From positions 1-61,612 of the forward strand of contig JABLXD010000008.1 in assembly GCA_013178285.1 (NCBI GenBank): 61,612 nucleotides of DNA, read 5' to 3'. Both the position numbers and the translations under genes were made by a program. Positions 1-61,612 of this stretch are shown piece after piece. The notes under the pieces were generated by a model. That model ran no database searches. It was not told where the DNA came from and was given only the letters and a program-made list of their open reading frames with translations. Origin of the DNA: Methanofastidiosum sp. (GTDB taxonomy: Archaea; Methanobacteriota_B; Thermococci; Methanofastidiosales; Methanofastidiosaceae). Each line of letters opens with the position of its first letter. Positions within the stretch are counted from its first letter, which is position 1.

Positions 1-993
1 ACCTATGACCCTGCTGCAAGATCTGATCTCTGGGACAGCTTCATATCAACAATACTGCCGGATGCGGATGTAAGGCTATTTGTGCAGAAGATCTGCGGGC
101 TATCTCTAAATGCTGCAATAATCGAGCAGAGGTACTACTGCTGCTACGGCAAGAGGGATAACGGGAAGTCAAGATTCACTGAAGCCATAACAAGGGTACT
201 TGGCGACTATTCGCAAGTTGCACCATTTACCACATTTGAAAAAAAGAAGCTGCAGACTGGCCAGGCAAGAAGCGACATTATTAGAATGAAGAACAAGCGT
301 TTGGTCGTTATCCATGAGGTCCCGGAGGATGCCAACAGGGTCGATGACAACCTGATAAAAAGCATAACTGGAGGGGATGTGATCGCATCACGCGATCTAT
401 ATCAGAAGGAAGAGGAGTACACCCCCACCTGTAAGCTTATTTTTGAGGGAAATCACAAGCTCAAATACTCTGGCCATGAGCCCAACTTCATCAAAAGAAC
501 GGTATTTGTGCATTTTGACGTTACAATCCCTGAAGATAAGCAGGACAAGGAGCTTCCATACAAGCTTTCAGACCCCAATGTAAAAAGCGCAATTTTGAAC
601 TGGATGTATGAAGGATGGATTGAATACAAAAAGGACATTGAACTAAACAAGAAGCTAACAATACCTCCTAAAGTTAGGGCCATAACGACTGAGGCAAACC
701 TAGAAAACGATCCGGTCGGATTTTTCCTTGAAAAGTGCTGCTATATAGAGAAAGGTTCCAAAGTCAAGAGCTTTGAGCTCTACACCGTCTATGAAAACTT
801 CTCACAACTTGAAGGGATTACCACGTTTAAGATCCAGAAGTTCGGGCGCATAATGAAGGACAAGGGATATGACAAGGAAAGAACCATGGAAGGGGTTCTA
901 TACATGGACATAGGCATCAAGCGCGAGTGGCTGTCAAATGAAGAGTATATTGAATTTAATCCACCGGAAGAAGCAATAATTGAAGACACCTAG
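1..993 (+). CDS. Phage/plasmid-type primase-helicase (P4/D5-like SF3 ATPase), 5' truncated by the window edge
   Basis: The frame is open from base 1; the first in-frame GTG at 82 lies inside a conserved stretch, so the true start is outside the window. A Walker A motif GKRDNGKS is encoded at about 148-171. It is followed by a hydrophobic strand ending in an acidic residue (RLVVIHEVPE, about 295-325) and a sensor-type GNH at about 450-460, the order seen in superfamily 3 helicases of viral and plasmid D5/P4-type primases. Such proteins form ring helicases at replication origins of mobile elements. The C-terminal part (from about 700) resembles the small winged-helix tail common after this ATPase. 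It ends with TAG just before an iteron-like repeat and lies on the 3' side of a tRNA gene, which fits an integrated element. The family assignment is good; the element type is inferred. Confidence 0.85.
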   Translation, partial: TYDPAARSDLWDSFISTILPDADVRLFVQKICGLSLNAAIIEQRYYCCYGKRDNGKSRFTEAITRVLGDYSQVAPFTTFEKKKLQTGQARSDIIRMKNKRLVVIHEVPEDANRVDDNLIKSITGGDVIASRDLYQKEEEYTPTCKLIFEGNHKLKYSGHEPNFIKRTVFVHFDVTIPEDKQDKELPYKLSDPNVKSAILNWMYEGWIEYKKDIELNKKLTIPPKVRAITTEANLENDPVGFFLEKCCYIEKGSKVKSFELYTVYENFSQLEGITTFKIQKFGRIMKDKGYDKERTMEGVLYMDIGIKREWLSNEEYIEFNPPEEAIIEDT

Positions 994-997
994 AATC

Positions 998-1102
998 TAT
1001 GTAGGATATGTAGGTTTTACCCCATTTCCTAGAAAATATAAAATTTTACGCCTCGTATAGGGGTTTTTATGAAAATGGCCAATATCCTACATAACCTACA
1101 TA
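998..1102. repeat. Iteron-like 17-bp inverted repeat, each arm a tandem TGTAGG pair
   Basis: The left arm (998-1014) reads TATGTAGGATATGTAGG, two copies of a 9-bp unit. The right arm (1086-1102) reads CCTACATAACCTACATA, whose reverse complement matches the left arm at 16 of 17 positions. About 71 bases separate the arms and contain a shorter acccc/ggggt pair. Nothing here encodes a protein. Its place directly after a viral/plasmid-type replicative helicase suggests a replication origin or initiator-binding site. A transcription-termination structure is the alternative. Confidence 0.6.
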
Positions 1103-1142
1103 AATCAGATTGGCCCTAATTTTAAGGCCAATTGCATACTTA

Positions 1143-1670
1143 TCACTTAGATTCAAAAAGCCCTCTAAAAAATAGTATGATCTTGTGGCCAACTAGACCA
1201 GAGGCCACCTGGAGTATGAACTCCCCATTTTTTATAATATCGTTATAGTCCACAGTTAAAAAAGCTGGATTGGAAGGAGATTCTCTAAAGGACCATAAAA
1301 TTGAATTACTAATGATTTTGGAATCCTTTTCAAGATTGTGGGGGCTCTTTCCAGTTTTCGTTACAAGTTCATCAAGTATGGCTTTTTCTAGATTCTTATA
1401 CAGCTTGTCGTCATGGAAATTCTTTTCAGCTGCACGTGAAAAGAAATCAAAGGCGGTCTTCTGAACTGATCTGATTGTTCTGACATCCCTGCCAGGGGTA
1501 CTAAATCTCTCTAGCCTCTTTTTCTCAAATTCCATTCTTACTTCTCTTGAGTAAAAATATTTGTAACTAGAAAAGGGGAATTTCTGGAAATGTTTTTTTG
1601 CATTAATGTGAAATTTATCGTTGGGATAGGCATATGCTATAGGAACGCCAGAGTCACAAAAGAAGTTCAT
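1143..1670 (-). CDS. PIN-like nuclease-domain protein, probable toxin of a two-gene module
   Basis: The protein has 175 residues and begins MNFFCDSGVPIAYAYPNDKFH, with an early aspartate (D6) at the end of a first beta strand as in PIN nucleases. Further acidic residues occur mid-protein, in a D-S-K-I-I segment, and in a late strand FLTVDYNDI. That spacing resembles the four-acid PIN active site, but the protein is divergent from VapC. It lies 7 bases downstream of a 308-residue partner on the same strand, so the two are probably co-transcribed with the partner first. This is the order expected for antitoxin then toxin. PIN toxins usually cut tRNA, rRNA or mRNA; the target here cannot be read from sequence. 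Membership in a broader PIN-like class without toxin activity remains possible. Confidence 0.55.
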   Translation of the reverse strand: MNFFCDSGVPIAYAYPNDKFHINAKKHFQKFPFSSYKYFYSREVRMEFEKKRLERFSTPGRDVRTIRSVQKTAFDFFSRAAEKNFHDDKLYKNLEKAILDELVTKTGKSPHNLEKDSKIISNSILWSFRESPSNPAFLTVDYNDIIKNGEFILQVASGLVGHKIILFFRGLFESK

Positions 1671-1677
1671 AGCAACC

Positions 1678-2604
1678 CTACGATAGCATCATTCTCTCTA
1701 GTTTTTTTAATTCCTCGGGCTTTAGATCTTTTGATAGTTCTTCCGTATAAGAAAGCATTTCCTCATATGAAGGCCATAGGTTTTCTTTTATCAGATCTGA
1801 CTGAAGTTCTTGCAGCTCTTTTCTTATTTTTACTACTTCTAATTTTGATTTCTCTGTGAATCTTTTAATTTCCTCTTCTTTTTTTGGGCCCGTCAGTGTA
1901 TTGGTGTACGGTGTCAAATATGTATAAAGCCTATCCTGGATTTCTTTTAGCTTTCCCAGATAGACAAATGCTTTGGATCTATTTTTATTATTTCTTAGGC
2001 CTAGCATCATGCTTTCAAATATATCTGTAAAATCACAAAAAGCCTGGAGTATTTCTTCATCTTTCACATGGTGCAGCGAAGTGTAGTAGTCTGTTATAAC
2101 ATTCTCAATCTTGTTATTGATCAAGGGATCATAACTGTCTTTTTTTATGGAATCTATTACTTGACTAATGAATTCCACTGTTTGTATATTGTTTTTATAC
2201 AGAGGCTTATACTCCTTCGGGCATTTATTTTTGTATACCCAGTCGTAAAATTGTTCCCTTGGTTTCATGAATATGCCCTTGTAGTCGTTAATGATTTTGT
2301 CTATAGCTAAACGCTCTTCAGGTTTGGACTTAATATCTGAGCTAACATAATCGGATAAAGAGTTAACATGCTTGGTATTCAAGATCTCTACAGCCACGGG
2401 AGAAAAAAATCCGTGTCTGTACCAGCCATAAGTAAGATTAGTATAGTTCAATTTCTCAGCCATAAATACTATGAATTTCACAAGCCTTGTCTTTGTCAGG
2501 TATTTCCTTTGACTATCATCTCTAATATTGGCCATCAGAGAATCAAGGGCAAATTTTATGAAATCCTCTTCTGGAAAAGTATTGAAATTTACTGGGCCTA
2601 CCAT
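1678..2604 (-). CDS. Unrecognised 308-residue protein with a Panacea-like N-terminal region; probable antitoxin or partner of the PIN protein
   Basis: A ribosome-binding site GGAGG lies about 11 bases before the ATG. Residues 35-80 carry a KTRLVKFIVFMAE ... YGWYRHGFFSPVA pattern. This resembles the layout of Panacea/SocA (DUF4065-type) antitoxin domains, where a Lys-Leu-Tyr-Phe-Ala helix is followed by an aromatic-x-HGP-like turn. The match is by eye and weak. The rest is predicted helical and charged, with a coiled-coil-like C-terminus rich in K, E and L (about 230-308). Its stop lies 7 bases before the PIN-like gene. If the Panacea resemblance is real, the protein would neutralise the downstream nuclease. 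No catalytic motif is visible. Function is unproven. Confidence 0.5.
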   Translation of the reverse strand: MVGPVNFNTFPEEDFIKFALDSLMANIRDDSQRKYLTKTRLVKFIVFMAEKLNYTNLTYGWYRHGFFSPVAVEILNTKHVNSLSDYVSSDIKSKPEERLAIDKIINDYKGIFMKPREQFYDWVYKNKCPKEYKPLYKNNIQTVEFISQVIDSIKKDSYDPLINNKIENVITDYYTSLHHVKDEEILQAFCDFTDIFESMMLGLRNNKNRSKAFVYLGKLKEIQDRLYTYLTPYTNTLTGPKKEEEIKRFTEKSKLEVVKIRKELQELQSDLIKENLWPSYEEMLSYTEELSKDLKPEELKKLERMMLS

Positions 2605-2849
2605 CTTTATTTTGCCTCCAGGAGATTAAATTCTATACAATTATATAATTATCGAGGTCTTACAAGTATATTGTAATTAAAATACTTTATAAATTATATA
2701 CCTCAAGCTTACACTTGTAAAATATCTTAAATAGAAATTTAAGGGTGTTACAGATAAGGCCAAATTGATTTACATTAGGAAAAGAAGAGAATGCAATAAT
2801 TTCATTTTTATTTATATACTAAGCCGAGTGATTTCGAATTAAAATAGGA
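2605..2849. promoter_or_regulatory. Promoter region of the PIN module with flanking 8-bp inverted repeat
   Basis: This 245-base AT-rich stretch has no gene. A TATA-like tatataat at about 2642-2649 is suitably placed for the leftward two-gene module starting at 2604. TTACAAGT at 2660-2667 and its exact reverse complement ACTTGTAA at 2713-2720 lie just upstream and could be operator half-sites for autoregulation. The remainder up to the tRNA shows nothing recognisable. Confidence 0.3.
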
Positions 2850-2924
2850 AGCCCCGGGGGGGATTTGAACCCCCGACTTGCTGATTACAAGTCAGCCGCT
2901 CTAGCCAGGCTGAGCCACCGAGGC
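2850..2924 (-). tRNA. tRNA-Thr(UGU)
   Basis: The leftward transcript folds into a full cloverleaf. The acceptor stem is GCCTCGG with CCGGGGC (one G-U pair). It has a GCTC/GAGC D stem, an anticodon stem GCTGA/TCAGC around loop CTTGTAA (U33, anticodon TGT), and a T stem GGGGG/CCCCC around TTCAAAT. The discriminator base is U, as in many archaeal threonine tRNAs, and CCA is not encoded. The 3' end faces the primase and PIN genes, which is the side used by integrases that target tRNA genes. A second copy of the 3' end is not in the window. Confidence 0.95.
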
Positions 2925-2957
2925 GCAATCTAAAAAGAACTATAACAATTTATAAAT

Positions 2958-3917
2958 TTAATCCTCCCATGGTTCCTTCTCAAACAATCCCAATCCATAA
3001 GTTTCCTTCAATACTAAAATTGCTGCTTGAGGAGCTATTAATCCTTTTTCTGTTATAATCAAATCTATGTACTCAGGAGGAGTAACATCAAATGCAGGAT
3101 TATTGACTTTAAGTCCTTTTAGTTTTTCATAATCTTCTTTTGAAATCACTTCAAATATGTCTCTTTCTTCAATTTCGATTAATTCTCCACAATAAGTCTG
3201 AGGATTAAATTTGTAAGTTTCTGCTGCAACGATTACCTTAACTCTTGCTTCGTGCGCTATTGATGCAAGCGTTGCTGTACCCACTTTATTGACCACAGCC
3301 CCATTTGCTGCTACTGCATCTGCGCCAATAATAACATGGTCGGCCTCACGTATGAATATCCTAGCTGCCGAGTCCACAATTAAAGTAACATCTATACCTT
3401 CATCTAGTAATTCCTTTGCTGTTAGTAGCCCTTGAAGCCTTGGCCTTGTCTCATCAGCATACACTTTGATCTTCTTCCCATCCCTATGAGCCTTCTTTAT
3501 GATACCAAGGGCCATTGAACTATTGCAATGGGTAAAGATAACATCTCCGTCTCTTATACGCTTTGAGCCTATTTCGGCAATCCTTTCAAGTGCAAGATTT
3601 GAATTTTCACAAAAATCATCAGATGCTATTGAGATCATTTTTTTTAGAGATGCGACATCTTCTCCGTTCTTATATCCTTTCCCAAGTTCAACTAAGACGT
3701 ACCTAAGGGCATTTTCAAGTGAAACGGCAGTTGGTCTTGTAGCAATAAGAAATCTGGCTGTTTTCTTAATATCTTTAACAAATCCATCGGGGTCATTGCC
3801 TTTATAGCTTTCCGCCTCTAACTTAAGGGCTTCTGCAACAGTTCTACCTATTTTTGCAGCCCCTCTTATCTTCATCTCTTTTATATCCTCTGCAATAGCT
3901 ATAACTCTTTTATCCAT
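2958..3917 (-). CDS. Ribose-1,5-bisphosphate isomerase (eIF2B-related family)
   Basis: It converts ribose 1,5-bisphosphate to ribulose 1,5-bisphosphate, the substrate of the RuBisCO encoded at 27885-29327. With the start chosen here (ATG at 3917, preceded by AGGAG) the protein has 319 residues. Its N-terminus then aligns well with the Thermococcus enzyme; an earlier ATG at 3944 would add nine residues before the conserved start. The family's proposed catalytic Cys (in HCNSSMALG, residue 131) and Asp (in IIGADAV, residue 200) are both present, as is the early IRGA motif. The ATG overlaps the stop region of the upstream PfkB kinase by 8 bases, which implies co-translation. Homologous initiation-factor 2B subunits lack this pairing of residues, so the isomerase call is favoured. 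Confidence 0.9.
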   Translation of the reverse strand: MDKRVIAIAEDIKEMKIRGAAKIGRTVAEALKLEAESYKGNDPDGFVKDIKKTARFLIATRPTAVSLENALRYVLVELGKGYKNGEDVASLKKMISIASDDFCENSNLALERIAEIGSKRIRDGDVIFTHCNSSMALGIIKKAHRDGKKIKVYADETRPRLQGLLTAKELLDEGIDVTLIVDSAARIFIREADHVIIGADAVAANGAVVNKVGTATLASIAHEARVKVIVAAETYKFNPQTYCGELIEIEERDIFEVISKEDYEKLKGLKVNNPAFDVTPPEYIDLIITEKGLIAPQAAILVLKETYGLGLFEKEPWED

Positions 3918-4809
3918 CCAACCTGCTCCTATATAAATTTTCAATCTCTTCTTTTTTAACTTTTAATATGGCCCCATAGCTCTGTACACAAAAACTTGCT
4001 GCTGCGTTTGCATATCTTAACGAACTTCTTATATCAGAGGTCTTAATATAATTATTTATGAAAGCAGATGAAAATGTATCTCCTGCACCTGTAGGGTCAA
4101 TAACTTTCACTGGAAATGCTTTTTCATGAATATAATTTTTACCAAAATAATAAACTCCATTTTTGTCAGCCTTGACAATAACATTCTTGACTCGTCGCTT
4201 CTTTAGATACTCCCCTCCGTCTTCTAAGTCTTTGGATCCTACTAAAGCTGAAAGTTCATGTCTATTGACAAAAAGAAAATCTACATTTTTCACCATCTTT
4301 AATACATTATCAGAATGAGAATAACAGAGTTGCTCACCCGGATCAAAACTAACAATGTTTCCATTTTCTTTTGCGATATTTATTGCATGTTCTGCTATTT
4401 CGATTTTTGTGGGAGAGATATGAACAAATCTATATTCCTTAAAAAATTGGTAGTTTATCATATTTTTTTCAAACTTATCATTAGCGCCTTTATAAAAAAG
4501 AAACATCCTATCGTTTCCTTTGTTTATGATAAACATCCTTCCAGAAGGGGAATTTTGAAGGATAAGATTAGAATAATCAACATTGTAATTTTTTAGAGTT
4601 CCTATTATCCCATCACTATCATTTCCAACAGCCGCTATAATCCCGCAAGATAATCCCAATATGGAGCTATTAACTGAAACATTGAAAGCAGAGCCCCCAT
4701 ATCTTATCTCAAGACCTTCTATTTTAGATTCTCCATTAACAACTGGGAATGACTCGACCCCCATTATAGTATCTATGTTAACATTTCCAACGCACAATAA
4801 ATCTTTCAA
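3910..4809 (-). CDS. PfkB-family sugar/nucleoside kinase, probably ribose-1-phosphate kinase of the pentose bisphosphate pathway
   Basis: The protein has 299 residues with the ribokinase-family fold marks: a GGSAFNVS motif near residue 38 and the anion-hole/catalytic motif DPTGAGDTFSSAF with catalytic Asp at about 244. In archaea such kinases act on nucleosides or on ribose 1-phosphate. Because this gene overlaps the ribose-1,5-bisphosphate isomerase gene and RuBisCO is nearby, phosphorylation of ribose 1-phosphate (from nucleoside phosphorolysis) is the best inference. The phosphate donor (ADP or ATP) and exact substrate cannot be told from sequence. A ribosome-binding site GGAGAGGGG precedes the ATG. 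The gene starts from the same palindromic TATA region as the divergent ABC transporter genes. Confidence 0.75.
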   Translation of the reverse strand: MKDLLCVGNVNIDTIMGVESFPVVNGESKIEGLEIRYGGSAFNVSVNSSILGLSCGIIAAVGNDSDGIIGTLKNYNVDYSNLILQNSPSGRMFIINKGNDRMFLFYKGANDKFEKNMINYQFFKEYRFVHISPTKIEIAEHAINIAKENGNIVSFDPGEQLCYSHSDNVLKMVKNVDFLFVNRHELSALVGSKDLEDGGEYLKKRRVKNVIVKADKNGVYYFGKNYIHEKAFPVKVIDPTGAGDTFSSAFINNYIKTSDIRSSLRYANAAASFCVQSYGAILKVKKEEIENLYRSRLDG

Positions 4810-4845
4810 CTGTCAATCCCCTCTCCAAATTCAATTGATGTAAAG

Positions 4846-4853
4846 TTTATAAA
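4846..4853. promoter_or_regulatory. Palindromic TATA box serving two divergent genes
   Basis: TTTATAAA is a perfect palindrome in the 66-base gap between the kinase (leftward) and ABC ATPase (rightward). It sits about 27 bases before the rightward ATG at 4876, giving a leaderless transcript. It also lies a suitable distance from the leftward start at 4809, where it leaves a short leader carrying a ribosome-binding site. Confidence 0.5.
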
Positions 4854-4875
4854 GATTGTTGGAAAATCTGTTATA

Positions 4876-5700
4876 ATGATTGAGATAAAAGACCTCCACT
4901 TCAAATACCACTCTCAGACTGAAGAAGTCCTAAAAGGTATTCATCTTAATATAAAGAAGGGGGAGTTTGTCTCAATAATAGGCCCGTCAGGCTGTGGTAA
5001 ATCAACACTTTGTCTCACACTAAATGGTATAATACCAAAAACAATAACGGGGGATTTTTCTGGAGATGTCATTATAGAAGGAATAAATACTAAGGATAGA
5101 GAGGTAAGTGAATTTTCAAGGAGGGTAGGTATGATCCTCCAAAATCCTGAATCCCAGCTTTTTGCAATGACTGTTGAAGAGGAACTGGCCTTTGGGCCAG
5201 AAAATTTAGCTGTGCCAAGAGAGGAAATTGAAGAGAGAATATCTTGGGCCCTATCAATTGTGAATATGGAAGATAAAAGGGATGAGTTCCCGGGCAATCT
5301 TTCTGGTGGACAGAAACAGAGGATAGCCATAGCTGCTTCTCTTACGATGAAGCCCAATATTCTTGTTCTTGATGAGCCTACAAGTCAGCTTGACCCAGTC
5401 GGAAAGACAGAAGTATTTTCTGTTCTAAAAGAACTTCACAAGAAGGAAAAAATGACAATTGTATTAGTTGAGCATAGGACAGAGCCAATAGCAGAGTTAT
5501 CCGATAGAGTTGTCGTGATGGATAAAGGATCTATAGTTTTGGAAGGAACTCCACGACAAGTTTTTGAAAAAGTTCCCTTTCTAAGAGAGCTTGGGATTAT
5601 GGTCCCCGACATAAGCTACCTCACTTATCTTCTAAAAGAAGGGGGCTATGTAAAAGACATAGCACTAACTGTCGAGGAAGGAAGGAGGCTTTTCATTTGA
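4876..5700 (+). CDS. Energy-coupling factor (ECF) transporter ATPase, first of a pair
   Basis: The protein has 274 residues with Walker A GPSGCGKS (residues 36-43), Q-loop LQNPESQLF, signature LSGGQKQR, Walker B ILVLDEPT and switch His in VLVEHRTEP. The NPE(S/N)Q Q-loop is typical of EcfA/CbiO ATPases, which energise vitamin or metal uptake with a transmembrane EcfT and a substrate-binding EcfS. A second ATPase overlaps its 3' end, so the two probably form the EcfA-A' heterodimer. No EcfT or S component is encoded nearby, so the substrate is unknown. The ATG is probably leaderless. Confidence 0.9.
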   Translation: MIEIKDLHFKYHSQTEEVLKGIHLNIKKGEFVSIIGPSGCGKSTLCLTLNGIIPKTITGDFSGDVIIEGINTKDREVSEFSRRVGMILQNPESQLFAMTVEEELAFGPENLAVPREEIEERISWALSIVNMEDKRDEFPGNLSGGQKQRIAIAASLTMKPNILVLDEPTSQLDPVGKTEVFSVLKELHKKEKMTIVLVEHRTEPIAELSDRVVVMDKGSIVLEGTPRQVFEKVPFLRELGIMVPDISYLTYLLKEGGYVKDIALTVEEGRRLFI

Positions 5701-6500
5701 ATGCAATTGATATAGAAGGTATACATTTCGCCTATCCGGAATCAAAGGAGATATTAAAAGGAGTTACATTGTCTGTTAAGGAAGGAGAGTTCCTTTCGCT
5801 AGTAGGCCAGAATGGAAGCGGTAAAACTACACTGGCGAAGCATTTTAATGGATTATTGAGGCCAACTAAAGGCAAAGTCTTTATCCTTGGTGAGAATACG
5901 AAAAATTCATCGATTGCAGAGCTTTCAAGAAAAGTTGGTCATCTTTTCCAGAATCCTGAAAATCAGATCTTTGAAGAGACTGTATTTGCTGAGATTGCAT
6001 TTGGCCCTAGGAATCTGAATATACCGGAAGACGAAATAGAGGCAAGAGTTGATAAAGTCTTAAAGACAACTAGACTATCAAAATATAGGGATACTCATCC
6101 TTTGTCTCTTTCTGGTGGAGAAAAGCAGAGATTGGCCCTTGCATCTGTTGTAGTTATGGAGCCACAAATTCTAGTTCTAGATGAGCCTACTACTGGCCTT
6201 GACCTTTTATCCATACAAGGCATCTTAGAGGTAGTAAAGGAGCTCCACAAGAAAAATGTAACTGTTGTATTGATTACTCATGACATGGGGCTTGTGTCAG
6301 AGTTGTCTGAAAGGGTAGTTATTATGGGGAATGGCCAGATAATTGGGGACGGTACACCAAAAGAAATATTTGCTAATGATGAACTTTTAACAAGGGCAAG
6401 CCTTGAACCCCCACAGATTATGAAATTCTCTAAGATTTTAGGATTAAAACCAGAAGTAAAAGTAGATGCACTTTACAAGAGAATTATTGAAACTTTATAG
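5697..6500 (+). CDS. ECF transporter ATPase, second of the pair (TTG start)
   Basis: The protein has 267 residues with Walker A GQNGSGKT, Q-loop FQNPENQIF, signature SLSGGEKQR, Walker B ILVLDEPTTG and switch His in ITHDMG. The start is TTG at 5697, overlapping the previous gene's TGA by 3 bases. The ATG one base further along (5701) is in a frame that stops at once, and GGAGG at about 5685 is correctly placed for the TTG. The C-terminal 60 residues extend past the ATPase core, as in other EcfA proteins. It pairs with the preceding ATPase; the membrane partners must be elsewhere in the genome. Confidence 0.9.
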   Translation: MNAIDIEGIHFAYPESKEILKGVTLSVKEGEFLSLVGQNGSGKTTLAKHFNGLLRPTKGKVFILGENTKNSSIAELSRKVGHLFQNPENQIFEETVFAEIAFGPRNLNIPEDEIEARVDKVLKTTRLSKYRDTHPLSLSGGEKQRLALASVVVMEPQILVLDEPTTGLDLLSIQGILEVVKELHKKNVTVVLITHDMGLVSELSERVVIMGNGQIIGDGTPKEIFANDELLTRASLEPPQIMKFSKILGLKPEVKVDALYKRIIETL

Positions 6501-6654
6501 AATTCTTGACTGAGTTTTTATTAATATTATTTTTAGTTACCAATATTTATTATTTTAAAATATTATTTACATTAATTAAAATATTTATTATTACTATCGA
6601 AAGATTTATAAATCAATAATGTCTAATTTATTTATAGCACTGGAGGTGAAGTGC

Positions 6655-6756
6655 ATGAGAAAAATTATTGGATATGTTGCTGCAGGTGCAATATTGGCCA
6701 CAGTATCAGCCGCAGTAATAATAAAGCAGAAAAAGAAAGAAATAAAAAACAAGTAA
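6655..6756 (+). CDS. 33-residue single-span membrane peptide
   Basis: An open frame of 33 codons starts with ATG at 6655, five bases after a strong ribosome-binding site (GGAGGTG, 6642-6648). A TATA-like tttataaat lies at about 6605-6613. The product begins MRKIIGYVAAGAILATVSAA, a clear hydrophobic helix of about 20 residues. It ends in a strongly basic tail (KQKKKEIKNK), so the tail should face the cytoplasm. No family is recognised. A promoter, a strong ribosome-binding site and a hairpin terminator directly after the stop argue that it is expressed. Confidence 0.7.
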   Translation: MRKIIGYVAAGAILATVSAAVIIKQKKKEIKNK

Positions 6757-6757
6757 G

Positions 6758-6797
6758 ATACTAGAATATTATCTATTTTTTTATAATATTTTAGTAT
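6758..6797. terminator. Bidirectional hairpin terminator between convergent genes
   Basis: ATACTAGAATATTAT (6758-6772) and ATAATATTTTAGTAT (6783-6797) are complementary at 14 of 15 positions, with a T-rich loop of 10 bases. The hairpin starts just after the small peptide's stop and overlaps the stop of the leftward DUF2117 gene. Confidence 0.55.
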
Positions 6798-7831
6798 TCA
6801 ATTTTTCTTATTATTTCTTCACCCAAATATTCTTCAATGTCTTTTTTTAGTTTCTCAAAATCTGATTTCATTATGGTATGGCCTTTAAAAAAATGTGACT
6901 TAATTCTGTCACCAGAAATATCGTCTCCCTCTACTTCAAAAAGAACTGAACTCTTGTAAAAATGCTCTCCTTTAATAACTCCGTCTTTATCTCCATCAAC
7001 AATTCCGATGATGGGAATTCCAAATCGTTGTAAGATGTACCCAGAAATTCTTGTTGTATCGTCTCCGACTGTCACAGCTCCCGCTATGTTTGATAAGTTT
7101 TGGTATATAGAGTATGCATCATGATTAATTAATAAGATATTTTCACCCATAATATCTCTTATTTTTACTGCATCTTTTGTTTCAAACCCATCGGTACTGT
7201 CCACCTTTAAAGAAAAGATATCAACTTTCTTTAGTTTTTCCAATCCATGTTTTTTTATTTCTACCCCTTGGATTCTTTCTATTTCCTTATTTCTGACATA
7301 TATCCTGACATCCTTATCAAAAATCTTTCCAACTACAAGTCCATTAAATAATAATAGTTCTCCAGGATTGCATCCTCTTATTTTTCTAACAAGGTATTGG
7401 CCTTCTTTTGTTATCTCTATTCCCTTACCGACAGGTTCTTCAATGAATCCAAGTAAATTCAAATTCTTCTTCAGATCTGAAAATCCTCTTTTGACCTCGA
7501 AGAGTTTTTTTGTTTTTATGTCAATGCCTAAAATCTCCCCATCGAAAGTTGCTCTCTCCCCTATTGCTCCAAGAAAAGTTCTGGCAGTTTCAATAGATCT
7601 AGCTTTCAATACAAGTAAGACTGAATCAAATCCCTTAAGCTCTGATATGGCAACAGATGGTCTTTTAAAAACAAGTTCAACCCCATCTATCCCACTATCA
7701 AATAGCGATGTTATGCCCATAGTCCCGACAATATAGGATTTTGTAGGGTATATACTACTCAGTTTTTCTAAAATATCTTTACTTCCTTCATCATAAAAGA
7801 TATCAATTCCATGGAATAATAAAGCTAACAT
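6791..7831 (-). CDS. Conserved archaeal protein, DUF2117-like
   Basis: The protein has 346 residues, opening with a short strand (LALLFHGIDIFYDEG) and a GTMGITSLFDSGIDG segment. This resembles the DUF2117 family known mostly from methanogens; the match is from memory of the family pattern. The middle part contains KIRGCNPGELLLFNG. The C-terminal third has VGDDTTRISGYILQRFGIPIIGIVDGDKDG, which looks like a nucleotide- or metal-binding loop region. Its start overlaps the end of glmM by 7 bases, so it is translated with the amino-sugar genes. The function is unknown; the context hints at sugar-nucleotide or cell-envelope metabolism. Confidence 0.6.
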   Translation of the reverse strand: MLALLFHGIDIFYDEGSKDILEKLSSIYPTKSYIVGTMGITSLFDSGIDGVELVFKRPSVAISELKGFDSVLLVLKARSIETARTFLGAIGERATFDGEILGIDIKTKKLFEVKRGFSDLKKNLNLLGFIEEPVGKGIEITKEGQYLVRKIRGCNPGELLLFNGLVVGKIFDKDVRIYVRNKEIERIQGVEIKKHGLEKLKKVDIFSLKVDSTDGFETKDAVKIRDIMGENILLINHDAYSIYQNLSNIAGAVTVGDDTTRISGYILQRFGIPIIGIVDGDKDGVIKGEHFYKSSVLFEVEGDDISGDRIKSHFFKGHTIMKSDFEKLKKDIEEYLGEEIIRKIEY

Positions 7832-9180
7832 GCTACTTTCATCAAATTCTTTGTTTCTTCTACTAGTTTTTTTGCCTTATCTATACTCTTTGATTCAGCT
7901 ATTATCCTAACAATAGGCTCTGTATTTGACGGCCTTATATGTATCCATGAATCGTCTAAATCGAATTTTAGTCCATCTATATCATTATAGGGATTGCCTT
8001 TAAAGAACTCTTTTATATAATAAAGATTTTTTTCAAATGAATCTCTTGAGATATTTACTTTGTCTTTTATCATATAATACTTGGGGAGTTCAGAAACTAT
8101 TGCGGAAAGAGATTTCTCTGACTTTGATAATCCTAGTAGTATTAAAGAGATGGCGGAGAGGGAGTCCCTTGCATATTGGACCATTGGAAGTATGACTCCG
8201 CCATTTCCTTCGCCTCCAATTGACGCATTGACCCTAATCATTTCTTCAACTACGTTTATCTCCCCAACTTTAGACCTTAGGACCCTACCTCCGAGTGATG
8301 AAACTGTATCGTCAAGAGCTCTAGTGGTAGAGAGATTAGTTACAACAGTTTTATTATTTGGATTTAAGTATTGAATGAAGAATTTTGATGCAAGTACAAG
8401 CGTATTCTCTTCCCCAATATAACATCCGTTTTCATCTAGTATGGCAACTCTATCTGCATCCCCATCTAGGGCAAATCCAATGTCTATCTCTCTATTCTCC
8501 TGAATAAAATCTGAAAAATAAGCGAGATTTTCTTTCAGTGGCTCTGGATTTCTTGGAAAAGAAGCTTTTGGATCACAGTTCAATTTAACATGTTTAAATC
8601 CAAGTTTTTCTATAAAAGTAGGTATTAGTTCTGAACCGGCGGCGTTGCATGCATCTACTGCAACTGTGAAACTATTTTTATTAAAACAGTCAAAATTGAT
8701 CTTAGAAAGAACAGATTCAATATGGAGTTGTTTTGCAGAGGGATCTTTTATTATTTTTCCAAGTGTATCATAAGATTGAAATTTAAAATTTTTTTCCTCT
8801 AAATTTTTTTTAACAGCGTTGATCTTTCTTTCGTTAAAGAAGATTCCATTACCTTCAATGAACTTTAATCCGTTCCATTTCTCTGGATTGTGGCTTGCAG
8901 TTATTGATATTCCGCCTGAAGCCCCTTTTACCTTTGTGACATATTGTACAGTTGGAGTTGGTGCAATTCCTATATCTACTATATCAAATCCTAGAGATTC
9001 AAGAGAGGATATGACTGCACACTTTACCATATTTCCTGACATCCTTGAATCATTGCCTATAACTACTGAGCCCGTAGGTATCTCTTTTGCAAATGAGGAA
9101 ACATAACTACATATGAGCTCTGGGGATAAACCTCCTCCAACTATCCCCCTGAGGCCTGAAACACCGAATATGACTTCCAT
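7825..9180 (-). CDS. glmM: Phosphoglucosamine mutase / phosphohexomutase
   Basis: This alpha-D-phosphohexomutase has 451 residues. The phosphoserine loop ITASHNPEKWNG has catalytic Ser at 96, the metal loop is DGDADR (239-244), the sugar-specificity loop is GGEGNGG, and the phosphate-binding loop RPSNTEPIVRI lies near the C-terminus. It interconverts glucosamine 6-phosphate and 1-phosphate, or acts as a phosphomannomutase, since archaeal members are often promiscuous. The gene lies 4 bases after the GlmU-like gene on the same strand. That neighbour supports the glucosamine role on the route to UDP-GlcNAc, which feeds the glycan locus further right. Confidence 0.88.
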   Translation of the reverse strand: MEVIFGVSGLRGIVGGGLSPELICSYVSSFAKEIPTGSVVIGNDSRMSGNMVKCAVISSLESLGFDIVDIGIAPTPTVQYVTKVKGASGGISITASHNPEKWNGLKFIEGNGIFFNERKINAVKKNLEEKNFKFQSYDTLGKIIKDPSAKQLHIESVLSKINFDCFNKNSFTVAVDACNAAGSELIPTFIEKLGFKHVKLNCDPKASFPRNPEPLKENLAYFSDFIQENREIDIGFALDGDADRVAILDENGCYIGEENTLVLASKFFIQYLNPNNKTVVTNLSTTRALDDTVSSLGGRVLRSKVGEINVVEEMIRVNASIGGEGNGGVILPMVQYARDSLSAISLILLGLSKSEKSLSAIVSELPKYYMIKDKVNISRDSFEKNLYYIKEFFKGNPYNDIDGLKFDLDDSWIHIRPSNTEPIVRIIAESKSIDKAKKLVEETKNLMKVAC

Positions 9181-9184
9181 TTAT

Positions 9185-10429
9185 TCACCCTAAAGAAAAT
9201 TTATTTGTAGAAACGCCACAAGCTTTCCTTTCCTCTTTTGTCATTTCAAATATCTTTTCCATTAATTCTTCATAATCTTTAGTTAATACTATTCCACGCC
9301 TCTCTGCAGCTCTGGAGTACGTTTTTAGAGATGAATCAAAAAATAGTTCTGAGGGCATAGATCCAAGGGATTTTGCCCACATGCAGAAACTTGGAACATC
9401 TTCGGAAATAACGCCATGAATATGGGCGGCGAATCCAATCTTTTTTCCAGTATAGATCATAGTTCCAATAGAAGATTTAGCATTGTCCCCAACTACACAT
9501 CCAAAAAATTGCTCCCCTGAATCAATTGTTTTTTTTCCTATCTTGTATTTTATAGTGCCATATGTATCTTTCAAATCACTGTTTGAGGTCCCTGCCCCAA
9601 GATTCACCCATTCTCCAAGATAAGAATGGCCAACAAATCCATAGTGTTGCTTGTTGGAGTATCCATGGAAGATAGATTCTTCTATTTCGCCCCCAATTTT
9701 ACACACATTGCCAATTGAGCATTCCTGTATCCTTCCGCTTTTGATAAGGCATTTTTCTCCAATATAAGTTGGCCCGGCAATTCTAGAAAAAGCTCTAATA
9801 TCTGTATTAGCACCTATGTATATTGGTCCCTTTCTTGCATCGAATACAATATTCTTTTCAGCTTCAACGTCTTTTCCAATATAGACAAGTTTTTTGTCTC
9901 CAATTATATCTATGTCCAAATTTGTATTATCTTCAGTGGAACAGTATAAAAAAAATTCTCGTTTAATTTCGTTACAATTTTCTTTTATTATATCCCAAGG
10001 GTATTTTAAGAGCTTGAGATTGGGAACCTTAAATTCTTTTAATCCTATTTTTTTTAGCCTCTCAATATCATTGTATTCAGAGATATCTAAAGCACCTAAA
10101 GATTTTTCTTTTATGTAAATAAATGCAATTTCATTGCCAGAATAATAAATCCCTTCTTCTTTGATATCTGGCTTTTCTTTCATGAGCGTCCTGCCATTAA
10201 CAAAAAGCACATCCCCCTTAGTAGATTTATCAAAAATAAGCCCATTATTTGAAAATAGGGATTTTAAATAATCTCTAATTAATAAGTAAATTTTTGCTTC
10301 AGGAAAATAAAATTCTATTTTTTCCCTTAAATTTTTAAAACCGCATCTTAATTCAAATACGGGCCTGGAATAGGTAAGGGGTAAAAAATTCTCATAAGTA
10401 TAATCTTCAAATATGCAAATATTATCCAA
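9185..10429 (-). CDS. GlmU-like sugar-1-phosphate nucleotidyltransferase/acetyltransferase (alternative GlmU family)
   Basis: The protein has 414 residues. The N-terminal half begins with a short 'FEDYTYENFLPLTYSRPVFELRCG' type segment, seen in the alternative GlmU family of Bacteroidetes and some archaea rather than the classic GxGTRM loop. The C-terminal half carries left-handed beta-helix hexapeptide repeats (IYIGANTDIRAFSRIAGPTYIGEKCLIKSG and following). It ends with the conserved YDGxNKQHYGF-like 'HGYSNKQHYGFVGHSYLGEW' region. The predicted job is to make UDP-GlcNAc from glucosamine 1-phosphate, acting after GlmM in the same operon. It could handle only one of the two half-reactions. It heads a three-gene leftward unit. 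Confidence 0.75.
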   Translation of the reverse strand: MDNICIFEDYTYENFLPLTYSRPVFELRCGFKNLREKIEFYFPEAKIYLLIRDYLKSLFSNNGLIFDKSTKGDVLFVNGRTLMKEKPDIKEEGIYYSGNEIAFIYIKEKSLGALDISEYNDIERLKKIGLKEFKVPNLKLLKYPWDIIKENCNEIKREFFLYCSTEDNTNLDIDIIGDKKLVYIGKDVEAEKNIVFDARKGPIYIGANTDIRAFSRIAGPTYIGEKCLIKSGRIQECSIGNVCKIGGEIEESIFHGYSNKQHYGFVGHSYLGEWVNLGAGTSNSDLKDTYGTIKYKIGKKTIDSGEQFFGCVVGDNAKSSIGTMIYTGKKIGFAAHIHGVISEDVPSFCMWAKSLGSMPSELFFDSSLKTYSRAAERRGIVLTKDYEELMEKIFEMTKEERKACGVSTNKFSLG

Positions 10430-10515
10430 ATAATCCCTCTAATATTTTTCCAGGGATATACATTTAAAAGTTGTGATTAAAAAAGAAAATCAATTAACTT
10501 AAAGACGTAGATTAG

Positions 10516-10989
10516 ATGCAGAATATAGAATTATTTCTTAAAGAAGTTCTTAAAACAAGAGTGGCGGTGCTTGGCGTTGGAAGCGACCTCAGAGGGGATG
10601 ATGGGGTCGGCCCTTATCTTTCTGAAAAACTAGCCTTATTGAACAATGAATCATTTCTTAGCATAAATGGAGATTTAGTTCCAGAAAATTTCACGCAAGA
10701 TCTACGAAAGTTTAAACCAAAAAATGTTATTATTATAGATGCAGCTTTCATGGAAAAGATGGCCGGCGAGGTAGAGATTATTACAATAAATGAAGTAACT
10801 GGAGTTCCTTTTTCTTCTCATTCGATGCCACTTTCCGTTCTTGGTAAATATCTTTCAAAAGAAATTGGCTCTAATGTATTCATTCTTGGGATACAAGCAG
10901 AAAGAGTTGACTTTGGAAGCGATATCTCTGAAAAAGTAAAAGAGGCTGCAGACAATATATACGAGGCCATAAAAAAGGAGATTAGTTAG
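10516..10989 (+). CDS. [NiFe] hydrogenase maturation protease, HycI type
   Basis: The protein has 157 residues with the family motif GVGSDLRGDDGVGPYL near the N-terminus, a mid-protein strand ending IIIDAAFM and a conserved SHSMPLSVLG segment. The acidic residues and histidine bind nickel in this family. It removes the C-terminal tail of a hydrogenase large subunit after nickel insertion. The only large subunit in the window, MvhA at 17995-19452, keeps a 27-residue tail after DPCFACATH, so it is the likely substrate. It is monocistronic and its stop overlaps the convergent neighbour by 4 bases. Confidence 0.9.
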   Translation: MQNIELFLKEVLKTRVAVLGVGSDLRGDDGVGPYLSEKLALLNNESFLSINGDLVPENFTQDLRKFKPKNVIIIDAAFMEKMAGEVEIITINEVTGVPFSSHSMPLSVLGKYLSKEIGSNVFILGIQAERVDFGSDISEKVKEAADNIYEAIKKEIS

Positions 10990-11462
10990 TCTCCATTTAA
11001 TTTTTCTAAAAGATTTGTGATTTCATTATCACTCATCTCTTTAATCCGATATTTTTTCAGCAACTGATCTCGTTGATTAATTTCTTGAAGTTCTTCTGGT
11101 TCTAAGTCTTTAATGATAATGCATTCTGGATGGGATATCTTTACAATCCCAATATCGTTTAAGGTTAGCCTTACAACTGAAACTCCACATCGAATGAATT
11201 CAAAAGGCGATTCTAGTCCACATTCATTACCATAAAATATAGTTCCAGAATTTATCAATTTCCTTTCTGCCCCCAATAAGGTGCCTTCAGAAACAATAGC
11301 TTTAATCTCTTCTTCATACTCCCCTTTGTCAGCGAGTATTCTTATATAACCTGTAAATCCATCAACATCATCAATGATTTGACCAATAAATTCTTCAAGA
11401 GAATCTACATTCATATTGTATTTGACGGATGTTTTTACTATGTGCCCTTTCGGGAGTTTCAT
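10986..11462 (-). CDS. Conserved methanogen-type protein, DUF2226-like
   Basis: The protein has 158 residues and starts MKLPKGHIVKTSV. A central FTGYIRILADKGEYEEEIKAIV segment and a later GAERKLINSGTIFYGNE follow, the order I associate with the DUF2226 family of methanogens. The C-terminus is acidic and helical. No catalytic motif is visible. It is followed upstream on the same strand by a cysteine-containing protein (11480-11968), with an 17-base gap, so the two are probably one unit. Function unknown. Confidence 0.5.
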   Translation of the reverse strand: MKLPKGHIVKTSVKYNMNVDSLEEFIGQIIDDVDGFTGYIRILADKGEYEEEIKAIVSEGTLLGAERKLINSGTIFYGNECGLESPFEFIRCGVSVVRLTLNDIGIVKISHPECIIIKDLEPEELQEINQRDQLLKKYRIKEMSDNEITNLLEKLNGD

Positions 11463-11479
11463 ATTATTACCTTTGAGTT

Positions 11480-11968
11480 TTAGTCTTTAAATCTTTCGAA
11501 AGTCACCATGCATGGTGCATTTTCATTGAATTCAAAATTATATTTATACTTTAAAGATTCTCCTTCAATATTATAGTCAAGAGCTCCCAACAAGGTTATT
11601 GCTCTAAGACATGCTATCTCTTTTTGCTCCCCTATAAGTTTATTACAGTGAGATTTGTATGGGCATTGGAGTGCTTTAAAGATAAAATTTTTATCATCGC
11701 CTCCGAATTCAAAATCATCAGGATTAAAGAATTGGGCTGTGACAAGTGCATCAATAAACATCTTAACTGTATTGTATGGACTCAATCCTTTTTCAAATTC
11801 CATGCCAAGCTCACCCCAAGACTCAATAAACGGGCGAATAGATATGGTCCCCCATTTTCTATAAAATAGTTTTGGTCTATCAAAAAAAACATTGGCCGTA
11901 GATTCAACACCATAAAGCCATGCATTCATAATCACTTGGGTGAATTTTAATTTCTTCTCCATAGTCAT
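11480..11968 (-). CDS. Unrecognised protein with a C-terminal cysteine motif
   Basis: The protein has 162 residues. The N-terminal part is helical. Residues about 103-118 carry C-P-Y-K-S-H-C-N-K-L ... I-A-C-L, followed by a hydrophobic helix and strands ending in NAPCMVTFERF. The three spaced cysteines plus histidine could bind a metal or Fe-S cluster, and the layout recalls small ligand-binding proteins of the V4R type. I cannot assign a family. It is transcribed leftward ahead of the DUF2226-like gene, possibly as an operon. The divergent neighbour at 12092 also has a C-terminal Cys-rich end. Confidence 0.45.
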   Translation of the reverse strand: MTMEKKLKFTQVIMNAWLYGVESTANVFFDRPKLFYRKWGTISIRPFIESWGELGMEFEKGLSPYNTVKMFIDALVTAQFFNPDDFEFGGDDKNFIFKALQCPYKSHCNKLIGEQKEIACLRAITLLGALDYNIEGESLKYKYNFEFNENAPCMVTFERFKD

Positions 11969-12091
11969 TGTTTTCTACCTCGTTGATAATAAGGTTATTT
12001 ATATTTCGACTTCTATTTATTTAAATTTTACTAAACTCAAATACTTAAATTTAAATTTCAAAACATATCGAAAATTTCTGATGGTGAAATA

Positions 12092-12619
12092 ATGAAAATA
12101 ACTAGAAATGATGACATGAAAATGCTTTCATCACTTGACGAATGGGAGCTAATTGACCTTTTACTATTTAATATCAAAAATCTCTGGAGAGTTGACGGGC
12201 TTTACTTTTTGGAGATAGAAGAAAAATTTGGGGTGGAGGCTGCAACAGATATAGATGTCAAGTGCTGGGAGTATATAGCAAAGATAGAAGCCAAATATCT
12301 AAAGCAAATGTTTTCTCTTGAATCAAATCTTGAAGGTCTTGGCAAGGCGTTGAGATTAACTAGCTGGGCCCTTGACCACCCCTCTAAAGAAATAGAACTA
12401 AAGGAGGATCTACTAGTATTTCGTATAACTGATTGCCATACACAAAAAACTAGGAAAGAAAAAGGATTCCCAGAGTTTTCATGCAAAAATGTAAGATTCA
12501 ATTATCTAAAAATCTTTGTTGAAAATTTCTCTCCAAACATCGACGTATGCTGCAAGATATGCCCTCCAGATGAACGTCCGGACAACATTTGGTGTGAATG
12601 GCATTTTAAAATGAAATAG
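12092..12619 (+). CDS. Conserved archaeal protein, DUF6125-like, Cys-rich C-terminus
   Basis: The protein has 175 residues. The N-terminus has SLDEWELIDLLLFNIKNLWRVDGLYFLEIEEKFG, followed by ID-x-x-CWE and EA-K-Y-L segments. The C-terminal third has a C-x-T-x-K-x-R-x-x-K-G-x-P-x-F-x-C-K pattern and ends C-C-K-I-C-P-P-D ... W-C-E-W-H-F. This matches what I recall of a DUF6125-type family in euryarchaea. The conserved cysteines suggest metal or Fe-S binding. No enzymatic role is known to me. A small zinc-ribbon gene follows 50 bases downstream in the same direction and may be co-transcribed. Confidence 0.55.
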   Translation: MKITRNDDMKMLSSLDEWELIDLLLFNIKNLWRVDGLYFLEIEEKFGVEAATDIDVKCWEYIAKIEAKYLKQMFSLESNLEGLGKALRLTSWALDHPSKEIELKEDLLVFRITDCHTQKTRKEKGFPEFSCKNVRFNYLKIFVENFSPNIDVCCKICPPDERPDNIWCEWHFKMK

Positions 12620-12669
12620 GGATAGAAAAGGTTAAAAATAAGGTTAACCTAAAATTTGAAAGTGAGAAT

Positions 12670-12831
12670 ATGGCTACTTGGAAAAATACTTCAAATGATA
12701 TAGTCAAATGTCCTAAATGTGGCTTTGTCTTTTCAAAGCAGTATTCAAGGGTTATTTCATGCAAAACATGCCCAATGGCAACATCAGGATGTGTATTGAT
12801 AAAGTGCCCCCGATGTCAGGAAGAGTTCTAA
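12670..12831 (+). CDS. 53-residue zinc-ribbon protein
   Basis: ATG at 12670 opens a 53-codon frame ending TAA at 12831. The product has three cysteine pairs: CPKC (residues 14-17), CKTC (31-34), and C41 with CPRC (46-49). This is a pattern of two small zinc knuckles around the segment ISCKTCPMATSGC. It is all soluble and basic. A weak purine-rich ribosome-binding site (AAAGTGAGA) precedes it. The regular Cys spacing makes chance unlikely. It could bind nucleic acid or act as a small metal carrier; no specific family is recognised. Confidence 0.7.
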   Translation: MATWKNTSNDIVKCPKCGFVFSKQYSRVISCKTCPMATSGCVLIKCPRCQEEF

Positions 12832-12880
12832 TCTTTGAATAAATACAGATATTATTCCTAGTAGTTATTATAATACCGAA

Positions 12881-13018
12881 AAATATATAAAGAAGGGTAT
12901 AAAAAATTTTATGGGGGAGAGATTATATTCCGATTATGATTACCCTCCTTTATGTCCAAAAGATTCCATCAGGATTTGCCCTTTGGGCTCTCTCCTCCAA
13001 AAAACGGGGTAGATACAT
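12881..13018 (+). promoter_or_regulatory. TATA promoter and structured leader or upstream reading frame before the CoA-ligase gene
   Basis: A TATA box (atatataaa, about 12881-12889) predicts a transcript start near 12911. From there GGGGGAGAGA (12913-12922) can pair with TCTCTCCTCC (12989-12998) over 10 pairs with one G-U. A GCCC-TTT-GGGC hairpin (12978-12988) directly abuts the 3' arm. The same stretch is also an open frame of 33 codons (ATG 12911, TAG 13010). It lies in the same frame as the ligase, so only one TAG separates the two. It may be a regulatory RNA, a leader peptide or a read-through extension. Confidence 0.45.
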
Positions 13019-14335
13019 TTGCAATATTGGGATGAAAAGATAGAAACGATGAAAAGGGATGAACTGGAAGCATTCCAGTTAAAACATCTTAAAAACATAT
13101 TGAATCATGCGTATAACAATAGTGAGTTCTATAGAAATAGCTTTAGAGCCGCTGGAGTATCCCCAGAGGATATCAAGAGTCTTTCTGACCTCGATAAACT
13201 TCCAACGATTAAAAAGGACGACATTCGAAAAGATCAAGAAGCTACTCCTCCGTTAGGTAAGATGACCGCAGTATCTGAAGATGACGTAGTATACATCTCA
13301 GTTTCAAGTGGCTCTACAGGGATGCCCACGGCTTCCCCTTTCACCTTTCAAGATTTTGAAGACTTCATGGATTTTGAAGCAAGGTTATTTTATTCGTCAG
13401 GAATGAGAAAAAATGATAGATACTGCCATGCATTGAATATGTCTCTATTTGTTGGAGGGCCATGTGTTTTGGGCGCTCAAAAGATTGGAGCCTTGTGTAT
13501 TCATGCCGGAACTATCCCCTCAGAAAGATTACTTAGGATAATGATGCAGTTCCAGCCAACTATTACTTGGACAACACCATCCTATGCCTGGTATCTTGGT
13601 GAAACTGCAGAAAAACAAGGTATTGATGTGGCACATGATACGGCAATAAATAAAATCTTTGTTGCAGGAGAGCCGGGTGGCTCTATCGGGGCTACAAAAA
13701 AGAGAATCGAGCAACTTTGGGATGCTGATGTTTATGATTACTACGGTCTTTCTGATATATTTGGAGCTTGCGCTGGAGAATGTGAGGAGAAGGCAGGCCT
13801 CCACTTTGCAGAAGACCACATGATTGTTGAAGTTCTTGATTTAAAAACTGGTGAGCCAGTCGGTGAGCATGAAGAGGGAGAAATGGTATTAACAACTGTC
13901 AAGAAAATGGCAAGACCCATGATAAGATTTAGGACTGGTGACTTAGTATCCTATGAAGATGAAAAATGTTCTTGCGGTAGAACTCATAAGAGACTATTGG
14001 GAATATGTGGAAGAACAGACGACATGCTCATAATAAAGGGAGTTAATGTATTGCCCTCAAGTGTCGAGCCAGTAGTAAGGGGTAACAAAAAGCTTTCTGG
14101 AGAATACAGGCTTGTAGTAGATAGAGTTAATCACCTTGACGTCTTAACTATTGAAATTGAAAGTAGTTGTGAATACAAAGGAGATCAAAAACTATTACAA
14201 AGTGAAGTACAACGTGACCTCAGAGCTGTTTTAGGCATAACTCCAAAAGTAATAGTTTATGAAGACGGTACATTGCCAAGAGAAACGCACAAAGCAAAAA
14301 GAATTAAAGATAATAGAAAGAACGTCTGGAAATAA
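13019..14335 (+). CDS. Phenylacetate-CoA-ligase-like adenylate-forming enzyme (TTG start)
   Basis: The protein has 438 residues of the PaaK type. The ATP-binding loop is SVSSGSTGMPT near residue 98. A mid-protein DYYGLSDIFG aligns with the family's Y-G-x-(S/T)-E position, with aspartate in place of the usual glutamate. The adenylate motif is RFRTGDLV, and the hinge is GRTDDMLIIKGVNV. A CSCGR pair may bind zinc. It activates an aryl or acyl acid to its CoA thioester. In archaea such enzymes work with indolepyruvate oxidoreductases in amino-acid catabolism, but none is adjacent here. TTG at 13019 is the only usable start before the in-frame TAG, and the N-terminus (QYWDEKIETM) fits the family start. 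Confidence 0.85.
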   Translation: MQYWDEKIETMKRDELEAFQLKHLKNILNHAYNNSEFYRNSFRAAGVSPEDIKSLSDLDKLPTIKKDDIRKDQEATPPLGKMTAVSEDDVVYISVSSGSTGMPTASPFTFQDFEDFMDFEARLFYSSGMRKNDRYCHALNMSLFVGGPCVLGAQKIGALCIHAGTIPSERLLRIMMQFQPTITWTTPSYAWYLGETAEKQGIDVAHDTAINKIFVAGEPGGSIGATKKRIEQLWDADVYDYYGLSDIFGACAGECEEKAGLHFAEDHMIVEVLDLKTGEPVGEHEEGEMVLTTVKKMARPMIRFRTGDLVSYEDEKCSCGRTHKRLLGICGRTDDMLIIKGVNVLPSSVEPVVRGNKKLSGEYRLVVDRVNHLDVLTIEIESSCEYKGDQKLLQSEVQRDLRAVLGITPKVIVYEDGTLPRETHKAKRIKDNRKNVWK

Positions 14336-14355
14336 AATTTTATTTTTAATAAAAT
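14330..14355. terminator. AT-rich palindromes between convergent genes
   Basis: AAATAAAATTTTATTT (14330-14345) is a perfect palindrome. ATTTTATT-TTT-AATAAAAT (14337-14355) forms an 8-bp hairpin. They span the stop of the CoA ligase and precede the end of the leftward fumarate reductase gene, so they are suited to terminate both. Confidence 0.4.
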
Positions 14356-14364
14356 AAATATTTT

Positions 14365-16014
14365 TTAAAATATATCAATTGCTCTTGACAGCACATTGCT
14401 TCCCCTATATTCTGGAAGAATCATGGGCGATTTTCTACTCTCTGGAACTCCTGCTTTTTTCAATTGCTCAGAGTATTTTGTAACGTGTGAGAGCGTCAAC
14501 TTTCCAACTGAGGCTTTCTTTGCATGCCTTGCTGCAGAGATTCCTGCCCTTCTGCCAAAGACAGAGTAGTCAAGAAGAGAGTTTCCCATAAGCCTATTCT
14601 TTCCATGTACACCACCAGTTACTTCTCCACCTGCAAATAATCCCTTTACTTCTGTAGCCCCATTTGCATCGATAACGATTCCCCCATTTTGGTAGTGAAG
14701 CGTTGGAAATACTAATATAGGATCTTCTACCATATTTATATCAAATCTCTTAAACATTCTGTACATGGCAGATAGTTCTCTCTCAGTAACTCCTTCTCCC
14801 TTAAGCATGTTAATCATTGGTGAATCAAGCCAAATACCTTGCATCCCCGTAGGTGTTTCTACACCCCCGCTTACCCCATAACATTCTTTTATGAATGCGG
14901 CACTTTCGACATCTCTTGGTTCCAATGGGTGGACAAACATATCACCGTCTTTATTCAAGGGTTGTGCGCCAAGACCCCTAACTTTTTCAGTTATAAGTAG
15001 TCCAACTATCTGTTCTGGGAAAGCTGCACCAGTAGGGTGGTATTGTACGGAGTCCATATCCCTCAACCTTGCACCGCACCTATATGCCATTGCAAGACCA
15101 TCTGCAGTTGCACCATAGTGATTTGTAGTAGGGAATCCTTGGATGTGAAGTCTCCCAAACCCGCCTGTGGCCATGACTGTAGATTTAGCCCTTACAACGT
15201 AATACTGGTGAGTTTCGATATTGAAAAGAATCGCACCTGCAACTTGGCCCCTATCGTCCATCAAAAGTTCAATTGCCGGTGAAAACTCTACTGCAGGAAT
15301 TGAGAGGTTTATGAATTCATCTCTAATGACCCTAAGTAGCTCCATGCCAGTATAGTCTTTAGCAGAGTGCATTCTTTTTCTTGATGTTCCTCCACCATGG
15401 ATAGTAATCATTGTTCCATCTTTTTGCTTGTCAAACATTACCCCTTTTTCTTCAAACCATTTAATCACTGCTGGGCCATCAGAAACCAATGCCTCCACAA
15501 GACCTGGATCATTTGCAAAGTGCCCACCACCAATTACATCAAGGTAGTGAATTTCAGGGGAGTCATTTGGTTTGTCTGCTGCTTGTATACCTCCTTGTGC
15601 CATAATTGAGTTTGAGTCGCCGTGTCTAAGTTTTGTTGTCATCAAGATATCATCCGGATCAATGCCCTCATATGTAGCCCAGATACCAGCCATTGTTCCT
15701 GCTCCACCCCCTCCGATAATGAGAAGATCAACATCATAATCAATTTTAGATAGGTCAATATCTTTTTCAGAAATTCTAGGATATGATTCAATTAAATCGG
15801 CAACCTCAAATGGAACTATCTCGCCTTTTGAGGGTCCTACTGAAAGTGTTCTTTTGACTTCAGGTTTATAGTCGGGGTGAAATTTATTTAGAACATCATC
15901 TCTTTCTTCAAGAGACATCTGCTTGTATTGAGCTTTCAATCTTTTTTCTCTTGTTTTTTCAACTTTTTCAATAGACTCTCTCATAGATTCTGGATAACCT
16001 TTAATAAGCTTCAT
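14365..16014 (-). CDS. tfrA: Fumarate reductase flavoprotein subunit (thiol:fumarate reductase A-like)
   Basis: It reduces fumarate to succinate. The FAD-binding motif DLLIIGGGGAGTMAG sits unusually far in (about residue 98), behind a charged helical extension of some 95 residues. The conserved AQGGI, HPTGAAFPEQ, EKVRG, and G-x-H-G-x-N-R-L-x-G-N-S-L-L-D segments are present. At the site where membrane succinate dehydrogenases carry the covalent-FAD histidine (SHTxxAQGG) there is asparagine (SNSIMAQGG), so the flavin should be non-covalent. ATG at 16014, preceded by GGTGG, is preferred to the adjoining TTG. It is the last gene of an eight-gene operon with hydrogenase and heterodisulfide reductase genes, which suggests those proteins supply its electrons. 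Confidence 0.88.
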   Translation of the reverse strand: MKLIKGYPESMRESIEKVEKTREKRLKAQYKQMSLEERDDVLNKFHPDYKPEVKRTLSVGPSKGEIVPFEVADLIESYPRISEKDIDLSKIDYDVDLLIIGGGGAGTMAGIWATYEGIDPDDILMTTKLRHGDSNSIMAQGGIQAADKPNDSPEIHYLDVIGGGHFANDPGLVEALVSDGPAVIKWFEEKGVMFDKQKDGTMITIHGGGTSRKRMHSAKDYTGMELLRVIRDEFINLSIPAVEFSPAIELLMDDRGQVAGAILFNIETHQYYVVRAKSTVMATGGFGRLHIQGFPTTNHYGATADGLAMAYRCGARLRDMDSVQYHPTGAAFPEQIVGLLITEKVRGLGAQPLNKDGDMFVHPLEPRDVESAAFIKECYGVSGGVETPTGMQGIWLDSPMINMLKGEGVTERELSAMYRMFKRFDINMVEDPILVFPTLHYQNGGIVIDANGATEVKGLFAGGEVTGGVHGKNRLMGNSLLDYSVFGRRAGISAARHAKKASVGKLTLSHVTKYSEQLKKAGVPESRKSPMILPEYRGSNVLSRAIDIF

Positions 16015-16022
16015 CAAACCAC

Positions 16023-16709
16023 CTACTCAATCACCCTTTTTTTGTAAAGCTCCTTAATTTCATTGAGCCCCATAACTTTTAACTTGGAAATTTCTTCCTT
16101 TGTAACTCCACTATTTAACTTTGCAACGGCTTCTTCGGTATGGATTGATTTGGGGGCAACGAATTTTCCATTTAGTCTTCTTGCAAGCTGACCAACATGA
16201 TACTGAGTGATTTCGGCAGGGCATCTAAAAGCGCAAAGCCCACACTGGACACAATCAAACGATAGAGTGGCTGCTTTTTCTATATCACCCCTCAGAGATG
16301 CTTGAACATAATCCATTACCTTTAGCTCCTGGGGGCAAACTTTGGTACAACTGTTACAACTTATACATCTTGCAATCTCGGGGTATTCTTTTAGAAGTAC
16401 ATTGTGGGCTATGTTTAGTTTATCGACATCATATTTTTTCTTGTTAGCAGGTGTAAATGGTAATTGAACAAGGTACATACCATCATCAACTGTAGTCTGG
16501 CATGCTAGAGCAGACTTTAATTTGTAGTCATTTTTCAACCTATAAATAGTCGCACATGCCCCACAAAATCCAGCTCTGCAACCCGCACCTCTTGTATATC
16601 TATAGCCTGCATATTCCATGGCTTTCATCAGGGTCAATCCTGATGGAACTTTATACTCCTTGCCCATGATAAATACACTTACCAATGGGATCTTATTATT
16701 TTCAGCCAA
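16023..16709 (-). CDS. Fumarate reductase iron-sulfur subunit (TfrB N-terminal half), TTG start
   Basis: The protein has 228 residues. A plant-ferredoxin-type 2Fe-2S site is formed by C44, C49, C52 (CRAGFCGAC) and C70. Two 4Fe-4S sites follow: CISCNSCTKVC (115-125) with its partner proline, and CVQCGLCAFRC (153-163). This is the SdhB/FrdB layout and corresponds to the N-terminal half of methanogen TfrB. The CCG domain that TfrB carries at its C-terminus is missing here. A separate CCG-domain protein, the HdrB-like gene, lies immediately upstream with no gap. The start is TTG with a GGGGG ribosome-binding site overlapping the previous stop. It should pass electrons to TfrA. Confidence 0.85.
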   Translation of the reverse strand: MAENNKIPLVSVFIMGKEYKVPSGLTLMKAMEYAGYRYTRGAGCRAGFCGACATIYRLKNDYKLKSALACQTTVDDGMYLVQLPFTPANKKKYDVDKLNIAHNVLLKEYPEIARCISCNSCTKVCPQELKVMDYVQASLRGDIEKAATLSFDCVQCGLCAFRCPAEITQYHVGQLARRLNGKFVAPKSIHTEEAVAKLNSGVTKEEISKLKVMGLNEIKELYKKRVIE

Positions 16710-17597
16710 CTATAAACCCCCTCTTTCTTCTATTTTATCTTTAATAAACATGTAGTCCTTCAAAAACTTCTCATTATTCTCTGAAAGAGAAATCCTTAAC
16801 AGTTCTGATAAATAAATAACAGGGATCTTTTGATTTATTTTTCCTTTTTCAAATAAACTCTTCTGTGCCGTAGTCAGATTGTACTGGCAAAGTGGACATG
16901 GAGTAACGATTACATCCGCCCCTTTACTATGAGAAATAGAGACTATCCTTTGAACACAATCGAGAACTGCTTCTTTGTTTGTTATGATTTGATGAGCGCC
17001 ACAACACTCAACTGTCATAGGATTTTCAATGACCTTTGCTCCAAGAGCTGAAAGTATATCCCCCATTATATGAGGGGAGTCCTGACTATCAAATGCAATA
17101 GTCTTAGGCCTTAGCAGCATGCACCCATAATAAGGATCTACTTTTAGATTTTTTAAAGGCAATTTTACTTTATCCTTAATCTTCTCAAGACCTATATCGT
17201 TATACAAAACTTCCAAAAAATGCATAACTTCAATATTGCCAAGGTAGTCCTCTTCGGTATCCATGAAAAGATTGACATTGTATAGTTTGTCTGGGTTGTC
17301 TTTATACATCAAATTGACTTGTTTTAAAACATTGTAACACATTGAGCAAAGAGTCACGAGCTTATTAGTTTTAAGTTCTCTTCCCATCTCCTGCGCCCTT
17401 ATCAGAGTTCTTGTAGCAGATAGATGGTCTGCCATTACATCCGAGGTGAGATTATAGACAACACCGCAGCATGTCCAAGTGGGCAATTCCTTTAGCTCAA
17501 ATCCCAGAAGCTTTGCAACTTCTAATGCCGCTTCTTCATCTTTTTTACCGGTGGTCTTTAGTGTGCAGCCAGGGTAATATGGATAATCCACTACCAT
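16710..17597 (-). CDS. hdrB: Heterodisulfide reductase subunit B-like, two complete CCG domains
   Basis: The protein has 295 residues. The first CCG set is C11, C43-C44 and CSMC at 84-87. The second comprises YYGC, ECCGAHQ and CPLC in the C-terminal half. Both sets have the family spacing, so both non-cubane 4Fe-4S clusters used to cleave the CoM-S-S-CoB disulfide can be formed. The ATG overlaps the end of hdrC by 7 bases. It could serve as a genuine HdrB in a methanogen-type bifurcating complex, as the thiol-oxidising half of a thiol:fumarate reductase, or both, because the fumarate reductase genes follow directly. Confidence 0.85.
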   Translation of the reverse strand: MVVDYPYYPGCTLKTTGKKDEEAALEVAKLLGFELKELPTWTCCGVVYNLTSDVMADHLSATRTLIRAQEMGRELKTNKLVTLCSMCYNVLKQVNLMYKDNPDKLYNVNLFMDTEEDYLGNIEVMHFLEVLYNDIGLEKIKDKVKLPLKNLKVDPYYGCMLLRPKTIAFDSQDSPHIMGDILSALGAKVIENPMTVECCGAHQIITNKEAVLDCVQRIVSISHSKGADVIVTPCPLCQYNLTTAQKSLFEKGKINQKIPVIYLSELLRISLSENNEKFLKDYMFIKDKIEERGGL

Positions 17598-17995
17598 ACC
17601 CCCTTCTTAATCGCTGCAACTATTGCCATCTGAGGTATCTCTTCAATCATCTTCTCTATAAACTCTTTTGAGTAAATATTTATGAAGTCCTGTTTGTTTC
17701 TAAGCATTACGTTTCTCAAAGCTTCCATTATCTTTGCTATATCAACGCTTCTTGGGCACCTTGCAGAACAGGTAAAACATGCAGCACATACCCAAAAAGT
17801 GTTTTGGTCAAGGACTTCAAGGTCCCCCATCTGAACATATCTAATTATCTTGTTAGGTGCTACGTCCATACTGTCTACGACTGGACAGGTAGCTGAGCAT
17901 TTACCGCACTGATAGCACTGGAATATATTCTGTCCCGATATCTCTTCAACAGTTTTTCTAAGTTCCAATCCCTTCTCAGAAACGGTAAAAACCAC
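17591..17995 (-). CDS. hdrC: Heterodisulfide reductase subunit C
   Basis: The protein has 134 residues with two 4Fe-4S motifs, CYQCGKCSATC (27-37) and CAACFTCSARC (70-80), each followed by proline. That is the HdrC pattern. HdrC relays electrons between HdrA and HdrB. The start is GTG at 17995, sharing a base with the TAG of mvhA, and the stop overlaps hdrB. It is somewhat short at the C-terminus compared with many HdrC proteins, but both cluster sites are complete. Confidence 0.9.
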   Translation of the reverse strand: MVFTVSEKGLELRKTVEEISGQNIFQCYQCGKCSATCPVVDSMDVAPNKIIRYVQMGDLEVLDQNTFWVCAACFTCSARCPRSVDIAKIMEALRNVMLRNKQDFINIYSKEFIEKMIEEIPQMAIVAAIKKGVW

Positions 17996-19452
17996 TATAT
18001 ACCCCTCCCAAGCCTCTTGACAAGCTCTCTATTCTTATCGTAGATAGATATTTCAATTGGCGATGTTCCAGGGAGGCAGTGTGTGGCGCATGCAAAACAG
18101 GGATCATAGGCCCTAAAGGCCATCTCTACCTTATTCAGTATTCCATCGTTTACTTTTCCATTCTTGATCATGCCTTTTGCTGCGTCCCTAACAGACATGC
18201 AAATGGCGCCAGCATTATTTGTTGTGGCAACTATCATGTTTGCTTTCTCAATTTTTGCATCCTCTGTTAATTTGTAATGATGGAATAGTGTTCCTCTAGC
18301 GGCTTCAACTACACCTACACCTTCATTTGGAAGGCCGACTTTGTTCCTGAGATCCTGTTTCAAAATCTCATTATCTCTACTAAGTTCTAATGCTTTTTCA
18401 GAAGCATAGAGTAGCTCTATTAGTCTTGCCCAGTGGAATGCAAGGGTAGAGTTTACTGGTTTTCCCAGAGTTTCAATTAGCTCTTTATATGCCTCATTTG
18501 CAAGTGGTGTTGTAAATCCATCGATAACGTTTATTCTTCCTAATGGACCAACACGATAAACTCCACTATCGACCCCACCGGTAAGACCATTCCATCCAAT
18601 CTCTTTTAGATAAGGATACTTCATATAGGTCCATGGCTCAACATGCTCTTCTATATAATCGGCGTACTTAGTTGCTTCAAAACAGGCAAACTCTTTATCA
18701 TCTGGACTTTTTACCCTAATTTTTCCATCATAGAAGTTCAAGCTATTATTCTTGTCAACTAGCCCCATATTGTAAGTTTCAAGGGTATAGGCCTCACTTT
18801 TGATTAGGTCAAGGTATGTTTTATTTTTCAAAACAGTGTCTTTGAAGAAGTTTAAGGTAAATTCTGAAAACTTAACACATGACTCGGCCATCTGTTCAAT
18901 TTCATTTCTTTCCTCTTCAATTAATCCTTTTGAAACGCCACCTGGAAGACCGCATACTGGGTGAGTTGGTTTACCTCCAAGAATCCTTGTGATCTTCTGG
19001 CCATAGGCCCTATGTTTAATTACTTCCTTACCAATTTCAACTCCAACTTTTCCAATGACACCTATAATGTTCCTATCGCTCTTTGGGGCATCTGGGCCTA
19101 CGACAAAATCAGGCCCGCCTAGGAAGTAAAAGTGAAGAATATGGTCGTATATAACATAACCACAGTACATTAATTCTCTGAGTTTTTTTGCAGTTTCTGT
19201 TGGTTCTGTACTAAATGCAGCGTCAAGTGCTTTAGTCGAGGCAAAGTGATGTGCCACTGGACAAACACCACAAATTCTTGAAGTAATCTGGGGCATGTCC
19301 TCTGCAAGCCTTCCCTCGCTAAACTTCTCAAATCCCCTAAGTTCAGGTATTTGTAAATAAGCATTTTCAACGTTTCCACCGTCATTTAGAAATATCTCAA
19401 TCTTGCCGTGGCCCTCAAGCCTTGTAATGGGGTCTATTGTAACTCTTTTCAT
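17995..19452 (-). CDS. mvhA: F420-non-reducing [NiFe] hydrogenase large subunit
   Basis: The protein has 485 residues. The nickel ligands are in RICGVCPVAHH (C61, C64) near the start and DPCFACATH (C452, C455, H458) near the end. The 27 residues after H458 are the tail normally cut off by a HycI-type protease, which is encoded at 10516-10989. It binds the Ni-Fe centre that oxidises H2. The ATG overlaps the TGA of mvhG (ATGA). The gene order mvhD-mvhG-mvhA is the classic Mvh order. Confidence 0.95.
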   Translation of the reverse strand: MKRVTIDPITRLEGHGKIEIFLNDGGNVENAYLQIPELRGFEKFSEGRLAEDMPQITSRICGVCPVAHHFASTKALDAAFSTEPTETAKKLRELMYCGYVIYDHILHFYFLGGPDFVVGPDAPKSDRNIIGVIGKVGVEIGKEVIKHRAYGQKITRILGGKPTHPVCGLPGGVSKGLIEEERNEIEQMAESCVKFSEFTLNFFKDTVLKNKTYLDLIKSEAYTLETYNMGLVDKNNSLNFYDGKIRVKSPDDKEFACFEATKYADYIEEHVEPWTYMKYPYLKEIGWNGLTGGVDSGVYRVGPLGRINVIDGFTTPLANEAYKELIETLGKPVNSTLAFHWARLIELLYASEKALELSRDNEILKQDLRNKVGLPNEGVGVVEAARGTLFHHYKLTEDAKIEKANMIVATTNNAGAICMSVRDAAKGMIKNGKVNDGILNKVEMAFRAYDPCFACATHCLPGTSPIEISIYDKNRELVKRLGRGI

Positions 19453-20420
19453 TTAATCACCTTTCTCTTAATGAAGGATGAAGCAAGCGAATACCGGTAA
19501 AATGTTCCAACTGGATCCTTAATTTTTGAGACAAGCTCTTCTACCTTTTTCTCGTCAAGCGTTAATTCATTTTCAACTGCCAAGACAGATGCCAGTGCAG
19601 ATATCATCTTAGCACCTTGGTCTGTTACCTCCGGAGTCTTACCAAAACATCCAGTGCATGGCATGTTACCTTTGATGCATTGATGGCCACATCCTGATCT
19701 AGTTGCAGGGCCCATGCAGATAATGCCTTGATCAAGGAAGCATTTTTCTGGGTCAGCTTCCTTTTCATAAACTCTATATATTGTTTCTATCATCTTATCT
19801 TTCTTTTTTCGCGGGCACTCATCACACAAAGCCTTCACAGGCGCCAAAACTGCACCCTTTGGTGGTAGGTCACCAGCCAAGAATTTATTAAATGCCTCCT
19901 CAACTATATTTGGGGTTGGAGGGCATCCGGGAATATAATAATCAACATCTACGACTTGATCAAGAGTTTTAACAGTGTCATAAAACTCTGGGATATGGAT
20001 CTCTCCTTCCTTGACTTCAAAGGAGGGTAGGGGTAGAGTGTTTTCACTATTTACAGTTGTTTCTGTTTCCTGATAGGCCCTGTCAAATATCAGTTTTTTA
20101 TTGAATAGATTTGCCAATGCGGGAATGCAGCCTTCATGTGCGCATGAGCCGAATGCAACAAGGAGCTTAGATTTTTTCCTAAGTATCTTTGCAAGCTCTT
20201 CATTTTCACTAGTCCTTATGGCGCCATTAAAAAAGCAGACATCTATGGATTTGTCTTTCATCTTCTTTAGATCTTCATATTTTGTGTCCATCGCAACAGG
20301 CCACATCAATATGTTTGCCTTTTCAATGACATCTAGTATCTTTTCATTGATATCTAAAACAGCAATTTCGCAGCCACCGCATGATGCAGCCCAGTAAAAT
20401 GCTATGTTTGCTTTACTCAT
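19449..20420 (-). CDS. mvhG: F420-non-reducing [NiFe] hydrogenase small subunit
   Basis: The protein has 323 residues, beginning with the SCGGCE motif (C14, C17) for the proximal cluster. The conserved AFGSCAHEG, PGCPPTP, C-D-x-C-P-R and FLDQGIICMGPATRSGCGHQC regions supply the other cluster ligands. There is no twin-arginine signal, so the enzyme is cytoplasmic, as known for MvhADG. It begins 2 bases after mvhD. It carries electrons from the Ni-Fe centre to MvhD. Confidence 0.95.
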   Translation of the reverse strand: MSKANIAFYWAASCGGCEIAVLDINEKILDVIEKANILMWPVAMDTKYEDLKKMKDKSIDVCFFNGAIRTSENEELAKILRKKSKLLVAFGSCAHEGCIPALANLFNKKLIFDRAYQETETTVNSENTLPLPSFEVKEGEIHIPEFYDTVKTLDQVVDVDYYIPGCPPTPNIVEEAFNKFLAGDLPPKGAVLAPVKALCDECPRKKKDKMIETIYRVYEKEADPEKCFLDQGIICMGPATRSGCGHQCIKGNMPCTGCFGKTPEVTDQGAKMISALASVLAVENELTLDEKKVEELVSKIKDPVGTFYRYSLASSFIKRKVIK

Positions 20421-20422
20421 TT

Positions 20423-20839
20423 TTATTCCTCCATTTTGAGTGGAGATGGCCCAATCTCTTTTATTTTAACGACCATATCATTTACGACTTCTCGAAACTT
20501 GTTTCCTTCACTGGCCGATATCCATTCTAGTCGTAGCCTCTCCTCTTCTAATCCCATATCTTTCAAAAGCATTTTAAGAAGTTTTACCCTTCTAAGTGTT
20601 TTATAATTACCTTGAGCATAATGGCAGTCACCTGGATGACACCCCCCGACAAGAACTCCATCTGCACCCTTGGCAAAGGCATCTAAGATAAAAGATGGAT
20701 CGACTCTTCCAGAACACATCACCTTTATAGGAACTGCATTTGGGGAAAATTTTAATCTTGAAACTCCTGCAAGATCTGCCCCTGCATATGTGCACCACTT
20801 GCATAGAAAAGCAATAATTTTAGGTTCAAAATCTTCCAT
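20423..20839 (-). CDS. mvhD: Hydrogenase iron-sulfur subunit D (electron link between Mvh and HdrA)
   Basis: The protein has 138 residues. The MvhD/FrhD-type pattern is intact: LCKWCTYAGAD near the start, VMCSGRVDP in the middle, and GGCHPGDCHYAQGN, binding one 2Fe-2S cluster. MvhD docks on HdrA in the electron-bifurcating complex of methanogens. It is found here between hdrA and mvhG with gaps of 5 and 2 bases. Confidence 0.93.
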   Translation of the reverse strand: MEDFEPKIIAFLCKWCTYAGADLAGVSRLKFSPNAVPIKVMCSGRVDPSFILDAFAKGADGVLVGGCHPGDCHYAQGNYKTLRRVKLLKMLLKDMGLEEERLRLEWISASEGNKFREVVNDMVVKIKEIGPSPLKMEE

Positions 20840-20844
20840 AAAAT

Positions 20845-22830
20845 CTACTCCAGTATTACTTCAATCATTTTAAACATGTTTTTTGATTCATCATTTTTCA
20901 TTGTAGCTGCCCCACTTGGACATGCTGATGCACAAGTGCCACACCCTTGACAAAGAGCTTCATTTAATTTTGATCTCTTAACTTCCTTTCCATCTTGAGT
21001 TTTAATTTCAGCTTCTAATGCTCCGTATGGGCATAGGGTAATGCATACACCGCACCCGCTACATATATCCTCGTTTATTTCACAAATCAAAGGCTCTTTA
21101 TGAAGGAAGTCGGATGAAAACATAGAAAGGACCTTTGATGCTGCAGCACCTGCTTGAGAAACTGATTCAGGTATGTCCTTTGGGCCTTGAGCTGTACCGG
21201 CAAAGAATATACCAGATGTCATGCTTTCTACCGGCCTTAATTTTGGGTGTGCTTCTTTTAAAAATCCATTTTCATCTAATGAGATTTTTAGTTTTTGTTT
21301 AATTTCATTTATTCCAGATGAAGGTTCAATCGCCATTGCCAAAACTGCAAGGTCGGCCTTAACTTCGACTTTCTTACCTGTTAAGGTATCAACTCCCCAG
21401 ACAACTACCTTATTGCCATCCTCAAAAATCTTTGAAACTTTGCCCCTTGTGTAAAGCGCATGATCCTCTTCTGTTGTCCTGTAATAAAACTCCTCATAAT
21501 CTTTTCCTGCTGTCCTGACATCAATATAGAAGACGTACGCATTTCCATCATGGACCTTATGCTTGAACAACATGGCATGTTTTGCAGTGTACATGCAACA
21601 TATCTTAGAGCAGTAAGGCTTGTGCTCTTCAACATCCCTTGAACCGGAACACTGGACAAAGACTATATCTTTTACAGGCTTTCCATCTGAGGGTCTTACA
21701 ATCTCACCGCCTGTTGGTCCTGATGCAGATAAGAGTCTTTCAAACTTAAGGCCACTTATAACATTGGGGTACCTGCCCCCACCATAATCTGAAAGATTTT
21801 CAAGGGGATACTCTTGATATCCTGTTGCAACTAAAACTGCGCCAGCATCAACTTCAATAATCTCTTCCTGCATATCAAAATCAATAGCCCCGAGCTTACA
21901 AAACTTCTCACAAATCTTACATATGCCCTTTGTGTAATAAAGGCAATTTTCTCTATCAATGACAGGTTTATTTGGAACGGCTTGAGGGAATGGGGTATAA
22001 ATGGCAGTCCTTTTAGAAAGACCTTCCTGGAACTCCGAAGGTACCTTTACGGGGCACTTACTATAACAATCCCCACATCCGGTACAAAGATTCCAGTTTA
22101 CTGAAGTAGGTTTTTTCTTTATCTTCACTTTGAAGTTTCCAACATACCCGCTGATACCTTCCAACTCTGAGTATGTCAAAAGCTCAATATTTGGGTGGTT
22201 TGCAGCTTCTACCATTTTAGGAGTAAGGATACACTGAGAGCAATCAAGCGTTGGAAAAGTTTCAGATAGCTTTGCCATCTTTCCCCCAATAGAAGAGTCT
22301 CTTTCAATGAGGTAAGTTTTGTATCCTCCGTTAGCAATATCAAGCGCTGCCTGGATCCCAGAAACTCCTCCGCCTATCACAACTGCGTTCTTAATAATTG
22401 GAACTTCAATGTCATTAAGAGAGATATCATTTTTGACCTTCTCCACAATGCTTTTAGTAATTTTTATCGCTTTTTCGGTAGCTTTGGCCTTATCTTCATG
22501 CACCCAGCTACAGTGCTCCCTTATGTTAGCAATCTCACATTGGTAAGGATTAAGTCCAGCATTTTTTGAGTTAACTCGGAAGGTCTTTTCATGGAGGGTT
22601 GGTGAGCACGCTGCAACTACTACGCGGTCAAGTTTTTCCTTTTCAATAGTTTCCCTCATAAGTTTTTGGCCGGGATCAGAACACATGTATATGTAAGTCC
22701 CAGCATATGCTACGCCTTCCATTTTAGATATCTCTTTTGCTACTTTTTCCACGTCAACTGTCCCAGCGATGTTGGAACCACAATGACAAACAAAAACACC
22801 TACTCTTGGAGAAGAAGAGTTAGCAGCCAT
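20845..22830 (-). CDS. hdrA: Heterodisulfide reductase subunit A (flavin-bifurcating subunit)
   Basis: The protein has 661 residues. In order it has an N-terminal VCHCGSNI segment, a FAD-binding VIGGGVSGIQAALDIA, cysteine motifs CSQC and CTGCGDCYSKCP, the thioredoxin-reductase-like core, and two C-terminal ferredoxin motifs, CSGCGVCITLCP and CQGCGTCASACP. HdrA holds the FAD that splits electron pairs between ferredoxin and the disulfide. It is the first gene of the operon. A palindromic TATA (TTATATAA, 22892-22899) upstream gives a leader of about 40 bases. The protein has the usual HdrA length, with no fusion to MvhD. Confidence 0.95.
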   Translation of the reverse strand: MAANSSSPRVGVFVCHCGSNIAGTVDVEKVAKEISKMEGVAYAGTYIYMCSDPGQKLMRETIEKEKLDRVVVAACSPTLHEKTFRVNSKNAGLNPYQCEIANIREHCSWVHEDKAKATEKAIKITKSIVEKVKNDISLNDIEVPIIKNAVVIGGGVSGIQAALDIANGGYKTYLIERDSSIGGKMAKLSETFPTLDCSQCILTPKMVEAANHPNIELLTYSELEGISGYVGNFKVKIKKKPTSVNWNLCTGCGDCYSKCPVKVPSEFQEGLSKRTAIYTPFPQAVPNKPVIDRENCLYYTKGICKICEKFCKLGAIDFDMQEEIIEVDAGAVLVATGYQEYPLENLSDYGGGRYPNVISGLKFERLLSASGPTGGEIVRPSDGKPVKDIVFVQCSGSRDVEEHKPYCSKICCMYTAKHAMLFKHKVHDGNAYVFYIDVRTAGKDYEEFYYRTTEEDHALYTRGKVSKIFEDGNKVVVWGVDTLTGKKVEVKADLAVLAMAIEPSSGINEIKQKLKISLDENGFLKEAHPKLRPVESMTSGIFFAGTAQGPKDIPESVSQAGAAASKVLSMFSSDFLHKEPLICEINEDICSGCGVCITLCPYGALEAEIKTQDGKEVKRSKLNEALCQGCGTCASACPSGAATMKNDESKNMFKMIEVILE

Positions 22831-23165
22831 TAAAAGTCATCTCTCTAATTTTGTACTACTAATATATTTTTTTAGGTTTTAAATGTTTTGGTTATATAAT
22901 ACAGCTAAGACCAAATAATAATTATTAAATAAAATTATTTTCGGATAAAATTGGCAAATATTTTAATTTTACCGGGTAAGACATTCATTGTATTTTCTAT
23001 AAAATGAAAATTTGTATAATATTTTAAGAATATTTGATTTTTTTATTACAAAAATTAACATTTTTTATACAAATGAACAAAATATTATCGATATTTGTCT
23101 AAACAATAATCTTTTTAAAGCGAAAAAACAATGTGTATACGGAACTCTATTTTTCGGGGGATTAA
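22831..23165. promoter_or_regulatory. Divergent control region between the hdrA operon and the fumarase operon
   Basis: This 335-base, very AT-rich gap has no gene. Leftward: TTATATAA at 22892-22899 for hdrA. Rightward: a TATA-like ctttttaaag at 23111-23120, with GGGGGAT just before the fumarase ATG. Immediately upstream of the latter lies an imperfect inverted repeat, acaaaatat-tatcg-atatttgt (23077-23098), a candidate operator. No structured RNA was recognised. Confidence 0.4.
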
Positions 23166-23167
23166 AT

Positions 23168-24047
23168 GATAGATGAAACCCTAGTAAAAAACACCATAAT
23201 TGAACTTCTAAAGGACTCTTCAACAAAGCTTCCTTTAGATGTCAAAAATGCCTTAGAAAAGGCTTACGAAATTGAGGAAGGCCCTGCAAAGGCCCAGCTA
23301 GAAGCCATAATAAAGAATATTAAGATGGCTGAGGATTCTTCTACTCCGCTATGCCAGGATACGGGCGTCCACATATTCTTTGTGAAGATTGGAGATGTTG
23401 GAAATCCTAAACTTGAGAAAAGACTGCCTAGCATTATTATTGATGGCGTAAGAGAAGCCACAAAATCTGTTCCTTTGAGGCCAAACGCCGTTCACCCTCT
23501 GACAAGAAAGAATCCAGGGGACAATGTCGGGGATTACATGCCCTATGTTAATTACACGCCAATTGATGCTGATTATATAGAAATAACTGCAATGCCAAAG
23601 GGTGCAGGAAGTGAAAACATGTCCCGAGTTGCAATGTTAAATCCTTCTGACGGACTGAAGGGTATAAAGAAGTTTGCCCTTGACACAGTTGTTGGTGCAG
23701 GTTCAAAGCCGTGCCCACCTACAATAATAGGCCTTGGTATAGGGGGAAGTGCTGACATATCAATAAAGCTTGCAAAGATGGCTTTGCTTAGGCCAATTGA
23801 CCAGAGGCACACTGATCCTGCTGTGGCAACTTTGGAAAAAGAGCTCTTTGAAGCTTTTAATGCCCTAGGTATTGGGGTCATGGGGCTTGGTGGAAAGACT
23901 ACCGTGCTTGGTGTAAATGCCGAGCTTGGATACTGCCATACAGCCTCACTCCCCGTTGCAATAAATGTCCAGTGCTGGGCAGGAAGGAGAGCAACTGCTA
24001 GAATTTACAGAGACGGGAGGGTAGAGCATCTGACCTACAAGAGGTGA
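23168..24047 (+). CDS. Fumarate hydratase, alpha subunit (class I, Fe-S)
   Basis: This entry covers the protein beginning MIDETLVKNTIIE (ATG at 23168, or two bases earlier depending on counting), about 293 residues. Conserved class I fumarase/tartrate dehydratase alpha motifs are PLCQDTGVHIFF (cluster Cys), GAGSENMSRVAMLNPSDG, and GAGSKPCPPTIIGLGIGGSAD. With the beta subunit it interconverts malate and fumarate using a labile 4Fe-4S cluster. GGGGGAT before the start is the ribosome-binding site. It is first in an operon with the beta subunit (4-base gap) and malic enzyme, and diverges from the fumarate reductase operon, which argues for the direction malate to fumarate. Confidence 0.93.
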
Positions 24048-24051
24048 TAAT

Positions 24052-24648
24052 ATGGAAAAGATATTAAATTTACCACTTGATGAAAAAACTGTTAGAGAGT
24101 TAAAGGTTGGAGAAACTGTTTACCTTAATGGGATCTTCTTTACCGCAAGAGATGAGGCCCATATGCATGCTTTAGAGTATGCAAAGGAAGGAAAAAAAAT
24201 CCCCTATGATTTCAAGGGGGCTGCAATCTACCACTGTGGGCCTATAATGGCAAAAGATGGAGAAAAATGGAGGGCAGTTGCTGCTGGCCCAACTACTTCA
24301 ACTAGAATGAACTCTCTTGAACCGGAGTTCATCGAGAAGTTTAAGGTTTCAGCCATAATAGGTAAAGGGGGTATGTCAAAGCCAACAGTAGATGCTATGC
24401 AAAAGTTTGGATGCGTATACCTTGCAATCACAGGTGGTGCTGCAGTACTTGCCGCAAAAGGAATAAAGGAAGTCTTGGGCGTAGAGTGGTACGAGCTTGG
24501 GATGCCAGAGGCTTTGTGGGTATTAGTTGGCGAGAAATTTGGCCCGCTCACAGTTGCTATTGATGCGCACGGAAATAGCCTTTATGCTGATGTGGAAAAG
24601 GAAGTTGAAAAGAACATACCGAAGGCGAAGGAGATATTAAAGATTTAA
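24052..24648 (+). CDS. Fumarate hydratase, beta subunit
   Basis: The protein has 198 residues, matching the stand-alone beta subunit of two-subunit class I fumarases. Motifs seen are GAAIYHCGPIM, GPTTSTRMNSLEP and GKGGMSKPT, which form the substrate pocket with the alpha subunit. It starts 4 bases after the alpha subunit with a GGTGAT site, and malic enzyme follows after 9 bases. L-tartrate dehydratase is a theoretical alternative, but the malic enzyme and fumarate reductase neighbours favour fumarase. Confidence 0.92.
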   Translation: MEKILNLPLDEKTVRELKVGETVYLNGIFFTARDEAHMHALEYAKEGKKIPYDFKGAAIYHCGPIMAKDGEKWRAVAAGPTTSTRMNSLEPEFIEKFKVSAIIGKGGMSKPTVDAMQKFGCVYLAITGGAAVLAAKGIKEVLGVEWYELGMPEALWVLVGEKFGPLTVAIDAHGNSLYADVEKEVEKNIPKAKEILKI

Positions 24649-24657
24649 GGTGAGATT

Positions 24658-26013
24658 ATGGAAAAATTATCAAAAGAAGATTTGATTAAAAAAGCATCAA
24701 AACCTGCAGAAGACGCTATGAAACTCCACCCTTTTTACAAGGGAAAGATTGAAATCGTTTCAAAAGTATGTATAAGGGATTTCAGTGATTTTGCTATATG
24801 GTATACGCCTGGGGTTGCAGAGCCTTGCAAAGCGATTAACAAAAATAAAGATACTGTTTTTGATCACACAAACAAGGGAAACGCAGTTGCCGTAGTTTCA
24901 GATGGAACAAGGGTATTGGGTCTTGGAAATATTGGGCCAGAGGCCGCAATGCCAGTAATGGAAGGTAAAGCTCTTTTGTTCAAATATCTTGGAGGCGTGG
25001 ATGCATACCCGATTTGCCTTGACACAAGGGATCCCGACAAACTAATTGAAACTTGTAAATTAATCAAGCCGACATTTGGTGGAATCAATCTAGAGGACAT
25101 TGAAAAGCCCAAGTGCTTCTTCATTTTGGATAAATTAAGAGCGGATAAAGAGATGGATATCCCAGTCTGGCATGATGACCAGCAGGGTACAGCCACAGTT
25201 GAAGTTGCAGGAGCGATAAACGCCCTAAAGGTCGTTGGTAAAAAGCTAAATGAGGCAAATATTGTATTAGTTGGAACAGGAGCGGCCAACATAGCAACTT
25301 CAAGGGTCTTAGTTGCCTCAGGTGCAAATAAAAAGAATATCGTTGCCGTAGATTCAAAAGGAATATTAAATGCAAATAGGGATGACCTTGAAGCAGACAA
25401 AACAAACAATCCCTTCAAATGGGATCTATGCGTCAATGCAAACAAAGAGCAGAGAGCTGGTGGGATAAAAGAGGCGCTTAAAGGGGCCGACATCTGTATC
25501 GCAGCATCAAAACCTGGGCCAGACACAATAAAAAAAGAAGAGGTAACTGGTATGGCGACAGATGCAATACTATTCGCATCTGCAAATCCAATGCCAGAGA
25601 TCTGGCCATGGGAAGCAAAAGAGGCAGGAGTTAGAATTGTCGGAACGGGAAGAAGTGACTTCCCAAATCAAATAAATAACTCAATTGTATTCCCGGGGAT
25701 CTTTAGAGGTGCGTTAGACGTCAGAGCCAAAACAATAACTGATGAGATGTGTGTCGCAGCAGCATTTGAGATTGCTAAGACTGCCGAGGACAAAGGCCTA
25801 TCTGATGAGTACATAGTTCCAAAGATGAGTGAGTGGGAGGTATTCCCAAGAGAAGCTGTTGCAGTTGGTATGAAGGCAATTGAACAGGGCATTGCAAGAG
25901 TTAAATACAATAAGAATGAGCTCTACGAGATTGCTGAGAACATCATCAAAAAAGCAAGAGACGAAACTCACATGTTGATGAAGCACGGCATTATAGAGAT
26001 GCCACCTAAATAA
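24658..26013 (+). CDS. Malic enzyme (oxaloacetate-decarboxylating malate dehydrogenase)
   Basis: The protein has 451 residues of the short prokaryotic malic-enzyme type. Motifs are WYTPGVAEPCKAI, the catalytic-lysine region with GGINLEDIEKPKCF, metal-binding WHDDQQGTA and the NAD(P)-fold VLVGTGAANIATSRVL. It interconverts malate with pyruvate and CO2. Placed with fumarase and opposite fumarate reductase, it could either carboxylate pyruvate to feed succinate formation or decarboxylate malate. The last seven codons and stop lie in a 39-bp sequence repeated at 27101-27139. It is the third gene of the operon. Confidence 0.92.
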   Translation: MEKLSKEDLIKKASKPAEDAMKLHPFYKGKIEIVSKVCIRDFSDFAIWYTPGVAEPCKAINKNKDTVFDHTNKGNAVAVVSDGTRVLGLGNIGPEAAMPVMEGKALLFKYLGGVDAYPICLDTRDPDKLIETCKLIKPTFGGINLEDIEKPKCFFILDKLRADKEMDIPVWHDDQQGTATVEVAGAINALKVVGKKLNEANIVLVGTGAANIATSRVLVASGANKKNIVAVDSKGILNANRDDLEADKTNNPFKWDLCVNANKEQRAGGIKEALKGADICIAASKPGPDTIKKEEVTGMATDAILFASANPMPEIWPWEAKEAGVRIVGTGRSDFPNQINNSIVFPGIFRGALDVRAKTITDEMCVAAAFEIAKTAEDKGLSDEYIVPKMSEWEVFPREAVAVGMKAIEQGIARVKYNKNELYEIAENIIKKARDETHMLMKHGIIEMPPK

Positions 26014-26031
26014 ATTATATTTTTTTATTTA
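25993..26031. repeat. 39-bp perfect direct repeat, copy 1 (3' end of malic enzyme gene and T-rich terminator)
   Basis: Bases 25993-26031 are identical to 27101-27139 over all 39 positions and differ on both sides. The copy covers the codons for the last residues (MPPK and stop) and the T7 tract after the gene. Together the copies bracket the first HEPN/MNT cassette, as direct repeats do around an inserted segment. Confidence 0.9.
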
Positions 26032-26513
26032 TTAAACATCAAGACTAATTTGTTTCTATATTCTATTATTTCCTTTTCTTTCAATTTATCTATAAAATCA
26101 ATAATTTCTAAATTAAAAGATTCTGCCACCTTGATCATTTCAAAAGTAACTTCTTTAGTAATATGAAAATCTACATAGTACTGGTTGTCTATTCTTTCTC
26201 TTTTTGCGCGTTCTAGTGATGATGTATCGATGCCAAATATAGATTTTAGAAGCATTATACTGGCAATATGATTTTCAGATTTTAAACCAATTCGATAAAA
26301 CAGAGCTAGAACAGAATGGTACATTGAATAGTAAGTCAAAGCGATAGAATCATTTAGATTTCCTGCTTCGGCTAAAATCTTTGAAGAACTTAAAGATTCT
26401 TCAGACCTTTTTAGATAAGCATTTTTAAGATTCTCACTTGGCTCTAAGATCTGAATCTTTTTCTCATCAAAAAGCTTAGCTAAAAAATCTGTTTTTATCA
26501 TAGAATCTTTCAA
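26025..26513 (-). CDS. HEPN-domain protein, toxin-type partner of the MNT gene (module 1)
   Basis: The protein has 162 residues, largely helical, with a core of R-S-E-E-S-L-S-S-S-K-I-L-A-E-A-G followed by ALTYYSMYHSVLALFYRIGL, the UPF0332-type HEPN pattern. A second conserved helix has FHITKEVTFE. HEPN proteins of this class pair with minimal nucleotidyltransferases, and many are RNases inhibited by AMPylation. The gene overlaps the 3' end of the upstream MNT gene by 38 bases on the same strand. Its stop lies inside copy 1 of a 39-bp repeat region shared with the malic enzyme 3' end. Antisense overlap with that gene is 0 bases; the gap is 11. Confidence 0.75.
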   Translation of the reverse strand: MKDSMIKTDFLAKLFDEKKIQILEPSENLKNAYLKRSEESLSSSKILAEAGNLNDSIALTYYSMYHSVLALFYRIGLKSENHIASIMLLKSIFGIDTSSLERAKRERIDNQYYVDFHITKEVTFEMIKVAESFNLEIIDFIDKLKEKEIIEYRNKLVLMFNK

Positions 26514-27024
26514 TTCCTTTTATAATAATATGATTTGCTTCGATTTCTTTTATTAATAAGTTTTCTCTATCGTATTCCCCAATTTTAACGCTTAATCTTG
26601 AGTCTATTGATTCAATTTCTTTTTTTATGTTGTAATCCTCTGTTTCTATATAAATGTCTATATCACTTGATTCTGAAGGAGTGCCTTTAGCATATGATCC
26701 AAATAAAATTGCCATGTCGATATTTTCTTTGTCTATTATTTTCTTTATTATACTCTTTAGTTTGGGGTATTTTTTCAAAAACAACATTAGATAGTAACTC
26801 TCAGCCATTATTGCAAAACTTCTTGCTTCAAGATTTTTCTTAATAAAGTAGACGTAGTTCTTTCCTTCTACCTTATAATCAACTAAATTTTCATTGTAGA
26901 GCCAATCAAGCCTTCTTTTAATTAGGGTTTGATTCGTCTTTAGCTTTCTAGCTATTTCCCTAATATGGCTTTCTTTCTTAAGAAGGGTGAGAACTATATC
27001 ATATTCGTTACAATTTTGTAACAT
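26476..27024 (-). CDS. Winged-helix plus nucleotidyltransferase (MNT) fusion, antitoxin of module 1
   Basis: About 182 residues. Residues 1-60 form a winged helix (IREIARKLKTNQTLIKRRLDWLYNENLV), and residues 105-130 carry the nucleotidyltransferase motif LFGSYAKGTPSESSDIDI. The start is taken at ATG 27024. A TTG nine bases earlier is possible, but a TATA-like tttaaat at about 27050 makes the ATG leaderless. Two 16-bp palindromes cover the start, so the DNA-binding domain probably represses its own promoter. MNT antitoxins inactivate their HEPN partner by attaching AMP. The fusion of a DNA-binding domain to MNT is less common than stand-alone MntA. Confidence 0.78.
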   Translation of the reverse strand: MLQNCNEYDIVLTLLKKESHIREIARKLKTNQTLIKRRLDWLYNENLVDYKVEGKNYVYFIKKNLEARSFAIMAESYYLMLFLKKYPKLKSIIKKIIDKENIDMAILFGSYAKGTPSESSDIDIYIETEDYNIKKEIESIDSRLSVKIGEYDRENLLIKEIEANHIIIKGIERFYDKNRFFS

Positions 27025-27042
27025 ATGTAACAAAATTGTTAC
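27007..27042. promoter_or_regulatory. Tandem palindromic operators over the start of the HEPN/MNT operon
   Basis: GTTACAATTTTGTAAC (27007-27022) and GTAACAAAATTGTTAC (27027-27042) are each a 7-bp inverted repeat around 2 bases, separated by atat. Together they form a near-perfect 36-bp palindrome. They cover the ATG at 27024 and the expected transcript start. This is a typical autoregulatory operator layout for the winged-helix antitoxin they precede. Confidence 0.65.
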
Positions 27043-27100
27043 AAGATTATTTAAATCTTTTTGTTAAACTAATCATATGTAAATATTCGCTAAAATAAAA

Positions 27101-27139
27101 ATAGAGATGCCACCTAAATAAATTATATTTTTTTATTTA
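27101..27139. repeat. 39-bp perfect direct repeat, copy 2
   Basis: This copy is identical to 25993-26031. It carries the last codons and T-rich tail of the malic enzyme gene, but has no coding context of its own. It ends the segment holding HEPN/MNT module 1. The sequence beyond it leads to the promoter of module 2. Confidence 0.9.
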
Positions 27140-27205
27140 ATTTAAAGTAAATAAACTTTCTATTACCATAAGTTTTAATAACTATATTTCTTAAGTAACT
27201 GTGTC

Positions 27206-27589
27206 ATGAGAAGGGAAATTGAACTCTGGTGGCTTCAGGCAAAAAAGGATTTTTCAGTGGCTGAAATTCTGTTTGAGAAAAAGCAATATTATATGGTTGC
27301 ATTTTTATTTCAACAATCCATTGAGAAGGGATTAAAAGCACTGCACTTAAAGAAAAATAGAAAGCCTGCAGATTTCACCCATTCTTTAGTAACTCTTGGA
27401 AATGCATGTAAAGTTCCAAATTCTCTTATGTTAATATTAAGAAATTCCACATTGGATTTTGTCATGTCAAGATATCCAGATGCTTCAGATGAATTACCTT
27501 ATGAAATGTATGATAAAACTATTGCATCCCAGAGAATTGACGGGGCAAGGGAGGTTTTGAAATGGATAGAAAAAGAGCTAGAAGCCTAG
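27206..27589 (+). CDS. HEPN-domain protein (module 2)
   Basis: The protein has 127 residues, a classic small HEPN protein: WWLQAKKDFSVAEILFEKKQYYMVAFLFQQSIEKGLKALHL, then PADFTHSLVTLGNAC and a C-terminal helix pair with DELPYEMYDKTIASQRIDGA. This type usually precedes an MNT gene, as here (28-base overlap). Members act as RNase toxins or as partners of nucleotidyltransferases. It is in the opposite orientation to module 1 and in HEPN-first order. Confidence 0.85.
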   Translation: MRREIELWWLQAKKDFSVAEILFEKKQYYMVAFLFQQSIEKGLKALHLKKNRKPADFTHSLVTLGNACKVPNSLMLILRNSTLDFVMSRYPDASDELPYEMYDKTIASQRIDGAREVLKWIEKELEA

Positions 27590-27873
27590 AGGAACTTGTA
27601 GAGCTGATAAAAAATGAGTACTCCCCTGAAATAGTACTTCTATTCGGTTCAAGGGCGAGAGGAGATAATCTTATCACAAGCGATTACGACATTATAGTTG
27701 TTAGTAAGAAATTTATAGGGATTCCTTTCTTAACTAGGCTCTTTTTGATGCAAGACCTTTGGGATGGTGAGAGACATCTAGATGCACTTTGCTATACCCC
27801 TGAAGAATATGAAAGGAAAAAAAATCAGATGGGAACTGTCCAGCAGGCCTCACTAGAAGGTGTCCCCCTTTAA
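27562..27873 (+). CDS. Minimal nucleotidyltransferase (MNT, module 2)
   Basis: The protein has 103 residues. The active-site pattern is IVLLFGSRARGDNLITSDYDIIVV, with a G-S-x-x-R-G helix and paired aspartates (D-Y-D). A third acidic residue lies in ERHLDALCY. It overlaps the HEPN gene by 28 bases, a tight translational coupling. It would AMPylate or otherwise neutralise the HEPN protein. The end is convergent with the RuBisCO gene, 11 bases away. Confidence 0.85.
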   Translation: MDRKRARSLEELVELIKNEYSPEIVLLFGSRARGDNLITSDYDIIVVSKKFIGIPFLTRLFLMQDLWDGERHLDALCYTPEEYERKKNQMGTVQQASLEGVPL

Positions 27874-27884
27874 TTATTCAATAT

Positions 27885-29327
27885 TTACTTCTTTCCTTTC
27901 GAGAAGAACTCAATAGCCTCTTCTAGCTCTTTGTGTGACTTGGCGTATTCTTTGATGTCAATTCCCTTCTGGTAAGCTTCGCATGCTTGAACGAGTGCCT
28001 TTGCACCTGCTGTTGTTCCCCTAGGATGTGCGTGGCAACCTGCCCCCATTGTTGTAATGAAATCAATATTTCCCATTACATCGATGAAAGGCTTTAGTAA
28101 AGTTGGATTTAGCCCTCCAGAGATAATCGGGCAGCATTTTTTCATGCCCCTCCAGCTATCATCTTCTAAAATAACGTGGTGCGCAGTATCCGCTTGAGCA
28201 AGAGCTACGGAATCTTTGTCATTCTCAAATATTTTTGACCATTCCTGCTCAAAGAAGTGCCCTTTATCTTTAAAATGCAAAATATTAACTGCAGCAACTA
28301 TATCTTCTTCTGGGCTGCCTTTCATCTTCCCAACACCTGCAGTCCCAGTATGGATCCCTGATGCACCAGCAAGTCTTGCAAATTTAGAGAGAACTAATAC
28401 TGAAAATCCTATAGGGTTTTCCGGTCTGGTAAAAGCACCGTGTGCCGCCCTATGGAAGTGTATGAATACATCTGGATACTTTCTTCTTAGGGTTTGGACT
28501 GCCATCCATCCGGCTGTTATTCCATCAATTAAGAATGCGTAACTTCCTGGCTCAAATCCGGCATTTCTTATGAGTTCACACCTTTCAATCATAGTGTCAA
28601 AGTCTGCAGCAGAAACATTAAAGGAATGAACTTTTTTCTCCCCTGTTTCCTTGACCGCTTTGTCCATGGCTTCTTTGACATTTTTCACCATCTTATCATA
28701 TGGACAGAAATCTTGGTTTGCCTGTGGCTCGTCATTTTTAACAAAATCTCCACCCCCGACCCAGAAATCATAAGCAGCTTCTGCATACTCCGCTGAAGTT
28801 AGCCCCATCTTCGGTTTTATAATGGTCCCAAGTATTGGTCTATCGTATACATTTAGGTATTTCCTCATATCATCTAAAGTATAGCTAGGCCCATCGTACT
28901 GTTCAAGCATTGCCGGGGGAAACCATACATCAAGCAATTTTAATGCACTTACTTCCTTCATCCCAAGGACATTTCCAACTATATACGTCAATATATTTTG
29001 TACGTTTCCGCCCCTGTCAAATAGTCTCCACGGATAGGCGATCCATACAAGCCCTTTATCTTGATCAATTTGATAAACTAGGGCATTCATCTCCTTTGAA
29101 AATGGTGTCTCTGTTTTAACATTAAAATTTGTACCAGTGGAGGATTCTGCCGCAACTTCTGCCGCTGCTTGAAGCATATTTAGGCTTCCTCCGGATATTA
29201 AGTGAAAAACTGAAAGTAGGTATTCTCCATTTTTAGGATTAGGTATGTCAAAATTCACATATCCCTTTTGGTGTATGTTAAGTGTCTTAATTAACTGTTC
29301 TTTATTCATTCCTGTCATATTACTCAA
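27885..29327 (-). CDS. rbcL: RuBisCO large subunit, form II/III
   Basis: The protein has 480 residues if TTG at 29327 is used (ATG at 29318 is an alternative). Active-site elements are TIIKPKMGL (K171, K173), GGDFVKNDE with carbamylated K197, metal ligands D199 and E200, FHRAAHG (H292), loop 6 GKMKG (K334) and ISGGLNP (S403). The GGDFxKNDEPQxNQ stretch resembles form II and the Methanococcoides form II/III enzymes more than classic form III. An extra segment of about 30 residues between loop 6 and WRGMK (roughly 355-390) matches the assembly-domain insertion described for that group. It carboxylates ribulose 1,5-bisphosphate supplied by the isomerase at 2958-3917. TATA lies at about 29351-29358. 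Confidence 0.92.
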   Translation of the reverse strand: MSNMTGMNKEQLIKTLNIHQKGYVNFDIPNPKNGEYLLSVFHLISGGSLNMLQAAAEVAAESSTGTNFNVKTETPFSKEMNALVYQIDQDKGLVWIAYPWRLFDRGGNVQNILTYIVGNVLGMKEVSALKLLDVWFPPAMLEQYDGPSYTLDDMRKYLNVYDRPILGTIIKPKMGLTSAEYAEAAYDFWVGGGDFVKNDEPQANQDFCPYDKMVKNVKEAMDKAVKETGEKKVHSFNVSAADFDTMIERCELIRNAGFEPGSYAFLIDGITAGWMAVQTLRRKYPDVFIHFHRAAHGAFTRPENPIGFSVLVLSKFARLAGASGIHTGTAGVGKMKGSPEEDIVAAVNILHFKDKGHFFEQEWSKIFENDKDSVALAQADTAHHVILEDDSWRGMKKCCPIISGGLNPTLLKPFIDVMGNIDFITTMGAGCHAHPRGTTAGAKALVQACEAYQKGIDIKEYAKSHKELEEAIEFFSKGKK

Positions 29328-29404
29328 CCTTATTCTTATAGGTCTCTAAACTTATAAAATTTGCCCGTTAGAATTAGATTATACTTGATGTATATATTAG
29401 TTAA

Positions 29405-29437
29405 TTTTTTATATGGTATTGAAGTATATACCAATTG
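29405..29437 (+). promoter_or_regulatory. Promoter and candidate operator of the mntA-hepT operon
   Basis: A TATA-like ttttatatgg (about 29408-29416) lies some 27 bases before the ATG at 29438, so the transcript is probably leaderless. The inverted repeat TGGTAT-N8-ATACCA (29414-29433) covers the gap between TATA and start, where a repressor would block initiation. Confidence 0.4.
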
Positions 29438-29734
29438 ATGAAAACAAAGGCAGAGGTAATCAAAGTCTTAAAACAAGAACTACCATACTTAAAACAAAGA
29501 TATGGCGTTTCTAATGTAGGGCTCTTTGGCTCTTATTCTAGAAATGAACAGACCGAACACAGCGATATTGACTTACTTGTTGACTTTGAGAGGCCAATAG
29601 ACTTTTTTAAACTTTTTGACATGGAAGACTACCTAAAAGAGAAGTTTGGTATAGATGTTGAGATAGTAACAAGACCTGCACTAAAGGACAGAATAAAAAA
29701 TAGAATCCTGAAGGAAGTATCTTATGTCTCTTAG
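29438..29734 (+). CDS. mntA: MntA-type nucleotidyltransferase antitoxin (module 3)
   Basis: The protein has 98 residues with the MntA motif VGLFGSYSRNEQTEHSDIDLLVDF (G-S-x-x-R helix and D-x-D) and a third acidic residue in IDVEIVTRPALK. MntA transfers AMP to a tyrosine of HepT and so neutralises it. ATG at 29438 is preferred; an adjoining TTG at 29435 is in frame. It overlaps hepT by 11 bases. Confidence 0.88.
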   Translation: MKTKAEVIKVLKQELPYLKQRYGVSNVGLFGSYSRNEQTEHSDIDLLVDFERPIDFFKLFDMEDYLKEKFGIDVEIVTRPALKDRIKNRILKEVSYVS

Positions 29735-30068
29735 AGACGAAAAACTCTATATCGATGATATCTTAGAAGCAATATATAAAATTGAAGAGTATATCCAAGA
29801 TATTGATTTTGAAGATTTTAGTTCTGATATGAAATCAATAGACGCAGTTATCCGAAATTTGGAAATAATTGGAGAAGCAACTAAAAATATTTCTGAAGAT
29901 TTCAAAAACAGATATCCCGATATAAATTGGAAAGATCCCACGAGGATGAGAGACAGACTAATTCATGCCTATTTTGGGGTAGATTTAGGGATTGTTTGGG
30001 AAACTATAAAGTTTAGAATTCCTGAATTAAAAGAACAGATTGAAAAAATAAGTGAAGATGTCGAATAA
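29724..30068 (+). CDS. hepT: HepT-type HEPN RNase toxin (module 3)
   Basis: The protein has 114 residues of the DUF86/HepT type: IDAVIRNLEIIGEATKNI, then WKDPTRMRDRLIHAYFGVD. The catalytic R-x4-H-x-Y motif (RDRLIHAY) is intact, with the tyrosine that MntA AMPylates. HepT is an RNase toxin. It is encoded directly after mntA with overlapping frames, the standard order for this system, and ends 4 bases before a convergent UbiA-like gene. Confidence 0.9.
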   Translation: MSLRDEKLYIDDILEAIYKIEEYIQDIDFEDFSSDMKSIDAVIRNLEIIGEATKNISEDFKNRYPDINWKDPTRMRDRLIHAYFGVDLGIVWETIKFRIPELKEQIEKISEDVE

Positions 30069-30072
30069 TTGT

Positions 30073-30996
30073 TTATCTCCCAGAAAAGCCTGTAATAATC
30101 TCTTCAACACTAATCCTCAACTGTTCCCTTACAGTTGCATTTTGATCTATCATATTCTGATTAATCGCTGTGACTGTGGGGGTTGATAAAAGCAAGAAAG
30201 ATAGGAGCAGTATCACTAATCCAGCATACATGAAGGCAACGTTTACTGATGTTCCTATGTACCTTTTAGATAAGAAATATAATCCTACGGTTGGAACCCC
30301 TAGAACTAGAGCCATTAAGGATATTGCAGGAAACGTGTATATCAAAAAAGATGTGACCAACAGAATTAAGCATGCTAGAGACAATGGCAACACTCTTTTC
30401 TTATCCTCTCTAACTAGGTGAATTAAGTTTTGGGTGTTGTTCTTGTAGTAGATAAACATCAATGCATAGCCGATTGCTATAGCCATCACAAACATTATTG
30501 GGAATCCTTCTAGTGTATTTGTAAATAGGAACCAGCCACTTGAGAACTTTAATACTTGTAGTAATGATATTGTAATTACTGAGAGGGTCTTTCTATTCTT
30601 CCACCTAATTGACGGGTGGGAATAACATAGATTTAAACCAATTACTAGAATGTATATTATAAAGAAATTTAATCCAGAGAGAAATGCTAGTGCGGTACCT
30701 AAAATAGCAAACAATTTGATTAGTGTGATTGATTCTTTTCTTGACATTGTGCCGTTTGCAACGGCCTTCCACCGGATCTTCATTGAGTTGTGTTTGTCTT
30801 CTTTTACATCTGTTAGATCATTGAATAGATATATTGCACCCAGCCCAATTCCAAGGCCTGATGCTGCAACAATGCATGTTAAAATGTTGTAATCTCCCCC
30901 GGCCATTGCAAAAAGTATGACGCCAAAAAGAAACTGTAGGGTGTTTTTTGGTAGATTTAGTGTAGCAGAATTATATATCAGCGCTTCTCTCTTCAT
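30073..30996 (-). CDS. UbiA-family polyprenyl transferase, integral membrane
   Basis: The protein has 307 residues with about eight hydrophobic spans. The first prenyl-diphosphate motif is N-D-x-x-D-x-x-x-D in LFNDLTDVKEDKHN (residues 59-67), followed by the usual K-R-W/A-N-G-type region (RWKAVANGTMSRKES). The second cytoplasmic loop has CYSHPSIRWKNRKTL in place of a clear D-x-x-x-D. UbiA enzymes move prenyl chains onto aromatic, sugar or lipid acceptors; the closest archaeal uses are lipid or polyprenyl-sugar synthesis. Its place at the edge of a glycan locus suggests a lipid-linked sugar role, but this is inference. Confidence 0.78.
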   Translation of the reverse strand: MKREALIYNSATLNLPKNTLQFLFGVILFAMAGGDYNILTCIVAASGLGIGLGAIYLFNDLTDVKEDKHNSMKIRWKAVANGTMSRKESITLIKLFAILGTALAFLSGLNFFIIYILVIGLNLCYSHPSIRWKNRKTLSVITISLLQVLKFSSGWFLFTNTLEGFPIMFVMAIAIGYALMFIYYKNNTQNLIHLVREDKKRVLPLSLACLILLVTSFLIYTFPAISLMALVLGVPTVGLYFLSKRYIGTSVNVAFMYAGLVILLLSFLLLSTPTVTAINQNMIDQNATVREQLRISVEEIITGFSGR

Positions 30997-31098
30997 GAGT
31001 TCTTTCGATATGATAAGTATTTATAAATGATTTGGTTAAATAGATTCATTGGTAATGATTATAATATATATAACTATACTTAAAGAGGGAGGGTATTT

Positions 31099-32130
31099 TT
31101 GAGTAGAATCCTTATAGATATTGGTCATCCGGCACATGTTCATTTTTTTAAGAATTTCATCTGGGAGATGGAAAAGAGAGATCATGAAGTATTAGTAACT
31201 GCCAGGAGAAAGGAAAGTGTTTTTGAACTGCTTAATTATTACGGGTTTGAATTTATAGATTTGGGCATTAATAAAAAAGGGCTATTTAACAAGGCCATGG
31301 GATTATTGTCAAATGATCTAAAACTATTGAAAATATCTAGGAAATTCAAACCTGATGTATTGACCGGAATTGGAAGCCCTTATGTAACGCAAGTTTCGAG
31401 AGTTATTGGATCAAAATCAGTTCTTTTTACTGACACTGAGCATGCATCTCTGATAAATAAACTTTCTGTGCCCTTTTCAGACTTTGTTTTAACGCCGACA
31501 TGCTTCTTAAAAGATTTTGGGAAAAGGCATGTGAGGTATAACGGATACCATGAGCTGGCATATTTACACCCCAACTGGTTTAAAGAAGAAAAAGGATTTT
31601 TGAAAGAGTTAGATATCAAAAAGAAGGAGAGATACTTCCTCCTAAGATCTGTTTCTTGGCAGGCAAGCCATGACATCGGCTATAAAGGTATAACTAAGGA
31701 GTATATGGAAAAAATTATTAAATTATTAAGGGATCATGGAAGAGTTTTCTTAAGTTCTGAGTACGATGATAAGACGTTTGAAGAATATACAATAAAAGCC
31801 CATCCTGCAAAAATTCACACTTTAATGGCGCATTCCTCCCTTTACTTTGGAGAAGGAGCAACTATGGCCTCTGAATCTGCTATTTTGGGGGTGCCAAGTT
31901 TTTATATCTCTCCCCTTCTTGGGACAATGGGAAACTTCGAAGAACTGGAGAAAAAGTATGGGTTACTCCATTGCTTCAAAGAGACTAGCTCGGCAATGTC
32001 ACTTTTAGCTGAATTAATTAAAAATGATAAAGTTAGTGAATGGAGACAGGAAAGAGAGAAGTTACTAAATGACAAGATAGATGTGACATCCTTTATGATT
32101 GAGTTCTTTGAAGATAAGATATTCAAGTAA
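31099..32130 (+). CDS. DUF354-type glycosyltransferase-like protein (TTG start)
   Basis: The protein has 343 residues and begins SRILIDIGHPAHVHFFKNFIWEME, the hallmark of the DUF354 family, a GT-B-like fold related to UDP-GlcNAc 2-epimerases and MurG. A C-terminal YFGEGATMASESAILGVPSFYIS segment fits the nucleotide-sugar site. The start is TTG at 31099, with a strong GAGGGAGGG ribosome-binding site. It opens the rightward part of the glycan locus. The donor sugar cannot be inferred. Confidence 0.8.
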   Translation: MSRILIDIGHPAHVHFFKNFIWEMEKRDHEVLVTARRKESVFELLNYYGFEFIDLGINKKGLFNKAMGLLSNDLKLLKISRKFKPDVLTGIGSPYVTQVSRVIGSKSVLFTDTEHASLINKLSVPFSDFVLTPTCFLKDFGKRHVRYNGYHELAYLHPNWFKEEKGFLKELDIKKKERYFLLRSVSWQASHDIGYKGITKEYMEKIIKLLRDHGRVFLSSEYDDKTFEEYTIKAHPAKIHTLMAHSSLYFGEGATMASESAILGVPSFYISPLLGTMGNFEELEKKYGLLHCFKETSSAMSLLAELIKNDKVSEWRQEREKLLNDKIDVTSFMIEFFEDKIFK

Positions 32131-32185
32131 AACAAAGATTTATATGTAAGCGAGGGTGAGGGATAACAAGATTGGGGTGGAAAGT

Positions 32186-32353
32186 ATGGATAAAAAAACA
32201 ATGATTTTGAGCATTCTAGCTGTTATAGGCATAGTTGGAATCGTAATGTTTCAGAGTAATGTTTTAGGCAATCCTTTGATATCTGGACTTGGATTTGCTC
32301 TAAGTTCCATCGTGGTATTGATTGGATGTTTAGTTGCTTTTATTAGATTCTAA
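32186..32353 (+). CDS. 55-residue membrane protein with two spans
   Basis: From ATG 32186 (GGGGTGG ribosome-binding site about 8 bases before) the product starts MDKKTMILSILAVIGIVGIV. It has a second hydrophobic segment (FALSSIVVLIGCLVAFI) and a short extracellular loop between them. An in-frame GTG at 32156 would add ten residues but lacks a ribosome-binding site. TATA-like atttatatg lies at about 32136-32144. The 250 bases after it, up to 32603, hold no gene or clear element. No family recognised. Confidence 0.65.
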   Translation: MDKKTMILSILAVIGIVGIVMFQSNVLGNPLISGLGFALSSIVVLIGCLVAFIRF

Positions 32354-32603
32354 TAGTTCTATCCAAAATTAGTATATTCACATAATAATATCTCATTTTA
32401 TTAAATTCATGATTTTTAATATACCAAATATATGGCATCAGAAGAGATTTTAATCAAAAATAGAGTATTAGTTTTCCAGTAACTTTGAAGAAAATACGAG
32501 AGAAATACAAAATTTTATAGGTATTCTTTAGCTATATTCAGATTAATTCAATATTAAATAGATATATAAATATGTCAAAGTGTAAACAAAAATAAGTGAG
32601 GCT

Positions 32604-34052
32604 TTGGCTAAGGAACACAAACTTTTTGCCCAAAGAATAGGACTAATTGGAATAACAAGCGTCCTTTCTATGATAATAAGAATTCTTCTAGTGCCTATTT
32701 TGACCAAAAATATGCCAGTTTCAGAATATGGTGTTTGGGTTCAGGTCAACGCCACAATAGGATTAATCCCACCGATAGTTGGACTAGGGCTTCCTTTTGC
32801 CATAGTAAGATTTCTTGCTGCAACTAAGGATAAAAAAGAATTCCAAGAGGGATTTTACTCCATTTCGGCGATAGTTGTGATGCTAAGCGGATTAGTATCT
32901 TTGTTATTCTTTATATTTGCAGTTCCAATATCAAAAATACTGTTCAATGGAAACTTAGCAGTGACCATAATATTACCTTTCATTCTATTTATCCAAAGTT
33001 TAATCGACCTCCCTATGAACGTATTTAGAGTATTACAAAAAATTAGGTTACACTCTAGTTTCCTATTGTTAGATATGATTCTAACTGTCTCTTTTGCATC
33101 TTATTTTGTTTTTCTAGGGTATGAAATTTATGGCGCAGTACTTGGCCTATTAATCTCTAAAGTGTTAGTATTCGTTTCAATGATGGGAGTAGTTGTGCAT
33201 AAAATAGGATTTTCTATCCCAAAATTCACTAACATCAAAAAGTATATATCATTTAGTATTCCTTTGTTACCGGGCAACTTTTCAAATTGGATAATCAACT
33301 CCAGTGACAGATACATTATTACTATTTTTTTGGGGACGGCCTTTGTTGGGTATTATGCGCCTGGCTATACAGTTGGATCTTTTATTCTAATGTTTGCTTC
33401 TCCTTTCTCTTTCATATTGCCTCCAGTTTTATCAAAGTACTTTGATGAAAAAAATATAGAGCAAGTTAAGAAAATTCTAAAATATTCAATGAAGTACTAT
33501 CTCTTGATTACAATACCTTCCGTTTTTGGTTTGTCGATTCTTTCAAAATCGATATTGACTATTCTTTCAACTTCTGAGATTGCATCGATTGGATACTTAA
33601 TAACACCTTTTACAGCTGTTAGTTATCTCATATATGGGCTTCAGGGAATTATCGGGAATATTCTAATTATCAATAATAAGACAAAAATAGCTGGTTTAGC
33701 AATGTCTGTATCGGCTATTGTAAATCTTTCGCTGAATTTATTATTGGTGCCCTTTATTGGGATAAACGGGGCAGCTTTGACTACTTTAATAGCATTTTTA
33801 ATTAATTTTATCATAACAATTTATTATTGTGTAAAGTACATCCGATTTGATTTTAATCTTAGTTTCATTATCAAAAGTATTCTTGCTTCTGTAATAATGT
33901 CATCACTGATTTTTTACCTAAGCCCCATAAATCTTAATGATCTGCTATTTACAATAGGGGTCAGTGCTGCTTTGTATTTTGGGATTATATATCTCCTAAA
34001 AGGAATTAATAAAGAAGAGATTAAGTTTTTCTTAAATTTACTTAGGCATTGA
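32604..34052 (+). CDS. Polysaccharide flippase, Wzx/MATE-like (TTG start)
   Basis: The protein has 482 residues with about 14 hydrophobic spans and the typical polysaccharide-transporter opening (VLSMIIRILLVPILTKNMPVSEYG). It moves lipid-linked glycan units across the membrane. The start is TTG at 32604 after GTGAGG. The 3' end overlaps the convergent dehydratase gene by 15 bases. It marks this region as an assembly locus for an exported glycan, such as S-layer or surface glycans. Confidence 0.9.
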   Translation: MAKEHKLFAQRIGLIGITSVLSMIIRILLVPILTKNMPVSEYGVWVQVNATIGLIPPIVGLGLPFAIVRFLAATKDKKEFQEGFYSISAIVVMLSGLVSLLFFIFAVPISKILFNGNLAVTIILPFILFIQSLIDLPMNVFRVLQKIRLHSSFLLLDMILTVSFASYFVFLGYEIYGAVLGLLISKVLVFVSMMGVVVHKIGFSIPKFTNIKKYISFSIPLLPGNFSNWIINSSDRYIITIFLGTAFVGYYAPGYTVGSFILMFASPFSFILPPVLSKYFDEKNIEQVKKILKYSMKYYLLITIPSVFGLSILSKSILTILSTSEIASIGYLITPFTAVSYLIYGLQGIIGNILIINNKTKIAGLAMSVSAIVNLSLNLLLVPFIGINGAALTTLIAFLINFIITIYYCVKYIRFDFNLSFIIKSILASVIMSSLIFYLSPINLNDLLFTIGVSAALYFGIIYLLKGINKEEIKFFLNLLRH

Positions 34053-35066
34053 GTCATTAATTAAAATCTTTATTTCTTCTTTACTTAATAGGGGCATATT
34101 TTTTGAGTTGTAGTTTTTAAGAGTTGTTTTTTTAAAATTATTGGGCATTTCGTAATTAGTATCTTCAGCTATTTCTAGAATAGGAGGTTTTACAATAAAC
34201 ATATACTCGTCTTCATAGGCATTTTCTGATTCTTCTTCGGTCATAAGTTCCTCGTATAATTTTTCCCCTATTCTTTTTCCTATTATTTTAGTCCCTGAAT
34301 TTTTATTAGAATTGGGATATCTTAGTTTTTCAATCATTACTTCTGCAAGGTTAGATATTTTTACAACTGGCATCTTTAATATGAAAATCTCTCCTCCTTG
34401 TGCCAATTTAGCGGCTTTCAAAATTAGGCCTGTAGATTCTGAGATCTTCATGATAAATCTTGTCATTTCTGGGTCTGTGATAGTGATGTCATTTCCGTTT
34501 AATATCTGATCTCTAAAAGTGGGGATAACTGATCCTCTTGTATCTAATACATTACCAAACCTAACACAAGATAAAGCGGTACTTTTTTCACCTTTATAAT
34601 AATTTGAAGAAATTGTTAATCTTTCAGAAAGCAACTTTGTTGCACCCATAACATTAATGGGATTTACTGCTTTATCGGTACTAATAGTAATAAATTTTTC
34701 GACATTTTCATCAATTGAAACCTCAATTAAGTTTTGTGTTCCAATAACATTAGTTTTTATGGCTTCAAATGGATTGTATTCACACAAGGGGACATGTTTT
34801 AAAGCAGCAGCGTGAAATACAATTTGTGTGCCTTCAACAGCTCGTTTTAATCTTTCTTTATCTCTTATATCCCCTATAAAAGGACGGATTAAATTATTAT
34901 TTAGATTTCTTTCAAGATCAAATACTCCTGTTTCGTTATTGTCTAATACTCTTATTGATTTAGGGCCGAATTTTAAAAGTTCTTTCACTAGTTGACTTCC
35001 AATTGAACCGGCCCCACCTGTAACAAGTATGATTTTATTTTTGTAATAATTTTTAATTTCGTCCAT
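34038..35066 (-). CDS. UDP-N-acetylhexosamine 4,6-dehydratase (LegB/PseB/CapD-like)
   Basis: This extended short-chain dehydrogenase has 342 residues. The NAD-binding motif is VTGGAGSIGSQLV near residue 16, and the family motif STDKAVNPINVMGATK holds the active-site lysine. A C-terminal EEL-type tail follows. It makes the 4-keto-6-deoxy sugar at the start of legionaminic or pseudaminic acid synthesis. The gene follows the aminotransferase stop immediately (TAA then ATG). With a NeuC-like hydrolysing epimerase downstream in the pathway, the legionaminic branch is favoured over the pseudaminic one. Confidence 0.85.
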   Translation of the reverse strand: MDEIKNYYKNKIILVTGGAGSIGSQLVKELLKFGPKSIRVLDNNETGVFDLERNLNNNLIRPFIGDIRDKERLKRAVEGTQIVFHAAALKHVPLCEYNPFEAIKTNVIGTQNLIEVSIDENVEKFITISTDKAVNPINVMGATKLLSERLTISSNYYKGEKSTALSCVRFGNVLDTRGSVIPTFRDQILNGNDITITDPEMTRFIMKISESTGLILKAAKLAQGGEIFILKMPVVKISNLAEVMIEKLRYPNSNKNSGTKIIGKRIGEKLYEELMTEEESENAYEDEYMFIVKPPILEIAEDTNYEMPNNFKKTTLKNYNSKNMPLLSKEEIKILINDSMPK

Positions 35067-36197
35067 TTATTCAATCTCCTTAAAGAAATTTTTTATTTCT
35101 CGAGAAATTATATCCATATATAATTTTTCCAATGAGGGAAACATAGGTAAGGTAAGAACTTCTTCTGACAAATTCTCCGTTATTTCTAAGTTACACTTAT
35201 ATCCTAAAACATCTCTGTAAAAATGTGTTTTATGAACCGGGAAAAAATAAATCTTAGTCATTATACCTTTTTTCTCTAAGTATCCCATGAGTTTATCCCT
35301 CAAAGTTTTATCAACTCTAATCGTATATAATTGATAAACGTTGAAATAATCTTTTGGGGGATTAATAAACTTAACATTATAATCTTTTAGCTTAGAAGTT
35401 AGATATTTTGAATTATCTCTTCTTTGCTCTATTAATTTGTCTGCTTTAGAAATTTGTGATATCCCCAAAGAAGCGATAATATTTGACATTCTGAAGTTAT
35501 AGCCTAGGCTAACATAGTCTGCAGTATTAGTGGAAAAAAAGTAGTCCTTTATTTCGGATCTTCCTTGAGAGTGGATTAATTTTAATTTATTATATATGTC
35601 TTTTGAGTTAGTAGTAATTGCCCCACCTTCACCGGTAGTAATTATTTTGTTCTGGCAAAAGCTGAACATTGAAGAATCTCCAAAAGTACCTATTTTTTGC
35701 TTCTTAATTCTTGCACCAAAAGCCTCAGCAGCATCTTCTATAAGAATTAATTTGTTGTCTTCTGCTATTTCTTTTAAAGCTTTAATATTACAGGGGCATC
35801 CACCATAATGAACTGGGATTATAGCTTTTGTTTTATCAGTGATTTTTTCATTAACATCCTCAGGATTTAAACCAAATGTATCCTCTTCGATATCTGCAAA
35901 TACAGGCTTTGCCCCCACGAAAAGAGGGGCGTTTGCTGTTGCAATAAATGTAAAGGATGGAACTATAACTTCGTCTCCGTTTTTTATGTCATAGGACAAT
36001 AGAGAACTGTGCAAGGCAGAAGTCCCAGAATTGAAAGTAACGCAGTATTTTGCACCTATATATTCGGATATTCTTTTTTCAAAATTCTCAACATTTGGAC
36101 CTTCTGTCCAGTACATTCCCAATTTAATAGCTTCTGTGATGCTATTAACATCTTCTTGATCCCAAAATATCTTAAATAGTGGTATTCTCCAGCCCAT
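35067..36197 (-). CDS. DegT/DnrJ/EryC1-type sugar aminotransferase (LegC-like)
   Basis: This PLP enzyme has 376 residues. FNSGTSALHSSLL binds the cofactor phosphate, LIEDAAEAFGA contains the PLP-contacting Asp, and FSFCQNKIITTGEGG contains the Schiff-base lysine. It aminates C4 of the 4-keto-6-deoxy-HexNAc made by the adjacent dehydratase. It lies 2 bases after the hexapeptide acyltransferase gene, so dehydratase, aminotransferase and acyltransferase form one unit. Confidence 0.88.
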   Translation of the reverse strand: MGWRIPLFKIFWDQEDVNSITEAIKLGMYWTEGPNVENFEKRISEYIGAKYCVTFNSGTSALHSSLLSYDIKNGDEVIVPSFTFIATANAPLFVGAKPVFADIEEDTFGLNPEDVNEKITDKTKAIIPVHYGGCPCNIKALKEIAEDNKLILIEDAAEAFGARIKKQKIGTFGDSSMFSFCQNKIITTGEGGAITTNSKDIYNKLKLIHSQGRSEIKDYFFSTNTADYVSLGYNFRMSNIIASLGISQISKADKLIEQRRDNSKYLTSKLKDYNVKFINPPKDYFNVYQLYTIRVDKTLRDKLMGYLEKKGIMTKIYFFPVHKTHFYRDVLGYKCNLEITENLSEEVLTLPMFPSLEKLYMDIISREIKNFFKEIE

Positions 36198-36199
36198 AG

Positions 36200-36628
36200 T
36201 TAGTCTAACTCTTTCACCATAGATTCTAACTCTTCTTCTGATAGTTTTCTTATAACTTTTGCGGGAACGCCATAAGCTAAAACTGATGGAGGTATATAAT
36301 CTTTAACAAAACTATAAGCACCAATTATTGAATTTTCTCCAATTGTTACTCCTGGCATTATAGTAGAATGACTACCAATTCTACAATTTTTCTTCAATAT
36401 AACTTTGCCTTCTTTATTATCTATAGTAGAAACTGAGTAGATTGAGCAATGAGATCCTACCTGAACATAATCTTCTATTGTAACCCCATTTTTTGCATTA
36501 ATATAACTGAAGGCCCCGATATCCGTCCTGTATCCCAACTGAAAATTATTTGAATTTTGGACTACCCAATTATACTTTGTTAATTTTCCGTTTTCAATAA
36601 CTGGCGGAATCCAATTTTTAAATCTCAT
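36200..36628 (-). CDS. Left-handed beta-helix acyltransferase (LegH-like N-acetyltransferase)
   Basis: The protein has 142 residues. Hexapeptide repeats (IGAFSYINAKNGVTIEDYVQVGSHCSIYS, then CRIGSHSTIMPGVTIGENSIIGAYSFV) and the C-terminal AYGVPAKVIRKL form a trimeric acetyltransferase. In the nonulosonic pathway it would acetylate the 4-amino group set by the neighbouring aminotransferase. The next gene upstream, an amidotransferase, lies 78 bases away on the same strand. Confidence 0.82.
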   Translation of the reverse strand: MRFKNWIPPVIENGKLTKYNWVVQNSNNFQLGYRTDIGAFSYINAKNGVTIEDYVQVGSHCSIYSVSTIDNKEGKVILKKNCRIGSHSTIMPGVTIGENSIIGAYSFVKDYIPPSVLAYGVPAKVIRKLSEEELESMVKELD

Positions 36629-36706
36629 ATTAATTCCCCCAATAAAGATAAAAAATAATTAGCTTAATACATTTTAAATTTAAGCTTTAAATTGATGAAA
36701 AAATAA

Positions 36707-37849
36707 TTAAAGTGGAATTTTTAGAATCTGTTCTGTTTCGGAGTCCTTTAATTTCCATTCATGTTCTCCAATTTTTTCCCATACTTTTGGATTAATGAAT
36801 TTTTCTGTGATTGTCCAGAATTCTTCTTCTGTATATCCCGTAAATTCAAGAAAATCTTTTAGTGCTTTTGGATCAACAAGTTTTGGGTCATTTTCTTCTA
36901 CTAATTTTATGGCCTCTTTTCTACTAATTTTGCCACTTCTAATCCAGTAACAGCAAACATCAGTAGATCTAGAGAATCCAAATTTTGGATATTTAAGCCA
37001 TGGATGCACCAAATAACCAAGTGCATCTATCTGATCATAATCTTCGATGTAACCTTCTCTTTTCCATTCTCCTGTGTCGCCTAGAGATTTGAATCCATAT
37101 TTCTTGGCTATTTGATAATTTTTATATCCATCCCAAGGAACAAAATAACTTAAATATATGGGCTCTAATTTAGATTTCTCAATTTCCTCCTTTGTTGGGT
37201 AAACACAAGTGTACAAATCTTTCATTTTTATATCGTCGCCAATCCATTCTTCAAGATTTACCGGTTTAACGACATCGTTATTAATTTGATCCTTGGCACT
37301 ATAACTCTCTTCTTTTTGAACTCCACCATACTCGACTGCAACATTTTCTCCATAGACAATAAGGGGAATATTCATATTGATTGCAATTCTAATTGGGTAA
37401 ACATAAACTGCTCTGTCCCAATACCAAGTCGGAGACCCTAATTTTTCAAAAGCTTTTCTCAACATTTTTCTTGCAATTTTTCGGTTCAAGGATAAAGAAA
37501 GTATATCACAACCAAAAGCATCGCTCATATTATAATAATTATGCCTTCCAGTTTCAGTCCAACCAAAATTATCCACATTTACTAGTAACGGATTCATTTT
37601 CATTACTTCTTTCATTATATAAACTTGAAAATGGCTGTCTTTCCCCCCACTAACAGTTATTATGCAATCATAATAATCGCCATTTATGCCCCTATACTTA
37701 TCACACAATTTTTTCAATTCGTCCATTCTATTATCCCAATTAATTTTAGCCTTTTTTTCGGAATGCCTACAAGCTTGGCATATTCCTTCTTTATCTAAAA
37801 CTACACCCGGCTTTGTATCCGGCATAACGCATTTTTTGCATCGTATCAT
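36707..37849 (-). CDS. N-acetyl sugar amidotransferase (PseA/LegA/WbuX-like), copy 1
   Basis: The protein has 380 residues from ATG 37849, which has GGTG 7 bases before it; a GTG nine bases earlier is weaker. It opens with a zinc-type C-K-K-C-V-M-P-D-T ... C-x-x-C-R-H pair and then the ATP-pyrophosphatase motif TVSGGKDSHFQVY. The family converts an N-acetyl group to an acetamidino group on nonulosonic acids or diacetamido uronic acids, using ammonia from a HisH/HisF-like pair (found at 43572-44947). A second homologue is encoded at 42417-43556, so two sugars or two positions may be modified. Confidence 0.85.
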   Translation of the reverse strand: MIRCKKCVMPDTKPGVVLDKEGICQACRHSEKKAKINWDNRMDELKKLCDKYRGINGDYYDCIITVSGGKDSHFQVYIMKEVMKMNPLLVNVDNFGWTETGRHNYYNMSDAFGCDILSLSLNRKIARKMLRKAFEKLGSPTWYWDRAVYVYPIRIAINMNIPLIVYGENVAVEYGGVQKEESYSAKDQINNDVVKPVNLEEWIGDDIKMKDLYTCVYPTKEEIEKSKLEPIYLSYFVPWDGYKNYQIAKKYGFKSLGDTGEWKREGYIEDYDQIDALGYLVHPWLKYPKFGFSRSTDVCCYWIRSGKISRKEAIKLVEENDPKLVDPKALKDFLEFTGYTEEEFWTITEKFINPKVWEKIGEHEWKLKDSETEQILKIPL

Positions 37850-37991
37850 AATAAACACCTTATTTTTTATTTAATTTTAGATTTATAAGTATTATGGGAT
37901 TATATTGGACAAATATTTGATTTATTTAATATTAATTAATAAATTTAGGACAAAAAATCTATTTTACAATACATATGGCAATAATGTACCT

Positions 37992-39137
37992 CTAATCTTT
38001 AAATTGTTTTATAAGTAAATCATTATTAATATAAATCTCAGATAGAATTTTAACTATTCTATCTCCTGATTTTCCATCTCCATACGGATTTCTTATATAT
38101 TTCATACTTTCTTTGAAATCATTGTTTTCCAATACATAAATAATAGCATTTTTAATCGATTCTTTATTATGATCTGTATCAATAATGTGCTTAGACCTCT
38201 CTCTATTTTTTTGTCTTGACCCTATATTAATTACTGGTATTTTAAAAGAAGGAGCTTCAATTATAGCGCTGCTCGAATTCCCCACAATTACGCTTGCTGT
38301 TTTTAATATAGCTAAATAATCGTTTCGCGGAATATTTTCATAAATCTTTATCTTATTGTTATTTTTATATTTTTTAATAACATCAATTATTTTTCTTCCA
38401 CCGGCATCACAGTTTGGATAGATAACAATTGTTTGGTAATTTAATTCTGAAATAGCATTTAAAGTTTCACGAATTTGAGTAGATGTGTCTTTAATTTCTG
38501 AGGTAACAGGATGTTGAATAACCAATATTAGAGGCTTGGATAATTCTAGTCCGTATTTACTAGAAATTAATTCTGACTCTATTAGCTGATTGTTTAATAT
38601 GTCATCTAATCCTGGAGCCCCTACAATGAAAACATATTTTGGATTTTCTCCCATTCTAATTATTCTTTCAGCACTTTTTTCAGTTGCTGCAAAATGAATA
38701 TTTGATAACTTAGTTATCGCATGTCTAGCCGATTCATCTATATTTCCAGTTATTTCTCCACCATGTATATGTGCCACTGGTATAGATAAATAGGCACCGA
38801 CTATTGCGCCTGCGAGCATCTCACTCCTGTCTCCCAAAAGAAGTATAAAATCCGGTTTAATTTTATTTATGGCCTCTACTAATTTCTTGATTAAATCTCC
38901 AATAAAAATTGCCATTGATTCTTTGTTGTCTTTCTCGTATATAGACTCTATGACACGCATCTTAAAATTATCTTTTTTAATTTCATTTATAGTCATTCCA
39001 AATTCTTTCATAATGTGCATACCCGTAACTATTATCTCTAATTCTAGGTTCGGATGGGAATCGATTTTTTTTAAAACTGACTGCATTAAGCCATAATCTG
39101 CTCTAGAACCAGTTATGTAAAGAATTTTTCTTTTCAC
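37992..39137 (-). CDS. UDP-sugar 2-epimerase, hydrolysing (NeuC/LegG-like)
   Basis: The protein has 381 residues from GTG at 39137, which overlaps the TGA of the synthase gene (GTGA); an earlier GTG adds five residues. KILYITGSRADYGLM at the start and HIHGGEITG in the middle are typical of WecB/NeuC epimerases. It releases UDP while inverting C2, giving the free sugar used by the next enzyme. In this context the likely substrate is UDP-2,4-diacetamido-trideoxyglucose, on the legionaminic acid route. Confidence 0.87.
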   Translation of the reverse strand: MKRKILYITGSRADYGLMQSVLKKIDSHPNLELEIIVTGMHIMKEFGMTINEIKKDNFKMRVIESIYEKDNKESMAIFIGDLIKKLVEAINKIKPDFILLLGDRSEMLAGAIVGAYLSIPVAHIHGGEITGNIDESARHAITKLSNIHFAATEKSAERIIRMGENPKYVFIVGAPGLDDILNNQLIESELISSKYGLELSKPLILVIQHPVTSEIKDTSTQIRETLNAISELNYQTIVIYPNCDAGGRKIIDVIKKYKNNNKIKIYENIPRNDYLAILKTASVIVGNSSSAIIEAPSFKIPVINIGSRQKNRERSKHIIDTDHNKESIKNAIIYVLENNDFKESMKYIRNPYGDGKSGDRIVKILSEIYINNDLLIKQFKD

Positions 39138-40180
39138 GATATCAAGTCCCACGATAATAATTGATTCTTTTTTATTTCTTTTACAGTTTTTCGCCCCAGT
39201 ATATCTTGGATATATTTTGATTCAATGCCTATACCAGGTCTTTTTATGTCTATTAAATCCTTAGTTATTATGGTTCCTTTTGCAAGGTCATATTTTGAAA
39301 CAATACTTTTTCTAACTATTTTCTTCATTTCTTCCTCTTCATTAGTCGGAACTTTTACTCCATTCCCCAAAGCTTTTTCCACAATTCTTATACTATCAAT
39401 CATATTTCTAAATTCTTCTGGATCTAATGAGATTTTATGGTCTGGGCCTTCATATTTCTTGCTTATAGTAAAATGTTTTTCTATTATGCAAGCACCTAAG
39501 GCAACTGCTGCAATCGGAACTGTAATACCAATAGTGTGGTCAGAGAATCCAACAGGTAAATTAAATTCAGATTTTAAAGTTTTTATTACTCTTAAGTTAG
39601 CGTCTTCGTATTTGGTGGGATAAGAAGATATACAATGTAAAAGTATTATATTATCTATACTTTTTTTGATAGCTTTAATTGCACTTCTTATCTCATCTAG
39701 ATTAGACATACCTGTTGAAAGTAAAATCGGCTTTTTTTTCGATGAAATATGTTCAATTAATGGTATATTTGTAATTTCACCTGAAGCTATTTTAAATGCC
39801 GATATACCAGTAGAATCCAAAAAGTCGACACTTTTTAGATCAAACGGAGAAGATAAAAAAGTAATATTCTTTCGTAGGGAATATTCATAAAGTTCAATGA
39901 AATCATCTTGATTTAATTCTAGTTTTTTAATCATTTCATATTGAGTTTCTTTATCATTTTCATTTGTTTTTTGATAATTGGCTTTTCCGGTATTCTCTAT
40001 AAGTAAATCATCAGCATAAAAAGTTTGAAATTTTATTGCATCTGCACCAATTCTCGAGGCTTCTGATATTAATTCTTTAGCAATATTTACATCGCCATTA
40101 TGATTGACCCCTGCTTCTGCAATGATGTAGCATCTGGAATTATCCCCTACTAGGCTCCCATCAATATTAAAGTTTTTCAT
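39134..40180 (-). CDS. neuB: Nonulosonic acid synthase (NeuB/LegI-like)
   Basis: The protein has 348 residues. The N-terminal TIM barrel carries AEAGVNHNGD, KFQTFYADDL and ILLSTGMSNLDE. The C-terminal antifreeze-like SAF domain carries RKSIVSKYDLAKGTIITKDLI. It condenses phosphoenolpyruvate with the 2,4-diacetamido (or N-acetylmannosamine) sugar. It starts 3 bases after the end of the reconstructed CMP-transferase frame and overlaps the epimerase gene. Confidence 0.92.
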   Translation of the reverse strand: MKNFNIDGSLVGDNSRCYIIAEAGVNHNGDVNIAKELISEASRIGADAIKFQTFYADDLLIENTGKANYQKTNENDKETQYEMIKKLELNQDDFIELYEYSLRKNITFLSSPFDLKSVDFLDSTGISAFKIASGEITNIPLIEHISSKKKPILLSTGMSNLDEIRSAIKAIKKSIDNIILLHCISSYPTKYEDANLRVIKTLKSEFNLPVGFSDHTIGITVPIAAVALGACIIEKHFTISKKYEGPDHKISLDPEEFRNMIDSIRIVEKALGNGVKVPTNEEEEMKKIVRKSIVSKYDLAKGTIITKDLIDIKRPGIGIESKYIQDILGRKTVKEIKKNQLLSWDLIS

Positions 40181-40183
40181 TAA

Positions 40184-40881
40184 TTATGTTTGGATTAACC
40201 TATATTTAAATATGATTTCTGCCAAGTTAAAATCTTCTTCAGAATCTATATCTATACTTCTTTCAAAAGGCATAAGATATGGAATAATCTTATCTCAAAA
40301 AAACTTAAATATTGATTTAAAATTTTTGGAGTAGAAATATAGATTGCGCCATTGGGGGTATACAAAGACGGTAATTCTTGTCTTCTTTTTTCTAAGTAAT
40401 CTTGATTAAAAAAGGATTTTAAATAATTATTTTCTAATTTAAAAGACCATAAGGGTGAATGATTAAGATTACAAACACTTATAACAGATTCACATTTACC
40501 TTCTAAGAATATCCGAATAGCATTATCTATGTCCTCTGTAGTTCTTAATGGAGAAGTCGGTTGAAGAAGAATAATTATTTTATCATTATTAAGATTGAGA
40601 TTATTTAAAAAATCCACTAGAACTTCAATTGTTTTTGTTTCATCTCTCGCAAGTTCTTTTGGTCTTTTGATAACTAATGAACCGTAATTCTTGGATATTT
40701 GGGATATCTCTTCATCTTCCGTACTAACATAAACTTTATCAATTAATTTAGAGTTAATAGCCGCTTTAATGGTATGAGCAATTAACGGTTCGCCTGCAAA
40801 TAATTTTATATTTTTACGTTTTAGGCCTTTACTGCCACCTCGTGCAGGTATTAAACAAATTATTTGTCGGCTCTTGTTCAT
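40184..40881 (-). pseudogene. neuA: CMP-nonulosonate cytidylyltransferase (NeuA/LegF-like) with a single-base frameshift near the 3' end
   Basis: Residues 1-195 read as a normal cytidylyltransferase: CLIPARGGSKGLKRKNI, VYVSTEDEEI, and LLQPTSPLRT. After SLYTPNGAIYIST the open frame runs out of the family pattern and stops at 40252. From about 40290 down to a TAA at 40184-40186 the next frame encodes PYLMPFERSIDIDSEEDFNLAE, the conserved family C-terminus. One base is therefore missing at about 40294-40296, where gag replaces an expected codon pair after a T7 run. Restored, the gene would end 3 bases before neuB. The protein as read would lack the domain-swap and active-site-closing tail. It is either a real lesion or a sequencing error. 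Confidence 0.85.
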
Positions 40882-40965
40882 AGGACTGCCCCATTAAAAT
40901 ATATATTATTTATATTATAATCTCTCCATATAAATTTATATATCTTATCTATATTTTAATTTCTA

Positions 40966-42390
40966 ATGAATAATATGGATGATATAGAATTTATAAAAAA
41001 AATTGAAACTGAATTTGATGTTAGTTCAATTAAAGTGGACGATACACAAATTTGGCCATTCCTTAGAATTCACTATGCATTTGCTTATTTAAATAAATAT
41101 ATATTGGATGTTCCAGAACAAGAATGTATTTCATTATCAAATAAAAAAAATAGGCTCAACAATATATTTTATGGATTTACGAATTTATTTAGAAGATACG
41201 ATTATTTAATTTTCTCTGATACAATGGAACTACGATTAATTGACAATAAATATTTTAATAAACTAGCTCATTCTATTATTAAATTTCTTGGTGAAAATAA
41301 TACTTTGTTAGTAGAAAATCCCGCTTCAGGATTTCATTTTAAATTATCTCAAAGATTAAATAAAAACATTATCTCACTTGACATATTCCGTTTTTTATGT
41401 TATTTTTATCCATTTAAAAAAAGATTATTAATTCTAAATGAAAATATATTGAAGCAAATAAATAGCCAATACGGCTTGGATATAGACTACAATAGTATTT
41501 CAAATAAATTTTTTGTATACACAAATATATTCAAATTTTATTTAAAGATATACAAACCAAAATTAATTTTCATAAGTAGTTATTATGATACCATATACCA
41601 ATCGTTGATTCATGCCTCTAGGACTTGTGGGATTAAGGTCATTGAATTACAACACGGTAGCATTGATTCTAAACATCCAGCATATAATCTATTTGTTGAT
41701 CTAGATAAGTCTTTTTTTCCAGAATATCTTTTTGTATTAGGGGGCAACATGAATAAAATATTTACTCAAAATAATTATTTTATTGATAAAAAAAATGTGT
41801 TCCCTACTGGGAACATGTACATTGATTTTATTAATAATGAATATGAGCTTCCATTAGAAATTGATTCTAATTTTTTAGAATATAGGGGCATATACAATAA
41901 AATTATAGCCGTTTCTTCTCAGTATACTGTAGAAGCTGAATTAATAGAATTTCTCAAAGAATCTGCTCTCTTAATCCCTGAAGTTCTATTTATTTTTATA
42001 CCAAGAGACATAACTAAGGATTATAGTAATTATTATTTCCCAAAGAACATAATTATTATAAAAGACCTTGACGTGTATCAAACTATCAAATATTCTGATT
42101 TTCATTCAACGGTATACTCGACTTGTGCAATAGAAGCGCCTGCTTTGGGTGTTCCAAACATTCTAATCAACATTAAGAACGAATCAAAAAAATATTATTC
42201 TGAAATACTATCTAATCCGGATGTAACAAGATTTGTAGACACGCCTGAAGAATTTGTTAAATTAATACAAACTTGGGGCCCTAAATCAAAAGAAGAAATA
42301 AAACAGTTACATGAAGGATTTTATGCCAAAAATCATAAAGAAAGCTTAAAAAAAGCATTAGATAAAATAATGAATGATACTAAGCTGTAA
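40966..42390 (+). CDS. Unrecognised GT-B-like glycosyltransferase candidate, possibly the nonulosonic acid transferase
   Basis: The protein has 474 residues and is strikingly rich in N, K, I, Y and F, with very AT-rich codons compared with its neighbours. The C-terminal half has IELQHGSIDSKHPAYN, VFPTGNMYIDF, and SDFHSTVYSTCAIEAPALGVPNILIN. These are the His-Gly loop and the S/T-x-E-x-x-x-x-G-x-P loop of GT-B transferases that work on capsule or lipid-linked glycans. No membrane span. It sits back-to-back with the CMP-sugar synthetase gene, so using the activated nonulosonic acid is a reasonable guess. The specific family is unknown to me. Confidence 0.6.
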   Translation: MNNMDDIEFIKKIETEFDVSSIKVDDTQIWPFLRIHYAFAYLNKYILDVPEQECISLSNKKNRLNNIFYGFTNLFRRYDYLIFSDTMELRLIDNKYFNKLAHSIIKFLGENNTLLVENPASGFHFKLSQRLNKNIISLDIFRFLCYFYPFKKRLLILNENILKQINSQYGLDIDYNSISNKFFVYTNIFKFYLKIYKPKLIFISSYYDTIYQSLIHASRTCGIKVIELQHGSIDSKHPAYNLFVDLDKSFFPEYLFVLGGNMNKIFTQNNYFIDKKNVFPTGNMYIDFINNEYELPLEIDSNFLEYRGIYNKIIAVSSQYTVEAELIEFLKESALLIPEVLFIFIPRDITKDYSNYYFPKNIIIIKDLDVYQTIKYSDFHSTVYSTCAIEAPALGVPNILINIKNESKKYYSEILSNPDVTRFVDTPEEFVKLIQTWGPKSKEEIKQLHEGFYAKNHKESLKKALDKIMNDTKL

Positions 42391-42416
42391 CTCCTTATGT
42401 ATTTTTAGGTGTATTA

Positions 42417-43556
42417 ATGATTACTAAAGAAAGACCTTACCAGATATGTACAAGATGTGTTATGGACACAACTGATCCAGAGATAGTCTTTGATAAAAAT
42501 GGAGTATGCAACCACTGCAAGCGTGCCGAATTACTAATGAATATGCCCCCATATTCACTTAGTCCTGATGAAAAGAAGAAATCACTAGAGAAATTAGCAG
42601 AAGAAATCAAAGAAAAAGGCAAAGGAAAGAAATATGACTGTGTAATTGGCTTGAGTGGGGGTACAGATAGTACCTATGCGGCATACATAGTTGTAAAATT
42701 GGGATTAAGACCTCTTGCAGTACACTTGGACAACGGCTGGAACTCAGAGTTGTCAGTTAAAAATATTGAGAATATAGTAAAGAATCTGGGTATAGACCTT
42801 TACACTTATGTCATAGACTGGGATGAATTTAAGGATTTACAAATGGCATTCTTAAAGGCATCCACACCCGATTCAGAGATACCAACTGACCATGCAATAT
42901 GCTCTGCCCTTTACCAAGTTGCAAGAAAGCACAATGTAAAATATATACTAGCCGGTACCAATCTTGGAACTGAATCAATTTTGCCTGCTTTGTGGTCTCA
43001 TGGGCACTCTGACTGGAAATATATTAAGAATATCCAAAAAAGATTCGGATCAAAAAAACTAAAAACTTTTCCGCATCAGAGCATGCTTGATCTCTTTATA
43101 GATGTGAAAATAAGAAAAATCAAATGGGTCCATCTCTTAAATTATATTGATTACGTCAAAAAAGATGCAGTAAATATTATTGAAAAAGAATTAGATTGGC
43201 GAAATTACGGCGGAAAGCACTATGAATCCATATACACTAGATTCTTTCAAGGATACATTCTACCTGTTAAATTTAATTTTGACAAAAGAAGAGCACACCT
43301 ATCAAGTTTAATAATATCCAATCAAATTACAAGGGATTACGCATTACAAGAACTTACAAAAGATCCATACCCAAGTATTGAATTACTAGAAGAAGATAAG
43401 GAGTTTTTCATAAATAAATTTGGAATCGAGGAAGATCAATTCAATCAAATTATGAATGCTAAAACAAAAACGTTTTGGGATTATCCCTCTTATGAGAAAT
43501 CTAGTTTCTGGGCCTACATCAAAAATTTATACTACAAAATTTACAAAAAAAAGTAG
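42417..43556 (+). CDS. N-acetyl sugar amidotransferase (WbpG/PseA-like), copy 2
   Basis: The protein has 379 residues. A C-T-R-C-V-M-D-T-T-D-P ... C-N-H-C zinc pair is followed by the ATP-pyrophosphatase loop VIGLSGGTDSTYAAY. In Pseudomonas WbpG works with HisH2 and HisF2 to form an acetamidino group on a diacetamido sugar. The same three genes occur here in the same order (hisH-like after 15 bases, hisF-like next). It differs from copy 1 at 36707-37849 in its active-loop sequence (GGTDS versus GGKDS). Confidence 0.88.
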   Translation: MITKERPYQICTRCVMDTTDPEIVFDKNGVCNHCKRAELLMNMPPYSLSPDEKKKSLEKLAEEIKEKGKGKKYDCVIGLSGGTDSTYAAYIVVKLGLRPLAVHLDNGWNSELSVKNIENIVKNLGIDLYTYVIDWDEFKDLQMAFLKASTPDSEIPTDHAICSALYQVARKHNVKYILAGTNLGTESILPALWSHGHSDWKYIKNIQKRFGSKKLKTFPHQSMLDLFIDVKIRKIKWVHLLNYIDYVKKDAVNIIEKELDWRNYGGKHYESIYTRFFQGYILPVKFNFDKRRAHLSSLIISNQITRDYALQELTKDPYPSIELLEEDKEFFINKFGIEEDQFNQIMNAKTKTFWDYPSYEKSSFWAYIKNLYYKIYKKK

Positions 43557-43571
43557 TCTATGGAGAATTAA

Positions 43572-44180
43572 ATGATAGTAATAGTTGACTATGGGATTGG
43601 AAACATTGGGTCTATAGTAAACATGATAAAAAAAGCAGGAGAAAAAGCAGTCTGCTCATCAAATCACGAGGAAATAGAATCCGCAGATAAATTAATTCTC
43701 TCAGGCGTCGGCTCCTTTGATACAGGGGTAAAAAATATTGAGGATAGAGATCTAAGGCAAATATTAGATAAAAAAGTTCTCAAAGAAAAAATCCCAATAC
43801 TAGGTATATGTCTAGGTATGCAGCTCATGACAAAATCAAGTGAAGAAGGAGAGCTAAAGGGTCTTTCGTGGATTGATGCAGTTACTCTAAAATTTAATTT
43901 TAAGAATAATGGCCTAAAAATTCCACATATGGGTTGGAATTCCCTAGATATAAAAAATCAAGACACGTTATTCAAAGAGATGTATGAAGAGCCTAGATTT
44001 TATTTTGTGCATTCGTACTATGTAAAATGTAACGATGAGAAAGATATACTCTCAACTACAAACTATGGGATTGATTTTGTCTCGTCGTTTAAGAAAGATA
44101 ATATTATGGGAACTCAATTTCATCCTGAGAAAAGCCATAAATTTGGCCTTAAATTAATGAAAAACTTTGTGGAGATGTAA
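43572..44180 (+). CDS. hisH: HisH-like glutamine amidotransferase for sugar amidination
   Basis: This class I glutaminase has 202 residues, with nucleophile loop GICLGMQLMT and the His-Glu pair in GTQFHPEKSH. In histidine synthesis HisH feeds ammonia to HisF. Here its neighbours are a WbpG-type amidotransferase and a HisF-like gene, and there are no other his genes, so it most likely supplies ammonia for acetamidino-sugar formation. The end of the gene contains the ribosome-binding site of the hisF-like gene. Confidence 0.88.
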   Translation: MIVIVDYGIGNIGSIVNMIKKAGEKAVCSSNHEEIESADKLILSGVGSFDTGVKNIEDRDLRQILDKKVLKEKIPILGICLGMQLMTKSSEEGELKGLSWIDAVTLKFNFKNNGLKIPHMGWNSLDIKNQDTLFKEMYEEPRFYFVHSYYVKCNDEKDILSTTNYGIDFVSSFKKDNIMGTQFHPEKSHKFGLKLMKNFVEM

Positions 44181-44185
44181 ATATA

Positions 44186-44947
44186 ATTCTTAAAACAAGG
44201 GTCTTGCCGTGTTTACTCCTAAAGAATGGGGGCCTTGTAAAAACAATGAAATTCAGCAATCCAAAATATGTTGGAGACCCAATAAACGCCGTTAAAATAT
44301 TCAATGAAAAAGAAGTAGATGAAATATTGATACTTGATATTGAGGCAAGTAAACAAAATAAATCTCCTAACTTCGAACTGCTAAACAGAATAGGTAAAGA
44401 AGCCTTCATGCCGATGAGTTATGGTGGTGGGATAAAAAATTTAGAAGATGTTAGTAGAATACTAAGCTCTGGATTTGAAAAAGTTTGTTTAAATTCGACG
44501 GCCTTAAAAAATCAAGGTCTTATAAATGAAATATCCGATATATATGGTAGCCAAAGTGTCGTTGTTTCAATTGATGTTAAGAAAAATATTCTTGGAAAGT
44601 ACAAAGTATACGATTATCTAAATAAGAAAACAACTAATTTAGATCCACTTGATTATGCCAAATCTGTTGAACATTTTGGTGCTGGAGAAATATTTCTTAA
44701 TTCAGTGGATAGAGATGGCACCATGGAGGGCTATGATATAGAACTAATAAGATATATTTCAAGCGAAGTCGGGATACCTGTAATAGCGTCAGGCGGGGCC
44801 GGAAAAATAGAAGATTTTGAGAAAGCAGTAAAAATCGGTGGGGCCTCGGCTGTTGCGGCTGGAAGTCTATTTGTTTTCCAGGGAGTCCATAGAGCTGTCT
44901 TGATAACATATCCCGAGAGAAAAGATTTAGAAAAAATCTTAATATAA
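44186..44947 (+). CDS. hisF: HisF-like barrel protein for sugar amidination, probable ATT start
   Basis: This TIM barrel has about 253 residues: CLLLKNGGLVKT, NPKYVGDPINAVKIFNE, ILDIEASK, MSYGGGI, SIDVK, NSVDRDGTMEGYD, and VIASGGAGKIEDF. The conserved first strand (I-L-K-T-R-V) is encoded upstream of the first ordinary start codon, TTG 44204. GGAGATG at 44171-44177 lies 8 bases before ATT 44186, which would begin M-L-K-T-R-V, so ATT (or ATA 44183) is the probable start. It should channel ammonia from the HisH-like glutaminase to the adjacent WbpG-like enzyme. Confidence 0.82.
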   Translation: MLKTRVLPCLLLKNGGLVKTMKFSNPKYVGDPINAVKIFNEKEVDEILILDIEASKQNKSPNFELLNRIGKEAFMPMSYGGGIKNLEDVSRILSSGFEKVCLNSTALKNQGLINEISDIYGSQSVVVSIDVKKNILGKYKVYDYLNKKTTNLDPLDYAKSVEHFGAGEIFLNSVDRDGTMEGYDIELIRYISSEVGIPVIASGGAGKIEDFEKAVKIGGASAVAAGSLFVFQGVHRAVLITYPERKDLEKILI

Positions 44948-44990
44948 CTCTTTTATACTAATTATTCATATTGAAATCAAGTAATTAATA

Positions 44991-46196
44991 ATGGTTATAC
45001 CAATGAAAAGACAAATCAAAATACTTTTGGGATTAATTTCTGATATATTATTTTTACCATTTATCCTAGTCGCTCTCCCCATAATTAAACTAACAAAATA
45101 TTTTAATAAAAATAAAAAATCAAAGCCTTCTATCTTTATGGGCACAATGCCGATAAATAATTGGGTGGCAATAAGGGACGGCCTAAAGAAAAAAGGATTC
45201 GATGTTATTTTATTAGTCCATAGGGTACCAAAACATGAGAGAAATATAATCGACTATGACACCATTAAATTGATTGGATTTTTACCTTCATATATCCAAG
45301 AATACATCATATTCCTTTGGGCGATTAACAGATATGATTTATTTATCATGCCTTTTAAAGGGAGGATACTTGATAGACATGTTCTTCTTAATTGGCTTGA
45401 ACTACCACTTCTTAAAAAAATGGATAAGCTGATTATTCTTAATAGCTATGGGGGAGATATAATGACGCCTAGGATGACACTTTCCTCAAAAGGCTACAAA
45501 TACAGCATAATTGAAGGCTATGAAAAATCTCCAAATTATTCTAAAGTAGATGAGAATTATATTTCTAAAAATAGGGGTTATTGTGAAAAGTGGGCAGACC
45601 ATATTATTAGCGCTCTTGATCAGGTGGAGTATCTCACCCGAGTTGATAGCTATTTTCACATGAGATGTATTGATACAGAATCTATTATGCCAATCTATAA
45701 AACTAATAACGACAAAATAAAAATATTGCATGCAACTAATCATAGAGAACTAAAAGGAACAAAATACCTGATTGAATCTATAAACAGTTTAAAAGAAGAA
45801 GGAAATGGCATAGAATTAACTATCCTTGAAGGAAGGCCGCATGGAGAGGTGATATCTGCCATAAAAAAATCAGACATTATAGCTGACCAGTTTATAATAG
45901 GGGCCTACGGCAGGTTTGCAATTGAAGCTATGGCATATGGGAAGCCTGTTCTTTGTTATTTGAGGGAAAATCTTTTTGAGAAAAATCCAATATGGGATGA
46001 ATGCCCCATAGTCAATGCTAATCCGGATAATCTAAAAGAAAAAATAAAACAGCTTATGGATAATAAAAATAAGAGAATTGAATTAGGTAAAAAAAGTCGA
46101 CATTATGTTGAAAAGTATCATTCAGTTGAGTACGTTGTTGGAAAATTAGAAGCAATAATCAGTGAGCTTTATGGAAGCAAACAAAAAGACAACTAA
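44991..46196 (+). CDS. Group 1 (GT4-type) glycosyltransferase
   Basis: The protein has 401 residues. An N-terminal hydrophobic helix (LLGLISDILFLPFILVALPII) probably anchors it to the membrane. The C-terminal half has KILHATNHRELKGTKYLIESINSL and FAIEAMAYGKPVLCYLRENL, the E-x7-E-like nucleotide-sugar site of GT4 enzymes. It adds one sugar of the surface glycan; donor and acceptor are unknown. It overlaps the following methyltransferase. Confidence 0.82.
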   Translation: MVIPMKRQIKILLGLISDILFLPFILVALPIIKLTKYFNKNKKSKPSIFMGTMPINNWVAIRDGLKKKGFDVILLVHRVPKHERNIIDYDTIKLIGFLPSYIQEYIIFLWAINRYDLFIMPFKGRILDRHVLLNWLELPLLKKMDKLIILNSYGGDIMTPRMTLSSKGYKYSIIEGYEKSPNYSKVDENYISKNRGYCEKWADHIISALDQVEYLTRVDSYFHMRCIDTESIMPIYKTNNDKIKILHATNHRELKGTKYLIESINSLKEEGNGIELTILEGRPHGEVISAIKKSDIIADQFIIGAYGRFAIEAMAYGKPVLCYLRENLFEKNPIWDECPIVNANPDNLKEKIKQLMDNKNKRIELGKKSRHYVEKYHSVEYVVGKLEAIISELYGSKQKDN

Positions 46197-46974
46197 AGAT
46201 TATTGGGAAGATGTGTGGGGTAATGAAAATAAATACAATAGATTAGATATCAAATCATCAAATTTTAAGACATGTATAAAAAATTACCACTATAGAAAAG
46301 TCTTCAGGAAAATAAATCCCGTATTATCTAAACTTCCAAAAGGTGCAAAAATACTGGAACTTGGTTGTGCAAATTCGCCATGGCTTCCTTTTTTAGCTAA
46401 GGAATATGGATTTCAGGTAGAAGGTATAGACTATTCAAAAAAAGGATGCAAACTATGTGAAAAAATTTTACAAGAAGAAAATATTAAAAATTTTAATATT
46501 GCGTGCTCAGACTTTTTTGATATCCCCAAAGAAATGGAAAATAGATATGACATGGCTTTCTCATTTGGAGTCGTGGAACATTTCAAAAATCCGGATGAAA
46601 TAATAAATATCTTTTCATCTGTATTAAAAGAAGATGGCATCTTAATCACTGGAATTCCAAACATGGGGAGCTTTTACGGAAAACTGCAGAAATATTTTAA
46701 CGAGGAAATTTACAAATTGCATAATCCCCTTAACCTAGATGATCTTTCAAAAAGCTATTCTGAATGTGGCCTTAAAATTCTTGACATGTACTACCTTTAC
46801 AATTTTAATTTGAACAATATAAATCCTGGCGATACTCAAAGGAAAAAAATATATAAAATATTGAACAATAAAATATCAAAGATATTCTGTATATTCTTGG
46901 ATTCTATCCTATCGATTATTGGAATCAACAATAAATATATTAGCTCATATATGATTATAATGGGCAAGAAGTAA
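46171..46974 (+). CDS. SAM-dependent methyltransferase
   Basis: This class I methyltransferase has 267 residues from ATG 46171; an in-frame GTG at 46162 is possible. Motif I is ILELGCANSPWL, followed by VEGIDYSKKG (motif II acidic residue), MAFSFGVVEHF and ITGIPNMGS. Located between glycosyltransferase and amidotransferase genes, it probably methylates a sugar of the glycan. It overlaps the preceding gene by 26 bases. Confidence 0.82.
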   Translation: MEANKKTTKDYWEDVWGNENKYNRLDIKSSNFKTCIKNYHYRKVFRKINPVLSKLPKGAKILELGCANSPWLPFLAKEYGFQVEGIDYSKKGCKLCEKILQEENIKNFNIACSDFFDIPKEMENRYDMAFSFGVVEHFKNPDEIINIFSSVLKEDGILITGIPNMGSFYGKLQKYFNEEIYKLHNPLNLDDLSKSYSECGLKILDMYYLYNFNLNNINPGDTQRKKIYKILNNKISKIFCIFLDSILSIIGINNKYISSYMIIMGKK

Positions 46975-47019
46975 TTTCAAAACAATAATCTTTTATTGAG
47001 CAATTTATCATTAGTTTTA

Positions 47020-48780
47020 ATGTGTGGAATCAACGGCTTTAACTTTGAGGACAAAAATCTTATCAAAAAGATGAATCATTTATTAAAGCACCGAGGCCCT
47101 GATTCGAACGGTCATTATATTGATTCAAAGGTATCTCTAGGTCAAACTAGGCTTTCGATAATAGATCTATCAACTGCTGGAAGCCAGCCGATGTCAAACG
47201 AAAATGGAGATATCTGGATTGTTTATAACGGTGAAGTTTATAATTTCAAAGAACTAAAAGAATGTCTTAATAATCACAAGTTCAAATCAGAAACAGATAC
47301 TGAAGTTCTAATCCATCTTTATGAAGAGCACGGAAAAGAAATGCTATCAAAGTTAAACGGCATGTTTGCCTTTTGCATTTATGATTCTAATAAAAAACAG
47401 CTTCTTCTTGCAAGAGATAGAACGGGTGTAAAACCATTATACTACTGTTTTGATGGCAATAAATTCATTTTTAGCTCTGAAATTAAGGCCATTCTAGCCC
47501 ACAATATCCCTAAAGTTATTAATTATAATTCTCTTGCTTTTTACCTAATGTACGGCTACACGTTAGACGAATCTTTGATAGGAGGGATAAAACAACTTCC
47601 GCCTGCAACATACTTGATTTTTGACCTAGAAAAGAAAACTATTACTGAGGGTAAATTCTGGCAGTTAGTTGAAAATATAGTTGAAGCAGACATTGATGAA
47701 GTCGAAGCACTTCTAAAAGATTCAGTGAAAAGAAGATTGATTGCAGATGTCCCTGTAGGCTCTTATTTATCTGGAGGAATCGACTCAAGTATTATAACTG
47801 CCCTCTCTAGGCCATATATTGATGAATATCACACATTCAATGTTAACTTTGGTGATGAAGTTTATTCTGAGTCAAAATATGCAAGGATAGTGTCAGACCA
47901 CCTAGGCACAATTCACCATGAGCTCACTGTTGAAATTGATAAAGTTATCAAGGAAATTAATAATATTGCCTGGCACTACGATGATCCAATTGCCGAAGGT
48001 GGGACAATACCAAATTACTTTGTATCAAAACTTGCAAAAAAATATGTTACAGTGGCCCTTGCAGGTGAAGGTGGGGATGAAGTATTTGGGGGATACAAAT
48101 GGTACCGCTACCAGCCAAAACTTGTAAAATATTCTAAGTATATTCCTAAAATACCTGAGATTGGTAGCTCTTCGAAAAGAAAAAAAATCAGGATGATAAA
48201 TAAGGCAAAGAAAGGGATAGAAGAGCTACAGGCATCCACTCATTTATGGCTTTCACCTAGCGAAATAAAAAATATCTCTAATTTTGATTATTCTGACCCA
48301 AAAATAAACTACCTAGGTCACGCAAACTATGAATTAAAAAAGACAATTAATAAAATGCAGTATATAGATATTAATACTCTTTTACAGTCATACAATCAAA
48401 AATCAGATAGGATGACGATGGCATTTGCAGTTGAAGAGAGGGTACCCTTCCAGGATTATCGATTGATCGAAGCTTCTTTTTCTCTTTCTGATGAATTAAA
48501 GATCAACAAGGGAAATGAAAAATACATTATCAAAAAGATAGGTGAAAAATATCTACCCAATGAGATTGTAAATCGTGAGAAAAGAGGATATGGGGTTCCC
48601 ATTTCCCACTGGATAGAAACAAAACTGATGGGAGAAATAGTTAGGAAATTTGATTCATCTAATCTCTTGGAAGATAAAATTTTTATAAAAGATTTTTATA
48701 AGAAAATCAAGTACCATCATAATACTTACTGGTCACTATACGCCTTAGAACTATGGTATGATAATTACATGTTGAATTAA
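47020..48780 (+). CDS. asnB: Asparagine-synthetase-like glutamine amidotransferase, copy 1
   Basis: The enzyme needs cysteine directly after the initiator Met, so the start is ATG 47020 (MCGINGFNF), not the in-frame TTG 24 bases earlier. It is 586 residues: an N-terminal glutaminase (C2, HRGPDSNG, YNGEVYNFKEL) and a C-terminal ATP-dependent synthetase domain with LSGGIDSS. In glycan loci these enzymes often amidate uronic acids rather than aspartate. UDP-sugar dehydrogenase genes lie next to it. Its end overlaps the convergent epimerase by 4 bases. Confidence 0.88.
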   Translation: MCGINGFNFEDKNLIKKMNHLLKHRGPDSNGHYIDSKVSLGQTRLSIIDLSTAGSQPMSNENGDIWIVYNGEVYNFKELKECLNNHKFKSETDTEVLIHLYEEHGKEMLSKLNGMFAFCIYDSNKKQLLLARDRTGVKPLYYCFDGNKFIFSSEIKAILAHNIPKVINYNSLAFYLMYGYTLDESLIGGIKQLPPATYLIFDLEKKTITEGKFWQLVENIVEADIDEVEALLKDSVKRRLIADVPVGSYLSGGIDSSIITALSRPYIDEYHTFNVNFGDEVYSESKYARIVSDHLGTIHHELTVEIDKVIKEINNIAWHYDDPIAEGGTIPNYFVSKLAKKYVTVALAGEGGDEVFGGYKWYRYQPKLVKYSKYIPKIPEIGSSSKRKKIRMINKAKKGIEELQASTHLWLSPSEIKNISNFDYSDPKINYLGHANYELKKTINKMQYIDINTLLQSYNQKSDRMTMAFAVEERVPFQDYRLIEASFSLSDELKINKGNEKYIIKKIGEKYLPNEIVNREKRGYGVPISHWIETKLMGEIVRKFDSSNLLEDKIFIKDFYKKIKYHHNTYWSLYALELWYDNYMLN

Positions 48781-49730
48781 TCTTTTTTATTAAAAAACTC
48801 AACTGTTTTTTTAAGACCGTTATCTAAGGAGTATTTAGGAGTATAATCAATTAGGGCTCTGGCCAGAGAAATATCCGCTAATGAATCCTTTACATCCCCT
48901 TCTCTTCGTTCCCTATAAATAATTTCGACCTCTATTCCAAGCATTTTCGCTATCTTCTGGGACAAATCATTTACAGAAATTCTCTTTCCCCCAGCGATAT
49001 TCAATGTTTTTCCATCCGATTTTTTGCTTTCACATGACAATAGATTTGCATTTACAACATCTTCAACAAAAGTGAAGTCCCGTGTCTGGTCTCCATCTCC
49101 ATATATATCTATTGGACTACCTTTCATTATTGATGATATGAATCTCGGTATCACTGCAGCATATTCTGATTTTGGATTTTGTCTGGGGCCATATACATTG
49201 AAATATCTAAGTGAGGTAGTTCTAAGTCCATAAATTTCATAAAATACCTTACAATAGTTTTCCCCACATAGTTTTGAAATGGCGTAAGGAGAAAGTGGAG
49301 AAGGGCACATATTCTCTATTTTTGGGAGAGTGGGCGTATCTCCATAAACTGAGGAAGATGAGGCAAAGACAACTTTCTCGACATTAGAATCTCTTGCCGC
49401 AACTAGTACATTCAAGGTGCCACCTATATTTGCTTTGTTTGTGGCAATAGGATTTTTTACACTTCGGGGAACACTTGGTATAGCAGCTTGATGCAAAACA
49501 TAATCCACATCAGAAAAGCATTCTTGCAATATTCTTAGATCTGTTATAGAACCCTTCACAAAATTAATTGATTTTTCTTCTACTAAATCAACAATGTTTT
49601 CAAAATTTCCAGTGGAGATATCATCAATTACAGTAACTTCGTTATCTTTGTAAATACTGTGGACTATATTTGACCCTATGAAGCCTGCCCCACCAGTAAC
49701 AACAATTTTTTTATTTTTAATATCCAGCAC
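48777..49730 (-). CDS. NAD-dependent UDP-sugar epimerase (GalE/WbpP-like), GTG start
   Basis: The protein has 317 residues with TGGAGFIGSN at the N-terminus, the catalytic S-x-x-Y-x-x-x-K in SSVYGD ... YAISKLCGE, and RYFNVYGPRQNP. It interconverts C4 epimers of UDP-glucose, UDP-GlcNAc or their uronic acids. GTG at 49730 overlaps the end of the dehydrogenase gene by 14 bases. With that neighbour, a UDP-HexNAc-uronic acid product is likely. Confidence 0.87.
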   Translation of the reverse strand: MLDIKNKKIVVTGGAGFIGSNIVHSIYKDNEVTVIDDISTGNFENIVDLVEEKSINFVKGSITDLRILQECFSDVDYVLHQAAIPSVPRSVKNPIATNKANIGGTLNVLVAARDSNVEKVVFASSSSVYGDTPTLPKIENMCPSPLSPYAISKLCGENYCKVFYEIYGLRTTSLRYFNVYGPRQNPKSEYAAVIPRFISSIMKGSPIDIYGDGDQTRDFTFVEDVVNANLLSCESKKSDGKTLNIAGGKRISVNDLSQKIAKMLGIEVEIIYRERREGDVKDSLADISLARALIDYTPKYSLDNGLKKTVEFFNKKD

Positions 49731-51054
49731 CTACACCCTTATACTTAAATCCTAGTTTTAAGACCTTTTCTTTATCGTAAACTCTTCGGCCGTCAATGAT
49801 GATAGAGGTATTCATTATTTTCTTTATTTTTTCCAAATCAAGTTCTCTAAACATCTGGTGCCCAGTCATTAGAACAAGACCATCTGCATTTTTCAATGCC
49901 TTGTAAGGATCCTTTTCAACTCTAACCCCAAAAGATTTCATGAAATCTTCTTCAACATAAGGGTCAACAACTGTTATATCTGCCTTTGATTTTAATAGCT
50001 CTTCAACAAGATGTTCTACAGGAGTTTCCCTTGCATCACCAACATTCTCTTTATATGAAAATCCTAATACTACAATCTTAGAATTCTTAACAGGTTTTTC
50101 CACATCATTTAAGCTATCTCTCAAAAGCTCAAATATATGGTGAGGCATATGATCATTTATTGCTCTACCTGCAGTAATTACCTTAGAGTGATATCCAAGC
50201 CCTCTTGCCTTTGCAACAAGGTAATATGGGTCAACCGGGAGACAGTGCCCACCTACGCCTGCACCGGGGTAGTAAACATTGAAGTTCCATTTAGTGCTTG
50301 CAGCTTTTATTACATCCATTATGTCAATACCCATCTTCTCAAAAATCAAAGATAATTCATTCATGAGGGCAATATTTAAATCTCTTTGTATATTTTCAAT
50401 GACTTTTGCAGCTTCGGCCGTTTTGATATCTCGAACTTTTGTAACTCCTGCTTTTATAACATGTGCGTATAGATCTTTTGTAATCTCTCCCCACTCGTCA
50501 TTTATTCCGCCGACAATTCTTTTAACATTCTCAATTGTGTGCTCCGAATCTCCAGGATTATATCTTTCAGGACAATATGCCAGTCCAAAATCAATTCCGG
50601 CTTTTAGGCCTGTTGACTCTAAAATAGGCTGCAACACTTCCTCTGTTACACCAGGATACACTGTAGATTCTAGGATAATAAGCTGACCTTTTTTTAATCC
50701 CTCTTTTACTTCCTCTCCAGCAGATTCAACATAAGATAGATCAGGTTCTTTGTCCTTAGTTATGGGGGTGGGAACAATTAATATGGAAACATCACTTTTT
50801 GAAACTGCGTCTTTTGTATTTGAAGTGGCATATAACTTTGATTCAGAAACAACTTTCTTCAATCTCTCGTCAAGCCCGAGCTCACCAAGATGAGAAATAC
50901 CTTTGTTAACTTTTTCAATTATCTCTTTTTTCTTGTCAACACCAATAACATTAAACCCTTTCTCTGCAAAAAAAATAGCAGTTGGAAGGCCAACATAGCC
51001 GAGACCGATGATACAGAGTGTAGCATTTTTATTTTTGATCTTGTCCTTTAGCAT
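49717..51054 (-). CDS. UDP-N-acetylhexosamine 6-dehydrogenase (WbpA/WecC-like)
   Basis: The protein has 445 residues from ATG 51054, which overlaps the glycosyltransferase TGA (TGATG) with GGTGG upstream; an in-frame start 30 bases earlier is unlikely. IIGLGYVGLPTA binds NAD. The catalytic Cys lies in GAGVGGHCLPVDPYYL, and the C-terminal domain has VVLGFSYKENVGDARETP. It oxidises C6 of a UDP-sugar to a uronic acid, a plausible substrate for amidation by the asparagine-synthetase-like enzymes. Confidence 0.9.
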   Translation of the reverse strand: MLKDKIKNKNATLCIIGLGYVGLPTAIFFAEKGFNVIGVDKKKEIIEKVNKGISHLGELGLDERLKKVVSESKLYATSNTKDAVSKSDVSILIVPTPITKDKEPDLSYVESAGEEVKEGLKKGQLIILESTVYPGVTEEVLQPILESTGLKAGIDFGLAYCPERYNPGDSEHTIENVKRIVGGINDEWGEITKDLYAHVIKAGVTKVRDIKTAEAAKVIENIQRDLNIALMNELSLIFEKMGIDIMDVIKAASTKWNFNVYYPGAGVGGHCLPVDPYYLVAKARGLGYHSKVITAGRAINDHMPHHIFELLRDSLNDVEKPVKNSKIVVLGFSYKENVGDARETPVEHLVEELLKSKADITVVDPYVEEDFMKSFGVRVEKDPYKALKNADGLVLMTGHQMFRELDLEKIKKIMNTSIIIDGRRVYDKEKVLKLGFKYKGVGAGY

Positions 51055-52100
51055 CAAGCCACCTTTGAAAATATTTTTTCCCATATTTTACTAGCATTCT
51101 CAACAGAATGAACACTTCTCACTTTTAATGATTCTTCGCTCATTTTCTTATAAACTTTCTTATCTGAGAGTATTTTTATTATTTTATCTGTATAGGCACC
51201 AACATCATCAAATTTATCTATTAAAAAGCCGTTTTCTTCATCTTGGATTATATCCCCTACATCCCCTACATCACTTGATATAACTGGAACTCCACATGCC
51301 ATAGATTCAATAATAACAGAAGGCATTCCTTCAGATTCGGAGGTGAGTAATAAAATTTTAGATTTATTGATTAAATGATTTATATCTTTCCTAAATCCCA
51401 AAAATACAACATTACTATCTAAGGAAAGACTTTTTACTAATGACCTACATTTTTCTAAATCTTCTCCATCTCCAATCATTGCAACTTTAAGGTCTGGCAT
51501 CTCTTTGACAATTTCAGAAATTACTTTGAAGAAAATATCAAGCCTTTTAACATATGTTAATCTTCCGATGAAAGAAATATCATACTCTTTATAAACTGTG
51601 TTATCTTGAATATAATCCTCCATATTGATAACATTTGGAAGAATGAATATCTTATCTTTTTTGATACCATTTTCGATCAAAATATTTCTACTCTTAGCAC
51701 CAGTTACCATAATAAAATCAGAACTTTTTAGGACTCTAAGATAGAATCCTCCAAGGAAGCGAGAATTTAGATGATACCGTAAATCACCTATGATTGAAAT
51801 ACAGAACTTTGCACCAATCACTCTTGAGACATAATATCCGATTATTCCATGTGGGACCAGATAGTAGCTAATTACGAGCTTAGTCTTGTATTTTTTCCCT
51901 AAAGTTATTCCTTTAAAGATTCTAAAAATATCCCTTATAATTTTGGTATTGGGGATATTTGCATAGATTGTCTTATTTATCTTTGGACCTTCTCCTCCAC
52001 GTAATACTATTATCTTTTCAATTGCGGAAATATTATAGATTGGCTCTAACTTCATTGAAAGCTTTAGGTCGCTCATCTTTCCAAAGACTAAAATATTCAA
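51054..52100 (-). CDS. Glycosyltransferase family 4
   Basis: The protein has 348 residues. YDISFIGRLTYVKRLDIFF is the typical G-R-L-x-x-x-K-x-x-D-x-x-(I/F) segment that opens the nucleotide-binding half, and LLLTSESEGMPSVIIESMACGVPVIS is the E-x7-E donor site. It is translationally coupled to the dehydrogenase gene downstream. It probably transfers the uronic acid made by its neighbours. Confidence 0.88.
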   Translation of the reverse strand: MNILVFGKMSDLKLSMKLEPIYNISAIEKIIVLRGGEGPKINKTIYANIPNTKIIRDIFRIFKGITLGKKYKTKLVISYYLVPHGIIGYYVSRVIGAKFCISIIGDLRYHLNSRFLGGFYLRVLKSSDFIMVTGAKSRNILIENGIKKDKIFILPNVINMEDYIQDNTVYKEYDISFIGRLTYVKRLDIFFKVISEIVKEMPDLKVAMIGDGEDLEKCRSLVKSLSLDSNVVFLGFRKDINHLINKSKILLLTSESEGMPSVIIESMACGVPVISSDVGDVGDIIQDEENGFLIDKFDDVGAYTDKIIKILSDKKVYKKMSEESLKVRSVHSVENASKIWEKIFSKVA

Positions 52101-52144
52101 ACAATCACTTGGATTTATTTAAGAAAAACTCCTTTTATCTTTAA

Positions 52145-54019
52145 CTAAGTTAGATTCTTAGGAATCTCTTTTTCAATGAATATCTTATACCAAAGCACAA
52201 GCATCACAATGTTCCACAAATAATTATAATACCACCTTAATTTTGGATTTGGTTTTGCGGATAGTATTCTAGAAATTATCTTTTTGTTAATCCCAACTTC
52301 TTCCAGTATTTTATCATCAAGGATCCCTTCTGCATAGTCTTTTAGATCCTTCCTAAACTGATAATATGGATTTACTGCAAATCCCCATTTTGGTTTTGAA
52401 AAGACCTCTTTTGGCAGGGTATCTTTCATGGCAAGCCTGAATGCATACTTTGTAATGCCATTTTGCAACTTGTACTCTCTTGGCATAGAAAATGCTAACT
52501 CAACAAGCCCCTTATCAAGAAGTGGTGCCCTAGATTCTAGAGAGTTTGCCATCCCCATTCTATCCTCAATATGGAGAAGGTGGTAAGGCAATTTAGTTTC
52601 AAACTCAGCGTAAAGCTTCTGATTTATTATGTTAAGATTATTTGAAAAGTAAGGCAAAAATAGTTTTTCTACATCTTGGACATTATCATATATTTTTTCA
52701 TTATAGAAATATTCTTTTGTTTCGTTAGTTATGTTCATAGCACCTCTTAGAAGGAGATAATATCTTGTTACGTCCTTAAGCTGTGATACAGCATTTACTC
52801 TTCTGAAAAACTCATGATAGTTTAGACCCAGTCTAAACGGCATGCCATTTATCAAATTAAAAAGGCCTTTAGAAGAAACGAACTTAGGGATATATTTACC
52901 GTATCTAAGATTCTTTTCCATATAGAGATCTCTATCATACCCTGCAAAGAGCTCATCACCTCCCATTCCCGAAAGGATAACTTTGACATGTTTTCTAGCC
53001 GCTTTGGATACAAGGTAGCTCTGTAACATCCCTATAGAAGGTTGCTCAGAATGATATACGGCTTCTGGCATAATCTTCAATAGATCATTTTCAACTAATA
53101 TCTCGTGGTGATCCGTTTCAAAGTAATCGCTGACAAGTCTTGCAGAATCAAGCTCGTCTGTAGGCTCTCCAAATCCAACAGTGTAAGTATTTACCTTTTG
53201 AAACTGTGATGCTATGCCAACAACAGAGCTTGAGTCAATGCCCCCAGAGAGGAATATCCCTACAGGGACATCTGACAATGTCAACCTTCTTCTGACTGCG
53301 TCAGTAAAGAGCTCCTGAATCTGTTTAACGTAATACTCAATTGGTTTTTCTTCTTCTTTTACTTCTAGTTTCCAGTATCTCTTGGTAGTGATTTTTCCAT
53401 TTTCATAAATTAGAGTGTGCCCAGGTAAAAGCTTCTTTATATTTTTAAAAAGTGTCCTCTCATAAGGGATAAACTGGAGATTTAGAAGATAGTTAAGTGA
53501 AACACCGTCAAGCTCAACTTTTATTTCCTTATAATTTAGTAAAGATTTAATCTCAGATGCAAATAATAAAATCCCATTATTGAAAAAATAGTGTAAAGGC
53601 TTTTTTCCTGCAGGGTCGATTGAAAGTATGGCCTTCTTTTTAACTGAATCCCAGATGGCAAATGAAAACATACCCAATAGTTTTTTAGGAAAATCTTTCC
53701 CATACTCTTCATAGAGATGGACTAAAACTTCTGTATCGCAATTTGAATAAAACCTGTGGCCCTTCTTTTCTAGCTCTTCTTTTAGTTCTAGGAAGTTATA
53801 AATCGCCCCATTAAAAACAACAAAGACTGTTTCATCTTCATTATGCATTGGCTGGTGACCGCCGGATACATCAATAATGGATAGCCTTCTATTTCCAATT
53901 GAAGCATCTTTATCGGTGAAAATTCCATGATCATCTGGGCCACGATGGTAAAGGGAATCAAGCATATTCTTTATTAGCTCTTTATCTTCAAATCCAAAAA
54001 ATCCAGCGATGCCACACAT
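52145..54019 (-). CDS. asnB: Asparagine-synthetase-like glutamine amidotransferase, copy 2
   Basis: The start is ATG 54019 so that Cys is residue 2 (MCGIAGFFGF); an upstream frame adds three residues. At 624 residues it has HRGPDDHG, YNFLELKEEL, and LSGGIDSSSVVG. It lies 9 bases after nadE and with the Lrp-family regulator forms a unit, so it may be the true asparagine synthetase. A role in uronic acid amidation is also possible, since glycosyltransferase genes follow. Confidence 0.88.
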   Translation of the reverse strand: MCGIAGFFGFEDKELIKNMLDSLYHRGPDDHGIFTDKDASIGNRRLSIIDVSGGHQPMHNEDETVFVVFNGAIYNFLELKEELEKKGHRFYSNCDTEVLVHLYEEYGKDFPKKLLGMFSFAIWDSVKKKAILSIDPAGKKPLHYFFNNGILLFASEIKSLLNYKEIKVELDGVSLNYLLNLQFIPYERTLFKNIKKLLPGHTLIYENGKITTKRYWKLEVKEEEKPIEYYVKQIQELFTDAVRRRLTLSDVPVGIFLSGGIDSSSVVGIASQFQKVNTYTVGFGEPTDELDSARLVSDYFETDHHEILVENDLLKIMPEAVYHSEQPSIGMLQSYLVSKAARKHVKVILSGMGGDELFAGYDRDLYMEKNLRYGKYIPKFVSSKGLFNLINGMPFRLGLNYHEFFRRVNAVSQLKDVTRYYLLLRGAMNITNETKEYFYNEKIYDNVQDVEKLFLPYFSNNLNIINQKLYAEFETKLPYHLLHIEDRMGMANSLESRAPLLDKGLVELAFSMPREYKLQNGITKYAFRLAMKDTLPKEVFSKPKWGFAVNPYYQFRKDLKDYAEGILDDKILEEVGINKKIISRILSAKPNPKLRWYYNYLWNIVMLVLWYKIFIEKEIPKNLT

Positions 54020-54028
54020 TAAACTCAC

Positions 54029-54745
54029 TTAGAAATCAGGTATTTTTGGCATGTTTCTCTTGTGTTCGCTTTTCAGTATCATTTCTTCAATCTTTACTTT
54101 GACACTTTCACTTACAGTTTTTCCTTCAATATAGTTATCAATTTCCTGATAAGTTATGCCGAGCTCCCCTTCGTCAGTCTGTCCTTTCCAGAGGCCTGCT
54201 GAAGGTGGCTTTTGAATTATTCTCTCAGATACTTTCAAAGATTTTGCAAGGGAATAAACACTTCTTTTTGTCAGATTCCCTAGTGGCAATAGATCACAAC
54301 CACCATCACCATATTTTGTGAAGTAACCAAGTGTTAGCTCACTCTTATTTCCAGTTCCAACGACAAAGTAGTTCAGCTTATTTGCATAATAGTAAAGAGT
54401 AGTCATCCTGAGCCTTGGTTTGATGTTAGCAAGAGAAATATCTCTATCGTCCCTCATGTGCCCGAATGATTCGAGCAGCGTATTATAAACTTTGTCCAAA
54501 TCAATAGTTTCGTATTTTAATCCAATTTCTTTTGCAACATACTTTGCATCGTCAATGTCAGCTTTATTGCTGTGGCAAGGAATTATGAGGCCTAGAGAGT
54601 TTTCAGGAAATGTTTCTTTGCAGAGGTAAGCGGTAACAGTTGAGTCAATCCCGCCACTTAACCCAAATACTATTCCTTTTCCACCTCCGGCATTGACACT
54701 ATCCCGAAGCCAAGAAGAAAGTTTCTTTGAAAGATCACTAGTCAA
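54029..54745 (-). CDS. nadE: NAD synthetase, ammonia-dependent
   Basis: The protein has 238 residues. The P-loop is FGLSGGIDSTVTAYL, and KSELTLGYFTKYGDGGCDLLPLGNLTK binds the adenylated substrate and ammonia site. It converts deamido-NAD to NAD. No glutaminase domain is present, so free ammonia or a partner glutaminase is used. Its start overlaps the regulator gene by 8 bases. Confidence 0.92.
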   Translation of the reverse strand: MTSDLSKKLSSWLRDSVNAGGGKGIVFGLSGGIDSTVTAYLCKETFPENSLGLIIPCHSNKADIDDAKYVAKEIGLKYETIDLDKVYNTLLESFGHMRDDRDISLANIKPRLRMTTLYYYANKLNYFVVGTGNKSELTLGYFTKYGDGGCDLLPLGNLTKRSVYSLAKSLKVSERIIQKPPSAGLWKGQTDEGELGITYQEIDNYIEGKTVSESVKVKIEEMILKSEHKRNMPKIPDF

Positions 54746-55181
54746 ACTTAACCTCCATGTCTTCTTTGATTATATTTAGAACAATTGATGTTGAAACACT
54801 TTCAACGAAATCGATTGATTGGATCCATCTTGTAAACTTTTCAAGATGAGAGCTATTCTTAAACCGTCCTATAATAATTGCATCATAGCCACCAGTCACG
54901 TCATATACTGCGACTACGTTACTCTCTGTCTTAACTTGGTCCTCTACCTCTTTTAACTTTCCTTTAGAAATGATAAGATGGATAACAGCTGTAAAATCAT
55001 AACCACATTTTTCTGAGTCTAAAACAGGTATGTACTTTTTTATAATTCCTGCATCTTCCATGGCCTTAACTCTCAAAGATATTGTCGTTATAGAGTGGCT
55101 TAGCCTTCTCGCTATCTCAGAAAAACTTGTTCTAGCGTCCTGATTTAAAATCTTAAGTATATTTATATCAAGACTGTCCAT
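54738..55181 (-). CDS. Lrp/AsnC-family transcription regulator
   Basis: The protein has 147 residues. The N-terminal helix-turn-helix (DINILKILNQDARTSFSEIARRLSHSITTISLRVKAME) is followed by the alpha-beta RAM ligand domain (YDVTGGYDAIIIGRF). It is first in an operon with nadE and asnB. By analogy with AsnC it may control the asparagine synthetase gene in response to an amino acid, but this is inferred from context. Confidence 0.92.
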   Translation of the reverse strand: MDSLDINILKILNQDARTSFSEIARRLSHSITTISLRVKAMEDAGIIKKYIPVLDSEKCGYDFTAVIHLIISKGKLKEVEDQVKTESNVVAVYDVTGGYDAIIIGRFKNSSHLEKFTRWIQSIDFVESVSTSIVLNIIKEDMEVKFD

Positions 55182-55225
55182 ACGTATTGGATAATCTTAA
55201 ATTGTTAATAAATCTTTTGATTTTT

Positions 55226-55807
55226 ATGAAGAAAATATTCATTTTAAAAGCATCAAAGGCCAAAACATCAAAGGATTTTTCACTAAATGACCTGCCTGGC
55301 GATGGAGGGCGAATGGATATCGTTGCCAGATGCGTTAACTCGGCATTCTTTCTATCTCATGATCTTAGGAAAGATACGGAGCTCATAGTTACTCTTGAAG
55401 GTGAGCCTAATCCACCTATCACTTTAAGATTTGTTGGAAGTAAACTAAAATACTTAAGTCCAGATGAGAGGTGCACCGGGGGCCTGATTAAAAAAGCTTT
55501 AGAAAAAGTAACGGATAAAGAAACTGAATCAACGCCTGGAATATTTGTATCAAAGAAAAGCTTTTCAGAAGTAATTACTGAAATTGGTTCAGAAATAATC
55601 TACCTCCACGAAGAGGGAGAGGATGTCCAAAATATGCCTTTTGATTTAGATACAATATGTTTTGTGTTGGGAGACCATACAGGGCTATCTCAAGATGACG
55701 AATCATTATTGAAAACTGCAAAACGAGTTTCAATATCGCCTATGGTACTCCATGCCGACCACTGTATAATAATAGTACATAACGTTTTTGATAGGAAAAA
55801 CTTATAA
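55226..55807 (+). CDS. trmY: tRNA pseudouridine-54 N1-methyltransferase
   Basis: The protein has 193 residues from ATG 55226, where the family N-terminus begins (KKIFILKASKAKTSKDFSL). An in-frame start 39 bases earlier would add a hydrophobic stretch not found in the family. Motifs are DLPGDGGRMDIVARC, SPDERCTGGLI and the SPOUT-knot VLGDHTGLSQDDESLL and LHADHCI. It methylates pseudouridine 54 in archaeal tRNA T loops. Confidence 0.9.
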   Translation: MKKIFILKASKAKTSKDFSLNDLPGDGGRMDIVARCVNSAFFLSHDLRKDTELIVTLEGEPNPPITLRFVGSKLKYLSPDERCTGGLIKKALEKVTDKETESTPGIFVSKKSFSEVITEIGSEIIYLHEEGEDVQNMPFDLDTICFVLGDHTGLSQDDESLLKTAKRVSISPMVLHADHCIIIVHNVFDRKNL

Positions 55808-55827
55808 ATAGGAAAAATCAATTATCA

Positions 55828-56508
55828 ATGATGTCAGACGATAACATAGAGAATATCCTAAAGTCATCACTTTGGATGGTGCTACTTACTATTCTAATGA
55901 TATGGGCGCCAATTGTAGGGCCAATCGTTTCAGGCATCGTCGGTGGCAAGAGATCCAGAGGTGTAAAAAACGCTATCGCTGCATTTTCCCTATGTGCATT
56001 GATCGTCTTTATCATATTTCTTGTGATATCTTTTATTGTAGGCGATTTCTTAGAGCCTGCAATTGTTAGGAGAGTTCCTTTTGCAATACCGACAGGGACT
56101 AAACTCTACATGTTAATAACTGCATTATTCTATATCTACCCAATATTCATTGGGGCAATTGTTGGTAGCGCCCTTACAGAAGAGGGAATTAAGTTCCCCA
56201 AATTTGAAAGGGAACGGCCAAAACCAAGGGAAAGAGAATATTATGAAAAGAGGTACTACCCTGAAGAAAGGTATGTCCCAGAAACTTACCTTCCAATGGA
56301 AAGGCCAAGAGCACAATACGACCCTTATTATGACAACTACCCCGTTCCAGCTCCAAGGCCACAGATACCCTCGCTTCGTGTTAGAAGAGAAGGCTACTCC
56401 TGTGAAAGGTGTGGTAGGCCATTAATTAGGACAGAAGTGTCTGATAAGGGGAAAAAAGAAATAGTATACAAGTGCGACGCATGTCAAATTATGTATGATC
56501 TTGTTTAA
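55828..56508 (+). CDS. Membrane protein with C-terminal zinc ribbon
   Basis: The protein has 226 residues. Three hydrophobic spans (about 14-34, 48-70, 91-113) are followed by a long Pro-, Tyr- and Arg-rich low-complexity linker (140-195). It ends with a zinc ribbon CERCGRPL ... YKCDACQIMYDLV. The ribbon should lie in the cytoplasm. It starts 20 bases after trmY and may be co-transcribed. Function unknown; similar layouts are found in archaeal proteins of unknown role. Confidence 0.7.
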   Translation: MMSDDNIENILKSSLWMVLLTILMIWAPIVGPIVSGIVGGKRSRGVKNAIAAFSLCALIVFIIFLVISFIVGDFLEPAIVRRVPFAIPTGTKLYMLITALFYIYPIFIGAIVGSALTEEGIKFPKFERERPKPREREYYEKRYYPEERYVPETYLPMERPRAQYDPYYDNYPVPAPRPQIPSLRVRREGYSCERCGRPLIRTEVSDKGKKEIVYKCDACQIMYDLV

Positions 56509-56787
56509 ATCAATCTTTATTATAATACATTGAATTAATAAAATTAGAATGCTGTTTGCTCCACTCTTTATTTGGTTTCTTCTTCACCCATTCTGCTTGA
56601 AGTTTCTCTCTTTTTCTTCTTCAAGCTCCTTTAAATCTGTTCTCTGTTCTCATCAATTTTCCTTTCTGATTCTTTCATCAGTTCACCAAACAAAGTGCCT
56701 AGCATATACTTATTTGATACCTAATATTTAATTTTATTGTTTGCGCAAAATAGAAATATATAAATACTTTAAATCTAAGTATAATTC
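56509..56787. other. Noncoding stretch with a possible decayed small gene on the minus strand
   Basis: No intact gene is seen. On the minus strand, ATG 56705 opens a 24-codon frame (MLGTLFGELMKESERK...) stopping at 56631. The next frame continues with DLKELEEEKERNFKQNG, the same charged helical style. This suggests a short gene broken by a frameshift, but chance cannot be excluded. A TATA-like tatataaat at about 56758-56766 serves the VapB-like gene. Confidence 0.3.
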
Positions 56788-57000
56788 ATGAACGAGGTAG
56801 ATATCCAATCTAAATTCCAGAGTCTTTCCCCAGAATTAAAAAAAGAAGTTTTAGATTATATTGACTTTCTTATATCAAGAAATAAAAACAAAAAACAAAA
56901 AACAAAAAAACTTACTTTTGAGTGGCAGGGCAAATTGTCAGATCTTAAAGAGGAATTTACTTCTGTCGAGCTTCAGCACAAGGCTTTAGAGTGGCGCTAA
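56788..57000 (+). CDS. VapB-like antitoxin, DUF2281 type
   Basis: The protein has 70 residues. The N-terminal LSPELKKEVLDYIDFLISR helix is characteristic of DUF2281-type antitoxins, followed by a lysine-rich linker and a C-terminal toxin-binding peptide (LTFEWQGKLSDLKEEF). Its TAA overlaps the ATG of the PIN toxin (TAATG), the standard coupling. It is probably leaderless from the TATA at about 56760. Confidence 0.85.
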   Translation: MNEVDIQSKFQSLSPELKKEVLDYIDFLISRNKNKKQKTKKLTFEWQGKLSDLKEEFTSVELQHKALEWR

Positions 57001-57376
57001 TGTATCTCCTTGACACAAATATACTGCTAGAGATTTTATTGAATCAAAGAAAAGCAGAAAATGTAAAGAATTTATAGATCATAATATAGAAGAAGTGATC
57101 ATAAGTGATTTTTCTTTACACTCAATAGGGGTTATTTTACTTAGATACGAAAAGGAAGAAGCTTTCAATGTTTTTATTAGGGATATAGCGCCTACATTTA
57201 AAATTTTATCGTTGCCTTTGAGTGTATATGCCAATATTTATGAATTGAAAAGAGACTATGACTTAGATTTTGACGATGCTTATAATTTTAAAATTTCAGA
57301 ATTCTTTAATCTAATTCTAGTTACACTGGACAAGGATTTTGACATAATAAAAGATGCAGATATTTTATTCTTATAA
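57000..57376 (+). pseudogene. VapC-like PIN toxin with a single-base frameshift
   Basis: ATG 57000 begins MYLLDTNILLEILLNQRKAEN with the PIN catalytic D5, but the frame stops at TAG 57076-57078. From about 57063 another frame reads KEFIDHNIEEVIISDFSLHSIG and continues through D-F-D-D-A-Y-N and LDKDFD to 57376, completing the PIN fold. Restoring one base near 57060-57063 (aaatgtaaag to aaattgtaaag) would give NCKEFID and a full protein of about 125 residues. The antitoxin is intact, so loss of the toxin would be tolerated. A sequencing error is equally possible. Confidence 0.8.
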
Positions 57377-57431
57377 CTCTTATTTTAAATCATTATAAGT
57401 TTGAATTTATATTAAAAATATAAAAAATAAA

Positions 57432-58487
57432 TTATTTCTTCTTGAGTTTCTTTGTGTAGATTAAAGCCCCGGCTGCGAAAATTATCAAAATAAGAATTGC
57501 TATGTAAATTGGATTAAACGATGAGCTCTTCTCAGGCTTAGACATTGACTCTACATCTAAGAAATATACATATGCATCAGTGGAACCCGCCACAACGTTT
57601 TTACCGTCAGGAGTTATTGAAACTGACCAGACATTTCCTTCGGTTTTAAATTCTCTTAAGTGCTCTCCTGATTTTGAATAAATATGAACTTTTTTGTCCC
57701 ATGAACCTATTGCGATATATGATCCATCAGGCGTTATTGAGACGGAAGATACAGTGTGACCTATAACTTTGCTCCAAAGTAGTTTTCCAGTTCCATCAAA
57801 TAAATAGATCTTGAAGTCCTTGGAAGTTTCTCCTTCTTTAAATTCAAAATTTCCTGTTCCACACACTAAATATGAAGAATCAGGGGTAACTGCGACAGAA
57901 ATTACTGGGGCTTTGACATCATGCTTCCATAAGAGTAATCCTGATCTAAGGAGATAAACATGATTATCTGATGAAGCAACTGCAAGTGTCTCGCCATCTG
58001 GGGTAAGAGATAAGTCATTAACCTTGCCTTCTGTTCGATAGTCCCATGATGGCCTTCCATCCTTGTAAACCATCGCATACACATTTGATGAACTTCCTCC
58101 AATATACTCGCCATCTGGAGTTATTGTCATGAATCCTCCTTTTACAGATTTATAACTGGTCAAAAATTCTCCAGAGGAATTGTATACATATACTCTTTCA
58201 CCAGTGACAACAGAAACTTGAGAAATATCTTCTGATAGTGATATGGAAGTTACTCTATGTGCCGGAGTATAAGTCCATAAAACATTTCCTGATTTGTCAA
58301 ATATATAAAATGACCCGTCAAGAGAGCTTGCTGCAGTAAATGAACCATTTGAAGTTGTTGTGACAAAAGGTACCCAGCTATTTATCTTTGATTTCCATAT
58401 TACTGGGTCAGAAGTTTCTTCAGCAAATATAACGCCAGAAGAAGCAAGTATTCCAAAAATTAACAATAAGGTTATTAATTTCTTCAT
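57432..58487 (-). CDS. Secreted, membrane-anchored beta-propeller protein
   Basis: The protein has 351 residues: a signal peptide (MKKLITLLLIFGILASSGVIFA), then about seven WD40/PQQ-like blades, each with the T-P-D-G/S-x-x-(I/V) turn (SITPDGSYIAIGSWD, SLTPDGETLAVASSD and others), and a C-terminal span IYIAILILIIFAAGALIYT followed by KKLKKK. The propeller should face outside. Such repeats bind proteins or act as scaffolds; no catalytic residues are visible. It is monocistronic and convergent with the VapC remnant. Confidence 0.8.
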   Translation of the reverse strand: MKKLITLLLIFGILASSGVIFAEETSDPVIWKSKINSWVPFVTTTSNGSFTAASSLDGSFYIFDKSGNVLWTYTPAHRVTSISLSEDISQVSVVTGERVYVYNSSGEFLTSYKSVKGGFMTITPDGEYIGGSSSNVYAMVYKDGRPSWDYRTEGKVNDLSLTPDGETLAVASSDNHVYLLRSGLLLWKHDVKAPVISVAVTPDSSYLVCGTGNFEFKEGETSKDFKIYLFDGTGKLLWSKVIGHTVSSVSITPDGSYIAIGSWDKKVHIYSKSGEHLREFKTEGNVWSVSITPDGKNVVAGSTDAYVYFLDVESMSKPEKSSSFNPIYIAILILIIFAAGALIYTKKLKKK

Positions 58488-58517
58488 AGAATAAGGAAAA
58501 AAAATTGATATTTAAAT

Positions 58518-59612
58518 TTAGCGCTCGATCTTTCCAGAAATAAAGTCTTCGACCTTAATCTTTGCCTCAGAGTCTGAGTATTGAATCAATGGATGCTTCA
58601 TTGTGTAGCTTGAAATTGATGTCAATGGCCCGCCTATCTTCCTATCAAGCCCAAGCTTTGCACATCTAATTGCATCAATTGCAACACCTGCAGAGTTTGG
58701 TGAATCTTCTACTGAAAGTCTAAGCTCTAAGTTCAATGGGATATCCCCAAAACCTCTTCCTTCAATCCTTAAGAAACAGAGTTTATTATCATTTAACCAG
58801 GGAACATAGTCAGATGGCCCAATGTGGATGTTGTCTGGATGTAAGGGTATGTCAAGCTGAGATTGTACCGCTTCGGTCTTAGATATCTTCTTGGATTTTA
58901 ATCTTTCCTTTTCAAGCATGTTTAAGAAGTCAGTGTTTCCTCCAGTATTTAACTGGTAAGTTCTATCAACAATTACTCCTCTGTCTTGGAATAGTTTAGT
59001 AAGAACTCTGTGGACAATTGTTGCACCAAGTTGAGATTTGATATCGTCCCCAACAATTGGTATGCCTCTCTCTTCGAATCTTTTTGCCCATTCATCATTT
59101 GAAGCAATGAAAACTGGCATACAGTTAACAAATGCAACGCCTGCTTCAAGTGCAGCTTCGGCGTAGAACTTTGTTGCATTTTCCGAGCCAACTGGCATGT
59201 AATTTATAAGAACATCTACTTTGTGTTTCTTTAGTTCAGAAACAACGTCACAAGGCTTCTCATCTGAAACTATAAATCTTTTCTCTTCAGAATAGTTGTC
59301 CATGTGGGCAGCAAATCCATCTAGGACAGGGCCCATCATTACCTTTGCCCCTAAATTTGGGACGTCCTTGTAGATAGTTTTCGTGCAGTTTGGGCTTTGG
59401 AATATAGCTTCGCTTATATCCTTTCCAACTTTTCTTTTATCTATATCAAATGCAACGACAAATTTAAGGTCATGTGGTCTGTAGCCCCCCAAATTCTCAT
59501 GCATCAAACCAATTACCTGTTTTGTGCCATTGTTTCTATAATATTCAATTCCTTGAACAAGTGATGAAGCACAATTACCAAGTCCAGCAATTGCAACCCT
59601 AATTTCTCCCAT
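58518..59612 (-). CDS. ino1: Inositol-3-phosphate synthase, archaeal type
   Basis: The protein has 364 residues from ATG 59612, which follows a perfect AGGAGGT ribosome-binding site; a longer frame upstream has none. [21 protein letters not shown] binds NAD, and the central [26 protein letters not shown] and [14 protein letters not shown] form the active site. It makes inositol phosphate from glucose 6-phosphate for archaetidylinositol lipids or inositol solutes. It diverges from a PadR-family regulator gene across 89 bases. Confidence 0.93.
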
Positions 59613-59701
59613 ATAGGTACCTCCTAAAAGATGACATGATATTTTTAGAGTATTATAAAGATTTAAATAGTTTATGGTCATAAAATATTAAAGGTGCATA
59701 A

Positions 59702-60019
59702 ATGCCACTTAATAGACTCAAAAAAAAGCTAACAACTGAAGTTCTGTGGATATACATCCTAAGTCTTTTGTCAAACAAGCCAATGTATGCCTATGAAGTT
59801 AAAAATGAGATAGAAAAAAACTTTTCATTTGCACCGGCTAGGATAACAAGCTATATTGTTCTGTACAACCTTGAAAAGGGGGGCTATGTTACCTCAGAAT
59901 GGGAGGATTCAGAGCACGGAAGGCCAAATAGGAAATACTATATAATAACAGATTCTGGGAAAGAACTCTTAAAAGAGGGAAAAAGTTTCATAAAACTAGT
60001 CTTTTCAAAGATCGGATAG
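59702..60019 (+). CDS. PadR-family transcription regulator
   Basis: The protein has 105 residues. The winged helix has the PadR marks: WIYILSLLSNKPMYAYEVKNEIEK, then TSYIVLYNLEKGGYVTSEWED and the wing GRPNRKYYIITDSGKELL. No C-terminal Vir domain. It is placed head-to-head with ino1 and may regulate it or itself; the sequence shows no clear operator. The AlaX-like gene follows 34 bases downstream. Confidence 0.9.
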   Translation: MPLNRLKKKLTTEVLWIYILSLLSNKPMYAYEVKNEIEKNFSFAPARITSYIVLYNLEKGGYVTSEWEDSEHGRPNRKYYIITDSGKELLKEGKSFIKLVFSKIG

Positions 60020-60053
60020 CAAACGTTTTATTTGAGTCTAACAATCCTTTTCC

Positions 60054-60995
60054 ATGAAGGACACGAGAGCACATACAGGAGAGCATATATTTTTTAGATC
60101 ACTTTCTAAAGTTATTCCAGAAGTTTCTCTGGACAAGATTTCTATAAAAGAAGAAAAAAACGCACTTTATATAAAATGCCCTGGCGAGTTTAGCTGGGAA
60201 AAACTTCTTGAAGCGGAAAAACTAACAAACAATGTCATTTTAGAAGATAAGAAAGTAATTGTCCACAATTCGAAGAAGGAAGAAGTTATTGAAAAATTCC
60301 CAGATATAAGAATAAAGCTTGATAGGATTCAAACTCAAGAAGTCAGGATAATCGAAGTTGAAAATTATGATTTTGCTGCGTGCTCGGGGGAACATGTAAA
60401 TTCAACAAAAGAAATTGACTTTTTTCTATTAACTAAGGTAAATAAAACTGGAGATGAGTCTTACAGGTTAGAGTTTGAAGTTGCTGAAAAAGCCAAAGAA
60501 GAGGCATTGAAGCTATCAAAAATTGCTCTGGCGTCCATGGAAATTCTCCAATCCGCACCTGAAAATGTTGAGAGAACTATAACTAATTTATTGAAAGATA
60601 ATGAAAAATATAGGCAGAATCTAGCTGAATTTTCTCAGAAGAGTTTTGAGTCGATTTCGCCTAAAGATATCTCAGGTGTAAAACTATACTTTGAAGTATT
60701 GAAAGGAATTGATAGAAAGATTCTGATTAAAAAGGCTGGAGAGATAATAACTCAATCAAAGACTTTTTTAGTGCTATTTTTAATTGACGATGGAACATTT
60801 GTCGTTTGTGGTAGGTCAGAGGATATAGAATACGATATGAGGCCCCTCTTAAATTCTATTTTGGCTAGATTTGGAGGCAAAGGAGGGGGAAGGGAAAACT
60901 TCTCACAAGGTGGGGGTAGTTTGGTAGAGAATTATGAAACATTAATAAAAGAGATTGAAAATGAAGTTGAAAATATTATTGGCTCTCTAACCTAA
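60054..60995 (+). CDS. AlaX-like alanyl-tRNA editing protein with DHHA1 domain
   Basis: The protein has 313 residues. Zinc ligands of the editing site are H7 and H11 (HTGEH) and C110 and H114 (CSGEH). The C-terminal region has FGGKGGGRENFSQGGG, the glycine-rich DHHA1 signature, making this a long AlaX-type protein. It hydrolyses Ser- or Gly-tRNA-Ala as a free-standing editor. The N-terminus begins directly at the editing domain; the usual AlaX beta-barrel before it is short or missing. The 3' end overlaps the convergent gene by 20 bases. Confidence 0.82.
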   Translation: MKDTRAHTGEHIFFRSLSKVIPEVSLDKISIKEEKNALYIKCPGEFSWEKLLEAEKLTNNVILEDKKVIVHNSKKEEVIEKFPDIRIKLDRIQTQEVRIIEVENYDFAACSGEHVNSTKEIDFFLLTKVNKTGDESYRLEFEVAEKAKEEALKLSKIALASMEILQSAPENVERTITNLLKDNEKYRQNLAEFSQKSFESISPKDISGVKLYFEVLKGIDRKILIKKAGEIITQSKTFLVLFLIDDGTFVVCGRSEDIEYDMRPLLNSILARFGGKGGGRENFSQGGGSLVENYETLIKEIENEVENIIGSLT

Positions 60996-61602
60996 TGTAA
61001 GAAACCATGTTAGAAACTAAAGCCCATGTATATACAATTCCCCTAATCAAGATAAAGATAAGGTCAAGGAATATACTCCTTTCACCTAAAACTCCAAGAT
61101 CATTTAAGTGTAGCAGTATGTAATTTAATGAAAATATGGTGGCCGTTATAACAGCAAGAAGGCCCAAAGTATAGTCGGGATGTTTAAAGACAAGTAAAAT
61201 TCCATTTTTAATGTTAGTAAATAATGAATCTGCTCTAGAGGTCGACTCCGGCACGACATAAAAAAGGAGATAAACTAAGAGTATTCCAGGCAAAACATAC
61301 GCCATTGTACCAAGTACTATTAAAATGACAGTTAGTATACTCGAAATTACTATTTTTGGGAAAGTTTTCAAAAATCCTAAATGACTAATATCTTTACCTC
61401 GGTACATCGATTCAACTAGAAAGAATAGAATTGCAACGCCAAAGACATAGATCATACCCAATAGGAATGAAGTAAAGGGTGCCAGCAAATCCCCTTTGAA
61501 GAGGAATAAAAAAATTTCAGAAAATTGAGGGGGTAGGAAAGAAGGGATATCATAAATAAAAGTTGATTTCTCGCCAAGGGTTAGGTACTTGGTACTTAGC
61601 AT
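60976..61602 (-). CDS. Multi-span membrane protein, possibly extending beyond the window
   Basis: The protein has at least 208 residues with about five hydrophobic spans. The pattern (a FLVESMYRGKDISHLGFLKTFPKIVISSILTVILIVLG segment and VYLLFYVVPE) recalls DUF4013-like archaeal membrane proteins; I cannot name it firmly. The frame remains open upstream of ATG 61602 to the window end, so the true start may lie outside. No partner genes are visible. Confidence 0.6.
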   Translation of the reverse strand: MLSTKYLTLGEKSTFIYDIPSFLPPQFSEIFLFLFKGDLLAPFTSFLLGMIYVFGVAILFFLVESMYRGKDISHLGFLKTFPKIVISSILTVILIVLGTMAYVLPGILLVYLLFYVVPESTSRADSLFTNIKNGILLVFKHPDYTLGLLAVITATIFSLNYILLHLNDLGVLGERSIFLDLIFILIRGIVYTWALVSNMVSYIRLESQ

Positions 61603-61612
61603 TTGATCAATG

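Follow-up and report, generated by a model that had tools for sequence, protein, structure and literature searches.

The window analyzed here is a stretch of 61,612 nucleotides of Methanofastidiosum sp. (assembly GCA_013178285.1, contig JABLXD010000008.1) and represents one contig of a 2.1 Mb genome that is 97% complete. It carries a gene for a CoA ligase with the Pfam domains AMP-binding and AMP-binding_C_2, the closest named relatives of which are found in Methanofastidiosum MAGs (87-92% identity) and the best solved relatives of which are phenylacetate-CoA ligases; the protein scored below the curated cut-offs of named equivalog families. The gene starts with TTG, and this start codon is kept in the genus (9/9 leaders). 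Sister-family homologues start mostly with ATG, at the residue matching this TTG, and a G-rich Shine-Dalgarno sequence followed by TTG is a recurrent combination within the window. Upstream of the ligase, a DUF6125 gene (12092-12831 in the window) is present in every locus reaching that far, as is a gene for a 53-aa CxxC (zinc-ribbon-like) protein except in L005, where none was detected. Gene order downstream of the ligase varies, and in L004 and L006 a MvhA-type hydrogenase gene, not the TfrAB-like pair, adjoins it. The ligase region of L006 is also locally duplicated and contains ambiguous bases (N) (L006:3001-4441), which is probably an assembly error. The genome also has an IOR gene and a chorismate synthase, both on contigs other than that of the ligase, and aryl-acid salvage might be possible. 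The features identified at the locus are the following:

12854 to 12877, plus strand: conserved block ATTCC..AGTTATnnTAATACC, located 5' of the TATA box in the alignments of leaders.
12884 to 12891, plus strand: TATA box TATATAAA, invariant in nine genomes.
12898 to 12904, plus strand: AT-rich TATAAAA element, spanning about -15 to -9 relative to the predicted start (9/9 genomes, 15-16 nt before P1).
12913 to 12922, plus strand: 5' strand of helix P1, GGGGGAGAGA (nine inner pairs, 81/81 cells paired in nine species; kept in models R1 and R2).
12940 to 12957, plus strand: near-invariant core of 18 nt, UUACCCUCCUUUAUGUCC (2.5% divergence across nine species).
12961 to 12977, plus strand: hairpin P2, AGAUUC (12961-12966) with GGAUUU (12972-12977), 52/52 cells paired.
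12978 to 12988, plus strand: hairpin P3, GCCC (12978-12981) with GGGC (12985-12988), 35/36 cells paired.
12989 to 12998, plus strand: 3' strand of P1, UCUCUCCUCC; CTCTCCTCC is invariant in nine genomes.
13006 to 13012, plus strand: Shine-Dalgarno region GGGGUAG (GGGGTnGAT does not vary among the nine genomes and lies 7-8 nt upstream of TTG).
13019 to 14335, plus strand: PaaK-type AMP-forming CoA ligase gene with TTG start (PF00501 and PF14535).

The 10-bp pairing between 12913-12922 and 12989-12998, with one G-U among its pairs, had been recognized in the initial annotation of this DNA together with a second hairpin stacked on it, and both are present: the second hairpin is P3, which directly adjoins the 3' strand of P1. 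A further hairpin, P2, had been overlooked and lies directly before P3. Taken alone, the folding energy of the window leader is unimpressive and uninformative, with a minimum free energy z-score of 0.26, and 24 out of 500 shuffled versions of the sequence also have a helix reaching 10 bp or more. The significance of the fold comes from the comparison of nine species.

Nine distinct leaders were compared, namely those of the window, L002-L006, L008, L012 and L013. According to searches with a covariance model, the leader precedes the orthologous ligase in nine of the ten genomes of the genus, with one copy per genome, and the tenth genome (76% complete) has neither ligase nor leader. Searches at the level of genus, order, class and phylum, including 105 other genomes of the phylum (115 in all), detected no additional copies, and the leader is absent before the ligase paralogue of G004 (L025) and before sister-family ligases (62-66% identical). 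It looks like a gain within the genus, tied to one gene; the link is consistent, as in structured cis-regulatory leaders, since all nine copies are found before the ligase. Exact matches to the core in five viral contigs and in one class-level genome (G021) were discarded as not corresponding to the element, G021 giving no match to the model. The paralogue in G004 (L025:1501-2214) is 75% identical to the ligase, but the match is limited to residues 1-239 of 438, and there is a TAA within it. In one of the leaders (L012:309-448, genome G005) there is a 29-nt tandem duplication of the core (ATGATTACCCTCCTTTATGTCCAAAAGA), resulting in two core copies inside P1, which is either a natural variant or an assembly artefact.

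The mean pairwise difference among the nine species, calculated on a structure-anchored alignment, was 0.06 and 0.00 in the P1 strands, 0.025 in the core, 0.11-0.20 in P2, 0.11 in the P3 strands and 0.05 in the Shine-Dalgarno region, versus 0.59 and 0.36 in the two hairpin loops and 0.37-0.44 in the linkers; at fourfold-degenerate sites of the ligase the species differ by 0.58 (58%). Constraint therefore tracks the stems, the core and the Shine-Dalgarno sequence. Three pairs of P2 vary (GU/AU/GC, UA/UG and UG/UA), each change being compatible with pairing, and P3 shows a G-C to A-U replacement in L013, also readable as a one-base deletion, and a C-G to U-G change in L012. Changes in variable pairs are mostly one-sided (GU/AU/GC, UG/UA, CG/UG), with at most one double, compensatory change (that of P3 in L013) and a nearly invariant P1. 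Covariation showed no excess over the shuffle control on the model-fitted alignment and is thin because P1 hardly varies. The consensus fold was compared with that of column-shuffled alignments, giving z-scores of -4.8 for the whole leader and -5.8 from P1 to P1 on the hand-anchored alignment. Because P2 and P3 had guided the construction of this alignment, and one of the duplicated L012 units was missing from it, the same rows were realigned automatically with MAFFT in three versions, which gave z-scores of -3.9, -3.7 and -2.8. Secondary structure is thus conserved in this 5' UTR across species (z from -2.8 to -5.8, with 97-100% of stem cells paired).

The predicted promoter is placed in a constant manner with respect to this structure, the distance from the start of TATATAAA to P1 being 29-30 nt in 9/9 genomes. 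In archaea there is a usual spacing between TATA box and transcription start; based on this and on the 29-30 nt distance, the RNA would have its 5' end at P1 or within two bases of it, so that transcription would start around 12911-12914. This makes plausible the 5' end that had initially been predicted. The block at 12854-12877 is taken as part of the promoter and might serve as the site for a regulator. A 15-nt promoter pattern gave an exact match, followed by an identical TATA box, upstream of a single further gene (L072), and the matches in total showed no excess over a reversed-pattern control. This gene (L072:1501-1562, G000:C1:241812), the product of which is a small protein of 115 aa (MKKIAIVAYTDEIG...), shares with the ligase the promoter block AGTTATATTAATACC plus AAAAAATATATAAA and has only a short leader.

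Taken together, we consider it reasonably probable that the region is a structured, non-coding 5' UTR with its own promoter that controls translation of the ligase by masking its Shine-Dalgarno sequence. In a transcript starting around 12911-12914, the first ten or so nucleotides would constitute the 5' strand of P1, which would close a junction containing hairpins P2 and P3 and the near-invariant, single-stranded core. Positions 12940-12946 of the core (UUACCCU) could then pair with GGGGUAG at 13006-13012 across P1, forming an H-type pseudoknot that would keep ribosomes from loading at the weak TTG start, its release allowing translation of the ligase. Conservation at the RNA level suggests that the junction and the core bind something, and a metabolite (in which case the leader would be a riboswitch) or a protein might shift the balance between the masked and free forms. 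The pairing between core and Shine-Dalgarno is kept in 62/63 cells, the one broken pair being in L008, with an A/U-rich linker of 6-8 nt and a duplex energy of about -8 kcal/mol in 8/9 leaders. The pseudoknot is not statistically established by these figures, since the Shine-Dalgarno sequence is also complementary to the 3' strand of P1 and to 12974-12982 (80/81 cells), both of them conserved, and a 7-bp match to it occurs in 72% of leader shuffles. In 9/9 species, the fold closed by P1 either has the lowest energy or exceeds the lowest by at most 0.2 kcal/mol, which makes masking of the Shine-Dalgarno sequence in that fold the likeliest reading, with the pseudoknot as first candidate. The anti-Shine-Dalgarno sequence was assumed here, because no archaeal 16S rRNA was found in the assembly to which the window belongs.

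The same strands could also work as a two-state switch based on nested alternative helices, with no need for a pseudoknot, an explanation that deserves attention and that we regard as clearly less probable. In the off state, the 5' strand would pair with the CCUCC located at 12944-12948 in the core, and the 3' strand of P1 with the Shine-Dalgarno sequence (UCUCUCC with GGGGUAGA), while formation of P1 in the on state would leave the Shine-Dalgarno sequence free. The alternative 5' helix is kept in the nine genomes (45/45 cells), unconstrained consensus folding yields the nested fold as its minimum (-41.5 versus -41.3 for the P1 fold), and the two folds tie in the window at around -26.5 kcal/mol. 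However, the P1 fold is favored by 1.4 to 7.4 kcal/mol in each of the remaining eight species, even before adding the energy of the pseudoknot, and the second pairing may arise automatically from the presence of two purine-rich and two pyrimidine-rich strands.

A little further down in probability is the idea that a protein, such as the ligase itself or an RNA-binding regulator, binds to the leader and represses or activates translation, with no small-molecule ligand involved. The presence of a single copy per genome, associated with one gene and within a narrow taxonomic range, would be in line with such a role, as would a short, near-invariant and single-stranded core, but no regulator gene is linked to the leader, and sequence data do not separate a protein site from a ligand-binding RNA. 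A constitutive role of the fold at the 5' end, in which it would stabilize the mRNA or keep basal translation low without any regulation, seems rather unlikely. The location of P1 at the predicted first nucleotide, as for a 5'-protecting stem, and the weaker TTG start codon in 9/9 would agree with it, yet the 18 nearly invariant unpaired nucleotides of the core and their complementarity to the Shine-Dalgarno sequence would be left unexplained.

The initial annotation had also considered two coding explanations. In the window there are indeed 33 codons, from the ATG at 12911 to 13009, followed by a single TAG (13010-13012) before the ligase start, the separation between TAG and TTG being six bases and not seven. 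This ATG is absent in 5/8 relatives and the 33-codon frame is shifted or stopped in 8/8; single-base indels, those breaking the frame being located in the core and the linkers, disrupt all reading frames, so that none is kept in all nine leaders and a conserved leader peptide or attenuator was discarded. A minus-strand open frame at 12940-13098 was also rejected, its extent not being the same in the relatives. A second short frame, MITLLYVQK..., is located at 12937-13044 of the window. That the leader encodes a regulatory peptide, be it from the ATG at 12911 or from the one at 12937, is very improbable. The close relatives L002 and L003 have MEERxYSDYxYPPLCPKDS in common and a start of the type M(I/L)TLLYV(Q/R)K exists in 7/9 leaders, but the second frame has no ATG in L002 or L005, carries a frameshift as well in L005 and stops at varying places, after 10 to 35 codons, and the third codon positions of the core are nearly invariant, which corresponds to constraint on the RNA rather than on a protein. 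Read-through of the TAG at 13010, for example as pyrrolysine, to give an N-terminally extended ligase can practically be dismissed: the open frame that would allow it exists in the window itself only, one base is missing between TAG and start codon in 8/8 relatives, which places the TAG out of frame with the ligase, no PylS over the TIGR02367 cut-off was found in the ten genomes of the genus (the control set was over cut-off in one genome), and the sister-family proteins begin at the residue equivalent to the TTG. A structured, riboswitch-like leader is therefore the only one of the three explanations originally put forward that survives.

Comparison of 12840-13080 with Rfam 15 (4227 families) gave no match at the gathering score, the best one reaching 12.3 bits versus 53 required. 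The leader belongs to no Rfam family, and the best reading is that of a new, genus-restricted orphan structured leader, possibly an orphan riboswitch. The preQ1-II and SAM-II riboswitches are translational riboswitches with a pseudoknot that masks the Shine-Dalgarno sequence. The leader described here resembles them in its 5' UTR position, in having a helix whose loop holds hairpin material, in the A-rich linker and in the putative downstream pseudoknot strand, which would contain the Shine-Dalgarno sequence; unlike them, it is archaeal, limited to one genus, carries two hairpins inside the loop and has no sequence match in Rfam. In the literature consulted, few riboswitches have been predicted in archaea and fewer validated (PMC11549558; PMC2864571). 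The fluoride (crcB, RF01734) and TPP classes occur in both bacteria and archaea (PMC2864571), and the archaeal fluoride switch, named as the native archaeal example, has been validated (PMC11549558). These are also native cis-regulatory RNAs in archaeal mRNA leaders, but they differ from the Methanofastidiosum leader in gene, sequence and fold, and the latter shows no Rfam match to them. It has more in common with the orphan riboswitch candidates derived from comparative genomics (PMC2864571; PMC10043782), in that it is a conserved structured leader with a consistent gene association and an orphan ligand, although its range is much narrower, the sequences are far fewer and covariation is weaker. 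No papers on riboswitches in Methanofastidiosum were found in the literature consulted.

A review on the ligands of riboswitches includes CoA among the compounds for which no class has been validated, and suggests that there may be switches for CoA derivatives, though rare ones (PMC10043782). As a tentative and rather speculative proposal, the leader could represent a new genus-specific riboswitch class that senses the acid substrate or the acyl/aryl-CoA product of the PaaK-type ligase and acts through the Shine-Dalgarno pseudoknot. Few native archaeal cis-regulatory RNAs have been validated and none of the Rfam families covers the Methanofastidiosum leader, which is compact and lies where the mRNA is predicted to begin, ahead of one enzyme gene only. 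Since a concrete scheme of pairings is available for it, its function is directly testable. Were it to bind the ligase substrate or an acyl-CoA, a recognized gap among riboswitch ligands would be filled.
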